In this document: in pieces, positions 1 through 37,876 of the stretch
How the letters are laid out: the number at the start of each line of letters is the position of its first letter
Numbering within the stretch: position 1 is the stretch's first letter
IMG/VR virus record: IMGVR_UViG_3300037842_000651
Span: 1-37,876 of that record
Source: a virus
Reading direction: 5' to 3' (one strand)
Length of the DNA stretch: 37,876 nucleotides
Translations under genes and position numbers: made by a program
The notes under the pieces: model-generated
What the model was told of the DNA's origin: nothing
The model's input: only the letters and a program-made list of their open reading frames with translations
Databases searched by the model: none

Positions 1-169
1 GTTTGTATTATCATTTCGTCAGCTCCTTCCGCGTCAAAGGTAGTAAATTCAAATTCTTTAGTTTTTAAGAACTCCCTCATAAAGTTGATATAACGCTTCG
101 GGGTTTGTTTTAGGCCCTCGCGGTCGGTATCTTCATTTAAAGCTTTTAAAACTTGTTTAAAATGCCATT
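1..169. repeat. Terminal direct repeat, left copy (circular closure)
   Basis: These 169 bases match 37708-37876 except at two positions: G at 127 here is A at 37834, and A at 141 here is G at 37848. The repeat lies inside folE and joining the ends restores that gene, so this is most simply the overlap of a circular or circularly permuted genome. The mismatches suggest two strain variants in the assembled population. One is synonymous; the other changes FolE residue 23 (Thr here, Ile in the right copy). Confidence 0.95.
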
Positions 170-194
170 CAGCACTATTTATAAGATATTCCAT
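1..194 (-). CDS. folE: GTP cyclohydrolase I, N-terminal part (rest at window end)
   Basis: This is the first 64 codons of the GTP cyclohydrolase I gene whose remainder is at 37356-37707. The ATG at 194-192 lies inside the 3' end of queE (16 bp overlap), and the frame stays open to base 1. The N-terminal stretch contains the family sequence LKQTPKRYINF. Joined across the circle the protein is 181 residues, a normal length for bacterial type I enzymes. Starting further in, at the Met of MREF, would remove this conserved helix, so the start at 194 is preferred. It is incomplete here only because the window cuts the circle. Confidence 0.9.
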   Translation of the reverse strand, partial: MEYLINSAEWHFKQVLKALNEDTDREGLKQTPKRYINFMREFLKTKEFEFTTFDAEGADEMIIQ

Positions 195-781
195 AACTTG
201 TGGTCTTGTACGCTTAAACTCCATTTTGGATTCGTTAAACATAAGTTAATACAATGGTTCATGTTTTCTTTATTAATTTCGTACCCGTCTGAATGCGGAC
301 TAAGATAATACTTTTTAGCTTTTATTAATGGGCTGGGTATATCTTGCCCCTGGTGTCTTACGTATCTTAATTCGTCAACTCCCTGGGGAAAGTTCTTTTT
401 AACAACGTGTTCGGCTACCTTTGGTGAAACGCTTATAAAGTCAATGTTTTCTATCATTGGTTGAAGTCCACTGGTTTCAATAGTTTGATAATATCCTTTT
501 TTCTTAAAAAACTTAGTCATATCTGAATTTAACTGGTCTAAAGGTTCGCCCCCCGTCCAGGTTATTTCCTTACACCCTTTCGCGTTATTAATAATCCATT
601 TTTCTATTTCTTTTAAAGACATTTCCTTTCCGCTTTCAAATTCAGTGTCGCATTTAATCCCCAGGGCGAAACATGCATTCTTTGTTTTGCAGCCCGAAGT
701 TCTTATGAAAATAGTAGGAACGCCCGTTCTTAGCCCTTCGCCTTGTAAGGAGTAAAATATTTCGCTAATTTTTAGGTTCAT
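179..781 (-). CDS. queE: 7-carboxy-7-deazaguanine synthase (radical SAM)
   Basis: QueE rearranges 6-carboxy-tetrahydropterin (CPH4) to 7-carboxy-7-deazaguanine using S-adenosylmethionine and a 4Fe-4S cluster. Support: the N-terminal SEIFYSLQGEG substrate motif (residues 6-16), the Cys region ending in CDTE (44-47), and the TWTGGEPLDQ glycine-rich SAM motif. The 200-residue length is normal. The Cys spacing is unusual: C31, C37 and C44 (C-X5-C-X6-C), rather than CX3CX2C or CX14CX2C; the DNA at 640-705 confirms the reading. It overlaps queD by 17 bp upstream and folE by 16 bp downstream, so the three pathway enzymes are probably translationally coupled. The family call is firm; activity with this Cys pattern is inferred. 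Confidence 0.93.
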   Translation of the reverse strand: MNLKISEIFYSLQGEGLRTGVPTIFIRTSGCKTKNACFALGIKCDTEFESGKEMSLKEIEKWIINNAKGCKEITWTGGEPLDQLNSDMTKFFKKKGYYQTIETSGLQPMIENIDFISVSPKVAEHVVKKNFPQGVDELRYVRHQGQDIPSPLIKAKKYYLSPHSDGYEINKENMNHCINLCLTNPKWSLSVQDHKLWNIL

Positions 782-1169
782 ATATAATAGTTGAGGATTT
801 TGTTTCTGCTAATTCTATTTTTTTAATTGGAAGGTTTGTTTCGTTTTTAATCCTGGTAAAAAGCCAAATCGCAATATTTTCTAAACTTGTTTCAAATGGT
901 AGTTTTAAAATAGGTTCGTTCGCTAACTCTAAAACTTCAACTAAGGGGTCGCCCTCATATATTAAAAACCAATGACAATGACTTTTGATAATTGGTTCAG
1001 TTAATTTATCTATGTCTGAAAATAAACAACTTATCCCCCCTTCATTAATTTCATTAAAACTAAAGAAACATTTTACGTTATAAGTGTGTCCATGTATTCT
1101 TCCGCATTTTTCGCCCCCAGCCTTGTTCCTATGGGCCGCGTAAAAGTGATATAATTTTTCTATTATCAT
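765..1169 (-). CDS. queD: 6-carboxy-5,6,7,8-tetrahydropterin synthase
   Basis: QueD turns dihydroneopterin triphosphate (the FolE product) into CPH4, the QueE substrate. The 134-residue protein has the zinc ligands His13, His26 and His28 (IHGHTY), the catalytic Cys22 (EKCGRIHGH), the ETSLENIA helix matching the family PTAENLA motif, and a C-terminal AET glutamate. It overlaps the transporter gene upstream by 4 bp (ATGA) and queE downstream by 17 bp. With the family residues intact, this is the active QueD of the window, in contrast to the Cys-less paralogue at 3129-3464. Confidence 0.92.
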   Translation of the reverse strand: MIIEKLYHFYAAHRNKAGGEKCGRIHGHTYNVKCFFSFNEINEGGISCLFSDIDKLTEPIIKSHCHWFLIYEGDPLVEVLELANEPILKLPFETSLENIAIWLFTRIKNETNLPIKKIELAETKSSTIIYEPKN

Positions 1170-1666
1170 TTTTTATATAATTTCATTTTCTCAAAGATTA
1201 TCCAGTACCAAAATAAGCCCCCTATAATTTTCAAAGCAAATTGACTAATCGTAATATTAAAGTCTATAACACCAAAAGCAATGATTTGAAAAATTACGCT
1301 ATCAATTAGAATTCCCACTGCATCGGAGCCGTTTACTTTTACAAAGAAAGACTTTTTTATAAATATTTGATAAAAAATACCAGCTAAAAGTTGAGCCGAA
1401 GCAAAAGCAATCATGCTTCCCAGGGCTATATTTATTGAATTTTGGTTTATTAAAAACGTTATAAGTGAAGCCGTAAAGACCAGGGCCCCCAGTTTTAAAA
1501 TTAATTCTTTGCCCTTCCATTGTTCGTGAAACATACACCTCATCACAAAGTCAAAAGGGATTAAAAAAATAGCCGTAATTATTAACCCCTTTGAGCCTAG
1601 CCATAAGACAAGGAAATTGGATAATATAAAGGCTCCCAGGTATAAACTAATTTTGACTCCCAGCAT
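1166..1666 (-). CDS. VUT/YhhQ-family membrane transporter, queuosine-precursor type
   Basis: This 166-residue, very hydrophobic protein has about five or six predicted membrane segments. It resembles phage members of the VUT family (PF02592, which includes E. coli YhhQ, an importer of preQ0 and preQ1). Family-like stretches are the polar FDFVMRCMFHEQWKGK loop near residue 40 and the NGSDAVGILIDSVIF segment. It overlaps dpdA by 20 bp and queD by 4 bp, so it is part of the deazaguanine operon. It would sit in the host inner membrane and bring in a deazapurine precursor; the substrate is inferred. An importer beside a de novo pathway looks redundant. It is slightly shorter than cellular homologues. 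Confidence 0.82.
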   Translation of the reverse strand: MLGVKISLYLGAFILSNFLVLWLGSKGLIITAIFLIPFDFVMRCMFHEQWKGKELILKLGALVFTASLITFLINQNSINIALGSMIAFASAQLLAGIFYQIFIKKSFFVKVNGSDAVGILIDSVIFQIIAFGVIDFNITISQFALKIIGGLFWYWIIFEKMKLYKK

Positions 1667-2528
1667 GAATTCGGTATTTATCTAATTCTGATTTAATGTT
1701 TAATATAAAGCCGTTCGCGGTTGCTTCCGAAATGTATTGCCTTAATAATTCGTAATCTTTTTTCGTTACAATTTTTTGAACTTCCTCGCTTTTCATTGTA
1801 CTGATTTTTCTCCCGTCTATATATCCATATCTCACCCCCGAAGTATATGAACTACTGTCGCAGCTGGAACAAAATTTTAATGAAGATAATAAGTTTTTTT
1901 CCGTAAACCCTAGTAAGTGAATATCTATTTTTGGTTTTTTGTTTTTAATATAATTAGCCAGTTGAATAAGATAGCCCTTTTTTTTTGTTAACCTTAATTC
2001 AGGAACGCTAATCGCTATATAATCAGAGTACTCAATTAACCTATCAAGCCCTTTTTGTTTGTCCTCTAAATGAAAAACGTTTATCATTCTGTTCGGCAAA
2101 GCTTCGGCCATTTTCATTCTATACTCCCAGGCACTATCAATTCCTAGTATTTTCTGAGTGTCCATTTCAACCACTGAACTTCCTTCGCCGTATTTTTTAG
2201 TAAACTCTATTAAGTTTTCACAATACCTATCTAAAAATTTCTTATCTTTATTGCCTTTTTGAGAACCGAACATTAAAGTAAAAAGGCCCGAATCTTGAAT
2301 GGTGTGCCTACTGTTTTGAATTACGAATTGAGGGATTTCATGTATTTTGTTTTTAAACTCGCAAGGAATTATCGGAGCTTTTATCTTATCAAACATCATT
2401 CTTTCTATAAAGGGATAGGCCGTATATAGACTGTATCTGCCGCCGACCGCCCTTACGGCGTGGAACTGGTGTACTTGTTCAGTCGCCGCAAAATGAACCT
2501 TTATATTGGTTTGATTATCTACTATCAT
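1647..2528 (-). CDS. dpdA: DpdA-type DNA guanine transglycosylase
   Basis: DpdA enzymes are tRNA-guanine-transglycosylase relatives that swap guanine in DNA for a 7-deazaguanine base. The 293-residue protein shows the TGT-like active-site DSG (Asp79, in QDSGLFTLM), a second acidic motif EMD (Asp123), an HLLGFT strand (204-209) and the C-terminal CDSSSYTSG motif (Asp224). It lacks the four-ligand zinc site typical of bacterial tRNA TGT, as expected of DpdA. It overlaps the methyltransferase-like gene (14 bp) and the transporter gene (20 bp). The DpdA subfamily, and hence sparse versus complete guanine replacement, cannot be assigned without alignment. Confidence 0.88.
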   Translation of the reverse strand: MIVDNQTNIKVHFAATEQVHQFHAVRAVGGRYSLYTAYPFIERMMFDKIKAPIIPCEFKNKIHEIPQFVIQNSRHTIQDSGLFTLMFGSQKGNKDKKFLDRYCENLIEFTKKYGEGSSVVEMDTQKILGIDSAWEYRMKMAEALPNRMINVFHLEDKQKGLDRLIEYSDYIAISVPELRLTKKKGYLIQLANYIKNKKPKIDIHLLGFTEKNLLSSLKFCSSCDSSSYTSGVRYGYIDGRKISTMKSEEVQKIVTKKDYELLRQYISEATANGFILNIKSELDKYRIHAGSQN

Positions 2529-3132
2529 TTTTTTTTAGCTCAAAAGCGTAATAACTAACGATGTTTTTATATCTTATTTTTATTAAGTTGCAAACCTTAA
2601 ATCCGTTATCTTTCGCGCAATCTTTAATGTATTGTTCGGGCATCGTGTAGGATAATTGATAATTTAATTGCATCTTTTTTTCTCCTCCTTTATATTTTAC
2701 CGTTTGTTCTTTTACAAATGTTTTTCGCGCGAAACTCATTATTCCAAAAGTGATAAAAAAAGTGCAATCCCCTTGCATACTTTTACACCAGTGCGAAAAG
2801 GTTTGTAGAACTTCTAATTTGTGATGGTCTAAATCAATCACGTTATAGTTGAGCTTTTTTCCTATTGGATATACATTTGCATCGGCTTTTTTTATGCTTT
2901 TATCTATTGGCTCTATATCGAGTTTTTCGTGTTTAGAAAGTTTGTAATTATTGTAAATCCTTTCACTCATTTCGCCGTAACCGTAAAAGGGTTCAATTAA
3001 TGAAAAGGGTTGTTTTATTTTTGATAAGAACTTGTTTCTTAGTTGTATTTTTAGGCCCAAACAATTCGCATGGTCGCGCGTCATTTTGTCTTTTTGATAC
3101 CTCCCTTTATTTGTTACGCCTTTAAAACTCAT
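2515..3132 (-). CDS. Putative class I SAM methyltransferase-like protein in the deazaguanine cassette
   Basis: I do not recognise a named family for this 205-residue protein. It has the order of a Rossmann methyltransferase: a glycine-containing loop after a hydrophobic strand (LIEPFYGYGEMSERIY, 45-60), an acidic strand end (IEPIDKS, Asp77), an acidic VIDLDHHK stretch (98-105), a later TFFITFG strand (124-130) and a C-terminal strand pair. The VIDLD segment recalls RNA base methyltransferases. It begins in an ATGA overlap with the QueD-like gene and overlaps dpdA by 14 bp. It could modify the inserted deazaguanine or its precursor; that is inference from fold-like motifs and position. Confidence 0.55.
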   Translation of the reverse strand: MSFKGVTNKGRYQKDKMTRDHANCLGLKIQLRNKFLSKIKQPFSLIEPFYGYGEMSERIYNNYKLSKHEKLDIEPIDKSIKKADANVYPIGKKLNYNVIDLDHHKLEVLQTFSHWCKSMQGDCTFFITFGIMSFARKTFVKEQTVKYKGGEKKMQLNYQLSYTMPEQYIKDCAKDNGFKVCNLIKIRYKNIVSYYAFELKKNDSR

Positions 3133-3464
3133 ATTTCAACCCTGGCCCCTCCCGTTAATTCTTCCCAAACTTCACACCAAATAAGGCCGTCAGATTTGCC
3201 GAATTCAATAATTTCTTTGGCTATCATTTCACAACTCATGTTCTTAAATTCACAAGGAGTGCCGTAACGTTTAATTAATTCGCTTTTAACCTGGTCGCGA
3301 CAAATAAATATTTCCTTTTCTCTATTTAAGTCTTTTACTTTGTAGCCGCATTTTATGGTGAACGTGTGCCTATGGTTTAACGAAAGGAATTTAACTTTTT
3401 CGGGGGCTTTTGGGTAGTTGTGAAACCCCTCTATTTCTAGTTGAATTATAACCGTTGTTTTCAT
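3129..3464 (-). CDS. QueD/PTPS-fold paralogue lacking the catalytic cysteine
   Basis: The 111-residue protein resembles the 6-pyruvoyl-tetrahydropterin synthase/QueD fold: an N-terminal strand ending in GFHNYP, an HRHTF pair matching the HGHTY zinc motif, an SCEMIAKEII helix like PTAENLA, and a C-terminal VWEELTGGARVEI strand. The residue four before the HRH motif, where QueD has its catalytic Cys, is Leu, so CPH4 synthesis is unlikely. I use the start at 3464, which makes an ATGA overlap with the ParB-like gene, although an in-frame Met exists at 3488. Similar short proteins occur in other phages. It may act on CDG, for example as a decarboxylase, but that is untested. Confidence 0.6.
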   Translation of the reverse strand: MKTTVIIQLEIEGFHNYPKAPEKVKFLSLNHRHTFTIKCGYKVKDLNREKEIFICRDQVKSELIKRYGTPCEFKNMSCEMIAKEIIEFGKSDGLIWCEVWEELTGGARVEI

Positions 3465-4012
3465 GTGTCTAGCCCTAGTAATTTCCAAACAATTTGTTCT
3501 TTACTTCCATTAATTGAATTTAGCTTGTCGTTTACTAACTCAAAATCATCGGCAGAATATTCCAATATAATTTTCGTTTTGTTTTCCGTTTCTTCGTTAT
3601 TGCTTTCCTCAAAAAAAGCCCCTAAATCTATGTCGGCAATTACTCCAATTTCATAATCCTCAAAACCCCATTCAATAAGGTCGTTGGCCTTAAAATGTTC
3701 TTCCAATATAGTCATATCAAATTGACCAGTGTTTTTGTTTAGCCTAACGTTAAGTTCTTTTTCTTTTGCCAGGCTTAAACAAACTTCAACCGTTGCAATT
3801 GTTTCGTTTCCCATAGATTCCCAAACTTTCATTCGCTGGTGTCCTCCGACTAAAACGTTTTTTCTTTTTGGGTGTGTGTTTACTATTATAGGGTCAACCA
3901 AACCGAACTTCGCTAGTGAAGCGGTTAAATCCTCTTTTTGTTTATTTGTCAACTCCCTGGGGTTGTATTCGGCTGGAATTAGCTCTTTTATTTTTCTGTT
4001 TTTAACCTCCAT
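3461..4012 (-). CDS. ParB/Srx-like N-terminal domain protein
   Basis: The 183-residue protein has a ParB N-terminal-like domain: the IPAEYNPREL entry motif, GLVDPIIVN strand and GGHQRMKVWESMG box (about residues 10-85). Then come a LNVRLNKNTGQFD segment and an acidic linker with a short C-terminal domain. The same module commonly sits at the N-terminus of phage DNA methylases or stands alone beside modification genes. Here no methylase domain follows. It is the first gene of the tightly overlapping cassette and shares an ATGA overlap with the QueD-like gene. A role in guiding modification to DNA is possible but inferred; cellular deazaguanine systems also contain a ParB-like protein, DpdB. 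Confidence 0.7.
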   Translation of the reverse strand: MEVKNRKIKELIPAEYNPRELTNKQKEDLTASLAKFGLVDPIIVNTHPKRKNVLVGGHQRMKVWESMGNETIATVEVCLSLAKEKELNVRLNKNTGQFDMTILEEHFKANDLIEWGFEDYEIGVIADIDLGAFFEESNNEETENKTKIILEYSADDFELVNDKLNSINGSKEQIVWKLLGLDT

Positions 4013-4055
4013 TATTCAATAAATTTATAGTTCTTATTCAATCAAAGGTATTAAT

Positions 4056-4238
4056 TTATTCCAGCTTTACAAGTTTAAGGCCCAGGCGTTCGCATACCTG
4101 GGCCAAATTATTAAATCCTATTCCTTTGTTGTGTTTTAGGAAATCGTTTAAAGAGTTATATCTTATCCCCGTTTCCTCATGTAGCTTTTTTACGCTCCAT
4201 TTTTTATCTATTAATGTTTTTAATATTGTTTTTCTCAT
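4056..4238 (-). CDS. Small HTH protein, Cro/C1-like
   Basis: The 60-residue protein is almost entirely one helix-turn-helix domain: WSVKKLHEETGIRYNSLNDFLK followed in the fold by FNNLAQVCERLGLKLVKLE, the layout of a minimal XRE/Cro domain. It overlaps the acidic-protein gene upstream by 4 bp and precedes the ParB-like gene by 43 bp. It is a good candidate regulator of the early-to-modification or late switch. No operator can be assigned to it from sequence alone. Confidence 0.65.
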   Translation of the reverse strand: MRKTILKTLIDKKWSVKKLHEETGIRYNSLNDFLKHNKGIGFNNLAQVCERLGLKLVKLE

Positions 4239-4555
4239 GTTGTTTCGTTTTCTAATAATTCATTTAAATCTTCTATTTGTGTTTCTAAATCTTCAAGCTC
4301 TATCACCAGTTCATTATATTCGTAAACCTCATCCAAGTCAATTCCACTAACGTAATCAGATAGCCAACAACGATATTGAATGGGGTCGCATTCGCTTAAT
4401 ATTTTTGAAGGTAATATGTTGAATGGCCCCTCATAACATTCGTCAAGCATGTTGTCAAACTGTTCAGTGTAATCCCATTCGTCAATTTCAAAATACGTTA
4501 TTTGTTCTGAAATTTGGTCAGCTTTATTTTGTAAAATTTCTATTTCGTTTTTCAT
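4235..4555 (-). CDS. Strongly acidic early protein, unknown function
   Basis: The 106-residue product has about 30 Asp/Glu against 4 Lys/Arg. N- and C-terminal segments look helical or coiled-coil, and a central FDNMLDECYEG and DPIQYRCWLSDY region resembles small proteins seen in other Bacteroidota phages. It overlaps the HTH gene by 4 bp and has an A-rich leader (ACTAAAAACTAAA) before its start. Such charge is seen in DNA-mimic anti-restriction proteins, but nothing specific shows that role here. Confidence 0.6.
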   Translation of the reverse strand: MKNEIEILQNKADQISEQITYFEIDEWDYTEQFDNMLDECYEGPFNILPSKILSECDPIQYRCWLSDYVSGIDLDEVYEYNELVIELEDLETQIEDLNELLENETT

Positions 4556-4591
4556 AATGTTTAGTTTTTAGTTAATTTAGTTTTTGTTTGT

Positions 4592-4918
4592 TTAACTGTT
4601 TTTAATCATAAATTGAATAAACTCTTTACCCCTTCTAACTCTTTGTTGAATACCGTTTTTGTCATAGGCTAAGACATAACCTTCACGACATTGGTTAAGT
4701 GTTTTAGGTTTTTCCTCTACTGGTAGCCTATAACATTTGTGAGCGTTTAACCAGTGGTCTAGCTTCATAGTCTGCTCAACTATTAATCCCCTCTTTAAAA
4801 GGGCATCCCTTGTTCCGTATTCTGTACAATGTATCTGATAACCTACTTCGTTTTCATTCTCATTTTTTACCTTTTCAATAAATCTGTTTTGTGCTGGTGT
4901 TAATTTTAAGTTTTTCAT
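4592..4918 (-). CDS. Hypothetical early protein
   Basis: I do not recognise this 108-residue protein. It is basic and apparently soluble. The N-terminal half (LTPAQNRFIEKVKNE, later TRDALLKRGLI) looks like a winged-helix arrangement, and the C-terminal half contains a short strand-rich segment (GYVLAYDKNGIQQRVRRG). The gene has the ACTAAAAACTAAA leader directly before its ATG, like its neighbours. Confidence 0.6.
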   Translation of the reverse strand: MKNLKLTPAQNRFIEKVKNENENEVGYQIHCTEYGTRDALLKRGLIVEQTMKLDHWLNAHKCYRLPVEEKPKTLNQCREGYVLAYDKNGIQQRVRRGKEFIQFMIKNS

Positions 4919-4943
4919 AGTGTTTAGTTTTTAGTTATTAATA

Positions 4944-5222
4944 TTAAAAAGAAAATGTTTTAAATACAACGTGTTTATCGCTTTCGTGAGTTATTTCAAA
5001 ATGTTTTTTTAACCAGTCCTCCAAACATAATCCGTCAACCTCCATAAATTTTTCATCTATATCAATCATCATGTCTGTTTCCTCCATCCAGCCAATAGTA
5101 AACCACTCATCACACGCCCATTCATTTGATAATTTGATAATTTGCTTCACTGTGTTCATTTCATTTAACCTTTGGTTCTTTGCCTGGGTTTTTAATAATT
5201 CAATCGCTAATAATGTTTTCAT
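4944..5222 (-). CDS. Hypothetical early protein
   Basis: The 92-residue acidic protein is unrecognised. It is the first gene downstream of the well-formed promoter at 5343-5373, with a leader of about 120 bp. The middle region is rich in Trp, Asp and Glu, and no membrane segment is visible. It is probably made early after infection, judging only from its promoter. Confidence 0.6.
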   Translation of the reverse strand: MKTLLAIELLKTQAKNQRLNEMNTVKQIIKLSNEWACDEWFTIGWMEETDMMIDIDEKFMEVDGLCLEDWLKKHFEITHESDKHVVFKTFSF

Positions 5223-5342
5223 AATTCAAGCTTTAGTTTAGTTTTATAATTAAGAGTAAAAAAACCGTTTCTTTAAATTTGATTTCCAAGTAGGTTAGGT
5301 TATCGCTTCTAGTATTCTGCTTTTTGTTTCTCTTAACTGGTA

Positions 5343-5373
5343 CAAATATACTATAAATAGTATAACTACACAA
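5343..5373 (-). promoter_or_regulatory. Bacteroidota-type promoter with palindromic operator in spacer
   Basis: On the minus strand TTG (5373-5371) is followed after 20 nt by TATATTTG (5350-5343), matching the Bacteroidota sigma consensus TTG-N17-23-TAnnTTTG. The spacer and the -7 edge contain an inverted repeat TATACTAT-AA-ATAGTATA (5347-5364), well placed for a repressor to block polymerase. Downstream is ACCAGTTAA, shared with the promoters near 12104 and 13316. It should drive 4944-5222 and genes beyond. Confidence 0.75.
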
Positions 5374-5388
5374 TAAAAACCGAAGTTT

Positions 5389-5406
5389 TTTGCTAGAAAT
5401 AGCAAA
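5389..5406. other. Hairpin with GAAA tetraloop
   Basis: TTTGCTA-GAAA-TAGCAAA forms a 7-bp stem with a GNRA-type loop when read on the plus strand and is followed by GTTTTTT, so it looks like a plus-strand terminator. No plus-strand gene is nearby. It could instead lie just upstream of the minus-strand promoter as a binding site. Function unknown. Confidence 0.4.
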
Positions 5407-5459
5407 GTTTTTTATAACTACTTAGTTTTGAGGTGTTTAAATACTAACTTTTTTTAGTA

Positions 5460-5765
5460 TTATTTTACTAATTTTTCGTAATAAGCGTAAAATATAGAGT
5501 TTAACGCGGCTACAACGAAAGCAATAATGACCGATTCTGTTGTAAAAGTGTGATAGTGTCCTAGCTCAATGGCTAAAGTCCAAACCGAAGCCATGCAAGT
5601 TCCGCACCCTATAACGGGTTTTAACACTTGTTTAAGGGGGTTTGAGTTCTTTTCGGCCCATTCATAAGGCATCCTAAGAAAATAGAATATCATGCCAGGG
5701 CTTGATATAATACGTAGGCCAATACAAAAGCCTGAAATTATTAACGCTTTAATTAAAACTTCCAT
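5460..5765 (-). CDS. Small membrane protein with GCGTCMAS motif
   Basis: The 101-residue protein has hydrophobic segments near residues 3-30, in the middle around CMASVWTLAIELG, and near 78-94, suggesting two or three membrane spans. The central CGTCMAS pair of cysteines could bind metal or form a disulfide; I have seen comparable membrane proteins in other Bacteroidota phages without known function. A weak AT-rich inverted repeat (5440-5461) overlaps its stop and may end transcription. Confidence 0.65.
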   Translation of the reverse strand: MEVLIKALIISGFCIGLRIISSPGMIFYFLRMPYEWAEKNSNPLKQVLKPVIGCGTCMASVWTLAIELGHYHTFTTESVIIAFVVAALNSIFYAYYEKLVK

Positions 5766-5766
5766 T

Positions 5767-5889
5767 TTACATAACTATTTTCCAGGCCCAATAAAAGTAT
5801 TTAAATATAAGCATAACGGCGAAAGGTATTAATCCGATAAGAATTAATCCAACGGATAACCAAAAAATTAAATTCAATGTTTTTTTCAT
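5767..5889 (-). CDS. Tiny membrane protein, 40 aa
   Basis: An ATG at 5889 opens a 40-codon frame ending at 5767. The product has one long hydrophobic stretch (roughly residues 5-30) and a Trp/Lys-rich end (FYWAWKIVM). It fills the gap between 5460-5765 and the NinG-like gene exactly, with only a few bases on each side. Function unknown; it belongs to a group of very small membrane proteins in this region. Confidence 0.5.
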   Translation of the reverse strand: MKKTLNLIFWLSVGLILIGLIPFAVMLIFKYFYWAWKIVM

Positions 5890-5901
5890 AATAACCGCAA
5901 A

Positions 5902-6546
5902 TTAAGAATAAATTTTTAATAAATTGTTATAATAATCTCGCATTTGAATTCCGTTGTTACCTCTTAACGTAGTGACTTTATCAAAATCCCTATTTAATTT
6001 TCTTGCTATTGTTAATTTTTCAGAAATTTCTAACTCATTTAAACCCAGGTAAGGATATTTTTTTGAAATTTCTACATCAATAAAGTTGAGGTATTTTTTT
6101 CCGTAACGTTTTTCAATGCCTTTTCTATAGCCTATTTTGTGTTCTGAATCCCATTTATTGCAGTTACTTCGGGCCGAATGAATATTATGTAGATTAAATC
6201 TTATGTTTTCGTTGCCTTGCACATTGTGAAAGTGGGCCCCGTCAGTTTGTTGCCCGTAAGGCTTTCCGCAATCTATACATAAATAACCAAAATAAGAATC
6301 TATTTTACGGGCTAATAAGTTGATTTGACTTTGTAGGTTGTTTTTATATTTTTTAGAATATACAAAGGGAAGGAGCTTCTTTTTTTCCTCTTTCCATGCT
6401 TTTTTTTCTTTTTGTTTTGTTTGAGCCGCTTTTTTTTCTCTTTGTTGTATAGTGTATTTCATAGCGCAAACGGAGGAACAAACCGATTGATTATCCCTTT
6501 GTTTTTTGTAAACCTCTTTGCAATACAGACATTTATTTCCAGCCAT
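5902..6546 (-). CDS. ninG: NinG/Rap-like recombination protein
   Basis: The 214-residue protein matches the lambda NinG (Rap) architecture: an N-terminal zinc-ribbon-like pair (CLYC, then CSSVC at 23-27), a Lys-rich helix, and an HNH-like core LCIDCGKPYG...DGAHFHN...NIHSARSNCNKW. NinG proteins act in phage recombination as structure-specific endonucleases on branched DNA. It starts in a TAATG overlap with the DUF1367 gene, the same neighbour family found in many phages. The family call is firm; activity is inferred from the preserved Cys and His residues. Confidence 0.85.
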   Translation of the reverse strand: MAGNKCLYCKEVYKKQRDNQSVCSSVCAMKYTIQQREKKAAQTKQKEKKAWKEEKKKLLPFVYSKKYKNNLQSQINLLARKIDSYFGYLCIDCGKPYGQQTDGAHFHNVQGNENIRFNLHNIHSARSNCNKWDSEHKIGYRKGIEKRYGKKYLNFIDVEISKKYPYLGLNELEISEKLTIARKLNRDFDKVTTLRGNNGIQMRDYYNNLLKIYS

Positions 6547-6959
6547 TACATAAAATCCTCTAAATTTTCTAAAATTGTTTCTTTGTCAAACCCGTTTACC
6601 AGTATAACAGTATCTAAAAATTTATCAAAAAACACTTTAAATTCGTCATTATCCATGCTAGAAAACGAAATGCTTTTGGCTCTAAAACATTCAATTCCTT
6701 TGTGATTAAAAAAAGAAACGTAATATCCCGAAGCTTTTGTTAATTCTTCGCGCATGAAATCAATATTGTTATAGACTTCTTGATTTTCATAAACCATTTG
6801 CAGCAAAGCAAAAAATAATTTGTGAAATTTATAGTTTCGGGGCCTTACAATAGTACACTGGTATTCTTCGCCAGTTTTTAACTTTTTAGCTTCCTCATAA
6901 TCTGAATTATAAGCAATCTTAAAAGTGTTGTTCATTTGTTTTACTAAAGTTATTTTCAT
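6546..6959 (-). CDS. DUF1367-family phage protein
   Basis: The 137-residue product matches the DUF1367 family (PF07105) found next to ninG in lambdoid and other phages: MKITLVKQ start, RPRNYKFHKLFFALLQ helix and the SGYYVSFFNHKG strand pair. The start at 6959 is chosen because it forms an ATGA overlap with the 29-codon gene upstream and matches the family start; an ATG at 6980 is also in frame. Its biochemical role is unknown; family context suggests DNA replication or recombination. Confidence 0.8.
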   Translation of the reverse strand: MKITLVKQMNNTFKIAYNSDYEEAKKLKTGEEYQCTIVRPRNYKFHKLFFALLQMVYENQEVYNNIDFMREELTKASGYYVSFFNHKGIECFRAKSISFSSMDNDEFKVFFDKFLDTVILVNGFDKETILENLEDFM

Positions 6960-7045
6960 TCCTCTTTTTCGTATATCCAAATAATCATCATAACATAGAA
7001 AGCAACCATAACGAAACCAACAAAAATAAGATTTCCATGTTCCAT
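6956..7045 (-). CDS. Tiny single-span membrane protein, 29 aa
   Basis: An ATG at 7045 opens 29 codons ending in an ATGA overlap with the DUF1367 gene. The peptide has one strongly hydrophobic span (LIFVGFVMVAFYVMMIIWIY) flanked by a short acidic N-terminus and a charged EKEE tail. The precise fit between neighbours supports a real gene. Function unknown. Confidence 0.5.
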   Translation of the reverse strand: MEHGNLIFVGFVMVAFYVMMIIWIYEKEE

Positions 7046-7047
7046 AT

Positions 7048-7407
7048 TTAATATAATTTACTAATTTCTAAATTTACTCCATAATCCAAAAGTAAAATTT
7101 TTCCCTTATAATATCCCCAGTTTTGAGCGTTATATAAATCACAGTTTTCAAAATCAAATTCGGGCATTAATTTTTTCGCTCTTTTAACTGCATATTCGTC
7201 AATCCTAAAAATTGGTAAAATTCTTTGTTGACATACAATTCCAAAAAAACGATATTTGAATGGAGCTAAAAGATTAAATTTTTTTTTGTACTTGTTCCAA
7301 ATAAGTTTTTCATTTTTTCCTTGCATCCAACCCCGTTTTGAAATAGGAATTTTGTAGGCCCTTGTTTTTGTTAAAATCACCAGCCTAGTTGATATTTTAA
7401 TTTTCAT
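7048..7407 (-). CDS. Hypothetical protein with LLDYG motif
   Basis: The 119-residue basic protein is unrecognised by name. It contains FKYRFFGIVCQQRILP, an AKKLMPEFDFENCDLYN segment and the C-terminal NWGYYKGKILLLDYGV, a pattern I associate with conserved phage proteins of unknown function. It overlaps the coiled-coil gene by 11 bp. Confidence 0.65.
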   Translation of the reverse strand: MKIKISTRLVILTKTRAYKIPISKRGWMQGKNEKLIWNKYKKKFNLLAPFKYRFFGIVCQQRILPIFRIDEYAVKRAKKLMPEFDFENCDLYNAQNWGYYKGKILLLDYGVNLEISKLY

Positions 7408-7693
7408 AAAACTTAAACCGTTTTAACTTGTTTTCTAATTCCTCTATTTTTTTGTTGCTCCAATTAATACATTTATCATTTTTTTGTTGGATTTGATATA
7501 AGTTTTTTATTGTTTCTTCTAAGTCCTCTATTTCTTTATTGAGTTCGTGAATAATTTCCTCATCCCTTTCAGATATTAAAATTAATTCATTGGTTCGCTC
7601 CTGGGCCGCTTCGGCAATTGCTTTAAAATAATTTATTATTTCTAAACTGTTTTCAGTTAATTGCTTTTCTCTTTCCGTTTTCCAAAACTCCAT
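7397..7693 (-). CDS. Coiled-coil protein
   Basis: Most of this 98-residue protein, from about residue 38, is a predicted coiled coil rich in Glu, Lys, Leu and Ile (EEIIHELNKEIEDLEETIKNL). No signal or membrane segment is present in this reading. It lies between the DnaC-like gene and the LLDYG protein; it may be an oligomerising partner in replication, but only its position suggests this. Confidence 0.6.
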   Translation of the reverse strand: MEFWKTEREKQLTENSLEIINYFKAIAEAAQERTNELILISERDEEIIHELNKEIEDLEETIKNLYQIQQKNDKCINWSNKKIEELENKLKRFKFYEN

Positions 7694-7767
7694 TTTTTAA
7701 ATTTTTTAATCAATATAAACATAATAATTCCTAAAGCCATAAACCAGGTGACAACAATAAATTCCAT
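7657..7767 (-). CDS. Tiny membrane protein, 36-44 aa
   Basis: A frame ending at 7657 has ATGs at 7767 (36 codons) and 7791 (44 codons, overlapping the DnaC-like gene by 17 bp). The product has one hydrophobic span (FIVVTWFMALGIIMFILI) followed by a Lys-rich tail. It overlaps the coiled-coil gene by 37 bp in another frame. It occupies the otherwise empty gap before that gene. Function unknown. Confidence 0.42.
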   Translation of the reverse strand: MEFIVVTWFMALGIIMFILIKKFKKWSFGKRKEKSN

Positions 7768-7774
7768 TATAGCT

Positions 7775-8551
7775 TTATTTTCTTCTGTCATTGCCCGTTA
7801 TTATTTTAATATTACACATTTCTTTTAACCTTGACATCACTCTTTCGCCGTATCTTTCTTCAATCATTTGGGGGCTTAAATTTGTTGTCAAATATGTTTT
7901 GTTTCCGTAGTTAATAAACATTTCGTATCGCCTTAATATTATTTCTTTCATTACCTCTATTTTGCCAAAGTGTGAGCCCATTTCTTCGGAGCCAAAATCA
8001 TCAAAACACCAGTCACCGTTCTTATACCTGGTAATCGCTTCATCACCTCCCTTGTCATTTGGTTTATTATAATCCGTTACGACCTGGGAAGTCGTTGCAA
8101 ATTTAAAAGAGTTATCGGGAAAATAGTTGTAAATTTTTTGAGCCGATTTCATTATTAATGTTTTGCCCGTTCCACAGTTTCCAGCTAAAATAATTCCCTT
8201 TTTTATACTGGCGGCATTATTAACGCTTTTTAAAAGGTTACTATCTAAAACGGTTTCCTCTAAAAACATTTTATCAGCCGCAAAATACAAACAAATAAAT
8301 CTTAATAATTCTTTACTTTTTTCGTCTATAACAAAAGTTTTATCGGTGTTTTTTAAAATGTGGTTTGCTACGTAGGGAATTCTATGCCATAAATCCGTTC
8401 GGCCTGGAAGTGGTAATTGCTTGTTCTCTTTTACCTTATCCCAGTATTCTTTCGTTTTTTTGCTTTGCTCCTGGGTATCTGTTTTTGAAAGTAACTTCCG
8501 TTTCTTTAATTGTTCTTCATTCATTAACCCTTCTAATCTGTGATAAGCCAT
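7775..8551 (-). CDS. DnaC-like AAA+ ATPase, probable helicase loader
   Basis: The 258-residue protein has a Walker A motif GNCGTGKT (124-131), Walker B WCFDDFG (181-187), a sensor-1 LTTNLS (221-226) and an arginine-finger helix RYGERVMSRL (233-242), the pattern of the DnaC/IstB/phage P gp14 loader group. It would load a replicative helicase onto phage DNA. No DnaB helicase is encoded in the window, so the host enzyme is the likely partner. The gene starts 1 bp after the DUF4373 gene ends, the common initiator-loader pairing. Confidence 0.85.
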   Translation of the reverse strand: MAYHRLEGLMNEEQLKKRKLLSKTDTQEQSKKTKEYWDKVKENKQLPLPGRTDLWHRIPYVANHILKNTDKTFVIDEKSKELLRFICLYFAADKMFLEETVLDSNLLKSVNNAASIKKGIILAGNCGTGKTLIMKSAQKIYNYFPDNSFKFATTSQVVTDYNKPNDKGGDEAITRYKNGDWCFDDFGSEEMGSHFGKIEVMKEIILRRYEMFINYGNKTYLTTNLSPQMIEERYGERVMSRLKEMCNIKIITGNDRRK

Positions 8552-8552
8552 G

Positions 8553-9293
8553 TTAAATCAATTTTTCAAATTCGTTTTTTGTTCCTACTTTTGTGCTGCT
8601 CTTTGAGGTGTTTTTTTTTGTTGCTTCACTAAAGATAGTGAAATAAAGTATATCGTTCTTATCCCTCTTTCGTAATTTTTGTATTGATAAAAAATTCTTT
8701 TTCCAAAAATGGTCGGCCCTGGTGAGTTTTACAACTTCATAAATTGTTTTTAAAGGTATTTTTTCAATCCTAAATAATTTGTCAATAGTGTCTAACCATT
8801 TTAATTCTATCGCTTTATTGCTGGGCCTGGTTTCTAAAGGAAAGAAAACTAAACAATGTTTTAAGCATTCGTGTATTTCTTTGGAATACACTTTACTATT
8901 ATCTATATCTTTATCTTTATCTATATCTATATCTAAATGCTTGACTTCTGCTTTAACCTGGCTTAACGTTTGCTTCGGTTTTGCTTGACCTCCCTTTTTT
9001 CCCGCGTTACTTCTTTTCTCCCTTAAAACGCTTAGTTCGGTATATTGTTCGTCTAAAAAAGTTATAATAATATCCCCTTCCACTTCAATAATAAATTTTA
9101 AATCTATCATTAGTTTTGCATTAGTTTTCCCTATTTTCTTGTTGAGTTTCTTTCTAGTTAATACGGTTTCTTGATGCCAGTAGTAACAACAACACCCCAG
9201 GAAAATTCCTTGCACTCTATAATTTTCATCAGATATGCGGCCCAGGAGCCATTCAGAAACGTTAAATTTGAAATATGGAAGTTCTTTGCTCAT
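8553..9293 (-). CDS. Replication-initiator-like protein, DUF4373 (Lin1244/Lin1753 N-terminal)
   Basis: The 246-residue protein has the DUF4373 N-terminal winged-helix domain (YFKFNVSEWLLG, later IEVEGDIIITFLDEQY) with the hallmark REKRSNAGKKGG helix near residue 95. A low-complexity Asp/Ile/Lys linker follows, then a C-terminal domain resembling the DnaD-like part of phage initiators. Together with the adjacent DnaC-like ATPase it likely forms the origin-recognition and helicase-loading module. An origin is often inside such genes, but I see no clear iteron set here. Confidence 0.75.
   Translation of the reverse strand: MSKELPYFKFNVSEWLLGRISDENYRVQGIFLGCCCYYWHQETVLTRKKLNKKIGKTNAKLMIDLKFIIEVEGDIIITFLDEQYTELSVLREKRSNAGKKGGQAKPKQTLSQVKAEVKHLDIDIDKDKDIDNSKVYSKEIHECLKHCLVFFPLETRPSNKAIELKWLDTIDKLFRIEKIPLKTIYEVVKLTRADHFWKKNFLSIQKLRKRDKNDILYFTIFSEATKKNTSKSSTKVGTKNEFEKLI
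8900..8934. repeat. TATC-type microsatellite encoding a D/I/K linker
   Basis: A run of TATC and TATCTT units lies within the DUF4373 gene and encodes the alternating Asp-Ile-Asp-Lys linker between its two domains. It is AT-rich and repetitive, prone to length change, and could be a melting element if an origin lies here. Confidence 0.7.
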
Positions 9294-9352
9294 TTTATTC
9301 TTGTTTTAGTTTATTGGATAAAAGTCTGTTTTTTATATTTACATTCAAAATA

Positions 9353-9691
9353 TTAATTTAATTTTTTCAAAACTTCGTGTTCTCGCTTTTGTGTTAACCC
9401 TCTTTCTTCGGCTCCCAGGCTTTCCCAGGTATATTTCAGCGCGTTTTTTCCGTAGTGCATTTCATTTTCACTCCATTGGTTTGATGTTGGTTGAGGAAAG
9501 TAAACCCTATTCGGCTTCTTTCCTTTATAAACATTAAATTCCATTAAAATTTTATGAATTCCCGAGGGATGCAAGTGTATATTTTTATTTTGTGAAATGG
9601 TTAAAAGCGAACACCCTTTTCCGTATAATTTAAGCATTAAATTCACTTCTTCGGTTGGTGTTATTTCTATATAATTAATCGTTATTCCCAT
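9353..9691 (-). CDS. Hypothetical protein
   Basis: The 112-residue protein is unrecognised. It starts inside the HTH_39 gene (17 bp overlap). The segment EVNLMLKLYGKGCSLLTISQNKNIHLHPSGIHKIL reads like a helix-turn-helix (a Ser/Thr-Ile turn between helices), so it may bind DNA. The C-terminal half is charged. Confidence 0.6.
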   Translation of the reverse strand: MGITINYIEITPTEEVNLMLKLYGKGCSLLTISQNKNIHLHPSGIHKILMEFNVYKGKKPNRVYFPQPTSNQWSENEMHYGKNALKYTWESLGAEERGLTQKREHEVLKKLN

Positions 9692-9914
9692 TATGAATCT
9701 TATTTATATATATATACCTGGCAACACTTGTCGTTCCCCCCCAGCGTGTGGGAACTATAATCATTTTACTTTGAATTAAGTGCCCGTCATCGCGTAATAA
9801 AAAAATTGAAGCGGCTAATCTAGTGTTCCCTAAATCTTGTATCGCTTGTAAGGAGGTTATACTTCCATAGTCTTTTAAGTAGGTCAATAATCTTGTTTTG
9901 TGTGTTCCTTTCAT
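9675..9914 (-). CDS. Helix-turn-helix protein (HTH_39-like)
   Basis: The 79-residue protein matches the small HTH_39 (PF14090) pattern: HKTRLLTYLKDYGSITSLQAIQDLGNTRLAASIFLLRDDGHLI, a winged helix with the typical T-R-L-A-A-x-I-x-x-L-R recognition helix, followed by a short strand pair. Such proteins are common in replication regions of phages. It follows the Gp157 gene by 11 bp and carries the A-rich AATTAAAAACTAAAAAC leader. Confidence 0.75.
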   Translation of the reverse strand: MKGTHKTRLLTYLKDYGSITSLQAIQDLGNTRLAASIFLLRDDGHLIQSKMIIVPTRWGGTTSVARYIYINKIHNGNND

Positions 9915-9925
9915 GTTTTTAGTTT

Positions 9926-10414
9926 TTAATTGATTTTTAAATTTAATTTTTCCACTAGCTGAACGCCCTCTATTTCTTCGCCTAGTTTTAGGGCCTTTTT
10001 TAAACCAGCTTTATCAGCTTGTTCAGTAACCTTTACAACCTTATATTCCTTCGGCAAAGCATTTACATTTTCAACCTCAATACTAGAACTTTTTCTTGTT
10101 CCAAATTTATTTAATCCAACTTCATAATCGCCGTATAATTTCACCGCCGTTAAAACCCTTTCTTTTAAATTCGCTACCAGGTTATTATTTCTTTTTTTCA
10201 TCGCGGTTAAACGCTTTATTTCCTCATCAATAACCATGTTTTCAGCTTCGTTTTGCCTTATCACACTTAAATAAGCAATTGATTTTCCTTGTAACTGTAA
10301 TTCGTTTATTTCAAGTTTGCTTTGTGTTTCTTCCGTTATTTCTCCTTCGGCGTTTTGTATTTCCTCCATTAGTTGAATATACTCGGATTCTATTGTAAAT
10401 AATGTGTTTTTCAT
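9926..10414 (-). CDS. Siphovirus Gp157-family protein
   Basis: The 162-residue protein matches the Gp157 family (PF05565) first described in Streptococcus thermophilus phages. It has a long N-terminal coiled coil (about residues 5-110, IDEEIKRLTAMKKRNNNLV) and a C-terminal KFGTRKSSSIEV...LPKEYKVVKV...KAGLKKALKLGEEIEGVQL domain. It usually sits next to recombinase or annealing-protein genes, as here with the ERF-like gene just upstream. Proposed roles involve recombination or phage resistance; the mechanism is unknown. Confidence 0.85.
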   Translation of the reverse strand: MKNTLFTIESEYIQLMEEIQNAEGEITEETQSKLEINELQLQGKSIAYLSVIRQNEAENMVIDEEIKRLTAMKKRNNNLVANLKERVLTAVKLYGDYEVGLNKFGTRKSSSIEVENVNALPKEYKVVKVTEQADKAGLKKALKLGEEIEGVQLVEKLNLKIN

Positions 10415-10476
10415 TTTCTTGTTCTTTTAGTTGTTCGTACTCTCTTTCGTTTGTAAATTGTTCTTTGTTGCTCATT

Positions 10477-10611
10477 TTATTTCTGTATTCCTAAATAATA
10501 ATTAATATCACTTAACAAGTTTAAATCCTCTTTTGTTAATTCTATTTTTTTTAAAATGAATTTTCTAATTTTTAAAATTTCACTATCTGTGTAAAGTAAA
10601 TTAATCGGCAT
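10477..10611 (-). CDS. Small protein, 44 aa
   Basis: An ATG at 10611 opens a 44-codon frame directly downstream of the promoter at 10650-10692. The product begins MPINLLYTDSEILKIRKF and looks like two helices with alternating Lys and Leu. It is the only frame of note between that promoter and the Gp157 gene, which supports it. Function unknown. Confidence 0.5.
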   Translation of the reverse strand: MPINLLYTDSEILKIRKFILKKIELTKEDLNLLSDINYYLGIQK

Positions 10612-10649
10612 TTTTTTTGTTTTTGTGTTGTTGCTTCGTTGCAACAGTC

Positions 10650-10692
10650 CAAATATATAACATGTGTTTCGTTATTCCAAACGATAAACACA
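10650..10692 (-). promoter_or_regulatory. Early promoter with long dyad operator
   Basis: The minus strand carries TATATTTG (10657-10650). Just upstream, 10663-10692 is an imperfect palindrome: outer arms TGTGTTT and AAACACA, inner CGTT and AACG. Related sequences occur near 12104, 13316 and 13944, followed upstream by an ATTATTTGTATTTATTTT block, so this is a repeated control unit. A TGTTGC-TTCGTT-GCAACA hairpin (10629-10646) lies in the leader. Confidence 0.65.
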
Positions 10693-10702
10693 TTATTTGT
10701 AT

Positions 10703-11383
10703 TTATTTTATATTCCTTTGTTTCAGTGTTCTTTCCTCAACGGCGTTCAAATCCCTTTGAAATAGCGGCTCAATAGCGTTATCCAAGCTTAAAATTCGTT
10801 TTGCTTTGTTTTTTGCTGCAATAATTAAAGGTTGATTTTGATATTTTTTGTGTTTACTCCATATAGACAAAAGTTCTTTTGTTGATTTTGCTTTGCTGAA
10901 TTCCTCTAAAGCTAGTTCAAATTCTGTGGGCGGCTCAACTGGCAAAGGAAATTCCTCTTTCAATTGGTCTAAGTACCTATCATTATCAAATTTTCCTAAA
11001 AATATGTCGGCGTTAAACCCTAGCTTTGACAAAGCTTTTGTCAAAGTATCTGTTTCCAGTTTTTTAGCAAAATTATCATCAACCTTTGTTTTCGCGTTAT
11101 CCATAAAGAGTGAAACAGAATTAATAATTTCAAATTCACCCGTTGGATAATAAAAGTTTGCTTTAAAAGTTGCCAGGCCTAGTTCTTTTAATTCGTAGCC
11201 AATTTTCATGTCCTTAAAACCCCAGCTTTCACCATACGGGCCGAATTGCCTGGTAGCATTTAAAATTTGATATTGTGGAGCTATTGATGTAATTTTGTTC
11301 CCCTTAACGTTTGCTTTTTTCGTGTATTTTGGGTCGGTTTTTTCAACGCTTTCCCAAAGCTTTAATTTGTTTGACTTTTCCAT
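10703..11383 (-). CDS. ERF/Rad52-like single-strand annealing protein
   Basis: The 226-residue protein resembles phage ssDNA-annealing proteins of the ERF/Rad52 superfamily: RQFGPYGESWGFKDMKI, a strand-rich core, and the signature KLETDTLTKALSKLGFNADIFLGKFDNDRY, where a TDxxTKALSxLGF helix precedes the conserved FLG-FDD/N end. The C-terminal part is helical and variable. It would pair complementary strands during phage recombination. No partner exonuclease is visible. The gene precedes Gp157, a frequent neighbour. ERF is favoured over RecT. Confidence 0.75.
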   Translation of the reverse strand: MEKSNKLKLWESVEKTDPKYTKKANVKGNKITSIAPQYQILNATRQFGPYGESWGFKDMKIGYELKELGLATFKANFYYPTGEFEIINSVSLFMDNAKTKVDDNFAKKLETDTLTKALSKLGFNADIFLGKFDNDRYLDQLKEEFPLPVEPPTEFELALEEFSKAKSTKELLSIWSKHKKYQNQPLIIAAKNKAKRILSLDNAIEPLFQRDLNAVEERTLKQRNIK

Positions 11384-11387
11384 TGTT

Positions 11388-11564
11388 CTAGTTTTTAATT
11401 AATTTTAAATTTAATTCCTTTGCTACATAGTTAATATGTTTTTGTGTTGTCATGCTCCAATAGCCTAATTGATGCAATTCGCTTCCGTTAATAGTTGCAA
11501 CATGTGTCACGTAGGAAATAACTTTATCCCCTTCAATTTTTAAATTTTGTTTGTACTTTTTCAT
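11388..11564 (-). CDS. Small conserved phage protein, 58 aa (DUF8033-like pattern)
   Basis: An ATG at 11564 opens 58 codons. The product contains SYVTHVATINGSELHQLGYWSMTTQKHINYVAKEL, a pattern I know from small proteins of Bacteroidota phages, where a G-x-x-S-x-T-T-x-K-H-I core is preserved. It is preceded by the A-rich leader ACTAAAACTAAAACAAA. Function unknown; the ERF-like gene begins five bases downstream. Confidence 0.55.
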   Translation of the reverse strand: MKKYKQNLKIEGDKVISYVTHVATINGSELHQLGYWSMTTQKHINYVAKELNLKLIKN

Positions 11565-11588
11565 TTTGTTTTAGTTTTAGTTTTTATT

Positions 11589-11885
11589 TTATTCAAATTC
11601 TTTCCAGTGATTGTCCTCTAATAACTCTATTAATTCATGAACATTATTTAACTTTAATTCCTTATAACTTTCCTTTAAATCATCACAACTCATAATTCTA
11701 TAAATTGAAATTGAGCAATCACCTTCACCATAATTAGCATCTTTATCAAAGCTTAATTGTGTTGAGGTGTAATCCATTTCAATTTCATAATACCGTTCCC
11801 CAGTGAGAAAAACCGTTAAAAGGTTATTACTATACATTAAAGTCGTAAACCTTTTATTTTTAATAATGTTAATTAACTCTTTCAT
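11589..11885 (-). CDS. Hypothetical early protein
   Basis: The 98-residue acidic protein is unrecognised. The middle is strand-rich (LLTVFLTGERYYEIEMDY) and the ends helical. It overlaps the gene upstream by 4 bp, so the two are likely translated together from the promoter at 12104-12150. Confidence 0.6.
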   Translation of the reverse strand: MKELINIIKNKRFTTLMYSNNLLTVFLTGERYYEIEMDYTSTQLSFDKDANYGEGDCSISIYRIMSCDDLKESYKELKLNNVHELIELLEDNHWKEFE

Positions 11886-12067
11886 ATTAAATCGTTTTTT
11901 AATTGGTCTAAGGTTGTTAATTCTTCTTCGTTTAAATCCTCAAAAATAAAGTCAGTCATAAAATCCCTTTCACGAATATCAATTATGTCATTTAAAAAAT
12001 CAAATTCCTCTAAGGTGTGTTCAAATTGCATTGCCTGGGCGTTTTCTATTGAAATGTAAGTTCTCAT
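11882..12067 (-). CDS. Small acidic protein
   Basis: The 61-residue protein carries about 17 Asp/Glu against 4 Arg/Lys, mostly in the helical DFLNDIIDIRERDFMTDF stretch. It is the first gene after the promoter at 12104-12150. Function unknown; its small size and negative charge would fit an inhibitor of a host DNA-binding protein, but this is only a thought from composition. Confidence 0.55.
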   Translation of the reverse strand: MRTYISIENAQAMQFEHTLEEFDFLNDIIDIRERDFMTDFIFEDLNEEELTTLDQLKNDLI

Positions 12068-12103
12068 GTCGTTTGGTTTAATTTTCGTTTCGTTTAACTG
12101 GTG

Positions 12104-12150
12104 TAAATATAATATATGTATTTAACACTTCCAAACAATAAACACATTAT
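12104..12150 (-). promoter_or_regulatory. Early promoter/operator unit
   Basis: The minus strand has TATATTTA (12111-12104), one base from TATATTTG, with ACCAGTTAAACGAAAC downstream and the repeated TGTATTT...CCAAAC..TAAACACATTATTTGTATTTATTTT block upstream (to about 12162). It shares these blocks with the units near 10650, 13316 and 13944. It should drive 11882-12067. Confidence 0.6.
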
Positions 12151-12161
12151 TTGTATTTATT

Positions 12162-12401
12162 TTATAAATTAATTTCACATTTGCCGCTTTTTTTACCGTT
12201 AGGAGCTTCTTTCCAAATAGTTAATTTCGCTTTATTGTAGCCCAGGTAATTAAAAACAGTTAATATCTTTGATAAAACGCCGTCGCCAGTGTCTTCAATT
12301 TTTTTAATAGTGTTAAGGTGTATTTCAGTTCCTTCATTTATTGCTTTCCTCTCTATTTTCTTTTTACTTTTAATCTCTATCAACTTTTCTCCTATTTTCA
12401 T
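12162..12401 (-). CDS. XRE-like HTH protein
   Basis: The 79-residue product (start 12401, four bases after the upstream gene stops) has an XRE-type helix-turn-helix: IKSKKKIERKAINEGTEIHLNTIKKIEDTG followed by VLSKILTVFNYLGY, then a short C-terminal strand segment. An ATG at 12440 is also in frame but would overlap the upstream gene by 35 bp. It is a candidate repressor or activator for the repeated dyad operators, one of which lies directly after its stop. Confidence 0.65.
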   Translation of the reverse strand: MKIGEKLIEIKSKKKIERKAINEGTEIHLNTIKKIEDTGDGVLSKILTVFNYLGYNKAKLTIWKEAPNGKKSGKCEINL

Positions 12402-12405
12402 AATC

Positions 12406-12570
12406 TTATTTTTTAAATTTATTTTGAGTGTGTTTTCCAATGGGAAACTGTTTTCTAACCGTTTGGGCTTTTGTTATGCCTTTTAAGCGGCAAACCGACA
12501 AACTGATATAATTATACCATTCTTGAAGCGAAAGCCTTTCGCCTGGCGTTATTGTTTTAGATATTTTCAT
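12406..12570 (-). CDS. Small basic protein, 54 aa
   Basis: An ATG at 12570 in an ATGA overlap with the upstream gene opens 54 codons ending four bases before the HTH gene. It contains PGERLSLQEWYNYISLSVCRLKGI and is rich in Lys, Arg and Gln; helices with a possible turn (LKGITKAQTVRKQF) suggest DNA binding. The exact fit between neighbours supports it. Confidence 0.5.
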   Translation of the reverse strand: MKISKTITPGERLSLQEWYNYISLSVCRLKGITKAQTVRKQFPIGKHTQNKFKK

Positions 12571-12905
12571 TGCTTTTTATTTAGTCTTTTTGTTAATACT
12601 TCTAATTCTTTTAAGTCCTTTGCCCTTTGCGTTTCTTCATAATACTTGTTTCGGTGTTTTTGGATATGGGCCCAGCTTTGTTCCTGGTCGCTACTTGAAA
12701 AGTCTAACCTCATGTAATTTCCCTCATCGTAAGTTCTTAAACAAACTTTTTCATTCGCAACCCAAAGAACAAACTTATATTCATTATCTATTGTTAATTT
12801 TAGGGTATAGTCGCAAACCTCTACAACTTTATATTCGCCGCTGATTATCTTGTTAATAAAATAATTCTCTACTTTTTTGATGTTTAATTCCATGTTCGTT
12901 TTCAT
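12567..12905 (-). CDS. Hypothetical early protein
   Basis: The 112-residue protein is unrecognised. A strand-rich core (YKVVEVCDYTLKLTI, YKFVLWVANEKVCLRTYDEG, YMRLDF) is followed by a charged C-terminal helix, like a small barrel with a helical tail. The gene has an A-rich leader (AACTAAAACAAAAATT) and overlaps the next gene by 4 bp. Confidence 0.6.
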   Translation of the reverse strand: MKTNMELNIKKVENYFINKIISGEYKVVEVCDYTLKLTIDNEYKFVLWVANEKVCLRTYDEGNYMRLDFSSSDQEQSWAHIQKHRNKYYEETQRAKDLKELEVLTKRLNKKQ

Positions 12906-12930
12906 AATTTTTGTTTTAGTTGTTTTTTGT

Positions 12931-13080
12931 TTAGCTTTTTTTATAAGCGTTAATCACCTCATCTTTTTCCGCTTCTGTTAGCTCAAAAAACGGCTTATCG
13001 CTATACTTTTTGATTATTTGTTTCGGGGTTAAGCCTTTAAGCTCTTTTCTTAGTTTACTTTTTGCTTTTTTTTGTGTCAT
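12931..13080 (-). CDS. Small basic protein, 49 aa
   Basis: An ATG at 13080 opens 49 codons. The product is Lys-rich, beginning MTQKKAKSKLRKELKGLTPKQ, then KKYSDKPFFELTEAEKDEVINAY, which reads as a few short helices. It has the TTAAAAACTAAATATT leader common to early genes here. Function unknown. Confidence 0.5.
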   Translation of the reverse strand: MTQKKAKSKLRKELKGLTPKQIIKKYSDKPFFELTEAEKDEVINAYKKS

Positions 13081-13098
13081 AATATTTAGTTTTTAAGC

Positions 13099-13113
13099 GG
13101 GGGCCTTGCCCCC
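13099..13113 (-). terminator. GC-rich hairpin, possible attenuator or terminator
   Basis: GGGGGC and GCCCCC arms (13099-13104 and 13108-13113) enclose three bases, followed on the minus strand by GCTTAAAAAC. It lies between the stop at 13120 and the start at 13080. The stem is strong for this AT-rich genome but there is no true U tract, so it may reduce rather than end transcription. Confidence 0.45.
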
Positions 13114-13119
13114 TTATTA

Positions 13120-13290
13120 TTATTTATTTTTTTTTATCAAGAATTGTGAAAACTCTCTGACCTCTCTCATAGTCCAACGCTCTTTCGCTAATTCTGCAAC
13201 CTCTTTATCATAGTCATAAATGTTTTTAAAATCATCACTATCTAAAATCGCGTTTAACTTTGTTTGCTTAACTGTATTTAAATTTTTCAT
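13120..13290 (-). CDS. Small protein, 56 aa
   Basis: An ATG at 13290 opens 56 codons just downstream of the promoter at 13316-13360. The product contains VKQTKLNAILDSDDFKNIYDYDKEVAELAKERWTMREVREFSQFL and looks fully helical and charged. Function unknown; the promoter-proximal position suggests early expression. Confidence 0.55.
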   Translation of the reverse strand: MKNLNTVKQTKLNAILDSDDFKNIYDYDKEVAELAKERWTMREVREFSQFLIKKNK

Positions 13291-13315
13291 ATTTTTTTGT
13301 TTCGTTTAACTGGTG

Positions 13316-13360
13316 TAAATATATTGTATGTATTTCGTTATTCCAAATTAAAAACACATT
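13316..13360 (-). promoter_or_regulatory. Early promoter/operator unit
   Basis: The minus strand has TATATTTA (13323-13316) followed downstream by ACCAGTTAAACGAAAC, and upstream the shared GGAATAACGAAATACATA block (13327-13344) and the TGTGTTT arm (to about 13358), then ATTATTTGTATTTATTTT in the plus reading. It drives 13120-13290. Confidence 0.6.
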
Positions 13361-13368
13361 ATTTGTAT

Positions 13369-13566
13369 TTATTTTTTAAAATCACCTAATAAAGTCACGT
13401 TCCATTTCTCCCAGGTAAGGCCCGAAGCAAAATATAATCCTTTTATTTGTCCGCTTAAATCTGCTTTCAAATACTTATTATAAGAGCTATTTTCCAAAGA
13501 ATTAATTTTATTTATTTTTTTATACGTTGCTTCGGCTTGTTTAATTATCTGCTCAATAGTTTTCAT
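13369..13566 (-). CDS. Small hypothetical protein
   Basis: The 65-residue protein is unrecognised: an N-terminal charged helix (IEQIIKQAEATYKKINKINSLENSS) then a mixed C-terminus (GLYFASGLTWEKWNVTLLGDF). Its stop lies at the edge of the promoter unit downstream. It has the AAACTAAAAACAAAAACAA leader. Confidence 0.55.
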   Translation of the reverse strand: MKTIEQIIKQAEATYKKINKINSLENSSYNKYLKADLSGQIKGLYFASGLTWEKWNVTLLGDFKK

Positions 13567-13583
13567 TTGTTTTTGTTTTTAGT

Positions 13584-13757
13584 TTATAAATTTTTTAAAT
13601 CAAAATTTTCCGGAACTGTTTTAAATATCCATTCACCGTTTTTATTATATTCTAATTGTATTTTTCCGGTGCAAGTTTTACCTAAAATTGAAATTAATGT
13701 TCCGTTAATTGTAAAATCTTCGTTTTTTGAATAATTGTCTTTTGCTAAAGTTTTCAT
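13584..13757 (-). CDS. Small protein, 57 aa
   Basis: An ATG at 13757 opens 57 codons. The product is strand-rich (EDFTINGTLISILGKTCTGKIQ, NGEWIFKTVPENF), like a small beta barrel. Two of the three CCGG sites I noticed in the whole window lie inside it (13610 and 13666). Function unknown. Confidence 0.5.
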   Translation of the reverse strand: MKTLAKDNYSKNEDFTINGTLISILGKTCTGKIQLEYNKNGEWIFKTVPENFDLKNL

Positions 13758-13769
13758 AATTGTTTGTTT

Positions 13770-13919
13770 TTATTTAATTCTACTTTTTATTGTTTTTTCT
13801 GTTTCAATTGTTCCGTTTCCATGTGTAGCCTTTTTCATCATGCTACAACCCCCAATAGATAAAGCAAATAGCCCTATCACTGTTATTACTACTATTAAAT
13901 CGTTTTTTGCTAATTTCAT
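13770..13919 (-). CDS. Putative small lipoprotein
   Basis: The 49-residue product starts at 13919, behind the promoter at 13944-13990; an upstream in-frame ATG at 13985 would lie inside that promoter and is rejected. It has a Lys-containing N-terminus, a hydrophobic stretch (LIVVITVIGLFALSIGGC) and a lipobox-like IGGC at Cys25, then a short charged tail. As the first gene after the late terminator it is probably expressed early; small phage lipoproteins sometimes exclude superinfecting phage, which is a possibility here. Confidence 0.55.
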   Translation of the reverse strand: MKLAKNDLIVVITVIGLFALSIGGCSMMKKATHGNGTIETEKTIKSRIK

Positions 13920-13943
13920 TGTTCTTGTTTCAGTTTGTTGGTA

Positions 13944-13990
13944 CAAATATATAATATGTATTTCATTATTCCTAGCATTAAACACAAAAA
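13944..13990 (-). promoter_or_regulatory. First early promoter/operator unit
   Basis: The minus strand has TATATTTG (13951-13944), with TACCAAC downstream. Upstream are the shared TGTATTTCATTATTCC block (13957-13972) and the AAACACA arm (13980-13986), followed by an ATGTATTTATTTTTT stretch. It lies between the strong terminator at 14017-14043 and the lipoprotein gene, so it opens the early region. Confidence 0.65.
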
Positions 13991-14016
13991 ATGTATTTAT
14001 TTTTTGTTGAGCAACA

Positions 14017-14043
14017 AAAAGCCCGATAGCAAATCGGGCTTTT
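14017..14043. terminator. Strong bidirectional terminator ending the late operon
   Basis: An 11-bp perfect stem (AAAAGCCCGAT and ATCGGGCTTTT) with a five-base loop ends in a T run on both strands. It separates the lysis genes from the first early promoter and so marks the end of the late transcript. Confidence 0.92.
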
Positions 14044-14102
14044 CTAAACTAAAACATAAGAATAATCGAAAGATTAAACAATATGAAGGGCGAAAGATAT
14101 AA

Positions 14103-14462
14103 CTATTTTAATAGAAAAGGGATAATTCCAACTAATAATCCACAAAGAAATGAAATTCTTACGTTTCTTACTTTGTGTTTTTCACATTTATTGTATTGTA
14201 TTGTTAAGAGGGATATATCTGTTTTGTGTTGTTTTATTATAGTTGAATCTAACTTTGCTACGCGCTGCAAACTTTCAATCCTCCTTCCCCTGGCAATAAT
14301 AATAGTATCTTTTTCAATTTGTTTTAATAAACAGTTTATCGCCAAACTGTCTTCGCGCATGGAGTAAACAACACTATCTTCCGAGTGCGATTGTCCGTAA
14401 ACTATCCCGAAGCCGCTTAATAGCCATAAGACTATCAATATTTTCAATTTTTGTAAAGGCAT
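14103..14462 (-). CDS. Spanin-like or lysis-accessory protein with signal peptide
   Basis: The 119-residue product has an N-terminal signal peptide (LKILIVLWLLSGFGIVYG, probable cut near residue 24), a charged helical middle and a hydrophobic C-terminal segment (FLCGLLVGIIPFLL). Its start lies 89 bp inside the gene upstream in another frame, an arrangement like Rz/Rz1. There is no lipobox, so a standard outer-membrane spanin is not shown; a C-terminal anchor could replace it. The role is inferred from position between the holin and the operon terminator. Confidence 0.5.
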   Translation of the reverse strand: MPLQKLKILIVLWLLSGFGIVYGQSHSEDSVVYSMREDSLAINCLLKQIEKDTIIIARGRRIESLQRVAKLDSTIIKQHKTDISLLTIQYNKCEKHKVRNVRISFLCGLLVGIIPFLLK

Positions 14463-14649
14463 CTTTTTCTATTTTTAAATCAATATCTTGCAATATCTTT
14501 TCCTTTTGAGCTTGTAAGGCATAATTCAATTCATTTGGTGTTATACCCTTATTCACAATTATTGTCGGCTTAGAGCAAAGCGAAACGAATAATAAGGCTA
14601 TAATCAGCACTATATTAAACGCCTGGTTTATTGTAAAGGGTATTTTCAT
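14374..14649 (-). CDS. Spanin-like inner-membrane protein
   Basis: The 91-residue protein has one N-terminal membrane span (AFNIVLIIALLFVSLCS) followed by a periplasmic-looking coiled coil (LQAQKEKILQDIDLKIEKD...IDSLMAIKRLRDSL), the topology of Rz-type i-spanins. It starts in an ATGA overlap with the holin-like gene and contains the start of the next gene. Proposed role: joining inner and outer membranes during lysis. Sequence alone does not prove it. Confidence 0.55.
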   Translation of the reverse strand: MKIPFTINQAFNIVLIIALLFVSLCSKPTIIVNKGITPNELNYALQAQKEKILQDIDLKIEKDAFTKIENIDSLMAIKRLRDSLRTIALGR

Positions 14650-14825
14650 TTTCTTAGTTTGGCCGCGCTATCTATTACAGATTGACCGCCGATATAAATT
14701 AACGCGATATTCACCCACTCATTAGAAGCTATCATTCCAAATCCAACGAAGAAACTGGCAACGATAAAAACGCTCAATTTTTTACTTACAAAATATCCCA
14801 AAAACTTATCTATTTTTCCTTTCAT
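14646..14825 (-). CDS. Holin-like protein, two membrane spans
   Basis: An ATG at 14825 opens 59 codons in ATGA overlap on both sides, with the endolysin gene upstream and the spanin-like gene downstream. The product has a Lys-rich N-terminus, spans around LSVFIVASFFVGFGMIA and WVNIALIYIGGQSVI, and a charged C-terminus. Size, topology and position fit a holin that permeabilises the inner membrane. No named family is recognised. Confidence 0.65.
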   Translation of the reverse strand: MKGKIDKFLGYFVSKKLSVFIVASFFVGFGMIASNEWVNIALIYIGGQSVIDSAAKLRK

Positions 14826-15274
14826 AACATATTTCTATAACCGCCGCTTTTTGTAACTTTTAAGACTTGATTTTTTAAGTTCTTAGGGTCGTAACCAACA
14901 TGAACCCAGTTAGGTTCTTCTTCCGTTCCGTATTCCCAAATCAGTTGAGTGAATTCACAATTTTGTAAAATATATTCAAAAATTTGTTTATTAGTTATTT
15001 TGCCATACATATCAGCGTCAATATCTAGGGCCTGGCCTTCCATGTGTTGGCTTGTTGAGCTTCCATTTATAGCGTCATTAAGGGCCTTGCTTCTATATCC
15101 CGAACTTATGCCTATTGAAACCCCAAAATTATTTCTAAGCGGCTCAAAAACTTTTTCAGCTATTAATCGCAAATTTTTCAAATGCTTTGCCGTTGGCGTG
15201 TTGTCTATTCCTTTACGGTCTGCCGTATTGGATTTCGTGACCTCTTTTAAAGTCAAGTGTTTACTTATTTTCAT
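14822..15274 (-). CDS. Endolysin, peptidase M15 (D-Ala-D-Ala carboxypeptidase type)
   Basis: The 150-residue protein matches the M15A (PF08291-like) peptidases used by many phages as endolysins. Zinc ligands are His77 and Asp84 (SQHMEGQALDID) and His125 (WVHVGY); Arg61 follows the SSGYRS motif. It begins MKISKHLTLKEVTKS, typical of the family, and has no signal peptide, consistent with holin-dependent release. It overlaps the holin-like gene by 4 bp. Confidence 0.9.
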   Translation of the reverse strand: MKISKHLTLKEVTKSNTADRKGIDNTPTAKHLKNLRLIAEKVFEPLRNNFGVSIGISSGYRSKALNDAINGSSTSQHMEGQALDIDADMYGKITNKQIFEYILQNCEFTQLIWEYGTEEEPNWVHVGYDPKNLKNQVLKVTKSGGYRNML

Positions 15275-16206
15275 CGCACGTTTCTTTTTACTCTATTTTG
15301 TTTTCTTTCTTCAAACTTAAATTCATCCGAAGCCTTGTTTGTTTCCTCAAAATATTCCGTATCTACTGAAACGGGATAAACTGAAATATCTTTTAAATAG
15401 TCTGTGTTTTTAAGGTTGTAATCGCTTATGACAACATCATTCGCTAACATAATTTCATCAATCGTACTCCTTAAACATATCGGCATTAAAGTCGGCTGCA
15501 AAGTATATTCGTGAACTAAAGTGTCTTGAATTTGGGTTGTAATACGGGAACTATCCTTATAATTATCTTGTTCCATTCTCCTTTTCATTTCCCCAAAAAA
15601 GCCTTTAAAACGATATTGTTGAACCCAGTTAACGCCCATGAAATCCAGCCCTTGACCTATAATTTTTCCATTTTGAAAAAGGTTTATTCTAACCGTTTTG
15701 TCGGCCCTTGCGTCAGAGTATTCACACAACTCATATAAACAAGAAACTTTCTCAACATCGGGAAAACCAATTATTGAATTTACTTGTTTTATTTGATAAT
15801 TTCCTGGGCCGTAAGCAATTAAAACATTTTTCCAGTCCACTTGATAACCTAAATACCATTCTTGTTCAGTGGTGTAGCCGTTGGCAGCTGATAAAAAGCC
15901 TTTCGGATAGTGAATTCCCATTAAAGCCAAATCATCTAATAAAATAATATCATTTCCCTGGCCGTCCATTAAGATAAATTCAACACTATCAACCCAGGGT
16001 TCTTCAACCGCGATAACGCTAGTGAAGTCATTAAATAGCGAATTATCGCTTGTTAAATGGGCGAACACTGGTAAGGCTCCAATACATTCCGAAGAAAGTG
16101 TTGTTCCCGTTCCAGCTTCACTGTCGTAAGAACTTGTTTTTAGTTGCGAGGACATCCCCAGCAACGTCATGAAATTATTCCCTGGTATTATTCGAGTTAT
16201 TGCCAT
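15271..16206 (-). CDS. Hypothetical late protein, probably structural
   Basis: The 311-residue protein is unrecognised. It is soluble and mixed alpha/beta with a basic C-terminus (FEERKQNRVKRNVR). Position between tail-fibre genes and the endolysin, with a 4-bp overlap to the latter, suggests a virion or fibre-associated protein. No catalytic motif is visible. Confidence 0.65.
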   Translation of the reverse strand: MAITRIIPGNNFMTLLGMSSQLKTSSYDSEAGTGTTLSSECIGALPVFAHLTSDNSLFNDFTSVIAVEEPWVDSVEFILMDGQGNDIILLDDLALMGIHYPKGFLSAANGYTTEQEWYLGYQVDWKNVLIAYGPGNYQIKQVNSIIGFPDVEKVSCLYELCEYSDARADKTVRINLFQNGKIIGQGLDFMGVNWVQQYRFKGFFGEMKRRMEQDNYKDSSRITTQIQDTLVHEYTLQPTLMPICLRSTIDEIMLANDVVISDYNLKNTDYLKDISVYPVSVDTEYFEETNKASDEFKFEERKQNRVKRNVR

Positions 16207-16381
16207 TTAATTTTTCAATAAATTGAGCTTCAAAATTAATTATATCAACAAGGGCTTTTTTATCATTTGGGCTATTGTTTACAATTTGCACCCTGGCAAG
16301 TGTAAAAACTTGTTCTAAATTAGCGATTTCTTGTTTTGTTGTTTCAAATTTTTCTACTTTTTTTTCTTTTAAATCTTTCAT
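16175..16381 (-). CDS. Small coiled-coil protein
   Basis: The 68-residue helical protein (KKVEKFETTKQEIANLEQVFTLARVQI) overlaps the next gene by 32 bp. It resembles small helical proteins found after fibre genes, possibly fibre assembly helpers or trimerising factors, which is inferred. No membrane segment. Confidence 0.55.
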   Translation of the reverse strand: MKDLKEKKVEKFETTKQEIANLEQVFTLARVQIVNNSPNDKKALVDIINFEAQFIEKLNGNNSNNTRE

Positions 16382-16443
16382 TATTTCAGTTATTAATTTC
16401 TCGCAATCTAAGCAAGAAAATCAATATCCGCAAATATTTTTTT

Positions 16444-18231
16444 TTACCAGGTTTGTAAGTTAGTCCAAACCCCAGCAACCCGTTCTTCAATTACCAAATT
16501 ACCTAAACCATTGTTTCCCATTCGATAGGTTCCGTTATTTGAAGGGGGCCCGAAATAGTGATAATTGTTAACATCAACTTCTATGTCACCGCCGACAATT
16601 ACTTTAGAAGTTGATGTTGGCGCGGTTCCAGCACTTACGGATAATTGTGTATTTAAAGACACTACGCCCGTTTCCAAAACTTGAAAATTCTTTGTAGTGT
16701 CTTGACTTAAAACAACAAAAGAAACGGTTTTCGCTTCTGCGTTGGTTATTGAAACTTTTGTGTCGGGATAAGTTGTTGAGCCTACCGATATTTGATTTAA
16801 ACCTTCATCAACAAAAAATAAATTTGTATCTGTTGTTCCCTCAAATCTTATATCTATATCTCTACTATGAACCGAATTTAATGTTGGGGTGCTATTGCCT
16901 AATCCAACGCCGTCTTGACTTACATTCGTACTTAATAAAGTTCGTGAAGTTCCTTCAAACCTAACTTGTCCGACAACATTAAACGCGCATTGAGGATTTA
17001 ACGTGCCAACCCCTATTCTACTATTTGAACCTTTTAAGTATAATAAGTTCGGTTCGCTAGTAGTGGAAAAAATTAAGTTATTTGCTAATAAACCGACCGT
17101 TCTGTTTCCAGCTAAATCATCATCAGCCGAATAAATTGTGTTCGCGCCGCCGCCGCCAACTTGCCAGGAGCAAACCCCGTTCGCGTCAGAAGTTAAAACT
17201 TTATTTAAACCCTCGCTTCCGTCTGCAATTCTAAGAGCTGATAGAATTTCTAAATTACCACTATCAAAAGATATTCCGTTGGCGTTAGATTTAAATCTAC
17301 CCGATAAGCTGCCGCCGTAATTTAAGTCGAAAATCGTTGCTTTCAAATAATCTGAATAAAGCTTGAAAGTTGTTATGTCGTTATCAAAGGCCGTTCCACT
17401 TTTTCCCGTTAACGCCCCGAACCTTGAACCATTTCCCAAATCAGCTTCATTTTCTATAAACACGCCGCCATTCGGTAGGGTTAAATCTATCGCGCTAATC
17501 CCGACCGTCAACCTAGTTCCGTTTCCATGCATCTTTAAATTCCCAGCCCCGTCGAATTCGGTTGTCAATCCAGCCGTTGAATTAATGTTGAAACTAAAGC
17601 CATTTAGAGCCGCGTCAGCGTCTTGGGTGAAATTACCGCTTCCCGAGTAAATTCCGTTTAAATTTGGTGAAAGCGTATATTCTTGAGCTAAATCATCCCA
17701 GCTTGGAACGTGCCCTTCCTCAAACCCCCCAGGATTAATGAAAATAGAATTTAAGCTTGAGCCGCCCAGGTTTGTATCTGCGTAACCTCTATCAATTAGT
17801 GAACGGGCAACGAAATTCAAGCTATAATCAGCGGCATAAAAAGCCCCTTTTAGATTTATTTCATCTGTAATTAACACCCCCAGGGCGTCAACCCTTAATA
17901 AATTACTTCCGCTATTATAGTCAACAAAAGATAATTCGGCTTTACTGGGCGCGTCTAAAATTAAAGTCGCGGTCGTTGCTTCGTTTAAGTAAGATTGATG
18001 TTCTATTTTAGTTCCGACCGTTGTTATAGTCACTTGCGTTGAAAGGTCAAAAGCGGTTGAACCGAAATCACAAACCGTTTGCAAGTTTAAAAGGTTGCCC
18101 CCTTTTATAGCTTTTGAGGTGTAACCAGTGGGGGCCGCGCCGTCAACTATTGCTAAAACGATTATATCATTTGCCCCAGCTGATAAAACTTCATCAGCCG
18201 CTAATATTTCACTATATTTAATTTCTGCCAT
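16444..18231 (-). CDS. Tail fibre or tip protein
   Basis: The 595-residue protein has the composition of phage fibres: rich in Gly, Ser, Thr and Asn, with repeated short beta turns (GGSLSGRFKSNANGISFDSGNL, SRIGVGTLNPQCAFNVVGQVRF). N-terminal residues 1-50 (IKYSEILAADEVLSAGANDI) look like an attachment domain. The repeated G-V-G-T-x-N-P pattern is common in bacterial and phage adhesins. No chaperone peptidase domain is seen at the C-terminus. Likely binds the host surface. Confidence 0.75.
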   Translation of the reverse strand: MAEIKYSEILAADEVLSAGANDIIVLAIVDGAAPTGYTSKAIKGGNLLNLQTVCDFGSTAFDLSTQVTITTVGTKIEHQSYLNEATTATLILDAPSKAELSFVDYNSGSNLLRVDALGVLITDEINLKGAFYAADYSLNFVARSLIDRGYADTNLGGSSLNSIFINPGGFEEGHVPSWDDLAQEYTLSPNLNGIYSGSGNFTQDADAALNGFSFNINSTAGLTTEFDGAGNLKMHGNGTRLTVGISAIDLTLPNGGVFIENEADLGNGSRFGALTGKSGTAFDNDITTFKLYSDYLKATIFDLNYGGSLSGRFKSNANGISFDSGNLEILSALRIADGSEGLNKVLTSDANGVCSWQVGGGGANTIYSADDDLAGNRTVGLLANNLIFSTTSEPNLLYLKGSNSRIGVGTLNPQCAFNVVGQVRFEGTSRTLLSTNVSQDGVGLGNSTPTLNSVHSRDIDIRFEGTTDTNLFFVDEGLNQISVGSTTYPDTKVSITNAEAKTVSFVVLSQDTTKNFQVLETGVVSLNTQLSVSAGTAPTSTSKVIVGGDIEVDVNNYHYFGPPSNNGTYRMGNNGLGNLVIEERVAGVWTNLQTW

Positions 18232-18240
18232 GTTGTAAAT

Positions 18241-20757
18241 TTACTCAATTATTAATATATCGTCATTTTCGGTTTCTATAAAGATATCGTTTTCTGTTTC
18301 AATGCCGTTAACATTTGAACTTTCTCTTAGTGTAGCTGAAATATCATAGTTAATCGCGGCGTCAATTAAACTCCCTTTTACTAAGCATTCCAATTCAACT
18401 GTCAACCCGTCGTCAGTCAATTTCGTATAACTTTCCCCGTCCAAAGGAATTAAAGGATTATTAATAATGGATTCACGAACGGTTGAAAGTTCGTAAATAG
18501 TATTAATGTTTCCGCCGCTTTCATTTAGCCTTATTATCCCGTAAGGGTTAATCAAATTAGTCACACCAGCTAAAGGCGTGAAAATAGCTTTAATTCTCAT
18601 ATCCTGGGCAACGTCTAAAACTCCCTGGGTGTTTTGCCCTAATTCATTGTAAGTTATTATTTCAACGCTCCATAAGGGCGTCACCTGGTTGTCTAAATCG
18701 TAATCATAATATTCGTGAGGTTGCGAAAGGAACTTATAGTTTGTTGTATAAACGAAAAAATTCAAAAACCCCGAAAGACCTATTTTCCATACTTCGGCGT
18801 CAACCTCTACTATTAACGAATAACCTTCTTTTAATGAATAGTTACTAGCGTTCTTATTTAACCCTCCCCAGGTTCCGACAGGAGCGTTGACATCGTAAAA
18901 AACAGTATTCGCCCCAGGTTGCGAAATCCATTTCTCAAAATTAGCTTTTATCCCTAAAGTAGCTTCATATCCCACTACTGGAATAGTGACTAGCTGCCCC
19001 AAATGATTAAGAACTTCCCTTTCTTCGGGGCCAGTTGTTATCAATTCAGCTTTGTTAAATTGGCTTCCATTTACCAGGTTGAAATTTCTTTCACTTATAA
19101 TGTTATAGGCGTAATAATCATTAAAAGGGGCGTTTTGGATTAGCGGCGCGTTGGCAAGATTATACGAATAAGATTGCAGCCTAAAAATATCATCAGTTGA
19201 GGAATTCCAAGCTGATAAATGTAGTTTGAAACTACTTAAAGCCCCCCCAACTCCTATCCCCGTTGAAAGATAAAAAGGAATTTTAACTTCAAATCCATCC
19301 TCAATCCACCCAGCATAATTGTCAAAAGATAATCCTAAATTCGTGTCGGGAATGGTATGCGGAAAATGATACGTTTTGTCGCAAAACAATAAATCTTCTG
19401 TGTCGGGATTAAAAATAAATTCCTTTGAATCTATTATGCAAGTCACGCGGTCAGTGTTAATTCCTGGCAAAGTGTAATCACCAGCCGCAACCCAAATAAC
19501 ATAACTTACCCCTTCTAAAGCTTCTTCAATTAACGTAGGATAATCAACTTCAAAATATACTTCTAATTCATTAGCACTTATAAAAGAGCTTCCCGCGTTT
19601 TTTATTAAGTACCCGTTGTGACCGTTGTAAAACGTGTACATGTATAACGTTTCCAATAAAAAATTTTCGTTTATAAAGTTTTGGTTTTGCTGGTATTCAC
19701 TGGCGTCGGGCAAAATTGAAATCCCAAGAATAAAAGGTTGTAGGTAAAACGGTTGAGGTAAGAAAATTCCGTTGTCACTATTTAATTTAAAAGTGACTTT
19801 TGTTGTTTCCTGGGCGTTTATAGCGGTTTCAGCTAGTCCAGTGTCAACGTTCAAATAAGATACATTTGACGCTGAATAAGTAGGCGCGTTCCCGTTAATG
19901 TTTTCATTAAACCAGCCGACTGAACCCAGGTTGTCGTCTTGAAAAGCGAATCGGCTAGTATTGGGATTAGATAAGTTTTCGTTCACTTCTGCTTGAAAAA
20001 CGTATTTCAAAGAGTTTCCCGAGTTAAACAAAGAGGGCTTCAAGTTGTTTTGTATGTTGGGGATTTCACCCTCCAAATAATAAGGTTGAATTCTAAACCA
20101 ATGTTGAATAAAAAATTTCCGTTGATAATCTTTTTCCCTTATGTCTATTATCGCCGCCGAAACTTCTGCTCTCGAAGCATTGTTATTTTCATTCCAGGAG
20201 TTGACACCAGCATCGGGAATCATTTCCGTTCCGACCGTTGTTATATTTGATAAAGAAAAGGCGTTTTCAGCCGTTCCGTCAATTTTAGAAATATAATTTG
20301 TCGCTTCGGTGTTTCCAATAATCCCGAATTTATACCTCATTTCGTTTAAATCGGTCTTGTTATATAACTTCATATCGTTATACGGCCCACTTAAAACCAG
20401 GGCAACCCCGTCAAAAATCACTTCCGTTGCCGTTATTGAGGTTATTATCCTATCCTCAAATAAAAAAACCCCAGGCAAAGCGTTATCCCTAAGACTTATT
20501 AAATCCCCTACTTTATGTTCATCAGCAATAAAACTTCCAGGGCCGACCCTTGTAAGTGTGTTTCCCCCTCCGACAATATTAAATAAATCCGCCGCCGTTG
20601 ACTGTGAAACTTGCCAAAAAGTTAAATCAAATGTCGTTCTAATTATATCGCCAACATTTCCGACTAAATTAGTCGTGAAATCACTAGAGTTATAAGTTAA
20701 AATTTCTCTATTAGAAAATTGATTAAAAAACTTTTGATTCTCAATTCTAAACCCCAT
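18241..20757 (-). CDS. Large tail-tip or baseplate protein
   Basis: The 838-residue protein is unrecognised. It is strand-rich, with many Asn, Ser and aromatic residues, few charged clusters and no membrane span, and it ends in an acidic tail (ENDIFIETENDDILIIE). It lies between the tail hub-like protein and the fibre, so a baseplate, tip or receptor-binding role fits. It overlaps the small gene upstream by 11 bp. Confidence 0.65.
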   Translation of the reverse strand: MGFRIENQKFFNQFSNREILTYNSSDFTTNLVGNVGDIIRTTFDLTFWQVSQSTAADLFNIVGGGNTLTRVGPGSFIADEHKVGDLISLRDNALPGVFLFEDRIITSITATEVIFDGVALVLSGPYNDMKLYNKTDLNEMRYKFGIIGNTEATNYISKIDGTAENAFSLSNITTVGTEMIPDAGVNSWNENNNASRAEVSAAIIDIREKDYQRKFFIQHWFRIQPYYLEGEIPNIQNNLKPSLFNSGNSLKYVFQAEVNENLSNPNTSRFAFQDDNLGSVGWFNENINGNAPTYSASNVSYLNVDTGLAETAINAQETTKVTFKLNSDNGIFLPQPFYLQPFILGISILPDASEYQQNQNFINENFLLETLYMYTFYNGHNGYLIKNAGSSFISANELEVYFEVDYPTLIEEALEGVSYVIWVAAGDYTLPGINTDRVTCIIDSKEFIFNPDTEDLLFCDKTYHFPHTIPDTNLGLSFDNYAGWIEDGFEVKIPFYLSTGIGVGGALSSFKLHLSAWNSSTDDIFRLQSYSYNLANAPLIQNAPFNDYYAYNIISERNFNLVNGSQFNKAELITTGPEEREVLNHLGQLVTIPVVGYEATLGIKANFEKWISQPGANTVFYDVNAPVGTWGGLNKNASNYSLKEGYSLIVEVDAEVWKIGLSGFLNFFVYTTNYKFLSQPHEYYDYDLDNQVTPLWSVEIITYNELGQNTQGVLDVAQDMRIKAIFTPLAGVTNLINPYGIIRLNESGGNINTIYELSTVRESIINNPLIPLDGESYTKLTDDGLTVELECLVKGSLIDAAINYDISATLRESSNVNGIETENDIFIETENDDILIIE

Positions 20758-20986
20758 GATTATTCAATTTTTCTAAATATTCTTTTTTAAGTTTTTTCAA
20801 CCCCTCCATGTCTAGCCCTTTTCCTTTTTCTTCAAACTCCTTTACAATTGTAGCTTCTTTTTCTGTTAATTTTTTTTCGGCCAAACTTTTCATTTCCAAA
20901 ACTACGGGGGCAAAAGAATTTAAACCCTCTAAAAGGGTTCCGACTTTATCTTTAAAGTTTTCAAGTATTTTTTCATTATCTTTCAT
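20747..20986 (-). CDS. Small helical protein of the tail region
   Basis: The 79-residue protein is mostly coiled coil (EKKLTEKEATIVKEFEEKGKGL, EGLKKLKKEYLEKL). It sits between two large tail proteins and overlaps the 838-residue gene by 11 bp. It may help assembly of one of them; only position supports this. Confidence 0.55.
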   Translation of the reverse strand: MKDNEKILENFKDKVGTLLEGLNSFAPVVLEMKSLAEKKLTEKEATIVKEFEEKGKGLDMEGLKKLKKEYLEKLNNHGV

Positions 20987-20997
20987 GTTGCTTGTTT

Positions 20998-22743
20998 TTA
21001 ACTTTCTTCAATATAAACTTCTTGAAGGTTGCCAGTATATTTCTCTTTCACTCGATAGTTAATTAACGCGAAATCCTTACTCACATTCCAGGTGATTTCT
21101 TCTAATTTGCATAATCTCCCGTTTGAGTCGCTAAAGTACGAATTTTGTGACAATTCGTTAAACTCTTTAAAACCGAAAGGGATACGAACATTTTTATAGA
21201 TTAAATACTGGTTCCCAAAATTATTCAAAACAAATGAACCTTTTTTGTGGAAATTGTTATAAAGATATTTAGCCGACCAGGTAGAACGATTATTTGTATT
21301 TAGCTTTAATTGATTATTTAGCTTCATCATCTTGGGAACGTTCATTAAGTCGCTGCTCAACATATTAACCCCTATTCGGTTTGAAATCCAGGCCGTAGAT
21401 TGTGCATTTCCGCCGAAAAAATTTAAAAAAGCGTTTATATTTTGAAACAATGTAAGAGCGAAATTTTCTAAACTATTTAACTTGTCTTTTCTGTTTGGCA
21501 ACTCATAAGGGATGTCAATACGGTTATATCCGTTCATTAAAACGTTTCTACTATCGGTTGTTGATATTGGCCTGGTTCTTATTTCGTAGGTGTGGCCCTT
21601 AAAATATTCTAATGAATTTGTATCTGTTTCGTCAATTTTAAAAACAATTATTTTATCTGAAATTAATTCGTTTGCGTTGGTTACGATTGATTCCTGTAAT
21701 ATGTCAGGCAATATGTAAACACTATTTTGAATCCACCAGGCCGAATCAATAACGTGCTGCTCTACAACTCCATTTTTTATCGTGTACTCTGAATAAAAAG
21801 TTTTGTTTATTAACTCAATAACTTCCCAAAGTGTATATCCAAAATCAGCCGCAGAAGGATATCCAACACCAGGCTGATGAATTGGAACGGTGTTTATTAT
21901 TTTAAATTGAGTAGCATCTTTATCTACACCCGTTTTTGAAGGCATTATCGCGATATAATCTAAATCACCTATTGAAGTATTATAAGAATATCCCAAATGT
22001 TGACAACCTTTTTGCGCTAAAGTCTTGAGGTAAATTCCTTTATGATATTTTATAGGGGAAACAATATAGGCTATTAATTCGCCTATTAAATTCGCCAAAA
22101 GGATTAACATGAACGCGGCTATTGCTGCATTCACCGCGACAACCGCCGCAGCCATTATAGCCCCCCCAGCGGCCCCCGTAACACCCCCAGCAATATCAGC
22201 GGCAACAACCCCAGCGTCATATATTACTTGCTCGATTAATTCTTTCGAGTCTTTCGTTAAGTTGTAAATACTAAAAGCCAGGAACGCGAATTCTATATAA
22301 TTAAATTCTTTTTCGTTTATATAAGGAATACTAAGATAATCGCCTGGGCCTATTGCATTAATTTCATCTAAATAACCAAACGTTAATCCACTGGCGCGGT
22401 CACGAAAATTATTGTTTCCGTCATGTTTTTTTATTCTAGCTTTCACCGTTGTAGGGTTAACAATTTCAAAATCATTTAAAAAATCCAAATAACCGTCAAA
22501 AACATTTGTTCCGTTTTCCAACATTTCTAAATTCAATCCCTCGAAAATTCCGTTTGTAGAGCCATTTACGCCGCCGCTAATGTAGTTTCTCACCAAAGCG
22601 GCGTATTGGTTAACTAAAGTGATTTGTTCCGTTGTAATCCTTGCGTTGACATTTCCTTCCTCAACACTTGCAATGATTTCTAAATCGTGAAGCTCTTGAA
22701 CCGCCGAAGAAGTGTCGCCGTCTAATATGATTTGAATAGCCAT
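20998..22743 (-). CDS. Tail hub or tip protein with internal hydrophobic domain
   Basis: The 581-residue protein follows the tape-measure gene directly (1 bp overlap), the usual place of a distal-tail or hub protein. Residues 178-228 form a Gly/Ala-rich hydrophobic stretch (AAGGAIMAAAVVAVNAAIAAFMLILLANLIGELI region) that is unusual for a virion hub and could enter the host membrane. The rest is mixed alpha/beta with no peptidase motif. Family not recognised. Confidence 0.65.
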   Translation of the reverse strand: MAIQIILDGDTSSAVQELHDLEIIASVEEGNVNARITTEQITLVNQYAALVRNYISGGVNGSTNGIFEGLNLEMLENGTNVFDGYLDFLNDFEIVNPTTVKARIKKHDGNNNFRDRASGLTFGYLDEINAIGPGDYLSIPYINEKEFNYIEFAFLAFSIYNLTKDSKELIEQVIYDAGVVAADIAGGVTGAAGGAIMAAAVVAVNAAIAAFMLILLANLIGELIAYIVSPIKYHKGIYLKTLAQKGCQHLGYSYNTSIGDLDYIAIMPSKTGVDKDATQFKIINTVPIHQPGVGYPSAADFGYTLWEVIELINKTFYSEYTIKNGVVEQHVIDSAWWIQNSVYILPDILQESIVTNANELISDKIIVFKIDETDTNSLEYFKGHTYEIRTRPISTTDSRNVLMNGYNRIDIPYELPNRKDKLNSLENFALTLFQNINAFLNFFGGNAQSTAWISNRIGVNMLSSDLMNVPKMMKLNNQLKLNTNNRSTWSAKYLYNNFHKKGSFVLNNFGNQYLIYKNVRIPFGFKEFNELSQNSYFSDSNGRLCKLEEITWNVSKDFALINYRVKEKYTGNLQEVYIEES

Positions 22744-25700
22744 TATTTTTTCAGTTTATAATGTGTTCTTTTTAGATTTCCGCTTTGCTCCACTGTTATC
22801 ACCAGGGCTTTCGTTAATTCATTAAACTTTAAATCCGAAAGAATTGGTTTGCTCCTAATTGTATTTTCTAGCGAATCAAACTTTTTTAATATTTGAGAGC
22901 TATCTTGAAAAGGGGCGTTTAATTGTGCTATTTGTGGGCGAATTAAAGCGGATGAATCGGGAACGCCTATTTGATTATCTAAAAACCCGTTTACAATTTC
23001 ATCGGTTGTTGCGTTGCCCGTCATGCTGGAAAGCTTTGGATTTAGTATTTTTTCCTTCCCGTCTGCTCTTATTAAATAGCCGTCTTTTCCTCCAAAATTT
23101 GGCTTTCCTAAAGCCGCTTCAACCGTTGTTTCTGTTCCTTTATAAAACCCAGGTAAAAATTGAAGGGTTGCCAGGAGCCTAGTCATATCATTTAAAGTTG
23201 AAGTGACTGCATCTTTGTCGCCGTTATCAATTTTTGAACTCAATAAATCCAGCCCCTCTAAAATTAATTGACGCCTATATTTTTTCTTTTCTAATTGAGC
23301 TTTTTGTCTTTCCAATTCTGCTTGTCTTTTTATTTCTGCCCCGACTGATTGCTGGGCCGTTAAATTACCTTTCGCCGCCAGTTCTTCTAATTGCTTTTCT
23401 CGGTCTTTACTTGCGGCCAGTTCTTTATCTATGTTTTCAATTTCCTTGTCTGTTTTGGCGTCTAAAATTTCAATCGCTTTTTCGGCAAAATTTTTCATAG
23501 CGTCTAACCTTTGTTTCCAAAGCTCTTTTTCTTTTTCAGCTACAACTTCCAGGCCGTCAATCTGCTTGTCTATGTTTTGAAGTTCCACCTCCTTATCGCT
23601 TATTTGTTTTTGAAGTTCTAACCACTCTTTTGAATTTTCCTTATAAAGAGCTTTTTTGTTTTCCAAAGCGGCAACATCAAGGGCTAAAAGTTTCTTTTTA
23701 AGTTCTAATTCAGCTTTTAAAATATCTTTATTAATTTCCTCTTTTGACTTTAACTTTTCTTTATCTAGTTTTTTTATTAATTTAGCTTTCTTTTTGGGGT
23801 CTGTTTCTGCGTCAACTTTCGCCATTAATTTCCTAATCTTTTTATTCGTTTCAAAAGTTCCGTTAATTAACTTTTCATTATATTCAGTTTGTAGTCTTAA
23901 CTGGGCTTCGTACAATTTTTCTTGTTCTTCGTCAAACACATTATCCCTAATTTTTTGTTGACTAACTGAGATTTCTAAAGTGAGTTCTTTAATTTTGTTT
24001 TGCAGCTCTAAACTGGTTCCTTCTAATTCAATTTTCTTTTGTAAAACTTCAATTTCCTTTTCGTTTTCTCTTATCTTATTTTTTGCTAAAAAAGTTGACA
24101 ACTCCCTTTCAGTTTGTGAAGTTTGTAAGCGGCCCCAAATAATAGAATCAAGCTCCTTATTAATTTCAACTAAACCGTCATAAATCCTTTGCCTTTTTAA
24201 CAGTTGTTTGTCTGAATCATTGCCCTGGTCTATTTGCTTATCAATTAATTTTAATCTTTGGGTTTGTAGTTTAATTTCATCCTCTAATAATTCAGCCCTT
24301 TTTGAATCGCCGCCCGTATCTCTTTTCGCCTGGGCTTCAATTTGAGCTGATAGATTAAGTTGCTCAACTATTAACGCCCTTTTTTTCGCTTGAAAATCCT
24401 CCTCAATTTCTAAAAGTTGTTTGTTTCTTAACTTGTTTAATGATATTATTAAGTCCGTTTCTGTTTTGGTTAAGTTTTTACGCTTATTTATTTCGGCTAT
24501 TTCTCTATCAAATTTTCTGTTTATTTGTTTTTTCTCCCTGGCTTCATTGTCTTTAATTGCCTGGTCGTTTAAATCTTGCAGCCTTATAAGCATGGCCGAT
24601 AAGTCGGCTTGTCTTTTTTCATACCTGGCTTTTCTTTTTGCGGCTGCTTTTTTAGCCGCTGCATCTTCGGCGTCTGCTTCCGCTATATCTGCCGCCGCTT
24701 GTTCACCAACTTTTTTCGCTTTCAACCCTTTTATTTCATCTTCTAAGGCGTCAGATTGTTTATTTAATTCCTCTTTTATTGCTTCCGCTGCGGCGGTGTC
24801 TTCGGCCGCTTGAATTTTTAGTTTTGCGAATTGACGCCGAACTAAAGGTCTTTCATAATCAGCTGAACCCTTAGTTTCAATTAAATTGTTTAGTCGGTCG
24901 TCAAAAACTTTTTTCCTTCTAGCCAATTCAAACTTTATATCATCAACTTCATCGTAGGCTGCGATTAGTTTTGTGTCTAGTTTAAACTTTTCATCTTCTA
25001 AAACTTCTAGCGTTTTTACTTCCCCTTCTTCTTTTGTTATAGCTCCTTTCGTGACATCAAGGCTTATCGCTCTTAACTTTTCAGCACTAACTTTCTTTAA
25101 CTCCTTTAAGTATTCAGCGGCCGCCGTTTGACCTTTCTCTAGCCCCTTATTGAACGCTTCTTGTTCTAAAACCGCCTGGGATGTTGCGTTGTTAAAAAGC
25201 CAAATCGCAGCAACCGCCGCCGTAATCGCCGTAATCAATAATCCGATAGGATTCATTTTTACAACCATATTGAAAAGTCGCATGGCTGCGGCGGCTTTTT
25301 TTGTTGAGCCCGTTAATAGGGCTTGAACTATCGTGTAACCGATTGTGATTGCTTTGTAAGCTTTTAAAGCGATTGTTCCTATTGTTACGGCTGATTTATA
25401 AAGAAGAAAAGCCGCCCCAGCCGCCGCGACTGTTTTAATTAACGTTTCAAGGTTCGCAGCAACGAAAAAAATCGCGTCTTTTAACCCTCCGAAAACCCCC
25501 GTTCCTTCTTCTAAATCCAATATAAATCCTTCCCAGGCTGAACCTAATAATTTTAAACTTCCGTTCAATGTGTCAAGTTGCTTGTCTGCCATTTCTTCGG
25601 CTGCACCCCCAGCATCTAGCAACCTTTGTTCTAGGTTAAAGATATCCGTTCCCGTTGCTGAAAGGATTGTTCCTACAACCGCGCCCCGTTTTCCAAACAA

Positions 25701-26942
25701 ATCTAATGAAGCCGCATTTTTATCGGTAGCCGTATTAATTTTCGTCATAGCTTGTTCAAAGGTTATCCCCCTTTTTGAAAGCTCTAAAAATACATTTCTT
25801 AACCCCGTTCCAGCCGTTGAAGCATCTAACCCCCTATCAGTTAAGGTTCCCAGCATCGCCGTAGTTCTTTCAACAGAAATACCAGCCGAATTCGCAACGG
25901 GCGCAACACTTGACATCGAGGTTGAAAACTTTTCCATGTCTAAACTAGAAGCGGTGAAACTTTTAGCCATTAAATCGACAATTCTTTGCGTATTTTCAGC
26001 CCCTAATCCGAACCCCCTTAACGTTGCCCCAGTTACTTCGGCCGCCCTGGCTAAATCTGTTCCCGTTGCCGCCGCAAGTTGTAAAGTGGCTTCGGTCATG
26101 TTTTCAATTTCGGTAGGTGAAAAGCCTAGTTTCGCAAGTTCTTTTTGAAGCCCGGAAATTTCACCAGCGGTGAATCGCGTAGTGGCTCCTAGCTCCCTGG
26201 CTTGTTTCGTAAGTGCTTCAAGTTCGGGTATCGTGGCATCAGCTAAAACAGAAGCTAAATCCGCTTGACTTTGCTCGAAATTCCTTACTATTCCTGTGAT
26301 GCTTCTGATAATTGCTAAACCTCCAATCGCTAATCCCATTGAACGCAAAGCGGCCCCAGCCCTTCCGAAAGCTTTTGGATAATTTCCGACACTCCTTTGA
26401 AATTGACCGACACTAGCGTCAACCTTTTTAAGTCGTTTATCAAGCTTTTGAGCTTCTAAACGCATTTTTCTTGTCGCCCTGGTTTCTTTGCCCTGGATTA
26501 AAATTAAATCCTTGTATCTTTTTCTTAAATCGTTTAACCTTTTAGACTGTTTTTGATATTCAGAAACTAAGCCCTTTTCAGCTAAAACTTCTTCTTTTAC
26601 GGCTTTCTTTTTTCTTGCTAATTCAATTCGGGTAGCCGCAACCGCTTTCGCTTCCGCACTTTCAGCCGTTAATAATTGAGCCGATAGCCTTTTTTTATCC
26701 CTAGCCAACTTCAACATTTCTTTTGAAACCTGGTTGACCTTTGTTATAGCTTTTTGACGCTTTTTAAGCCCTTCCGTACTTTTTTTGTCACTAGAACTTA
26801 TCATTTGCTTTTGAACAGTTAAAACGGCGTTTAATTCCGTTTTTAGCGTGTCAATAATTTTTAGTAATTCACGAAAACTGGCTTTAGTTTTTTCTAAAAA
26901 GTCTGAACTAAATATTTTATTATCATCTATTTTCTCTGACAT
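22743..26942 (-). CDS. Tail tape measure protein, TP901 type
   Basis: The 1399-residue protein sets tail length and fills the tail tube. Residues about 215-440 match the TP901 tape-measure core (FEQSQADLASVLADATIPELEAL, GATTRFTAGEISGLQKELAKLGFSP, AAATGTDLARAAEVTGATLRGFGL). Hydrophobic segments follow at about 485-590, then a very long coiled coil to about 1260 and a C-terminal domain. At the usual 0.15 nm per residue the tail would be roughly 200 nm, so a siphovirus. No lytic domain is seen. Confidence 0.95.
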   Translation of the reverse strand: MSEKIDDNKIFSSDFLEKTKASFRELLKIIDTLKTELNAVLTVQKQMISSSDKKSTEGLKKRQKAITKVNQVSKEMLKLARDKKRLSAQLLTAESAEAKAVAATRIELARKKKAVKEEVLAEKGLVSEYQKQSKRLNDLRKRYKDLILIQGKETRATRKMRLEAQKLDKRLKKVDASVGQFQRSVGNYPKAFGRAGAALRSMGLAIGGLAIIRSITGIVRNFEQSQADLASVLADATIPELEALTKQARELGATTRFTAGEISGLQKELAKLGFSPTEIENMTEATLQLAAATGTDLARAAEVTGATLRGFGLGAENTQRIVDLMAKSFTASSLDMEKFSTSMSSVAPVANSAGISVERTTAMLGTLTDRGLDASTAGTGLRNVFLELSKRGITFEQAMTKINTATDKNAASLDLFGKRGAVVGTILSATGTDIFNLEQRLLDAGGAAEEMADKQLDTLNGSLKLLGSAWEGFILDLEEGTGVFGGLKDAIFFVAANLETLIKTVAAAGAAFLLYKSAVTIGTIALKAYKAITIGYTIVQALLTGSTKKAAAAMRLFNMVVKMNPIGLLITAITAAVAAIWLFNNATSQAVLEQEAFNKGLEKGQTAAAEYLKELKKVSAEKLRAISLDVTKGAITKEEGEVKTLEVLEDEKFKLDTKLIAAYDEVDDIKFELARRKKVFDDRLNNLIETKGSADYERPLVRRQFAKLKIQAAEDTAAAEAIKEELNKQSDALEDEIKGLKAKKVGEQAAADIAEADAEDAAAKKAAAKRKARYEKRQADLSAMLIRLQDLNDQAIKDNEAREKKQINRKFDREIAEINKRKNLTKTETDLIISLNKLRNKQLLEIEEDFQAKKRALIVEQLNLSAQIEAQAKRDTGGDSKRAELLEDEIKLQTQRLKLIDKQIDQGNDSDKQLLKRQRIYDGLVEINKELDSIIWGRLQTSQTERELSTFLAKNKIRENEKEIEVLQKKIELEGTSLELQNKIKELTLEISVSQQKIRDNVFDEEQEKLYEAQLRLQTEYNEKLINGTFETNKKIRKLMAKVDAETDPKKKAKLIKKLDKEKLKSKEEINKDILKAELELKKKLLALDVAALENKKALYKENSKEWLELQKQISDKEVELQNIDKQIDGLEVVAEKEKELWKQRLDAMKNFAEKAIEILDAKTDKEIENIDKELAASKDREKQLEELAAKGNLTAQQSVGAEIKRQAELERQKAQLEKKKYRRQLILEGLDLLSSKIDNGDKDAVTSTLNDMTRLLATLQFLPGFYKGTETTVEAALGKPNFGGKDGYLIRADGKEKILNPKLSSMTGNATTDEIVNGFLDNQIGVPDSSALIRPQIAQLNAPFQDSSQILKKFDSLENTIRSKPILSDLKFNELTKALVITVEQSGNLKRTHYKLKK

Positions 26943-27453
26943 TTTTTGCTCTTATTTCTTCGGCTTCTTTTTCCATAGCTTTAACATAGGTAAAGAATCT
27001 ATTTGTTGTTGTATTTTTTCCGTCAATGGGAACTCCCTGGTATTTTTGAATAACCACTAAATCTTCTTCAAAGGTTTGTTTTTTTCCTTTGCTAGGTGTT
27101 TTCATTTCTTCCAACCTTCTTTCTTCGGCCTTAATTATTGCAGCCAAATGTCCTTTTCCCTCAACATGCATTTTTATAGTCAATAAAGCAATTTTATCTT
27201 CTTGTTCCATTACTCTTAAATGGGCTTTATTTAATCCAAAAGTTTGTAAATATTCATTATAACAATCAATCCAGGCTTCTTGTAGTTTAATGTAAAATTT
27301 AACTTTATTAAATCTTATTTTATTTTCAACTTTAACTCCATAACGATTTTCAAAATGATACATATTAGAAAGGTTGCCGTCTTTTAACATTCCTTTAAAA
27401 TTATCAATCATTAACTGGTCGTTGTTTTTATATATAACAAGTTTTTTAAACAC
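26923..27453 (-). CDS. Tail assembly chaperone candidate (GTG start or frameshift product)
   Basis: The 176-residue basic, helical protein overlaps the tape-measure gene by 20 bp, the position of a tail assembly chaperone. The reading frame opens at a GTG (27453-27451) within GGTGTTTAAAAAAC, overlapping the stop of the previous gene; a +1 shift at GTT-TAA would instead fuse the two proteins. No family is recognised. Internal ATGs lie further in, so the true start is uncertain. Confidence 0.6.
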   Translation of the reverse strand: MFKKLVIYKNNDQLMIDNFKGMLKDGNLSNMYHFENRYGVKVENKIRFNKVKFYIKLQEAWIDCYNEYLQTFGLNKAHLRVMEQEDKIALLTIKMHVEGKGHLAAIIKAEERRLEEMKTPSKGKKQTFEEDLVVIQKYQGVPIDGKNTTTNRFFTYVKAMEKEAEEIRAKNVRENR

Positions 27454-27883
27454 CTCTAAACATCATTTTAATAATTGTATTGATTAAAACTGGGATTAAT
27501 CTTTCTATAAAGATAGTCAAATTTGCTTCATTTAACTTTGTAATATCTAATCCGAATTCTGTAAAGAGGTTTGTATCTTCTTTTTGGCCGTCTGCATTTA
27601 TAAAAAAACCATTGTCAACAAAAACAATTTCAAAGCTTTCATAAAAGTCGCCTTCATCATATAGTTGAATTGGCCCCTCATCTTTGCCGTAATGAACAAC
27701 CGAAGCCGCTGAATAATTGCCTAAGAAATTTGCGTTACCAGTTGTTCCGAATTCTAATTGCCTTTTTTGTACTAATTGAATCGCTAGTTTTTCAAGTATA
27801 GGATTTTCGGACATTGTTTTTACCAATATCTTTTTCGGTCTTAGGGCCAAAAAGTTTTTCGATAATCGAATTAAAGCTTCCAT
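27446..27883 (-). CDS. Tail-region morphogenesis protein
   Basis: The 145-residue protein lies between the major tail protein and the chaperone candidate. It contains LYDEGDFYESFEIVF and GFFINADGQKEDTNLFTEFGLDI, a pattern I associate with conserved Bacteroidota phage virion-assembly proteins, but I cannot name the family. The C-terminus is hydrophobic (LIPVLINTIIKMMF). A start at 27883 is used; an internal Met begins MSENPILEKLA. A terminator lies 10 bp before the start. Confidence 0.6.
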   Translation of the reverse strand: MEALIRLSKNFLALRPKKILVKTMSENPILEKLAIQLVQKRQLEFGTTGNANFLGNYSAASVVHYGKDEGPIQLYDEGDFYESFEIVFVDNGFFINADGQKEDTNLFTEFGLDITKLNEANLTIFIERLIPVLINTIIKMMFRGV

Positions 27884-27892
27884 AATACAAAA

Positions 27893-27917
27893 AAAGCCTT
27901 ACAATCTGCAAGGCTTT
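27893..27917 (-). terminator. Rho-independent terminator
   Basis: An 8-bp stem (AAAGCCTT and AAGGCTTT) with a nine-base loop is followed on the minus strand by TTTTT GTAT. It ends the small gene 27937-28083 and limits read-through from the major tail protein gene into the tape-measure genes. Confidence 0.8.
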
Positions 27918-27936
27918 CAATATAGGCTGAATGGCC

Positions 27937-28083
27937 TTATTTAGATTTATTTAGTTTTTCAAAAACGCTATTTGTTTTTTCCCCGAAATGTCCTCCAAAC
28001 ATTTTGACAAATCTTGTTTTTTTCATTTTAAAAGGTAGTGAAAATTGAACTCCCTCTATTTTAATACTTTTGGATTTTGACAT
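27937..28083 (-). CDS. Small basic protein, 48 aa
   Basis: An ATG at 28083 opens 48 codons between two terminators. The product begins MSKSKSIKIEGVQFSLPFKM and is rich in Lys and Phe with a KMFGGHFGEKTNSVFEKL end. Nothing else occupies the gap. It follows the major tail protein terminator, so it would be expressed by read-through. Function unknown. Confidence 0.5.
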   Translation of the reverse strand: MSKSKSIKIEGVQFSLPFKMKKTRFVKMFGGHFGEKTNSVFEKLNKSK

Positions 28084-28111
28084 ATTGGATATTTAAAAGA
28101 TTATACCTACA

Positions 28112-28141
28112 AAAGCCCACAACCCGAAGGAAGTGAGCTTT
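28112..28141 (-). terminator. Terminator with UUCG tetraloop after the major tail protein gene
   Basis: On the minus strand AAAGCUCAC pairs with GUGGGCUUU (one G-U pair), with an inner CC-UUCG-GG tetraloop hairpin, then UUGUAGG. It has the same layout as the hairpin after the capsid gene. The U tract is short, so it may act as a partial terminator or an mRNA end stabiliser. Confidence 0.65.
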
Positions 28142-28158
28142 CATTTATATTAAAATAA

Positions 28159-29070
28159 TTATTGAATAATTATGTCATTAGTTCCGTCAGACATTTCTTC
28201 AAAGTCTAATCCGTCAGTACTCGCTGAAATCCTAATAACATCACCCAAACTTTGAGGAGCCCCCCAGGTAAATTCATAAACCCCAGGCGATAGTTCTTGC
28301 ATGGTAGTTCCTAAAAGGGTTCCAGGTGTTGGCGAAATCGTTGTAAAAGTAAACATTGAAATATCAAGGTCAGGCACTAAATCGCCGTAACAAGTTGTCG
28401 TGATTGTAGCCGTCACAGTGTTAATCGTTGGGTTAGTAAATACCGCGTCAACATCAAGTAGTCCATAAGGCGTATTCGCATCGTAATCAACGCCGCCCAG
28501 TACCTTAACATCAGCATCGTTTTCAGTTGGTTTCCATTGAAAAGAAATCATCATCATTGCTGGAGCTGCATCAGTTTTTTCAACATATATCGCGTCTAAC
28601 GTATCGTTGTCAATTTGAATAGGTCTGCAAGTTGTTGAGGTCGTTCCTTTCTTTGTTACTATTTGGTTCGCATCATCTAAAAAATGCCACCCGAAAGACT
28701 GAGAAACGTCTTGTTTTAATTTAGCTTCTAGTTCTCTAGGCGCGTTTACAATATACCCCGTAAAGTTTTTAAAACCGTCACGAAGTTTTACCTTCTTACC
28801 AGCGTTAGAAGTCCAAAAAACAGATTCATCCCTTACCTGGTCAACGTTAGAGAATTGGCCCACTGGGTATAATCTATCCCGAGGGTCTGCCGCGTTTAAA
28901 ATTGGTTCTAATAGGGCCCACGTAGTTAAATCCGCGTTCGCTCTACTTTTGTTCGCTCCTGTGGAGTCTTTCAACATATCAAAAAATCCTAAAACGGCAA
29001 CATCCGCGATATTCACGCACCCTGGTTCACCTAGATTTCCTAATTTGATTTTACAGTTATCTACTGCCAT
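28159..29070 (-). CDS. Major tail (tube) protein candidate with Ig-like C-terminus
   Basis: The 303-residue protein is placed two to three genes before the tape measure, is preceded by its own promoter-like box and followed by a terminator, and has no catalytic motif, all fitting the abundant tail-tube protein. Residues 1-205 would be the tube domain; about 210-300 (VTATITTTCYG...GVYEFTWGAPQSLGDVIRISAS) look like an Ig-like beta sandwich, an appended surface domain seen in tube proteins of other phages. Assigned from position and composition. Confidence 0.7.
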   Translation of the reverse strand: MAVDNCKIKLGNLGEPGCVNIADVAVLGFFDMLKDSTGANKSRANADLTTWALLEPILNAADPRDRLYPVGQFSNVDQVRDESVFWTSNAGKKVKLRDGFKNFTGYIVNAPRELEAKLKQDVSQSFGWHFLDDANQIVTKKGTTSTTCRPIQIDNDTLDAIYVEKTDAAPAMMMISFQWKPTENDADVKVLGGVDYDANTPYGLLDVDAVFTNPTINTVTATITTTCYGDLVPDLDISMFTFTTISPTPGTLLGTTMQELSPGVYEFTWGAPQSLGDVIRISASTDGLDFEEMSDGTNDIIIQ

Positions 29071-29109
29071 AATTTTAAGTTATTAAGTTATTGAAATTAA
29101 AGTTCGAAA

Positions 29110-29117
29110 CAAATATA
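29110..29117 (-). promoter_or_regulatory. Promoter -7 box for the major tail protein gene
   Basis: TATATTTG reads on the minus strand 40 bp before the start of 28159-29070. No good TTG is present at the usual distance, so the upstream part is weak. The placement would give this abundant structural gene its own transcript. Confidence 0.45.
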
Positions 29118-29124
29118 ATCATTA

Positions 29125-29865
29125 TTAAATAAATGAAGTTTTACATTTTAAATCTAAATCGCAAACCTCTCTTTTAAAGGGAATAGAAATTGAATACTCA
29201 ATTCCCGAAATTGCTTCGTTTATTAGCTTCATTATGTTATCTTCTTTTGTTGGTTTGGGCCTGGGGTTTTTAGAAACCCAAACTCCATAATTCACGCGGT
29301 TTTTTGATTTAGCTTCTGATAATTCTGCTATGTTAGGATTAAGCATTATTTTTTTCTCCCATTCAAAAACCATATTATCGGTCGGCTTAATCGCCGTTTG
29401 ATATTGTGTTAAAACGCTTTCTTTTAGAGCCCCTGGAAGCATGAATAATAGATTTAACTGGCTAGTTCTATCCAATACCCTAAGTCGGCTTAAATCCCTT
29501 GTTTCTGTCATTGGTTCTATTAAGTAAACGAAAGGCAATTTGTCAAGCCAGTATTTTTCTTCGGTTGCTAATTGTATTGCCGTTTGAAGGGGTGTGCCAT
29601 GATAAAAGAAAGGAGCGTTAATATGAAAAAAAGTTGCGTTCGGATTAACTTCGCCTTTCACCGTTATACTCATATTTATTTCAGAATCTACAACTTCGTA
29701 AAAAGAGTTATTGATTTTAATTTTATAGCATTCAAAAACCCAGAAAGTTTTACAAGTGTCAAAGGTCGTTGTTTTTGTTGCATTGTCATAAATGATGTTT
29801 GAAATTGGCTCATCAAAATTCATGCTTTCAATTATTCCTTTTATATAGTCAATAGTATTAAACAT
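29125..29865 (-). CDS. Tail completion or neck protein candidate
   Basis: The 246-residue protein is unrecognised. It lies between head-fibre-like genes and the major tail protein, the place of tail terminator and completion proteins. The middle (TPLQTAIQLATEEKYWLDKLPFVYLIEPM) and a C-terminal Cys pair (CDLDLKC) stand out. No membrane span or enzyme motif. Confidence 0.6.
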   Translation of the reverse strand: MFNTIDYIKGIIESMNFDEPISNIIYDNATKTTTFDTCKTFWVFECYKIKINNSFYEVVDSEINMSITVKGEVNPNATFFHINAPFFYHGTPLQTAIQLATEEKYWLDKLPFVYLIEPMTETRDLSRLRVLDRTSQLNLLFMLPGALKESVLTQYQTAIKPTDNMVFEWEKKIMLNPNIAELSEAKSKNRVNYGVWVSKNPRPKPTKEDNIMKLINEAISGIEYSISIPFKREVCDLDLKCKTSFI

Positions 29866-29874
29866 TTTAAAAAA

Positions 29875-30243
29875 TTAAATTTGTTGAGGTTGTTGTTTTT
29901 GGCTTATAAGTATATCTAATTTTCCGTTTATTGAAGAAATGCCTACTTTTACATCGGCTAACTCTCTATTAATTAAGTCTAATTCAGTTTTATTTTTTTC
30001 CTCATTTTTATCCATTCTTGAGTGAACACTTGAAAACTTTTTAAACATTATACTTTCGTTTTTAGAAATATTTGCTTTCATAGTGTTGTCATATTTTTCG
30101 GCGTCAATTTTTAACTGGTTTATTTCATATTTTCTTTTGTTGTCGTTCATTACCATTTTCCAATAAAAAGCCAAACCCGAACCAACTCCGACCGCTATAT
30201 ATATTACATCCATTAATCGAAAAGTTGCTTCCGTTATGTTCAT
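29875..30243 (-). CDS. Single-span membrane protein with coiled coil
   Basis: The 122-residue protein has one hydrophobic span (VIYIAVGVGSGLAFYWKMVM region, about 12-30) then a long charged coiled coil and a Gln/Pro-rich end. The layout recalls XhlA/hemolysin-type or i-spanin proteins. It lies among virion genes far from the lysis cassette, which is odd. A tail-associated or accessory lysis role is possible. Confidence 0.55.
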   Translation of the reverse strand: MNITEATFRLMDVIYIAVGVGSGLAFYWKMVMNDNKRKYEINQLKIDAEKYDNTMKANISKNESIMFKKFSSVHSRMDKNEEKNKTELDLINRELADVKVGISSINGKLDILISQKQQPQQI

Positions 30244-30257
30244 CCCTTCCTCTTTTT

Positions 30258-31136
30258 TTAATACACTTTATACAATACAAAATTAGACGCTTGAATACTA
30301 TCTTGATTACTTGCTTGTACCCATTCAGCCGTTATATCTAAAGTATGTAAAATAGTTGTGTCTATTGCTTTTGTATCTTGGAATACTGTTCCCGCGTATT
30401 TTTTATCTAATGTTTTATTGTGGCAAAAATTGCCATTTGTTATAATTGAACCCGTTGCCCCTATTGTCCTAATAGTAAAATCAATTTCCGCTTCCCATCC
30501 ATCCGCAACACTATATTCCAGCTCAAATGAACCCGTAGTTGCTAAAATAGTTCCACCATTTTTAACCCTTAAAATTAATTGGTCATCCTTTTTCGAACTC
30601 ATTAAACCGCCAATTTTTGCGTGGAAAGAGTCGCCTATTTGAAAGGTGTTGGCAGGAATTGACAAAGAACCAACACCGCTTCCGACTATACTTGTTTCTG
30701 TGGTTGTATTAACAACCGTTACGCCGTCAGCCGTTTGTGAAAAATTACCTATCGAAAGGCTTCCAATATCTGAAAGCATGGCAACCGTTCCGTCTTTATC
30801 GGGCCAGGTTGCGACCCTCTTTGTTCCCGTTGCAATACTTGAAACATTAAAGGAAATCATTTTTGAGTTATCAGCCGCATTATAAACGGCAAACTGGTCG
30901 TCATTTAGGTATAAGCCGACATCGTTTTTCTTAACCCAGGTTCCACCCTCTGAACGATATAATCCAGCCGCTTTGTAGTTTAATAAGAACCTTGAACCCG
31001 TTGCATTTAATACCATGTAAAATTCCCCCACATGTTCAGCCGCTAAAGGCAAATCGGCAAAGGTATTTACTTCACCAGCCCAGCCGATGAAAGATGCCTG
31101 GCCCGACCTATCTAAGTGAATAACCGCTTTGTTCAT
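30258..31136 (-). CDS. Head or neck fibre-like protein
   Basis: The 292-residue protein starts with a motif common at the base of phage fibres (GEVNTFADLPLAAEHVGEFYMV then YKAAGLYRSEGGTWVKKND), followed by a Gly/Ser/Thr-rich region and a C-terminal beta domain. It shares general fibre features with 16444-18231 but sits among connector genes, so it may decorate the head or neck and aid adsorption. The 1-bp overlap with the gene upstream suggests coupling. Confidence 0.6.
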   Translation of the reverse strand: MNKAVIHLDRSGQASFIGWAGEVNTFADLPLAAEHVGEFYMVLNATGSRFLLNYKAAGLYRSEGGTWVKKNDVGLYLNDDQFAVYNAADNSKMISFNVSSIATGTKRVATWPDKDGTVAMLSDIGSLSIGNFSQTADGVTVVNTTTETSIVGSGVGSLSIPANTFQIGDSFHAKIGGLMSSKKDDQLILRVKNGGTILATTGSFELEYSVADGWEAEIDFTIRTIGATGSIITNGNFCHNKTLDKKYAGTVFQDTKAIDTTILHTLDITAEWVQASNQDSIQASNFVLYKVY

Positions 31137-31468
31137 TATCTTTTTAGTGTTAAGGTAAATTCAATCGTTCCCGTTGTGTTGGTTTTGGCGTCATAGTTAA
31201 TACGTATTTTAGTCCATACTAAGTGAGTGTCGTCAAAAGGCTGGTCTATTGCTGCATCTATAACAGTGTTGTCGTAAGGTTGCCAGGTTAAATCATCGTT
31301 AGAAACCTCAATAGTATAGACGGGATTTTGGTCTAATCCTATCGGCTTCGGAACTAAGCTCCACCCGTAATCAAAACAGAAAGTTAATGGATTTGATGTT
31401 TGTGAAATACTGGCGTTGTGTGTGTTTCCGTCTGAAAAAGTAAATGTGTATTTTAAAGGCTCTATCAT
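31136..31468 (-). CDS. Small beta-rich virion protein
   Basis: The 110-residue protein is strand-rich (YTFTFSDGNTHNASISQ, TIEVSNDDLTWQPYD, IRINYDAKTNTTGTIEFTLTLKR), like a jelly-roll or Ig-type module. It lies between the connector and the fibre-like gene and overlaps the latter by 1 bp. It could attach the fibre or decorate the head. Confidence 0.6.
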   Translation of the reverse strand: MIEPLKYTFTFSDGNTHNASISQTSNPLTFCFDYGWSLVPKPIGLDQNPVYTIEVSNDDLTWQPYDNTVIDAAIDQPFDDTHLVWTKIRINYDAKTNTTGTIEFTLTLKR

Positions 31469-31469
31469 T

Positions 31470-31976
31470 TTAAATCCATGTTGAAAACCGTTTCTTTATA
31501 CCCTGGTAAAGTGGATAATCTGTTAGGTTTAAATTTATATATTCTTGTATTGATTGATAACTCTGAACGGCTCTATTGTACTTGTCGTAAATATTTGTAG
31601 AAGTTAGGTTTGCCCTGGTAGAGTTTTCCGAATCAATACGAACTATCCCAGCCGCGACGCTTTTATTTTGATTATACCTATGCCATTCAAAATAAACGAA
31701 ACCCATTAACATATCTTTCATTCCATAGGAGCGAACACAATCATCATCACTACAAATTGAATTAAAAATATTTAAATAAATAGCGTCATGGGGAATGCCT
31801 GGCGTTCCCGATAAATCGGCAATAAATAAATCGTATAAATCGCAGCCCAAAAGTTCTTCAAACATATCCGATTGCATGGCGTCAATTAACGCGTCTAACT
31901 CTTTATCTGCTTGTCTTGTTAGCGCGATATCGTAAATAGGATTATCTAAAAAATCCGTTTTTAGAATTATTGCCAT
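31470..31976 (-). CDS. Head-tail connector (gp6-like) candidate
   Basis: The 168-residue, mainly helical protein lies two genes after the capsid gene. It contains a long helical region (RQADKELDALIDAMQSDMFEELLG) and a MLMGFVYFEWHRYNQN helix, similar in layout to DNA-packaging connector proteins of the HK97 gp6 class and to Bacteroidota phage homologues. It would seal the portal ring. Assigned by layout, not by a firm motif. Confidence 0.6.
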   Translation of the reverse strand: MAIILKTDFLDNPIYDIALTRQADKELDALIDAMQSDMFEELLGCDLYDLFIADLSGTPGIPHDAIYLNIFNSICSDDDCVRSYGMKDMLMGFVYFEWHRYNQNKSVAAGIVRIDSENSTRANLTSTNIYDKYNRAVQSYQSIQEYINLNLTDYPLYQGIKKRFSTWI

Positions 31977-31995
31977 AGCGTCTTAATGTAGTCTA

Positions 31996-32178
31996 TTATT
32001 TTGTTGAGCCTTTTTTTTTACTTTTCGGGCTTGTTTCTTTTTCAGCTGCCTTGTATCGTTTAGCATATCCCGATTCAACCCAGGCTTCTACATTACTACT
32101 CAACATTTTTACGACCGTATCTTTTCTGCCTAGTGAAACATGGTCTTTTATTAGGATAATTTCTGTTTGATTTGCCAT
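31996..32178 (-). CDS. Small basic protein after the capsid gene
   Basis: The 60-residue protein has an N-terminal half (IILIKDHVSLGRKDTVVKML...ESGYAKRY) that loosely resembles the N-domain of ribosomal protein L9 or FluMu-type head proteins, and a Lys-rich tail (SPKSKKKGSTK). It follows the capsid terminator. A minor head protein is likely, from position. Confidence 0.55.
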   Translation of the reverse strand: MANQTEIILIKDHVSLGRKDTVVKMLSSNVEAWVESGYAKRYKAAEKETSPKSKKKGSTK

Positions 32179-32203
32179 TTTATAAAGTTTTTTTTACCTA
32201 CAA

Positions 32204-32231
32204 AAGTCCGCACCTCGAAAGATGCGGACTT
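32204..32231 (-). terminator. Terminator with UUCG tetraloop after the capsid gene
   Basis: On the minus strand a 12-bp stem (AAGUCCGCAUCU and AGGUGCGGACUU, one G-U pair) closes a UUCG loop and is followed by UUGU. It lies 36 bp after the major capsid stop, so it probably sets a high-abundance capsid transcript apart from the genes downstream. Confidence 0.8.
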
Positions 32232-32266
32232 CTATCGCCAGGGGTTGCCCTGGTTCTAGCTTTGTT

Positions 32267-33562
32267 TTAAGGCTTAGTGATTGCCGCCGTTATAGTTGCA
32301 ATACTATCATAAATAAACGCTTGTTCGTCTAATTTTTTAACGAAGCCATGTAGCCTTGATTCTCCTACCATTGTGAACTGGTTGCTGATTAATTGGTCGT
32401 TAATCCAACCGATTTTCACAGTGTAATCCATGTATCTAGTCGTGTTATACGCTTTTAAATCAGAAACAAAAATGCTTCCCACTGGTATGTCTTCAAAAGG
32501 GATAATTGTAGCCCCTCCGATAACAACTCTATTCATTAATCCAGCCATTGGATAAAGCGGCAACCCATTTAAATCTTTAGCTGCAACCAATTGAAGATAA
32601 AAATCAACAGGATTAACCATAACGATATTCGCCATGTACTGCATTTCGTCAGTATAATTGTGTGTCGTGTATATGTCTGTAATACATGCGTTCACAACAT
32701 CCATAAAATTAGGACTTGCAACCGCTAAAGCCATTCCACCAGCAACGAAAGTTCTCCCGTATGTAGTCGCCCCAGTTAAGTTCGCACCAATTCCGTCACC
32801 AAATAAAATTCCGTTTTGTCTTTTTAAATCGTGTTTTTTTCTTAGGTAGTCGTTCGCTATTGATTGAAGCCCTGGTATGTCTTGCACTGATTCGTCAGTC
32901 AAAACCATGTGAGCCGCAACCTTTTTCGGAGCCGCGTATCTAGTTTCAATTTTAAAATCAATTTGAGGTTTAACCCCTTTTTCCAATACAAAAGCATAAT
33001 CGCCGTCTTTTGGAACTGTTTCAGTATAAGGATATGAAGCTAAAGAAGTGTTTATTGTAGTAACTAATTCATCAACAATACTACCTTTTAAATTCACGTT
33101 ACCAGGAGCCGCAGACTGAACGCCCATTAATTCAGGTATTCCGTCGGGGTTTGATGCTGATGTTGTTTCCATAGGGCCAACAACTTTCAATTCAATTAAA
33201 CCGCTTCCAGCCGCTTTTAATTCAGCAATTTTGTCAGCGTTTTTTTCAATCCAAGTGTTAATCTGTCTTTTTACAGTTGTCGTTCCAATTCTAGTTTCTT
33301 GTAATTCCTTAATCACTGTTCCTTGTAGTGTTACGGCGGCCTTAAAAGTTTCTAAATCAATGTCATTTATTTCTTTTTTAATTGTAGCTTTTAAAGTTGA
33401 AATTGCTTCAACACTTAAATCCGATTTAGCTTCCAACTCTTTTAATTGAGCGTTTAACTTTTCTTCTTTTTCAGTGTTAAATTTTTCTAATTCTGTGTGA
33501 TAGTCTTTTAACGCCACTTCATTCATGTTGCTGATTTGTTCAGCGGTTTGTTTTTTAAACAT
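32267..33562 (-). CDS. Major capsid protein, HK97 fold
   Basis: The 431-residue protein matches HK97-type capsid proteins: an N-terminal coiled-coil scaffold-like delta domain (about 1-110, ELEKFNTEKEEKLNAQLKELE), then P-domain and A-domain segments (YAFVLEKGVKPQIDFKIETRYAAPKKVAAHMVLTDESVQD, and NPVDFYLQLVAAKDLNGLPLYPM). The adjacent protease would remove the delta domain during head maturation. Order portal-protease-capsid supports it. Confidence 0.92.
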   Translation of the reverse strand: MFKKQTAEQISNMNEVALKDYHTELEKFNTEKEEKLNAQLKELEAKSDLSVEAISTLKATIKKEINDIDLETFKAAVTLQGTVIKELQETRIGTTTVKRQINTWIEKNADKIAELKAAGSGLIELKVVGPMETTSASNPDGIPELMGVQSAAPGNVNLKGSIVDELVTTINTSLASYPYTETVPKDGDYAFVLEKGVKPQIDFKIETRYAAPKKVAAHMVLTDESVQDIPGLQSIANDYLRKKHDLKRQNGILFGDGIGANLTGATTYGRTFVAGGMALAVASPNFMDVVNACITDIYTTHNYTDEMQYMANIVMVNPVDFYLQLVAAKDLNGLPLYPMAGLMNRVVIGGATIIPFEDIPVGSIFVSDLKAYNTTRYMDYTVKIGWINDQLISNQFTMVGESRLHGFVKKLDEQAFIYDSIATITAAITKP

Positions 33563-33572
33563 TTTGTTTTTT

Positions 33573-34391
33573 TTAAATTAATAAATTGTTTCGTAAATTG
33601 TTGTTTTTGTTTTGAGTGCTTTTCAGCGGCTCAACTTGTTGAGTGAAGTTAATCGGCTCAATATTTTTTCCTAAATTATTATCCAAAGTAGGTGTGATTT
33701 CATTTGCCCCAAATAGAACGGCAGAATTTTCAATTAGTTTAATTTCTTGAACAACCCAAAAAAAGCCGCTTTCGTCTGCCGCGCTTTTGTTTATTACCTG
33801 GGGATAAAACTTTTCCCAGTATTCAAATTCTTTTGTGCTTGATTCGTCATTAATTGCCAAATCTAATTTCATGTATTGTAGGCCGATAGAATGCTGGTTT
33901 ATCATTCCCCGTTTATACTGGTTAAACACCTTTTCATTATAGCTTTTTATTATATCTGTAATGAAAACAAGTGCTTCCGTATTGCCTTTTCCAGCTATAC
34001 CCAGTTCAGCAAAGCTAAAGTTTGAGCTAAATATATCGTGAACTTCGCCAACTTTGGCCCCTATTTGGTGGATATGGTCGTGTAAGTGGGGGATAATCCC
34101 TTTGCGCTCTGAAATGGTTTTGTTCCAGCTCCCAGGGATTAATAAGTCATTGTGACTGTCTATCCAGTTAGCCGTATTCGCTATCACTTTTACTCTAAGG
34201 GTGTCCATGTCGCCGTCAACTGGTTTGTTCGCTTTTGCAACGCCGCCGACCTTAATACGTGTACTTCCAAAATTAACACAATCCGAATAAATAGGCATTG
34301 ATTTTTTCTGCTCAATTAAAGTCTGTTTGTTCTCTTTTAAATAAGAAAACATTTCTTTTTTAGATTGAAATTTAGGTGTGTTTATTCTCAT
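33573..34391 (-). CDS. Prohead protease, HK97 family (S78/U35)
   Basis: The 272-residue protein has the S78 core: ANWIDSHNDLLIPGSW (75-90), the HDHIHQIG histidine motif (104-111), NQHSIG with the likely nucleophile Ser168, and IENSAVLFGANEITPT near 215-230. An N-terminal extension of about 45 residues precedes the core. It cleaves the capsid delta domain. It starts in an ATGA overlap with the small gene 34388-34489. Confidence 0.88.
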   Translation of the reverse strand: MRINTPKFQSKKEMFSYLKENKQTLIEQKKSMPIYSDCVNFGSTRIKVGGVAKANKPVDGDMDTLRVKVIANTANWIDSHNDLLIPGSWNKTISERKGIIPHLHDHIHQIGAKVGEVHDIFSSNFSFAELGIAGKGNTEALVFITDIIKSYNEKVFNQYKRGMINQHSIGLQYMKLDLAINDESSTKEFEYWEKFYPQVINKSAADESGFFWVVQEIKLIENSAVLFGANEITPTLDNNLGKNIEPINFTQQVEPLKSTQNKNNNLRNNLLI

Positions 34392-34489
34392 TTTTTAACA
34401 ATCTTATTTGAATTTACTGCCTTTTCTTTACTCTTAATTGAAGCTTTTAAAGCTTCTTTATTGACTTTCTTGTTGCGGTTGTTTTGCAT
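34388..34489 (-). CDS. Possible small basic peptide, 33 aa
   Basis: An ATG at 34489 opens 33 codons that overlap the portal 3' end by 32 bp and the protease start by ATGA. The product begins MQNNRNKKVNKEALKASIKS and is almost only Lys, Asn, Ala and Ser. The precise overlaps favour a real, coupling frame; length is too short to be sure. Confidence 0.35.
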   Translation of the reverse strand: MQNNRNKKVNKEALKASIKSKEKAVNSNKIVKK

Positions 34490-35714
34490 TTCCTACAATT
34501 TTTGAAGCTCTTTCCTGGCTAATTTCTAACGATTCAACCAGCGTTTCAATCTTTTGTTCCCTGGTTGAATTTGATGCTAAGATAGTAATAATTGCGGAAC
34601 TGATGTTTTTCGCTTGTATAGACTTTTCTTTGCGGTCTTGTTGTAACGCTGGGATATTAGATAAATCAACTTTTATCTTATATTTTTTGCCGTCTTTTTT
34701 TGATTGAGCCTTAACAATAGGCTCAAAAATATTTAAAAATTTGTTTAGTGTTGGAATTACTGCATCGGTGTAAAGAGCTTTGTTCGCGTCTTTTCGGTTG
34801 CTGAAAGTTTTGTTTTGGGGGTCGTTAAACAAAGAACTATCAGCTGAAAACGCGTTACATAAATCGCGTAATTTCATAACCCTAGATTCTATAATTTTTA
34901 AATCTGCTGGGCTCAATCCGATAGGCTGATATTTAACTTTTGCCCCCGACTGAATAATTTTATTGAAGTCTGTTGCCCCTCCCATTCTAGCATCTAAACG
35001 CTTTTGATGCTTGTCGGCTTCTTCGGGTGATAATACAATTTCAGATTCGTTGGATAAAATACCTATCGCGCCCCTATTTTCTAAAATTGAAGCGTTCGCC
35101 GTATCTAAGTTTTGAACCGATATTACTGATAAATAAGCCGCTTGAATAGGTGATAGGCCCCAGTAATTATCTAGTCCGTATTCGGTTGGATTAACGTTTT
35201 TAATATGGCTTATGTTTTCAGCTAATATAGATTCGTAGTTTTTAGTTCCAATATTATATTCGTAGCTCAAAGGAATAATCTGCTTTTCTCTTTCGGTTGT
35301 GTTTACTGTTATATTTTGAGGATAAAGGAGCGTTAAATCATCGGCGTTAAATCCAATAGGGGCGTTTAAATATGCTATCGCGTTCCCACTTGATAATAAA
35401 AAAGTCATTCCTAATTCAAAAAACTCATCCCTTGAAGTTGCTTTGCTGGGTTTATTTAAAATGTCAAAAAGCTTTCCCCTGGTTACTATTTTTTCGTCGG
35501 GCCCTACAACTAACTGAACGGGAATTTCTTTTGCTTTTTGTACTATTCTTGAAATTATTGAGTAAACATCCAGGGTATTAGCAAACCCCTTTTCAATAGG
35601 ATAAGTTGTGTCGCTGGGATTATAGTTGTATTTAGAGTTCTTTCCTAAATAAAAACTTTCGTGAACGTTTTTCTGTTTATCAAAAAAAAACCATTTATTA
35701 TTAAACCATCCCAT
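34458..35714 (-). CDS. Portal protein, HK97 family
   Basis: The 418-residue protein matches PF04860 portals: VYSIISRIVQKAKEIPVQLVV, FELGMTFLLSSGNAIAYL, HIKNVNPTEYGLDNYWGLSPIQAAY and QNLDTANASILENRGAIGIL, then a C-terminal helical region. It forms the ring through which DNA enters the head. It follows TerL by 45 bp containing a promoter-like box, the standard order. Confidence 0.92.
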   Translation of the reverse strand: MGWFNNKWFFFDKQKNVHESFYLGKNSKYNYNPSDTTYPIEKGFANTLDVYSIISRIVQKAKEIPVQLVVGPDEKIVTRGKLFDILNKPSKATSRDEFFELGMTFLLSSGNAIAYLNAPIGFNADDLTLLYPQNITVNTTEREKQIIPLSYEYNIGTKNYESILAENISHIKNVNPTEYGLDNYWGLSPIQAAYLSVISVQNLDTANASILENRGAIGILSNESEIVLSPEEADKHQKRLDARMGGATDFNKIIQSGAKVKYQPIGLSPADLKIIESRVMKLRDLCNAFSADSSLFNDPQNKTFSNRKDANKALYTDAVIPTLNKFLNIFEPIVKAQSKKDGKKYKIKVDLSNIPALQQDRKEKSIQAKNISSAIITILASNSTREQKIETLVESLEISQERASKIVGNAKQPQQESQ

Positions 35715-35730
35715 AAAATTTTCTTTTTTA

Positions 35731-35766
35731 CAAATATATCAATTATTAAATTAATAACTCTACCAA
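35731..35766 (-). promoter_or_regulatory. Promoter candidate before the portal gene
   Basis: TATATTTG reads on the minus strand at 35738-35731, 17 bp before the portal ATG. A TTG at 35766-35764 lies 25 nt upstream, slightly further than usual. It would separate head genes from the modification and terminase transcript. Confidence 0.45.
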
Positions 35767-37019
35767 ATTGAATAACCAGCTACCAGCCTTTCGAAAGCGT
35801 AACGTATAGCGTCAATCGTATGATTAAAATTATCTTCGGGTATTCCAGCCTTTTTGTCGTTCCACTTGTATTCGTTTAATTCCTCTTTTATATTTGGCGA
35901 ATTTCCGCAAACTATAATTTGATAAGCCGACATATCTTTTAACCCTTTTTTCACGCTCCCTGGGAACTTCTTACATGGCTGAATGTTAATGTTTTTTAAT
36001 CTAATTTCGTTTATCAATCTCATTTCAGCACTATCGGCAACGGTTAAATCAGAACTTGAACACCTACTTTGTAACATTGAAACGATAGCATCAGTACTTA
36101 ATTCGGTTTTGTAGAATTGTTCCTCGCAAAATATTTGTTTTCTTTTATTACAAACCGCGACTTTAATGTGTGTCGTAGGGTCGGGGCTAAAACCAAAATC
36201 CATTCCGTAAGCGAAAGGCAAGTTTTTGTCAAATTCCCCCGTCACCCAGTTGTCGAAAATAACTCCTTCCGCTTTTTCTAACCAGCCGCCTATATAGTTA
36301 AAATAATAATGTGTTTTATGTTTAAATTCTGCTTTTTCGGCTTCAATCTTGTAAAGCTCTTTTTTAGCAATCCAGGAGCTATCAAGATAATGTAACGCGA
36401 TTCTATATGTTGAGTGTATATGTTGTATATCCTCAATATCTGAAACCGTAACATCGTAACCGTAAACATTGATAATTTTATTTTTAGGTTTAATCCAACG
36501 TTGATAAATGAAATGTGTTTTTGTTGAGGGGTTTTGAATCCAAATAACTCTATTCTGTTTGCCTATTGTCCGTATCGAATCATCTATTGTGTTAAACGCT
36601 TTTTCATCATTAAAGTCTTCCCCTTCCTCAATTATCCAAGTTGTAATCCCACTAATAGATTTCAAATTTGCGGTTTGGTCGCCCGAACTTGTTTTAATAC
36701 CCGAAAAATAAATAAAGGAGCCCGTTTTCTTATTTCTAACGATGTTTTTTGTAACGTGAAAATCATCTGTTATCCCCATTCTGTTAATCGTTAAAAGAAA
36801 TTCGGGTATAATAGACTTTTCGGCTGATGTCATTGTGTACCTGGTAAATAAAATTCCATGTCCGATTTCATACGTTAAACGGGCCACAAAGTCGTGAACG
36901 GTTGTTGATTTTAAAGAAGCCCGACCGCCAGTTATTAGGAAATACCTTTTTTTAGAATTGTATAAAGGTTGGAAACATTTATTTATCGTAACTTCATTCA
37001 CCTTCGGCGGCTTGTTCAA
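35760..37019 (-). CDS. terL: Terminase large subunit
   Basis: The 419-residue packaging motor has an N-terminal ATPase with Walker A-like GGRASLKS (about residues 32-39) and Walker B TWIIEEGED, and a C-terminal RNase H-fold nuclease with Asp in YGMDFGFSPDPT, TVADSAE and the final FNHTIDAIRYA helix. It resembles the PBSX/Terminase_3 group. It cuts and pumps phage DNA into proheads. It overlaps terS by 26 bp. Confidence 0.94.
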   Translation of the reverse strand: MNKPPKVNEVTINKCFQPLYNSKKRYFLITGGRASLKSTTVHDFVARLTYEIGHGILFTRYTMTSAEKSIIPEFLLTINRMGITDDFHVTKNIVRNKKTGSFIYFSGIKTSSGDQTANLKSISGITTWIIEEGEDFNDEKAFNTIDDSIRTIGKQNRVIWIQNPSTKTHFIYQRWIKPKNKIINVYGYDVTVSDIEDIQHIHSTYRIALHYLDSSWIAKKELYKIEAEKAEFKHKTHYYFNYIGGWLEKAEGVIFDNWVTGEFDKNLPFAYGMDFGFSPDPTTHIKVAVCNKRKQIFCEEQFYKTELSTDAIVSMLQSRCSSSDLTVADSAEMRLINEIRLKNINIQPCKKFPGSVKKGLKDMSAYQIIVCGNSPNIKEELNEYKWNDKKAGIPEDNFNHTIDAIRYAFERLVAGYSIW

Positions 37020-37356
37020 CCCATTTAATAATCGGAATATCTGTGGTAAGGTTTATATCTTGTTCAATTTTTTCAATATAGCCGCGACTTTTGCCCTTTG
37101 TTTTTAAAAAAAATATAGTTGCGGCGGTTGAATTTTCTTGTATCTGTTTGTGAAGTTGGCTCTCAACAAAATCCAAGGTAACATTTTCAATCTCTTTTAC
37201 TTCTTTAGCAAAGTCTTTATCCTCTTTTAAGTATCTGTAAAAGGTTGTTCGGTCAATGCCTACAATTTTACACGCGGTCGTTATTATTCCCAGCGACTTT
37301 TCCAACGCTTCAATTAAAGCCTTTTTAGTGTGTTGTATTTTGTTGCTTTTTGCCAT
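36994..37356 (-). CDS. terS: Terminase small subunit
   Basis: The 120-residue protein has an N-terminal helix-turn-helix (ALEKSLGIITTACKIVGIDRTTFYRYLKED) for DNA recognition and a helical oligomerisation region (VTLDFVESQLHKQIQENSTAATIFFLKTKG), the pattern of phBC6A51-like small terminases. Its ATG overlaps the folE stop (TAATG), so packaging is translationally linked to the modification genes. Confidence 0.85.
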   Translation of the reverse strand: MAKSNKIQHTKKALIEALEKSLGIITTACKIVGIDRTTFYRYLKEDKDFAKEVKEIENVTLDFVESQLHKQIQENSTAATIFFLKTKGKSRGYIEKIEQDINLTTDIPIIKWVEQAAEGE

Positions 37357-37876
37357 TACTTAATCAAGCTTAAAAATTCGTTTCTAGCGTTTAAATCATT
37401 TTTAAAAATTCCTATCATTTTGCTGGTAGTCGTCCAAGTATCATGTTTTTTTACGCCCCTCATGCACATACAAAGGTGTTGAGCCTTCAAAGTGACCGCA
37501 ACCCCTAAAGGGTTTAATTCCTCCATTAATCTTTCGGCTATTTGTGTCGTCACTCTTTCCTGGTTTTGAAGTTTATTAGCATATAAATCAACGCACCTGG
37601 CTAACTTACTTAACCCAACTATTTTATCACTGGGAATATACGCAACATTCGCCACTCCAAAAAACGGGGCTATATGATGTTCACATAAAGAGTAAAAAGG
37701 AATGTTTGTTTGTATTATCATTTCGTCAGCTCCTTCCGCGTCAAAGGTAGTAAATTCAAATTCTTTAGTTTTTAAGAACTCCCTCATAAAGTTGATATAA
37801 CGCTTCGGGGTTTGTTTTAGGCCCTCGCGGTCGATATCTTCATTTAAGGCTTTTAAAACTTGTTTAAAATGCCATT
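37356..37876 (-). CDS. folE: GTP cyclohydrolase I (C-terminal and central part; start across circle junction)
   Basis: FolE converts GTP to dihydroneopterin triphosphate, the first step of 7-deazaguanine synthesis. In full-length numbering the zinc ligands are Cys73 and His76 (FYSLCEHHIAPF) and Cys144 (HLCMCMRGVKK); QERVTTQIAE is the conserved active-site helix. The frame is open to the window end and continues to the ATG at position 194 of the window start, giving 181 residues. The right repeat copy has Ile23 where the left has Thr. The C-terminal codon overlaps terS by 1 bp. Host FolE exists for folate, so this copy probably boosts flux. Confidence 0.95.
   Translation of the reverse strand, partial: WHFKQVLKALNEDIDREGLKQTPKRYINFMREFLKTKEFEFTTFDAEGADEMIIQTNIPFYSLCEHHIAPFFGVANVAYIPSDKIVGLSKLARCVDLYANKLQNQERVTTQIAERLMEELNPLGVAVTLKAQHLCMCMRGVKKHDTWTTTSKMIGIFKNDLNARNEFLSLIK
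37708..37876. repeat. Terminal direct repeat, right copy (circular closure)
   Basis: Copy of bases 1-169 with mismatches at 37834 and 37848. Removing one copy gives a circle of 37,707 bp with an uninterrupted folE. Confidence 0.95.

What the first reader, a model, noticed from the sequence alone, without database searches (positions are those of the whole stretch)
1..4012. Deazaguanine DNA-modification cassette without QueC
FolE, QueD, QueE and a DpdA-type transglycosylase are all encoded in one overlapping run (continuing at 37356-37876), so the phage can make 7-carboxy-7-deazaguanine (CDG) and insert a 7-deazaguanine in DNA. QueC, which makes preQ0 from CDG, is absent. Established knowledge: phage DNA with dPreQ0, dPreQ1, dADG, dCDG and dDG has been reported. 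Inference: this phage may carry dCDG, dDG or a new derivative made by the accessory genes 2515-3464.
Basis: partly seen in the sequence, partly recalled or inferred. Interest (0 to 1): 0.8.

Follow-up and report, generated by a model that had tools for sequence, protein, structure and literature searches.

The report
Phage 7-deazaguanine DNA-modification cassette lacking QueC
This bacterial virus carries a compact set of genes for swapping guanine in its own DNA for a 7-deazaguanine base, and the usual last enzyme, QueC, is replaced by a small QueD-like protein found in many unrelated phages that probably trims the base instead, which would give these phages a predictable and chemically testable DNA base.

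Summary
FolE (spanning the join of a circular contig), QueE, QueD and a DpdA-type transglycosylase overlap in one operon, and no QueC was found. (1) 1166-1666 encodes a VUT/QPTR-type queuosine-precursor transporter. (2) The small accessory ORF 3129-3464 ("p119") is a diverged QueD/T-fold paralog: confident AF2 model, E. coli QueD as best PDB match, invariant His triad, Glu anchor and a Cys-Glu pair, catalytic Cys lost. Relatives of this DpdA give a natural experiment. Among 53 non-redundant loci with queD, queE and adequate upstream sequence, 49 have p119 without queC, 3 have queC without p119, 1 truncated locus has neither, and none has both. QueC and p119 swapped about four times on the DpdA tree. 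Ten unrelated phage lineages with p119 and QueE also lack a convincing QueC. Hence p119 most likely consumes CDG, the QueC substrate; the simplest chemistry is decarboxylation to 7-deazaguanine, which DpdA would then insert (dDG). A CDG decarboxylase named DpdL has been predicted in phages (Cui 2023, recalled, text not available); p119 may be that family. Product and chemistry are inferred. The 205-aa ORF 2515-3132 remains unidentified.

The parts
37356..37876 (-). folE, 3' part (GTP cyclohydrolase I); the gene crosses the circular join and its 5' part is 1-242
   Evidence: PF01227 6e-64, TIGR00063 above cut-off; 169-bp end overlap; joined ORF without stop
1..242 (-). folE, 5' part
179..781 (-). 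queE, CDG synthase, radical SAM, with a CX5CX6C cluster loop shared by 32 loci
   Evidence: phrog_2076 1.5e-26, TIGR04508 4e-31, below cut-off, loop spacing
765..1169 (-). queD, 6-carboxytetrahydropterin synthase; Cys22 and HGH kept, the usual DH pair reads CH
   Evidence: PF01242 2e-19, TIGR03367 4e-14 below cut-off, alignment A4
1166..1666 (-).
   Evidence: PF02592 1.3e-8 above cut-off; phrog_4899 5e-25; TIGR00697 queuosine precursor transporter 3e-6, below cut-off; conserved in position in relatives
1647..2528 (-). dpdA-type DNA guanine transglycosylase, divergent 293-aa subfamily, D79 and D224 invariant
   Evidence: phrog_887 1.8e-19 and all 6 members of A2; 80/80 conservation
2515..3132 (-). 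205-aa ORF of unknown identity, found only in this window
   Evidence: no match in Pfam, PHROGs, NCBIfam, PADLOC, PDB, phages, plasmids, IMG/VR, 295 genomes; AF2 pLDDT 32
3129..3464 (-). p119: T-fold QueD paralog (111 aa from the conserved ATG), mutually exclusive with QueC; proposed CDG-consuming enzyme (DpdL-like decarboxylase)
   Evidence: AF2 pLDDT 95; Foldseek E. coli QueD 2e-7; hhalign to QueD 5e-5; exclusivity
3461..4012 (-). ParB-N / orphan DNA-methyltransferase-N-like protein, conserved directly upstream of p119/dpdA in relatives
   Evidence: PF02195 1.8e-6, phrog_498 5e-28, synteny

Best explanation
A phage DNA hypermodification operon. [quoted passage not shown] p119, a T-fold enzyme descended from QueD and probably zinc-dependent, then acts on CDG in place of QueC, most likely removing the carboxylate to give 7-deazaguanine (DG). 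DpdA exchanges guanine in the phage DNA for that base, so the DNA would carry dDG and escape host restriction. Shown by computation: the genes, the operon, the absence of QueC, the predicted fold of p119, and the p119/QueC exclusivity. Inferred: CDG as p119's substrate, decarboxylation, DG as the inserted base, and restriction evasion.
For: Gene identities and invariant active sites. No QueC in the record. p119 is a T-fold QueD paralog with H15/H31/H33, C78-E79 and E101 invariant in 90+ homologs. Non-redundant loci with queD+queE: p119 only 49, queC only 3, both 0, neither 1 (a locus cut at the contig edge); Fisher p=1.7e-4 without tree correction. QueC sits in the same operon where p119 is lost (L072-L074, L114). 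Four changes on the DpdA tree. p119 is encoded in or near 7-deazaguanine gene clusters of 10 unrelated phage lineages that have QueE and no QueC above the TIGR00364 cut-off, one having a weak partial match elsewhere. In MAG G007, a prophage with dpdA+VUT+queC has no QueD around it and no QueE by TIGR04508, which suggests that an imported CDG-like base feeds this step.
Against: No chemistry has been tested. Roos, L087, L098, L099, L102 and L115 have p119 without queD/queE, so there CDG must be imported or come from the host, or p119 does something else; the host MAG of L115 has no QueD or QueC and only weak QueE hits. The four p119/queC switches are too few for a significant sign test. Mycobacterium phage Bipper lacks QueC, and its one unknown cassette gene is not p119, so QueC loss does not require p119. 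The unidentified 205-aa ORF could alter the final base.
Confidence: 0.55

Rival explanations
1. p119 does not change CDG (it is, for example, a DpdA partner, chaperone or carrier), and DpdA inserts CDG itself, so the DNA holds dCDG.
For: p119 is next to dpdA in nearly all loci and persists in some phages without queD/queE (Roos, L087, L098, L099, L102, L115); Bipper shows that a cassette without QueC and without a recognisable p119 exists.
Against: p119 keeps an invariant putative metal/base-binding active site, occurs in clusters whose transglycosylase candidates do not match this DpdA family, and is absent exactly where QueC is present in loci with full cassettes.
Confidence: 0.18
2. The host supplies QueC, so the phage ends with dPreQ0 and p119 is a side activity.
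For: Some hosts have a QueC of their own (Veillonella montpellierensis genome G004, Prevotella G005).
Against: It does not explain the mutual exclusion of p119 and phage queC, nor p119 in a host genome with no QueC hit above background (G010).
Confidence: 0.1
3. p119 converts CDG or another 7-deazaguanine into a product other than DG, possibly decorated further by neighbours (205-aa ORF here; glycosyltransferase-like genes beside p119 in BUCT-ZZ01 and Phosso).
For: Glycosyltransferase-like genes follow p119 in L004 and L006; the 205-aa ORF lies between p119 and dpdA here; p119 in import-only phages could act on imported bases.
Against: Most p119 cassettes have no such extra gene; no cofactor-binding motif is seen in the 111-aa protein; decarboxylation is the simplest cofactor-free step (inference).
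Confidence: 0.15

Closest known systems
Phage FolE-QueD-QueE-QueC-DpdA cassettes (dPreQ0 type: CAjan, Rosebush; Hutinet 2019, PMC6884629)
   Same: Same pathway to CDG and a DpdA transglycosylase
   Different: QueC replaced by p119; divergent short DpdA; embedded transporter; different product predicted
Mycobacterium phage Bipper (KU728633)
   Same: dpdA, queD, queE, folE directly upstream of terminase, no queC
   Different: No p119 homolog recognised in its cassette and a different DpdA; Bipper is the better candidate for plain dCDG
DpdL, predicted CDG decarboxylase, and the dDG/dCDG phages of Cui et al. 2023 (10.1093/nar/gkad657; known here from its abstract as recalled, text not held)
   Same: Proposed reaction CDG to DG
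   Different: Whether p119 is the DpdL family could not be checked; the p119/QueC exchange was found here
QueD / 6-pyruvoyl-tetrahydropterin synthase (PDB 4ntk)
   Same: T-fold, HxH motif, Glu anchor
   Different: Catalytic Cys and Asp-His lost; new invariant Cys-Glu; no hit to the QueD HMMs of Pfam and NCBIfam
QPTR/YhhQ transporters (PMC11130926)
   Same: VUT_1 family, queuosine precursor transport
   Different: Short 166-aa phage type encoded beside de novo synthesis; substrate unknown

Membership tests
Phage 7-deazaguanine DNA-modification cassette | FolE, QueD and QueE encoded | tested here: met
Phage 7-deazaguanine DNA-modification cassette | QueC encoded (dPreQ0/dG+ types) | tested here: not met
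   PF06508 absent from the record
Phage 7-deazaguanine DNA-modification cassette | 7-deazaguanine present in virion DNA | not testable with these tools
   needs LC-MS
DpdA transglycosylase | Homology to phage DpdA/TGT-like families | tested here: met
   phrog_887 1.8e-19, all 6 members of A2; no Pfam or PDB sequence match
DpdA transglycosylase | Both catalytic Asp residues | tested here: met
   D79 and D224 invariant in 80/80; Bipper DpdA aligns at D224; equivalence to the TGT residues is inferred from motif, not from a structure
DpdA transglycosylase | Assignment to a published subfamily (DpdA1-4) | not tested
   reference sequences of the subfamilies were not aligned
QueD (functional CPH4 synthase), for p119 | T-fold with HxH zinc motif | tested here: met
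   zinc itself not tested
QueD (functional CPH4 synthase), for p119 | Catalytic Cys before HGH and Asp-His pair | tested here: not met
   no Cys before HRH and no Asp-His pair conserved
DpdL CDG decarboxylase, for p119 | Sequence family named in Cui 2023 | not tested
   paper not held
DpdL CDG decarboxylase, for p119 | Occurs in cassettes that make CDG but lack QueC | tested here: met
   exceptions without queD/queE exist
QPTR/VUT transporter | PF02592 above cut-off | tested here: met
   35.7 bits against 27.2

The most novel reading that the evidence does not exclude
p119 is an unnamed QueD-derived T-fold enzyme that forms the branch point opposite QueC at CDG in many phage lineages, and part of the phage VUT transporters import CDG itself, a base not mentioned as a substrate in the QPTR paper searched here (PMC11130926): import-only phages with p119 or QueC mostly share one transporter clade, while phages with neither use a distinct clade.
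Probability: 0.3. Interest if true: 0.75.

Novelty: new variant of a known kind. Interest (0 to 1): 0.6.

Why it matters
It gives a gene-level rule for predicting the DNA base of a phage: QueC gives preQ0-type bases, p119 gives another CDG-derived base, most likely DG. It assigns a likely pathway role to a conserved hypothetical protein found in isolated phages (phiST, Paride, PA5oct), so the prediction can be tested directly. If some VUT proteins import CDG, they would be a new kind of salvage transporter.

Tried and rejected
Bipper gp4, the unknown gene in a QueC-less cassette, was tested as a p119 homolog and rejected. AF2 of the 205-aa ORF from a single sequence gave pLDDT 32, so no fold search was made with it; a methyltransferase-like look by eye ('LIEPFYGYGE') is untested. 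No relative of it was found in viral contigs, phages, plasmids or 295 genomes. Profile searches of the PDB by sequence with p119 and DpdA gave nothing useful. Cui 2023 and the 2024 MMBR review are not held. A weak QueC-like match in Vibrio phage D479 covers only the C-terminal part of the model; it lies about 100 kb from that phage's p119 and passes the Pfam cut-off but not that of TIGR00364, so it was not counted as QueC. A PRTase domain at the N-terminus of FolE in some relatives, seen by eye, has no Pfam hit.

Full report
Observation. The window is a circular or terminally redundant phage contig: its ends overlap by 169 bp with two mismatches, so folE, split between 1-242 and 37356-37876, is one intact gene. 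On the minus strand the order is ParB-like, p119, a 205-aa ORF, dpdA, a VUT transporter, queD, queE, folE, then the terminase genes. Successive genes overlap by 4 to 20 nt from the ParB-like gene to queE. Family searches confirm FolE, QueE, QueD and DpdA. QueC (PF06508) is absent from the record although the same search rings in 12 of 14 control genomes. The large terminase is closest to those of Riemerella phages (47%), which suggests a Bacteroidota host.

The ORF at 1166-1666 passes the Pfam cut-off for Vut_1 and weakly matches the NCBIfam queuosine precursor transporter. The ORF at 3129-3464 has no family name beyond phrog_17812, of unknown function. Its alignment with 38 relatives (A3) gave an AF2 model with mean pLDDT 95 and the strand-strand-helix-helix-strand-strand order of the T-fold. 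The best PDB matches are E. coli QueD (Foldseek 2e-7, TM about 0.7); in a library of viral models the matches include annotated phage QueD proteins. The profile aligns over 102 columns with the cassette's own QueD (hhalign 5e-5): HRH lies on HGH, SCE on TxEN, E101 on the QueD Glu. H15, H31, R32, H33, R48, E51, S77, C78, E79 and E101 are invariant in the homologs, while the QueD catalytic Cys and Asp-His are not kept. It is thus a QueD paralog with a remodelled active site.

Natural experiment. The DpdA alignment found 80 loci in IMG/VR and 13 in bacterial genomes, and a further scan with one relative added more. The operon ParB-p119-dpdA-(VUT)-queD-queE-folE is conserved. Where p119 is missing from full cassettes with upstream sequence, a QueC is found in the operon (L072, L073, L074, L114); L072's passes the TIGR00364 cut-off. 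After clustering DpdA at 90% identity, loci with queD and queE and at least 700 nt upstream count 49 with p119 only, 3 with queC only, 0 with both, and 1 with neither (L065, which starts at the contig edge); Fisher p=1.7e-4. This ignores relatedness. On the DpdA tree the state changes 4 times, and in no independent pair do the two traits go together, though four pairs cannot reach significance. In GenBank phages p119 occurs in 25 records. Ten lineages inspected, from Cellulophaga, Chryseobacterium, Synechococcus, Vibrio (two), Sinorhizobium, Pseudomonas, Rhizobium, Xanthomonas and Aeromonas phages, have QueE and no QueC above the TIGR00364 cut-off; Vibrio phage D479 has a weak partial match about 100 kb away. 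For comparison, 299 phage records match QueC.

Interpretation. QueC's substrate is CDG (established; PMC13329287). A protein that replaces QueC in cassettes that make CDG most simply uses CDG. A 111-aa T-fold protein without a recognisable nucleotide-binding motif is unlikely to do QueC's ATP-dependent amidation; decarboxylation to DG is the simplest alternative. DpdA would then insert DG. These steps are inferred. I recall from the abstract of Cui et al. 2023 that dDG and dCDG exist in phages and that a CDG decarboxylase, DpdL, was predicted; the paper is not in the library, so whether p119 is DpdL is open.

Complications. Some phages have p119, dpdA and VUT but no queD/queE/folE at the locus (Roos, L087, L098, L099, L102, L115; for Roos the whole record lacks FolE and QueE). 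The host MAG of L115 shows no QueD or QueC and only weak QueE hits. A prophage with dpdA, VUT and queC (L119) lies in a MAG without QueD and without a QueE hit to TIGR04508, though a phrog_2076 match of 77 bits exists there; since QueC needs CDG, import of CDG is the simplest account. In line with this, the VUT proteins of most phages with neither p119 nor QueC form a separate clade (L087 and L121 form a further pair). MAG incompleteness limits this argument. Bipper lacks QueC, and its unknown cassette gene is not p119; it is a better candidate for plain dCDG, as Hutinet 2019 already noted as a possibility (PMC6884629).

Unresolved. The 205-aa ORF has no detectable relative and could not be modelled. 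It may alter the final base. DpdA belongs to a divergent short group that matches phrog_887 but no Pfam family; it was not placed among the published DpdA subfamilies.

Verdict. The finding is real; its reading is partly right. Most likely the phage carries dDG rather than dCDG. Interest 0.6; a new variant of a known kind.

Noticed in passing
window 1-169 and 37708-37876: End repeat of 169 bp with two mismatches: circular or terminally redundant contig, so gene calls at the ends are split.
   Followed up: yes
window 179-781: QueE cluster-binding Cys spacing is CX5CX6C, shared by 32 of the loci, against CX3CX2C in 14; queE types differ between close cassettes.
   Followed up: partly
window 765-1169: QueD reads CH where QueD normally has the catalytic DH pair; also in L010 and L079.
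   Followed up: no
L008, L009, L010 folE: FolE carries an N-terminal extension of about 100 aa that looks like a phosphoribosyltransferase by eye (DDLIDSG), without Pfam hit; it might recycle guanine released by DpdA. BUCT-ZZ01 has a separate annotated guanine PRTase in its cassette.
   Followed up: partly
L004 7376-8542, L006 7372-8463: Glycosyltransferase-like genes directly after p119 in Synechococcus phage BUCT-ZZ01 and Sinorhizobium phage Phosso: possible sugar-decorated deazaguanine.
   Followed up: no
L124 9001-9378: P. aeruginosa jumbo phages (Paride, PA5oct, MIJ3) encode p119; in Paride it lies near QueE.
   Followed up: partly
L087 3035-5795: Cassette with p119, dpdA, a deaminase, a short QueF-like ORF (by eye) and a different VUT, without queD/queE/folE.
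   Followed up: partly
window 3461-4012: ParB-N/methyltransferase-N-like protein without a methyltransferase domain sits directly upstream of p119/dpdA in most relatives; a role in the modification is possible.
   Followed up: no
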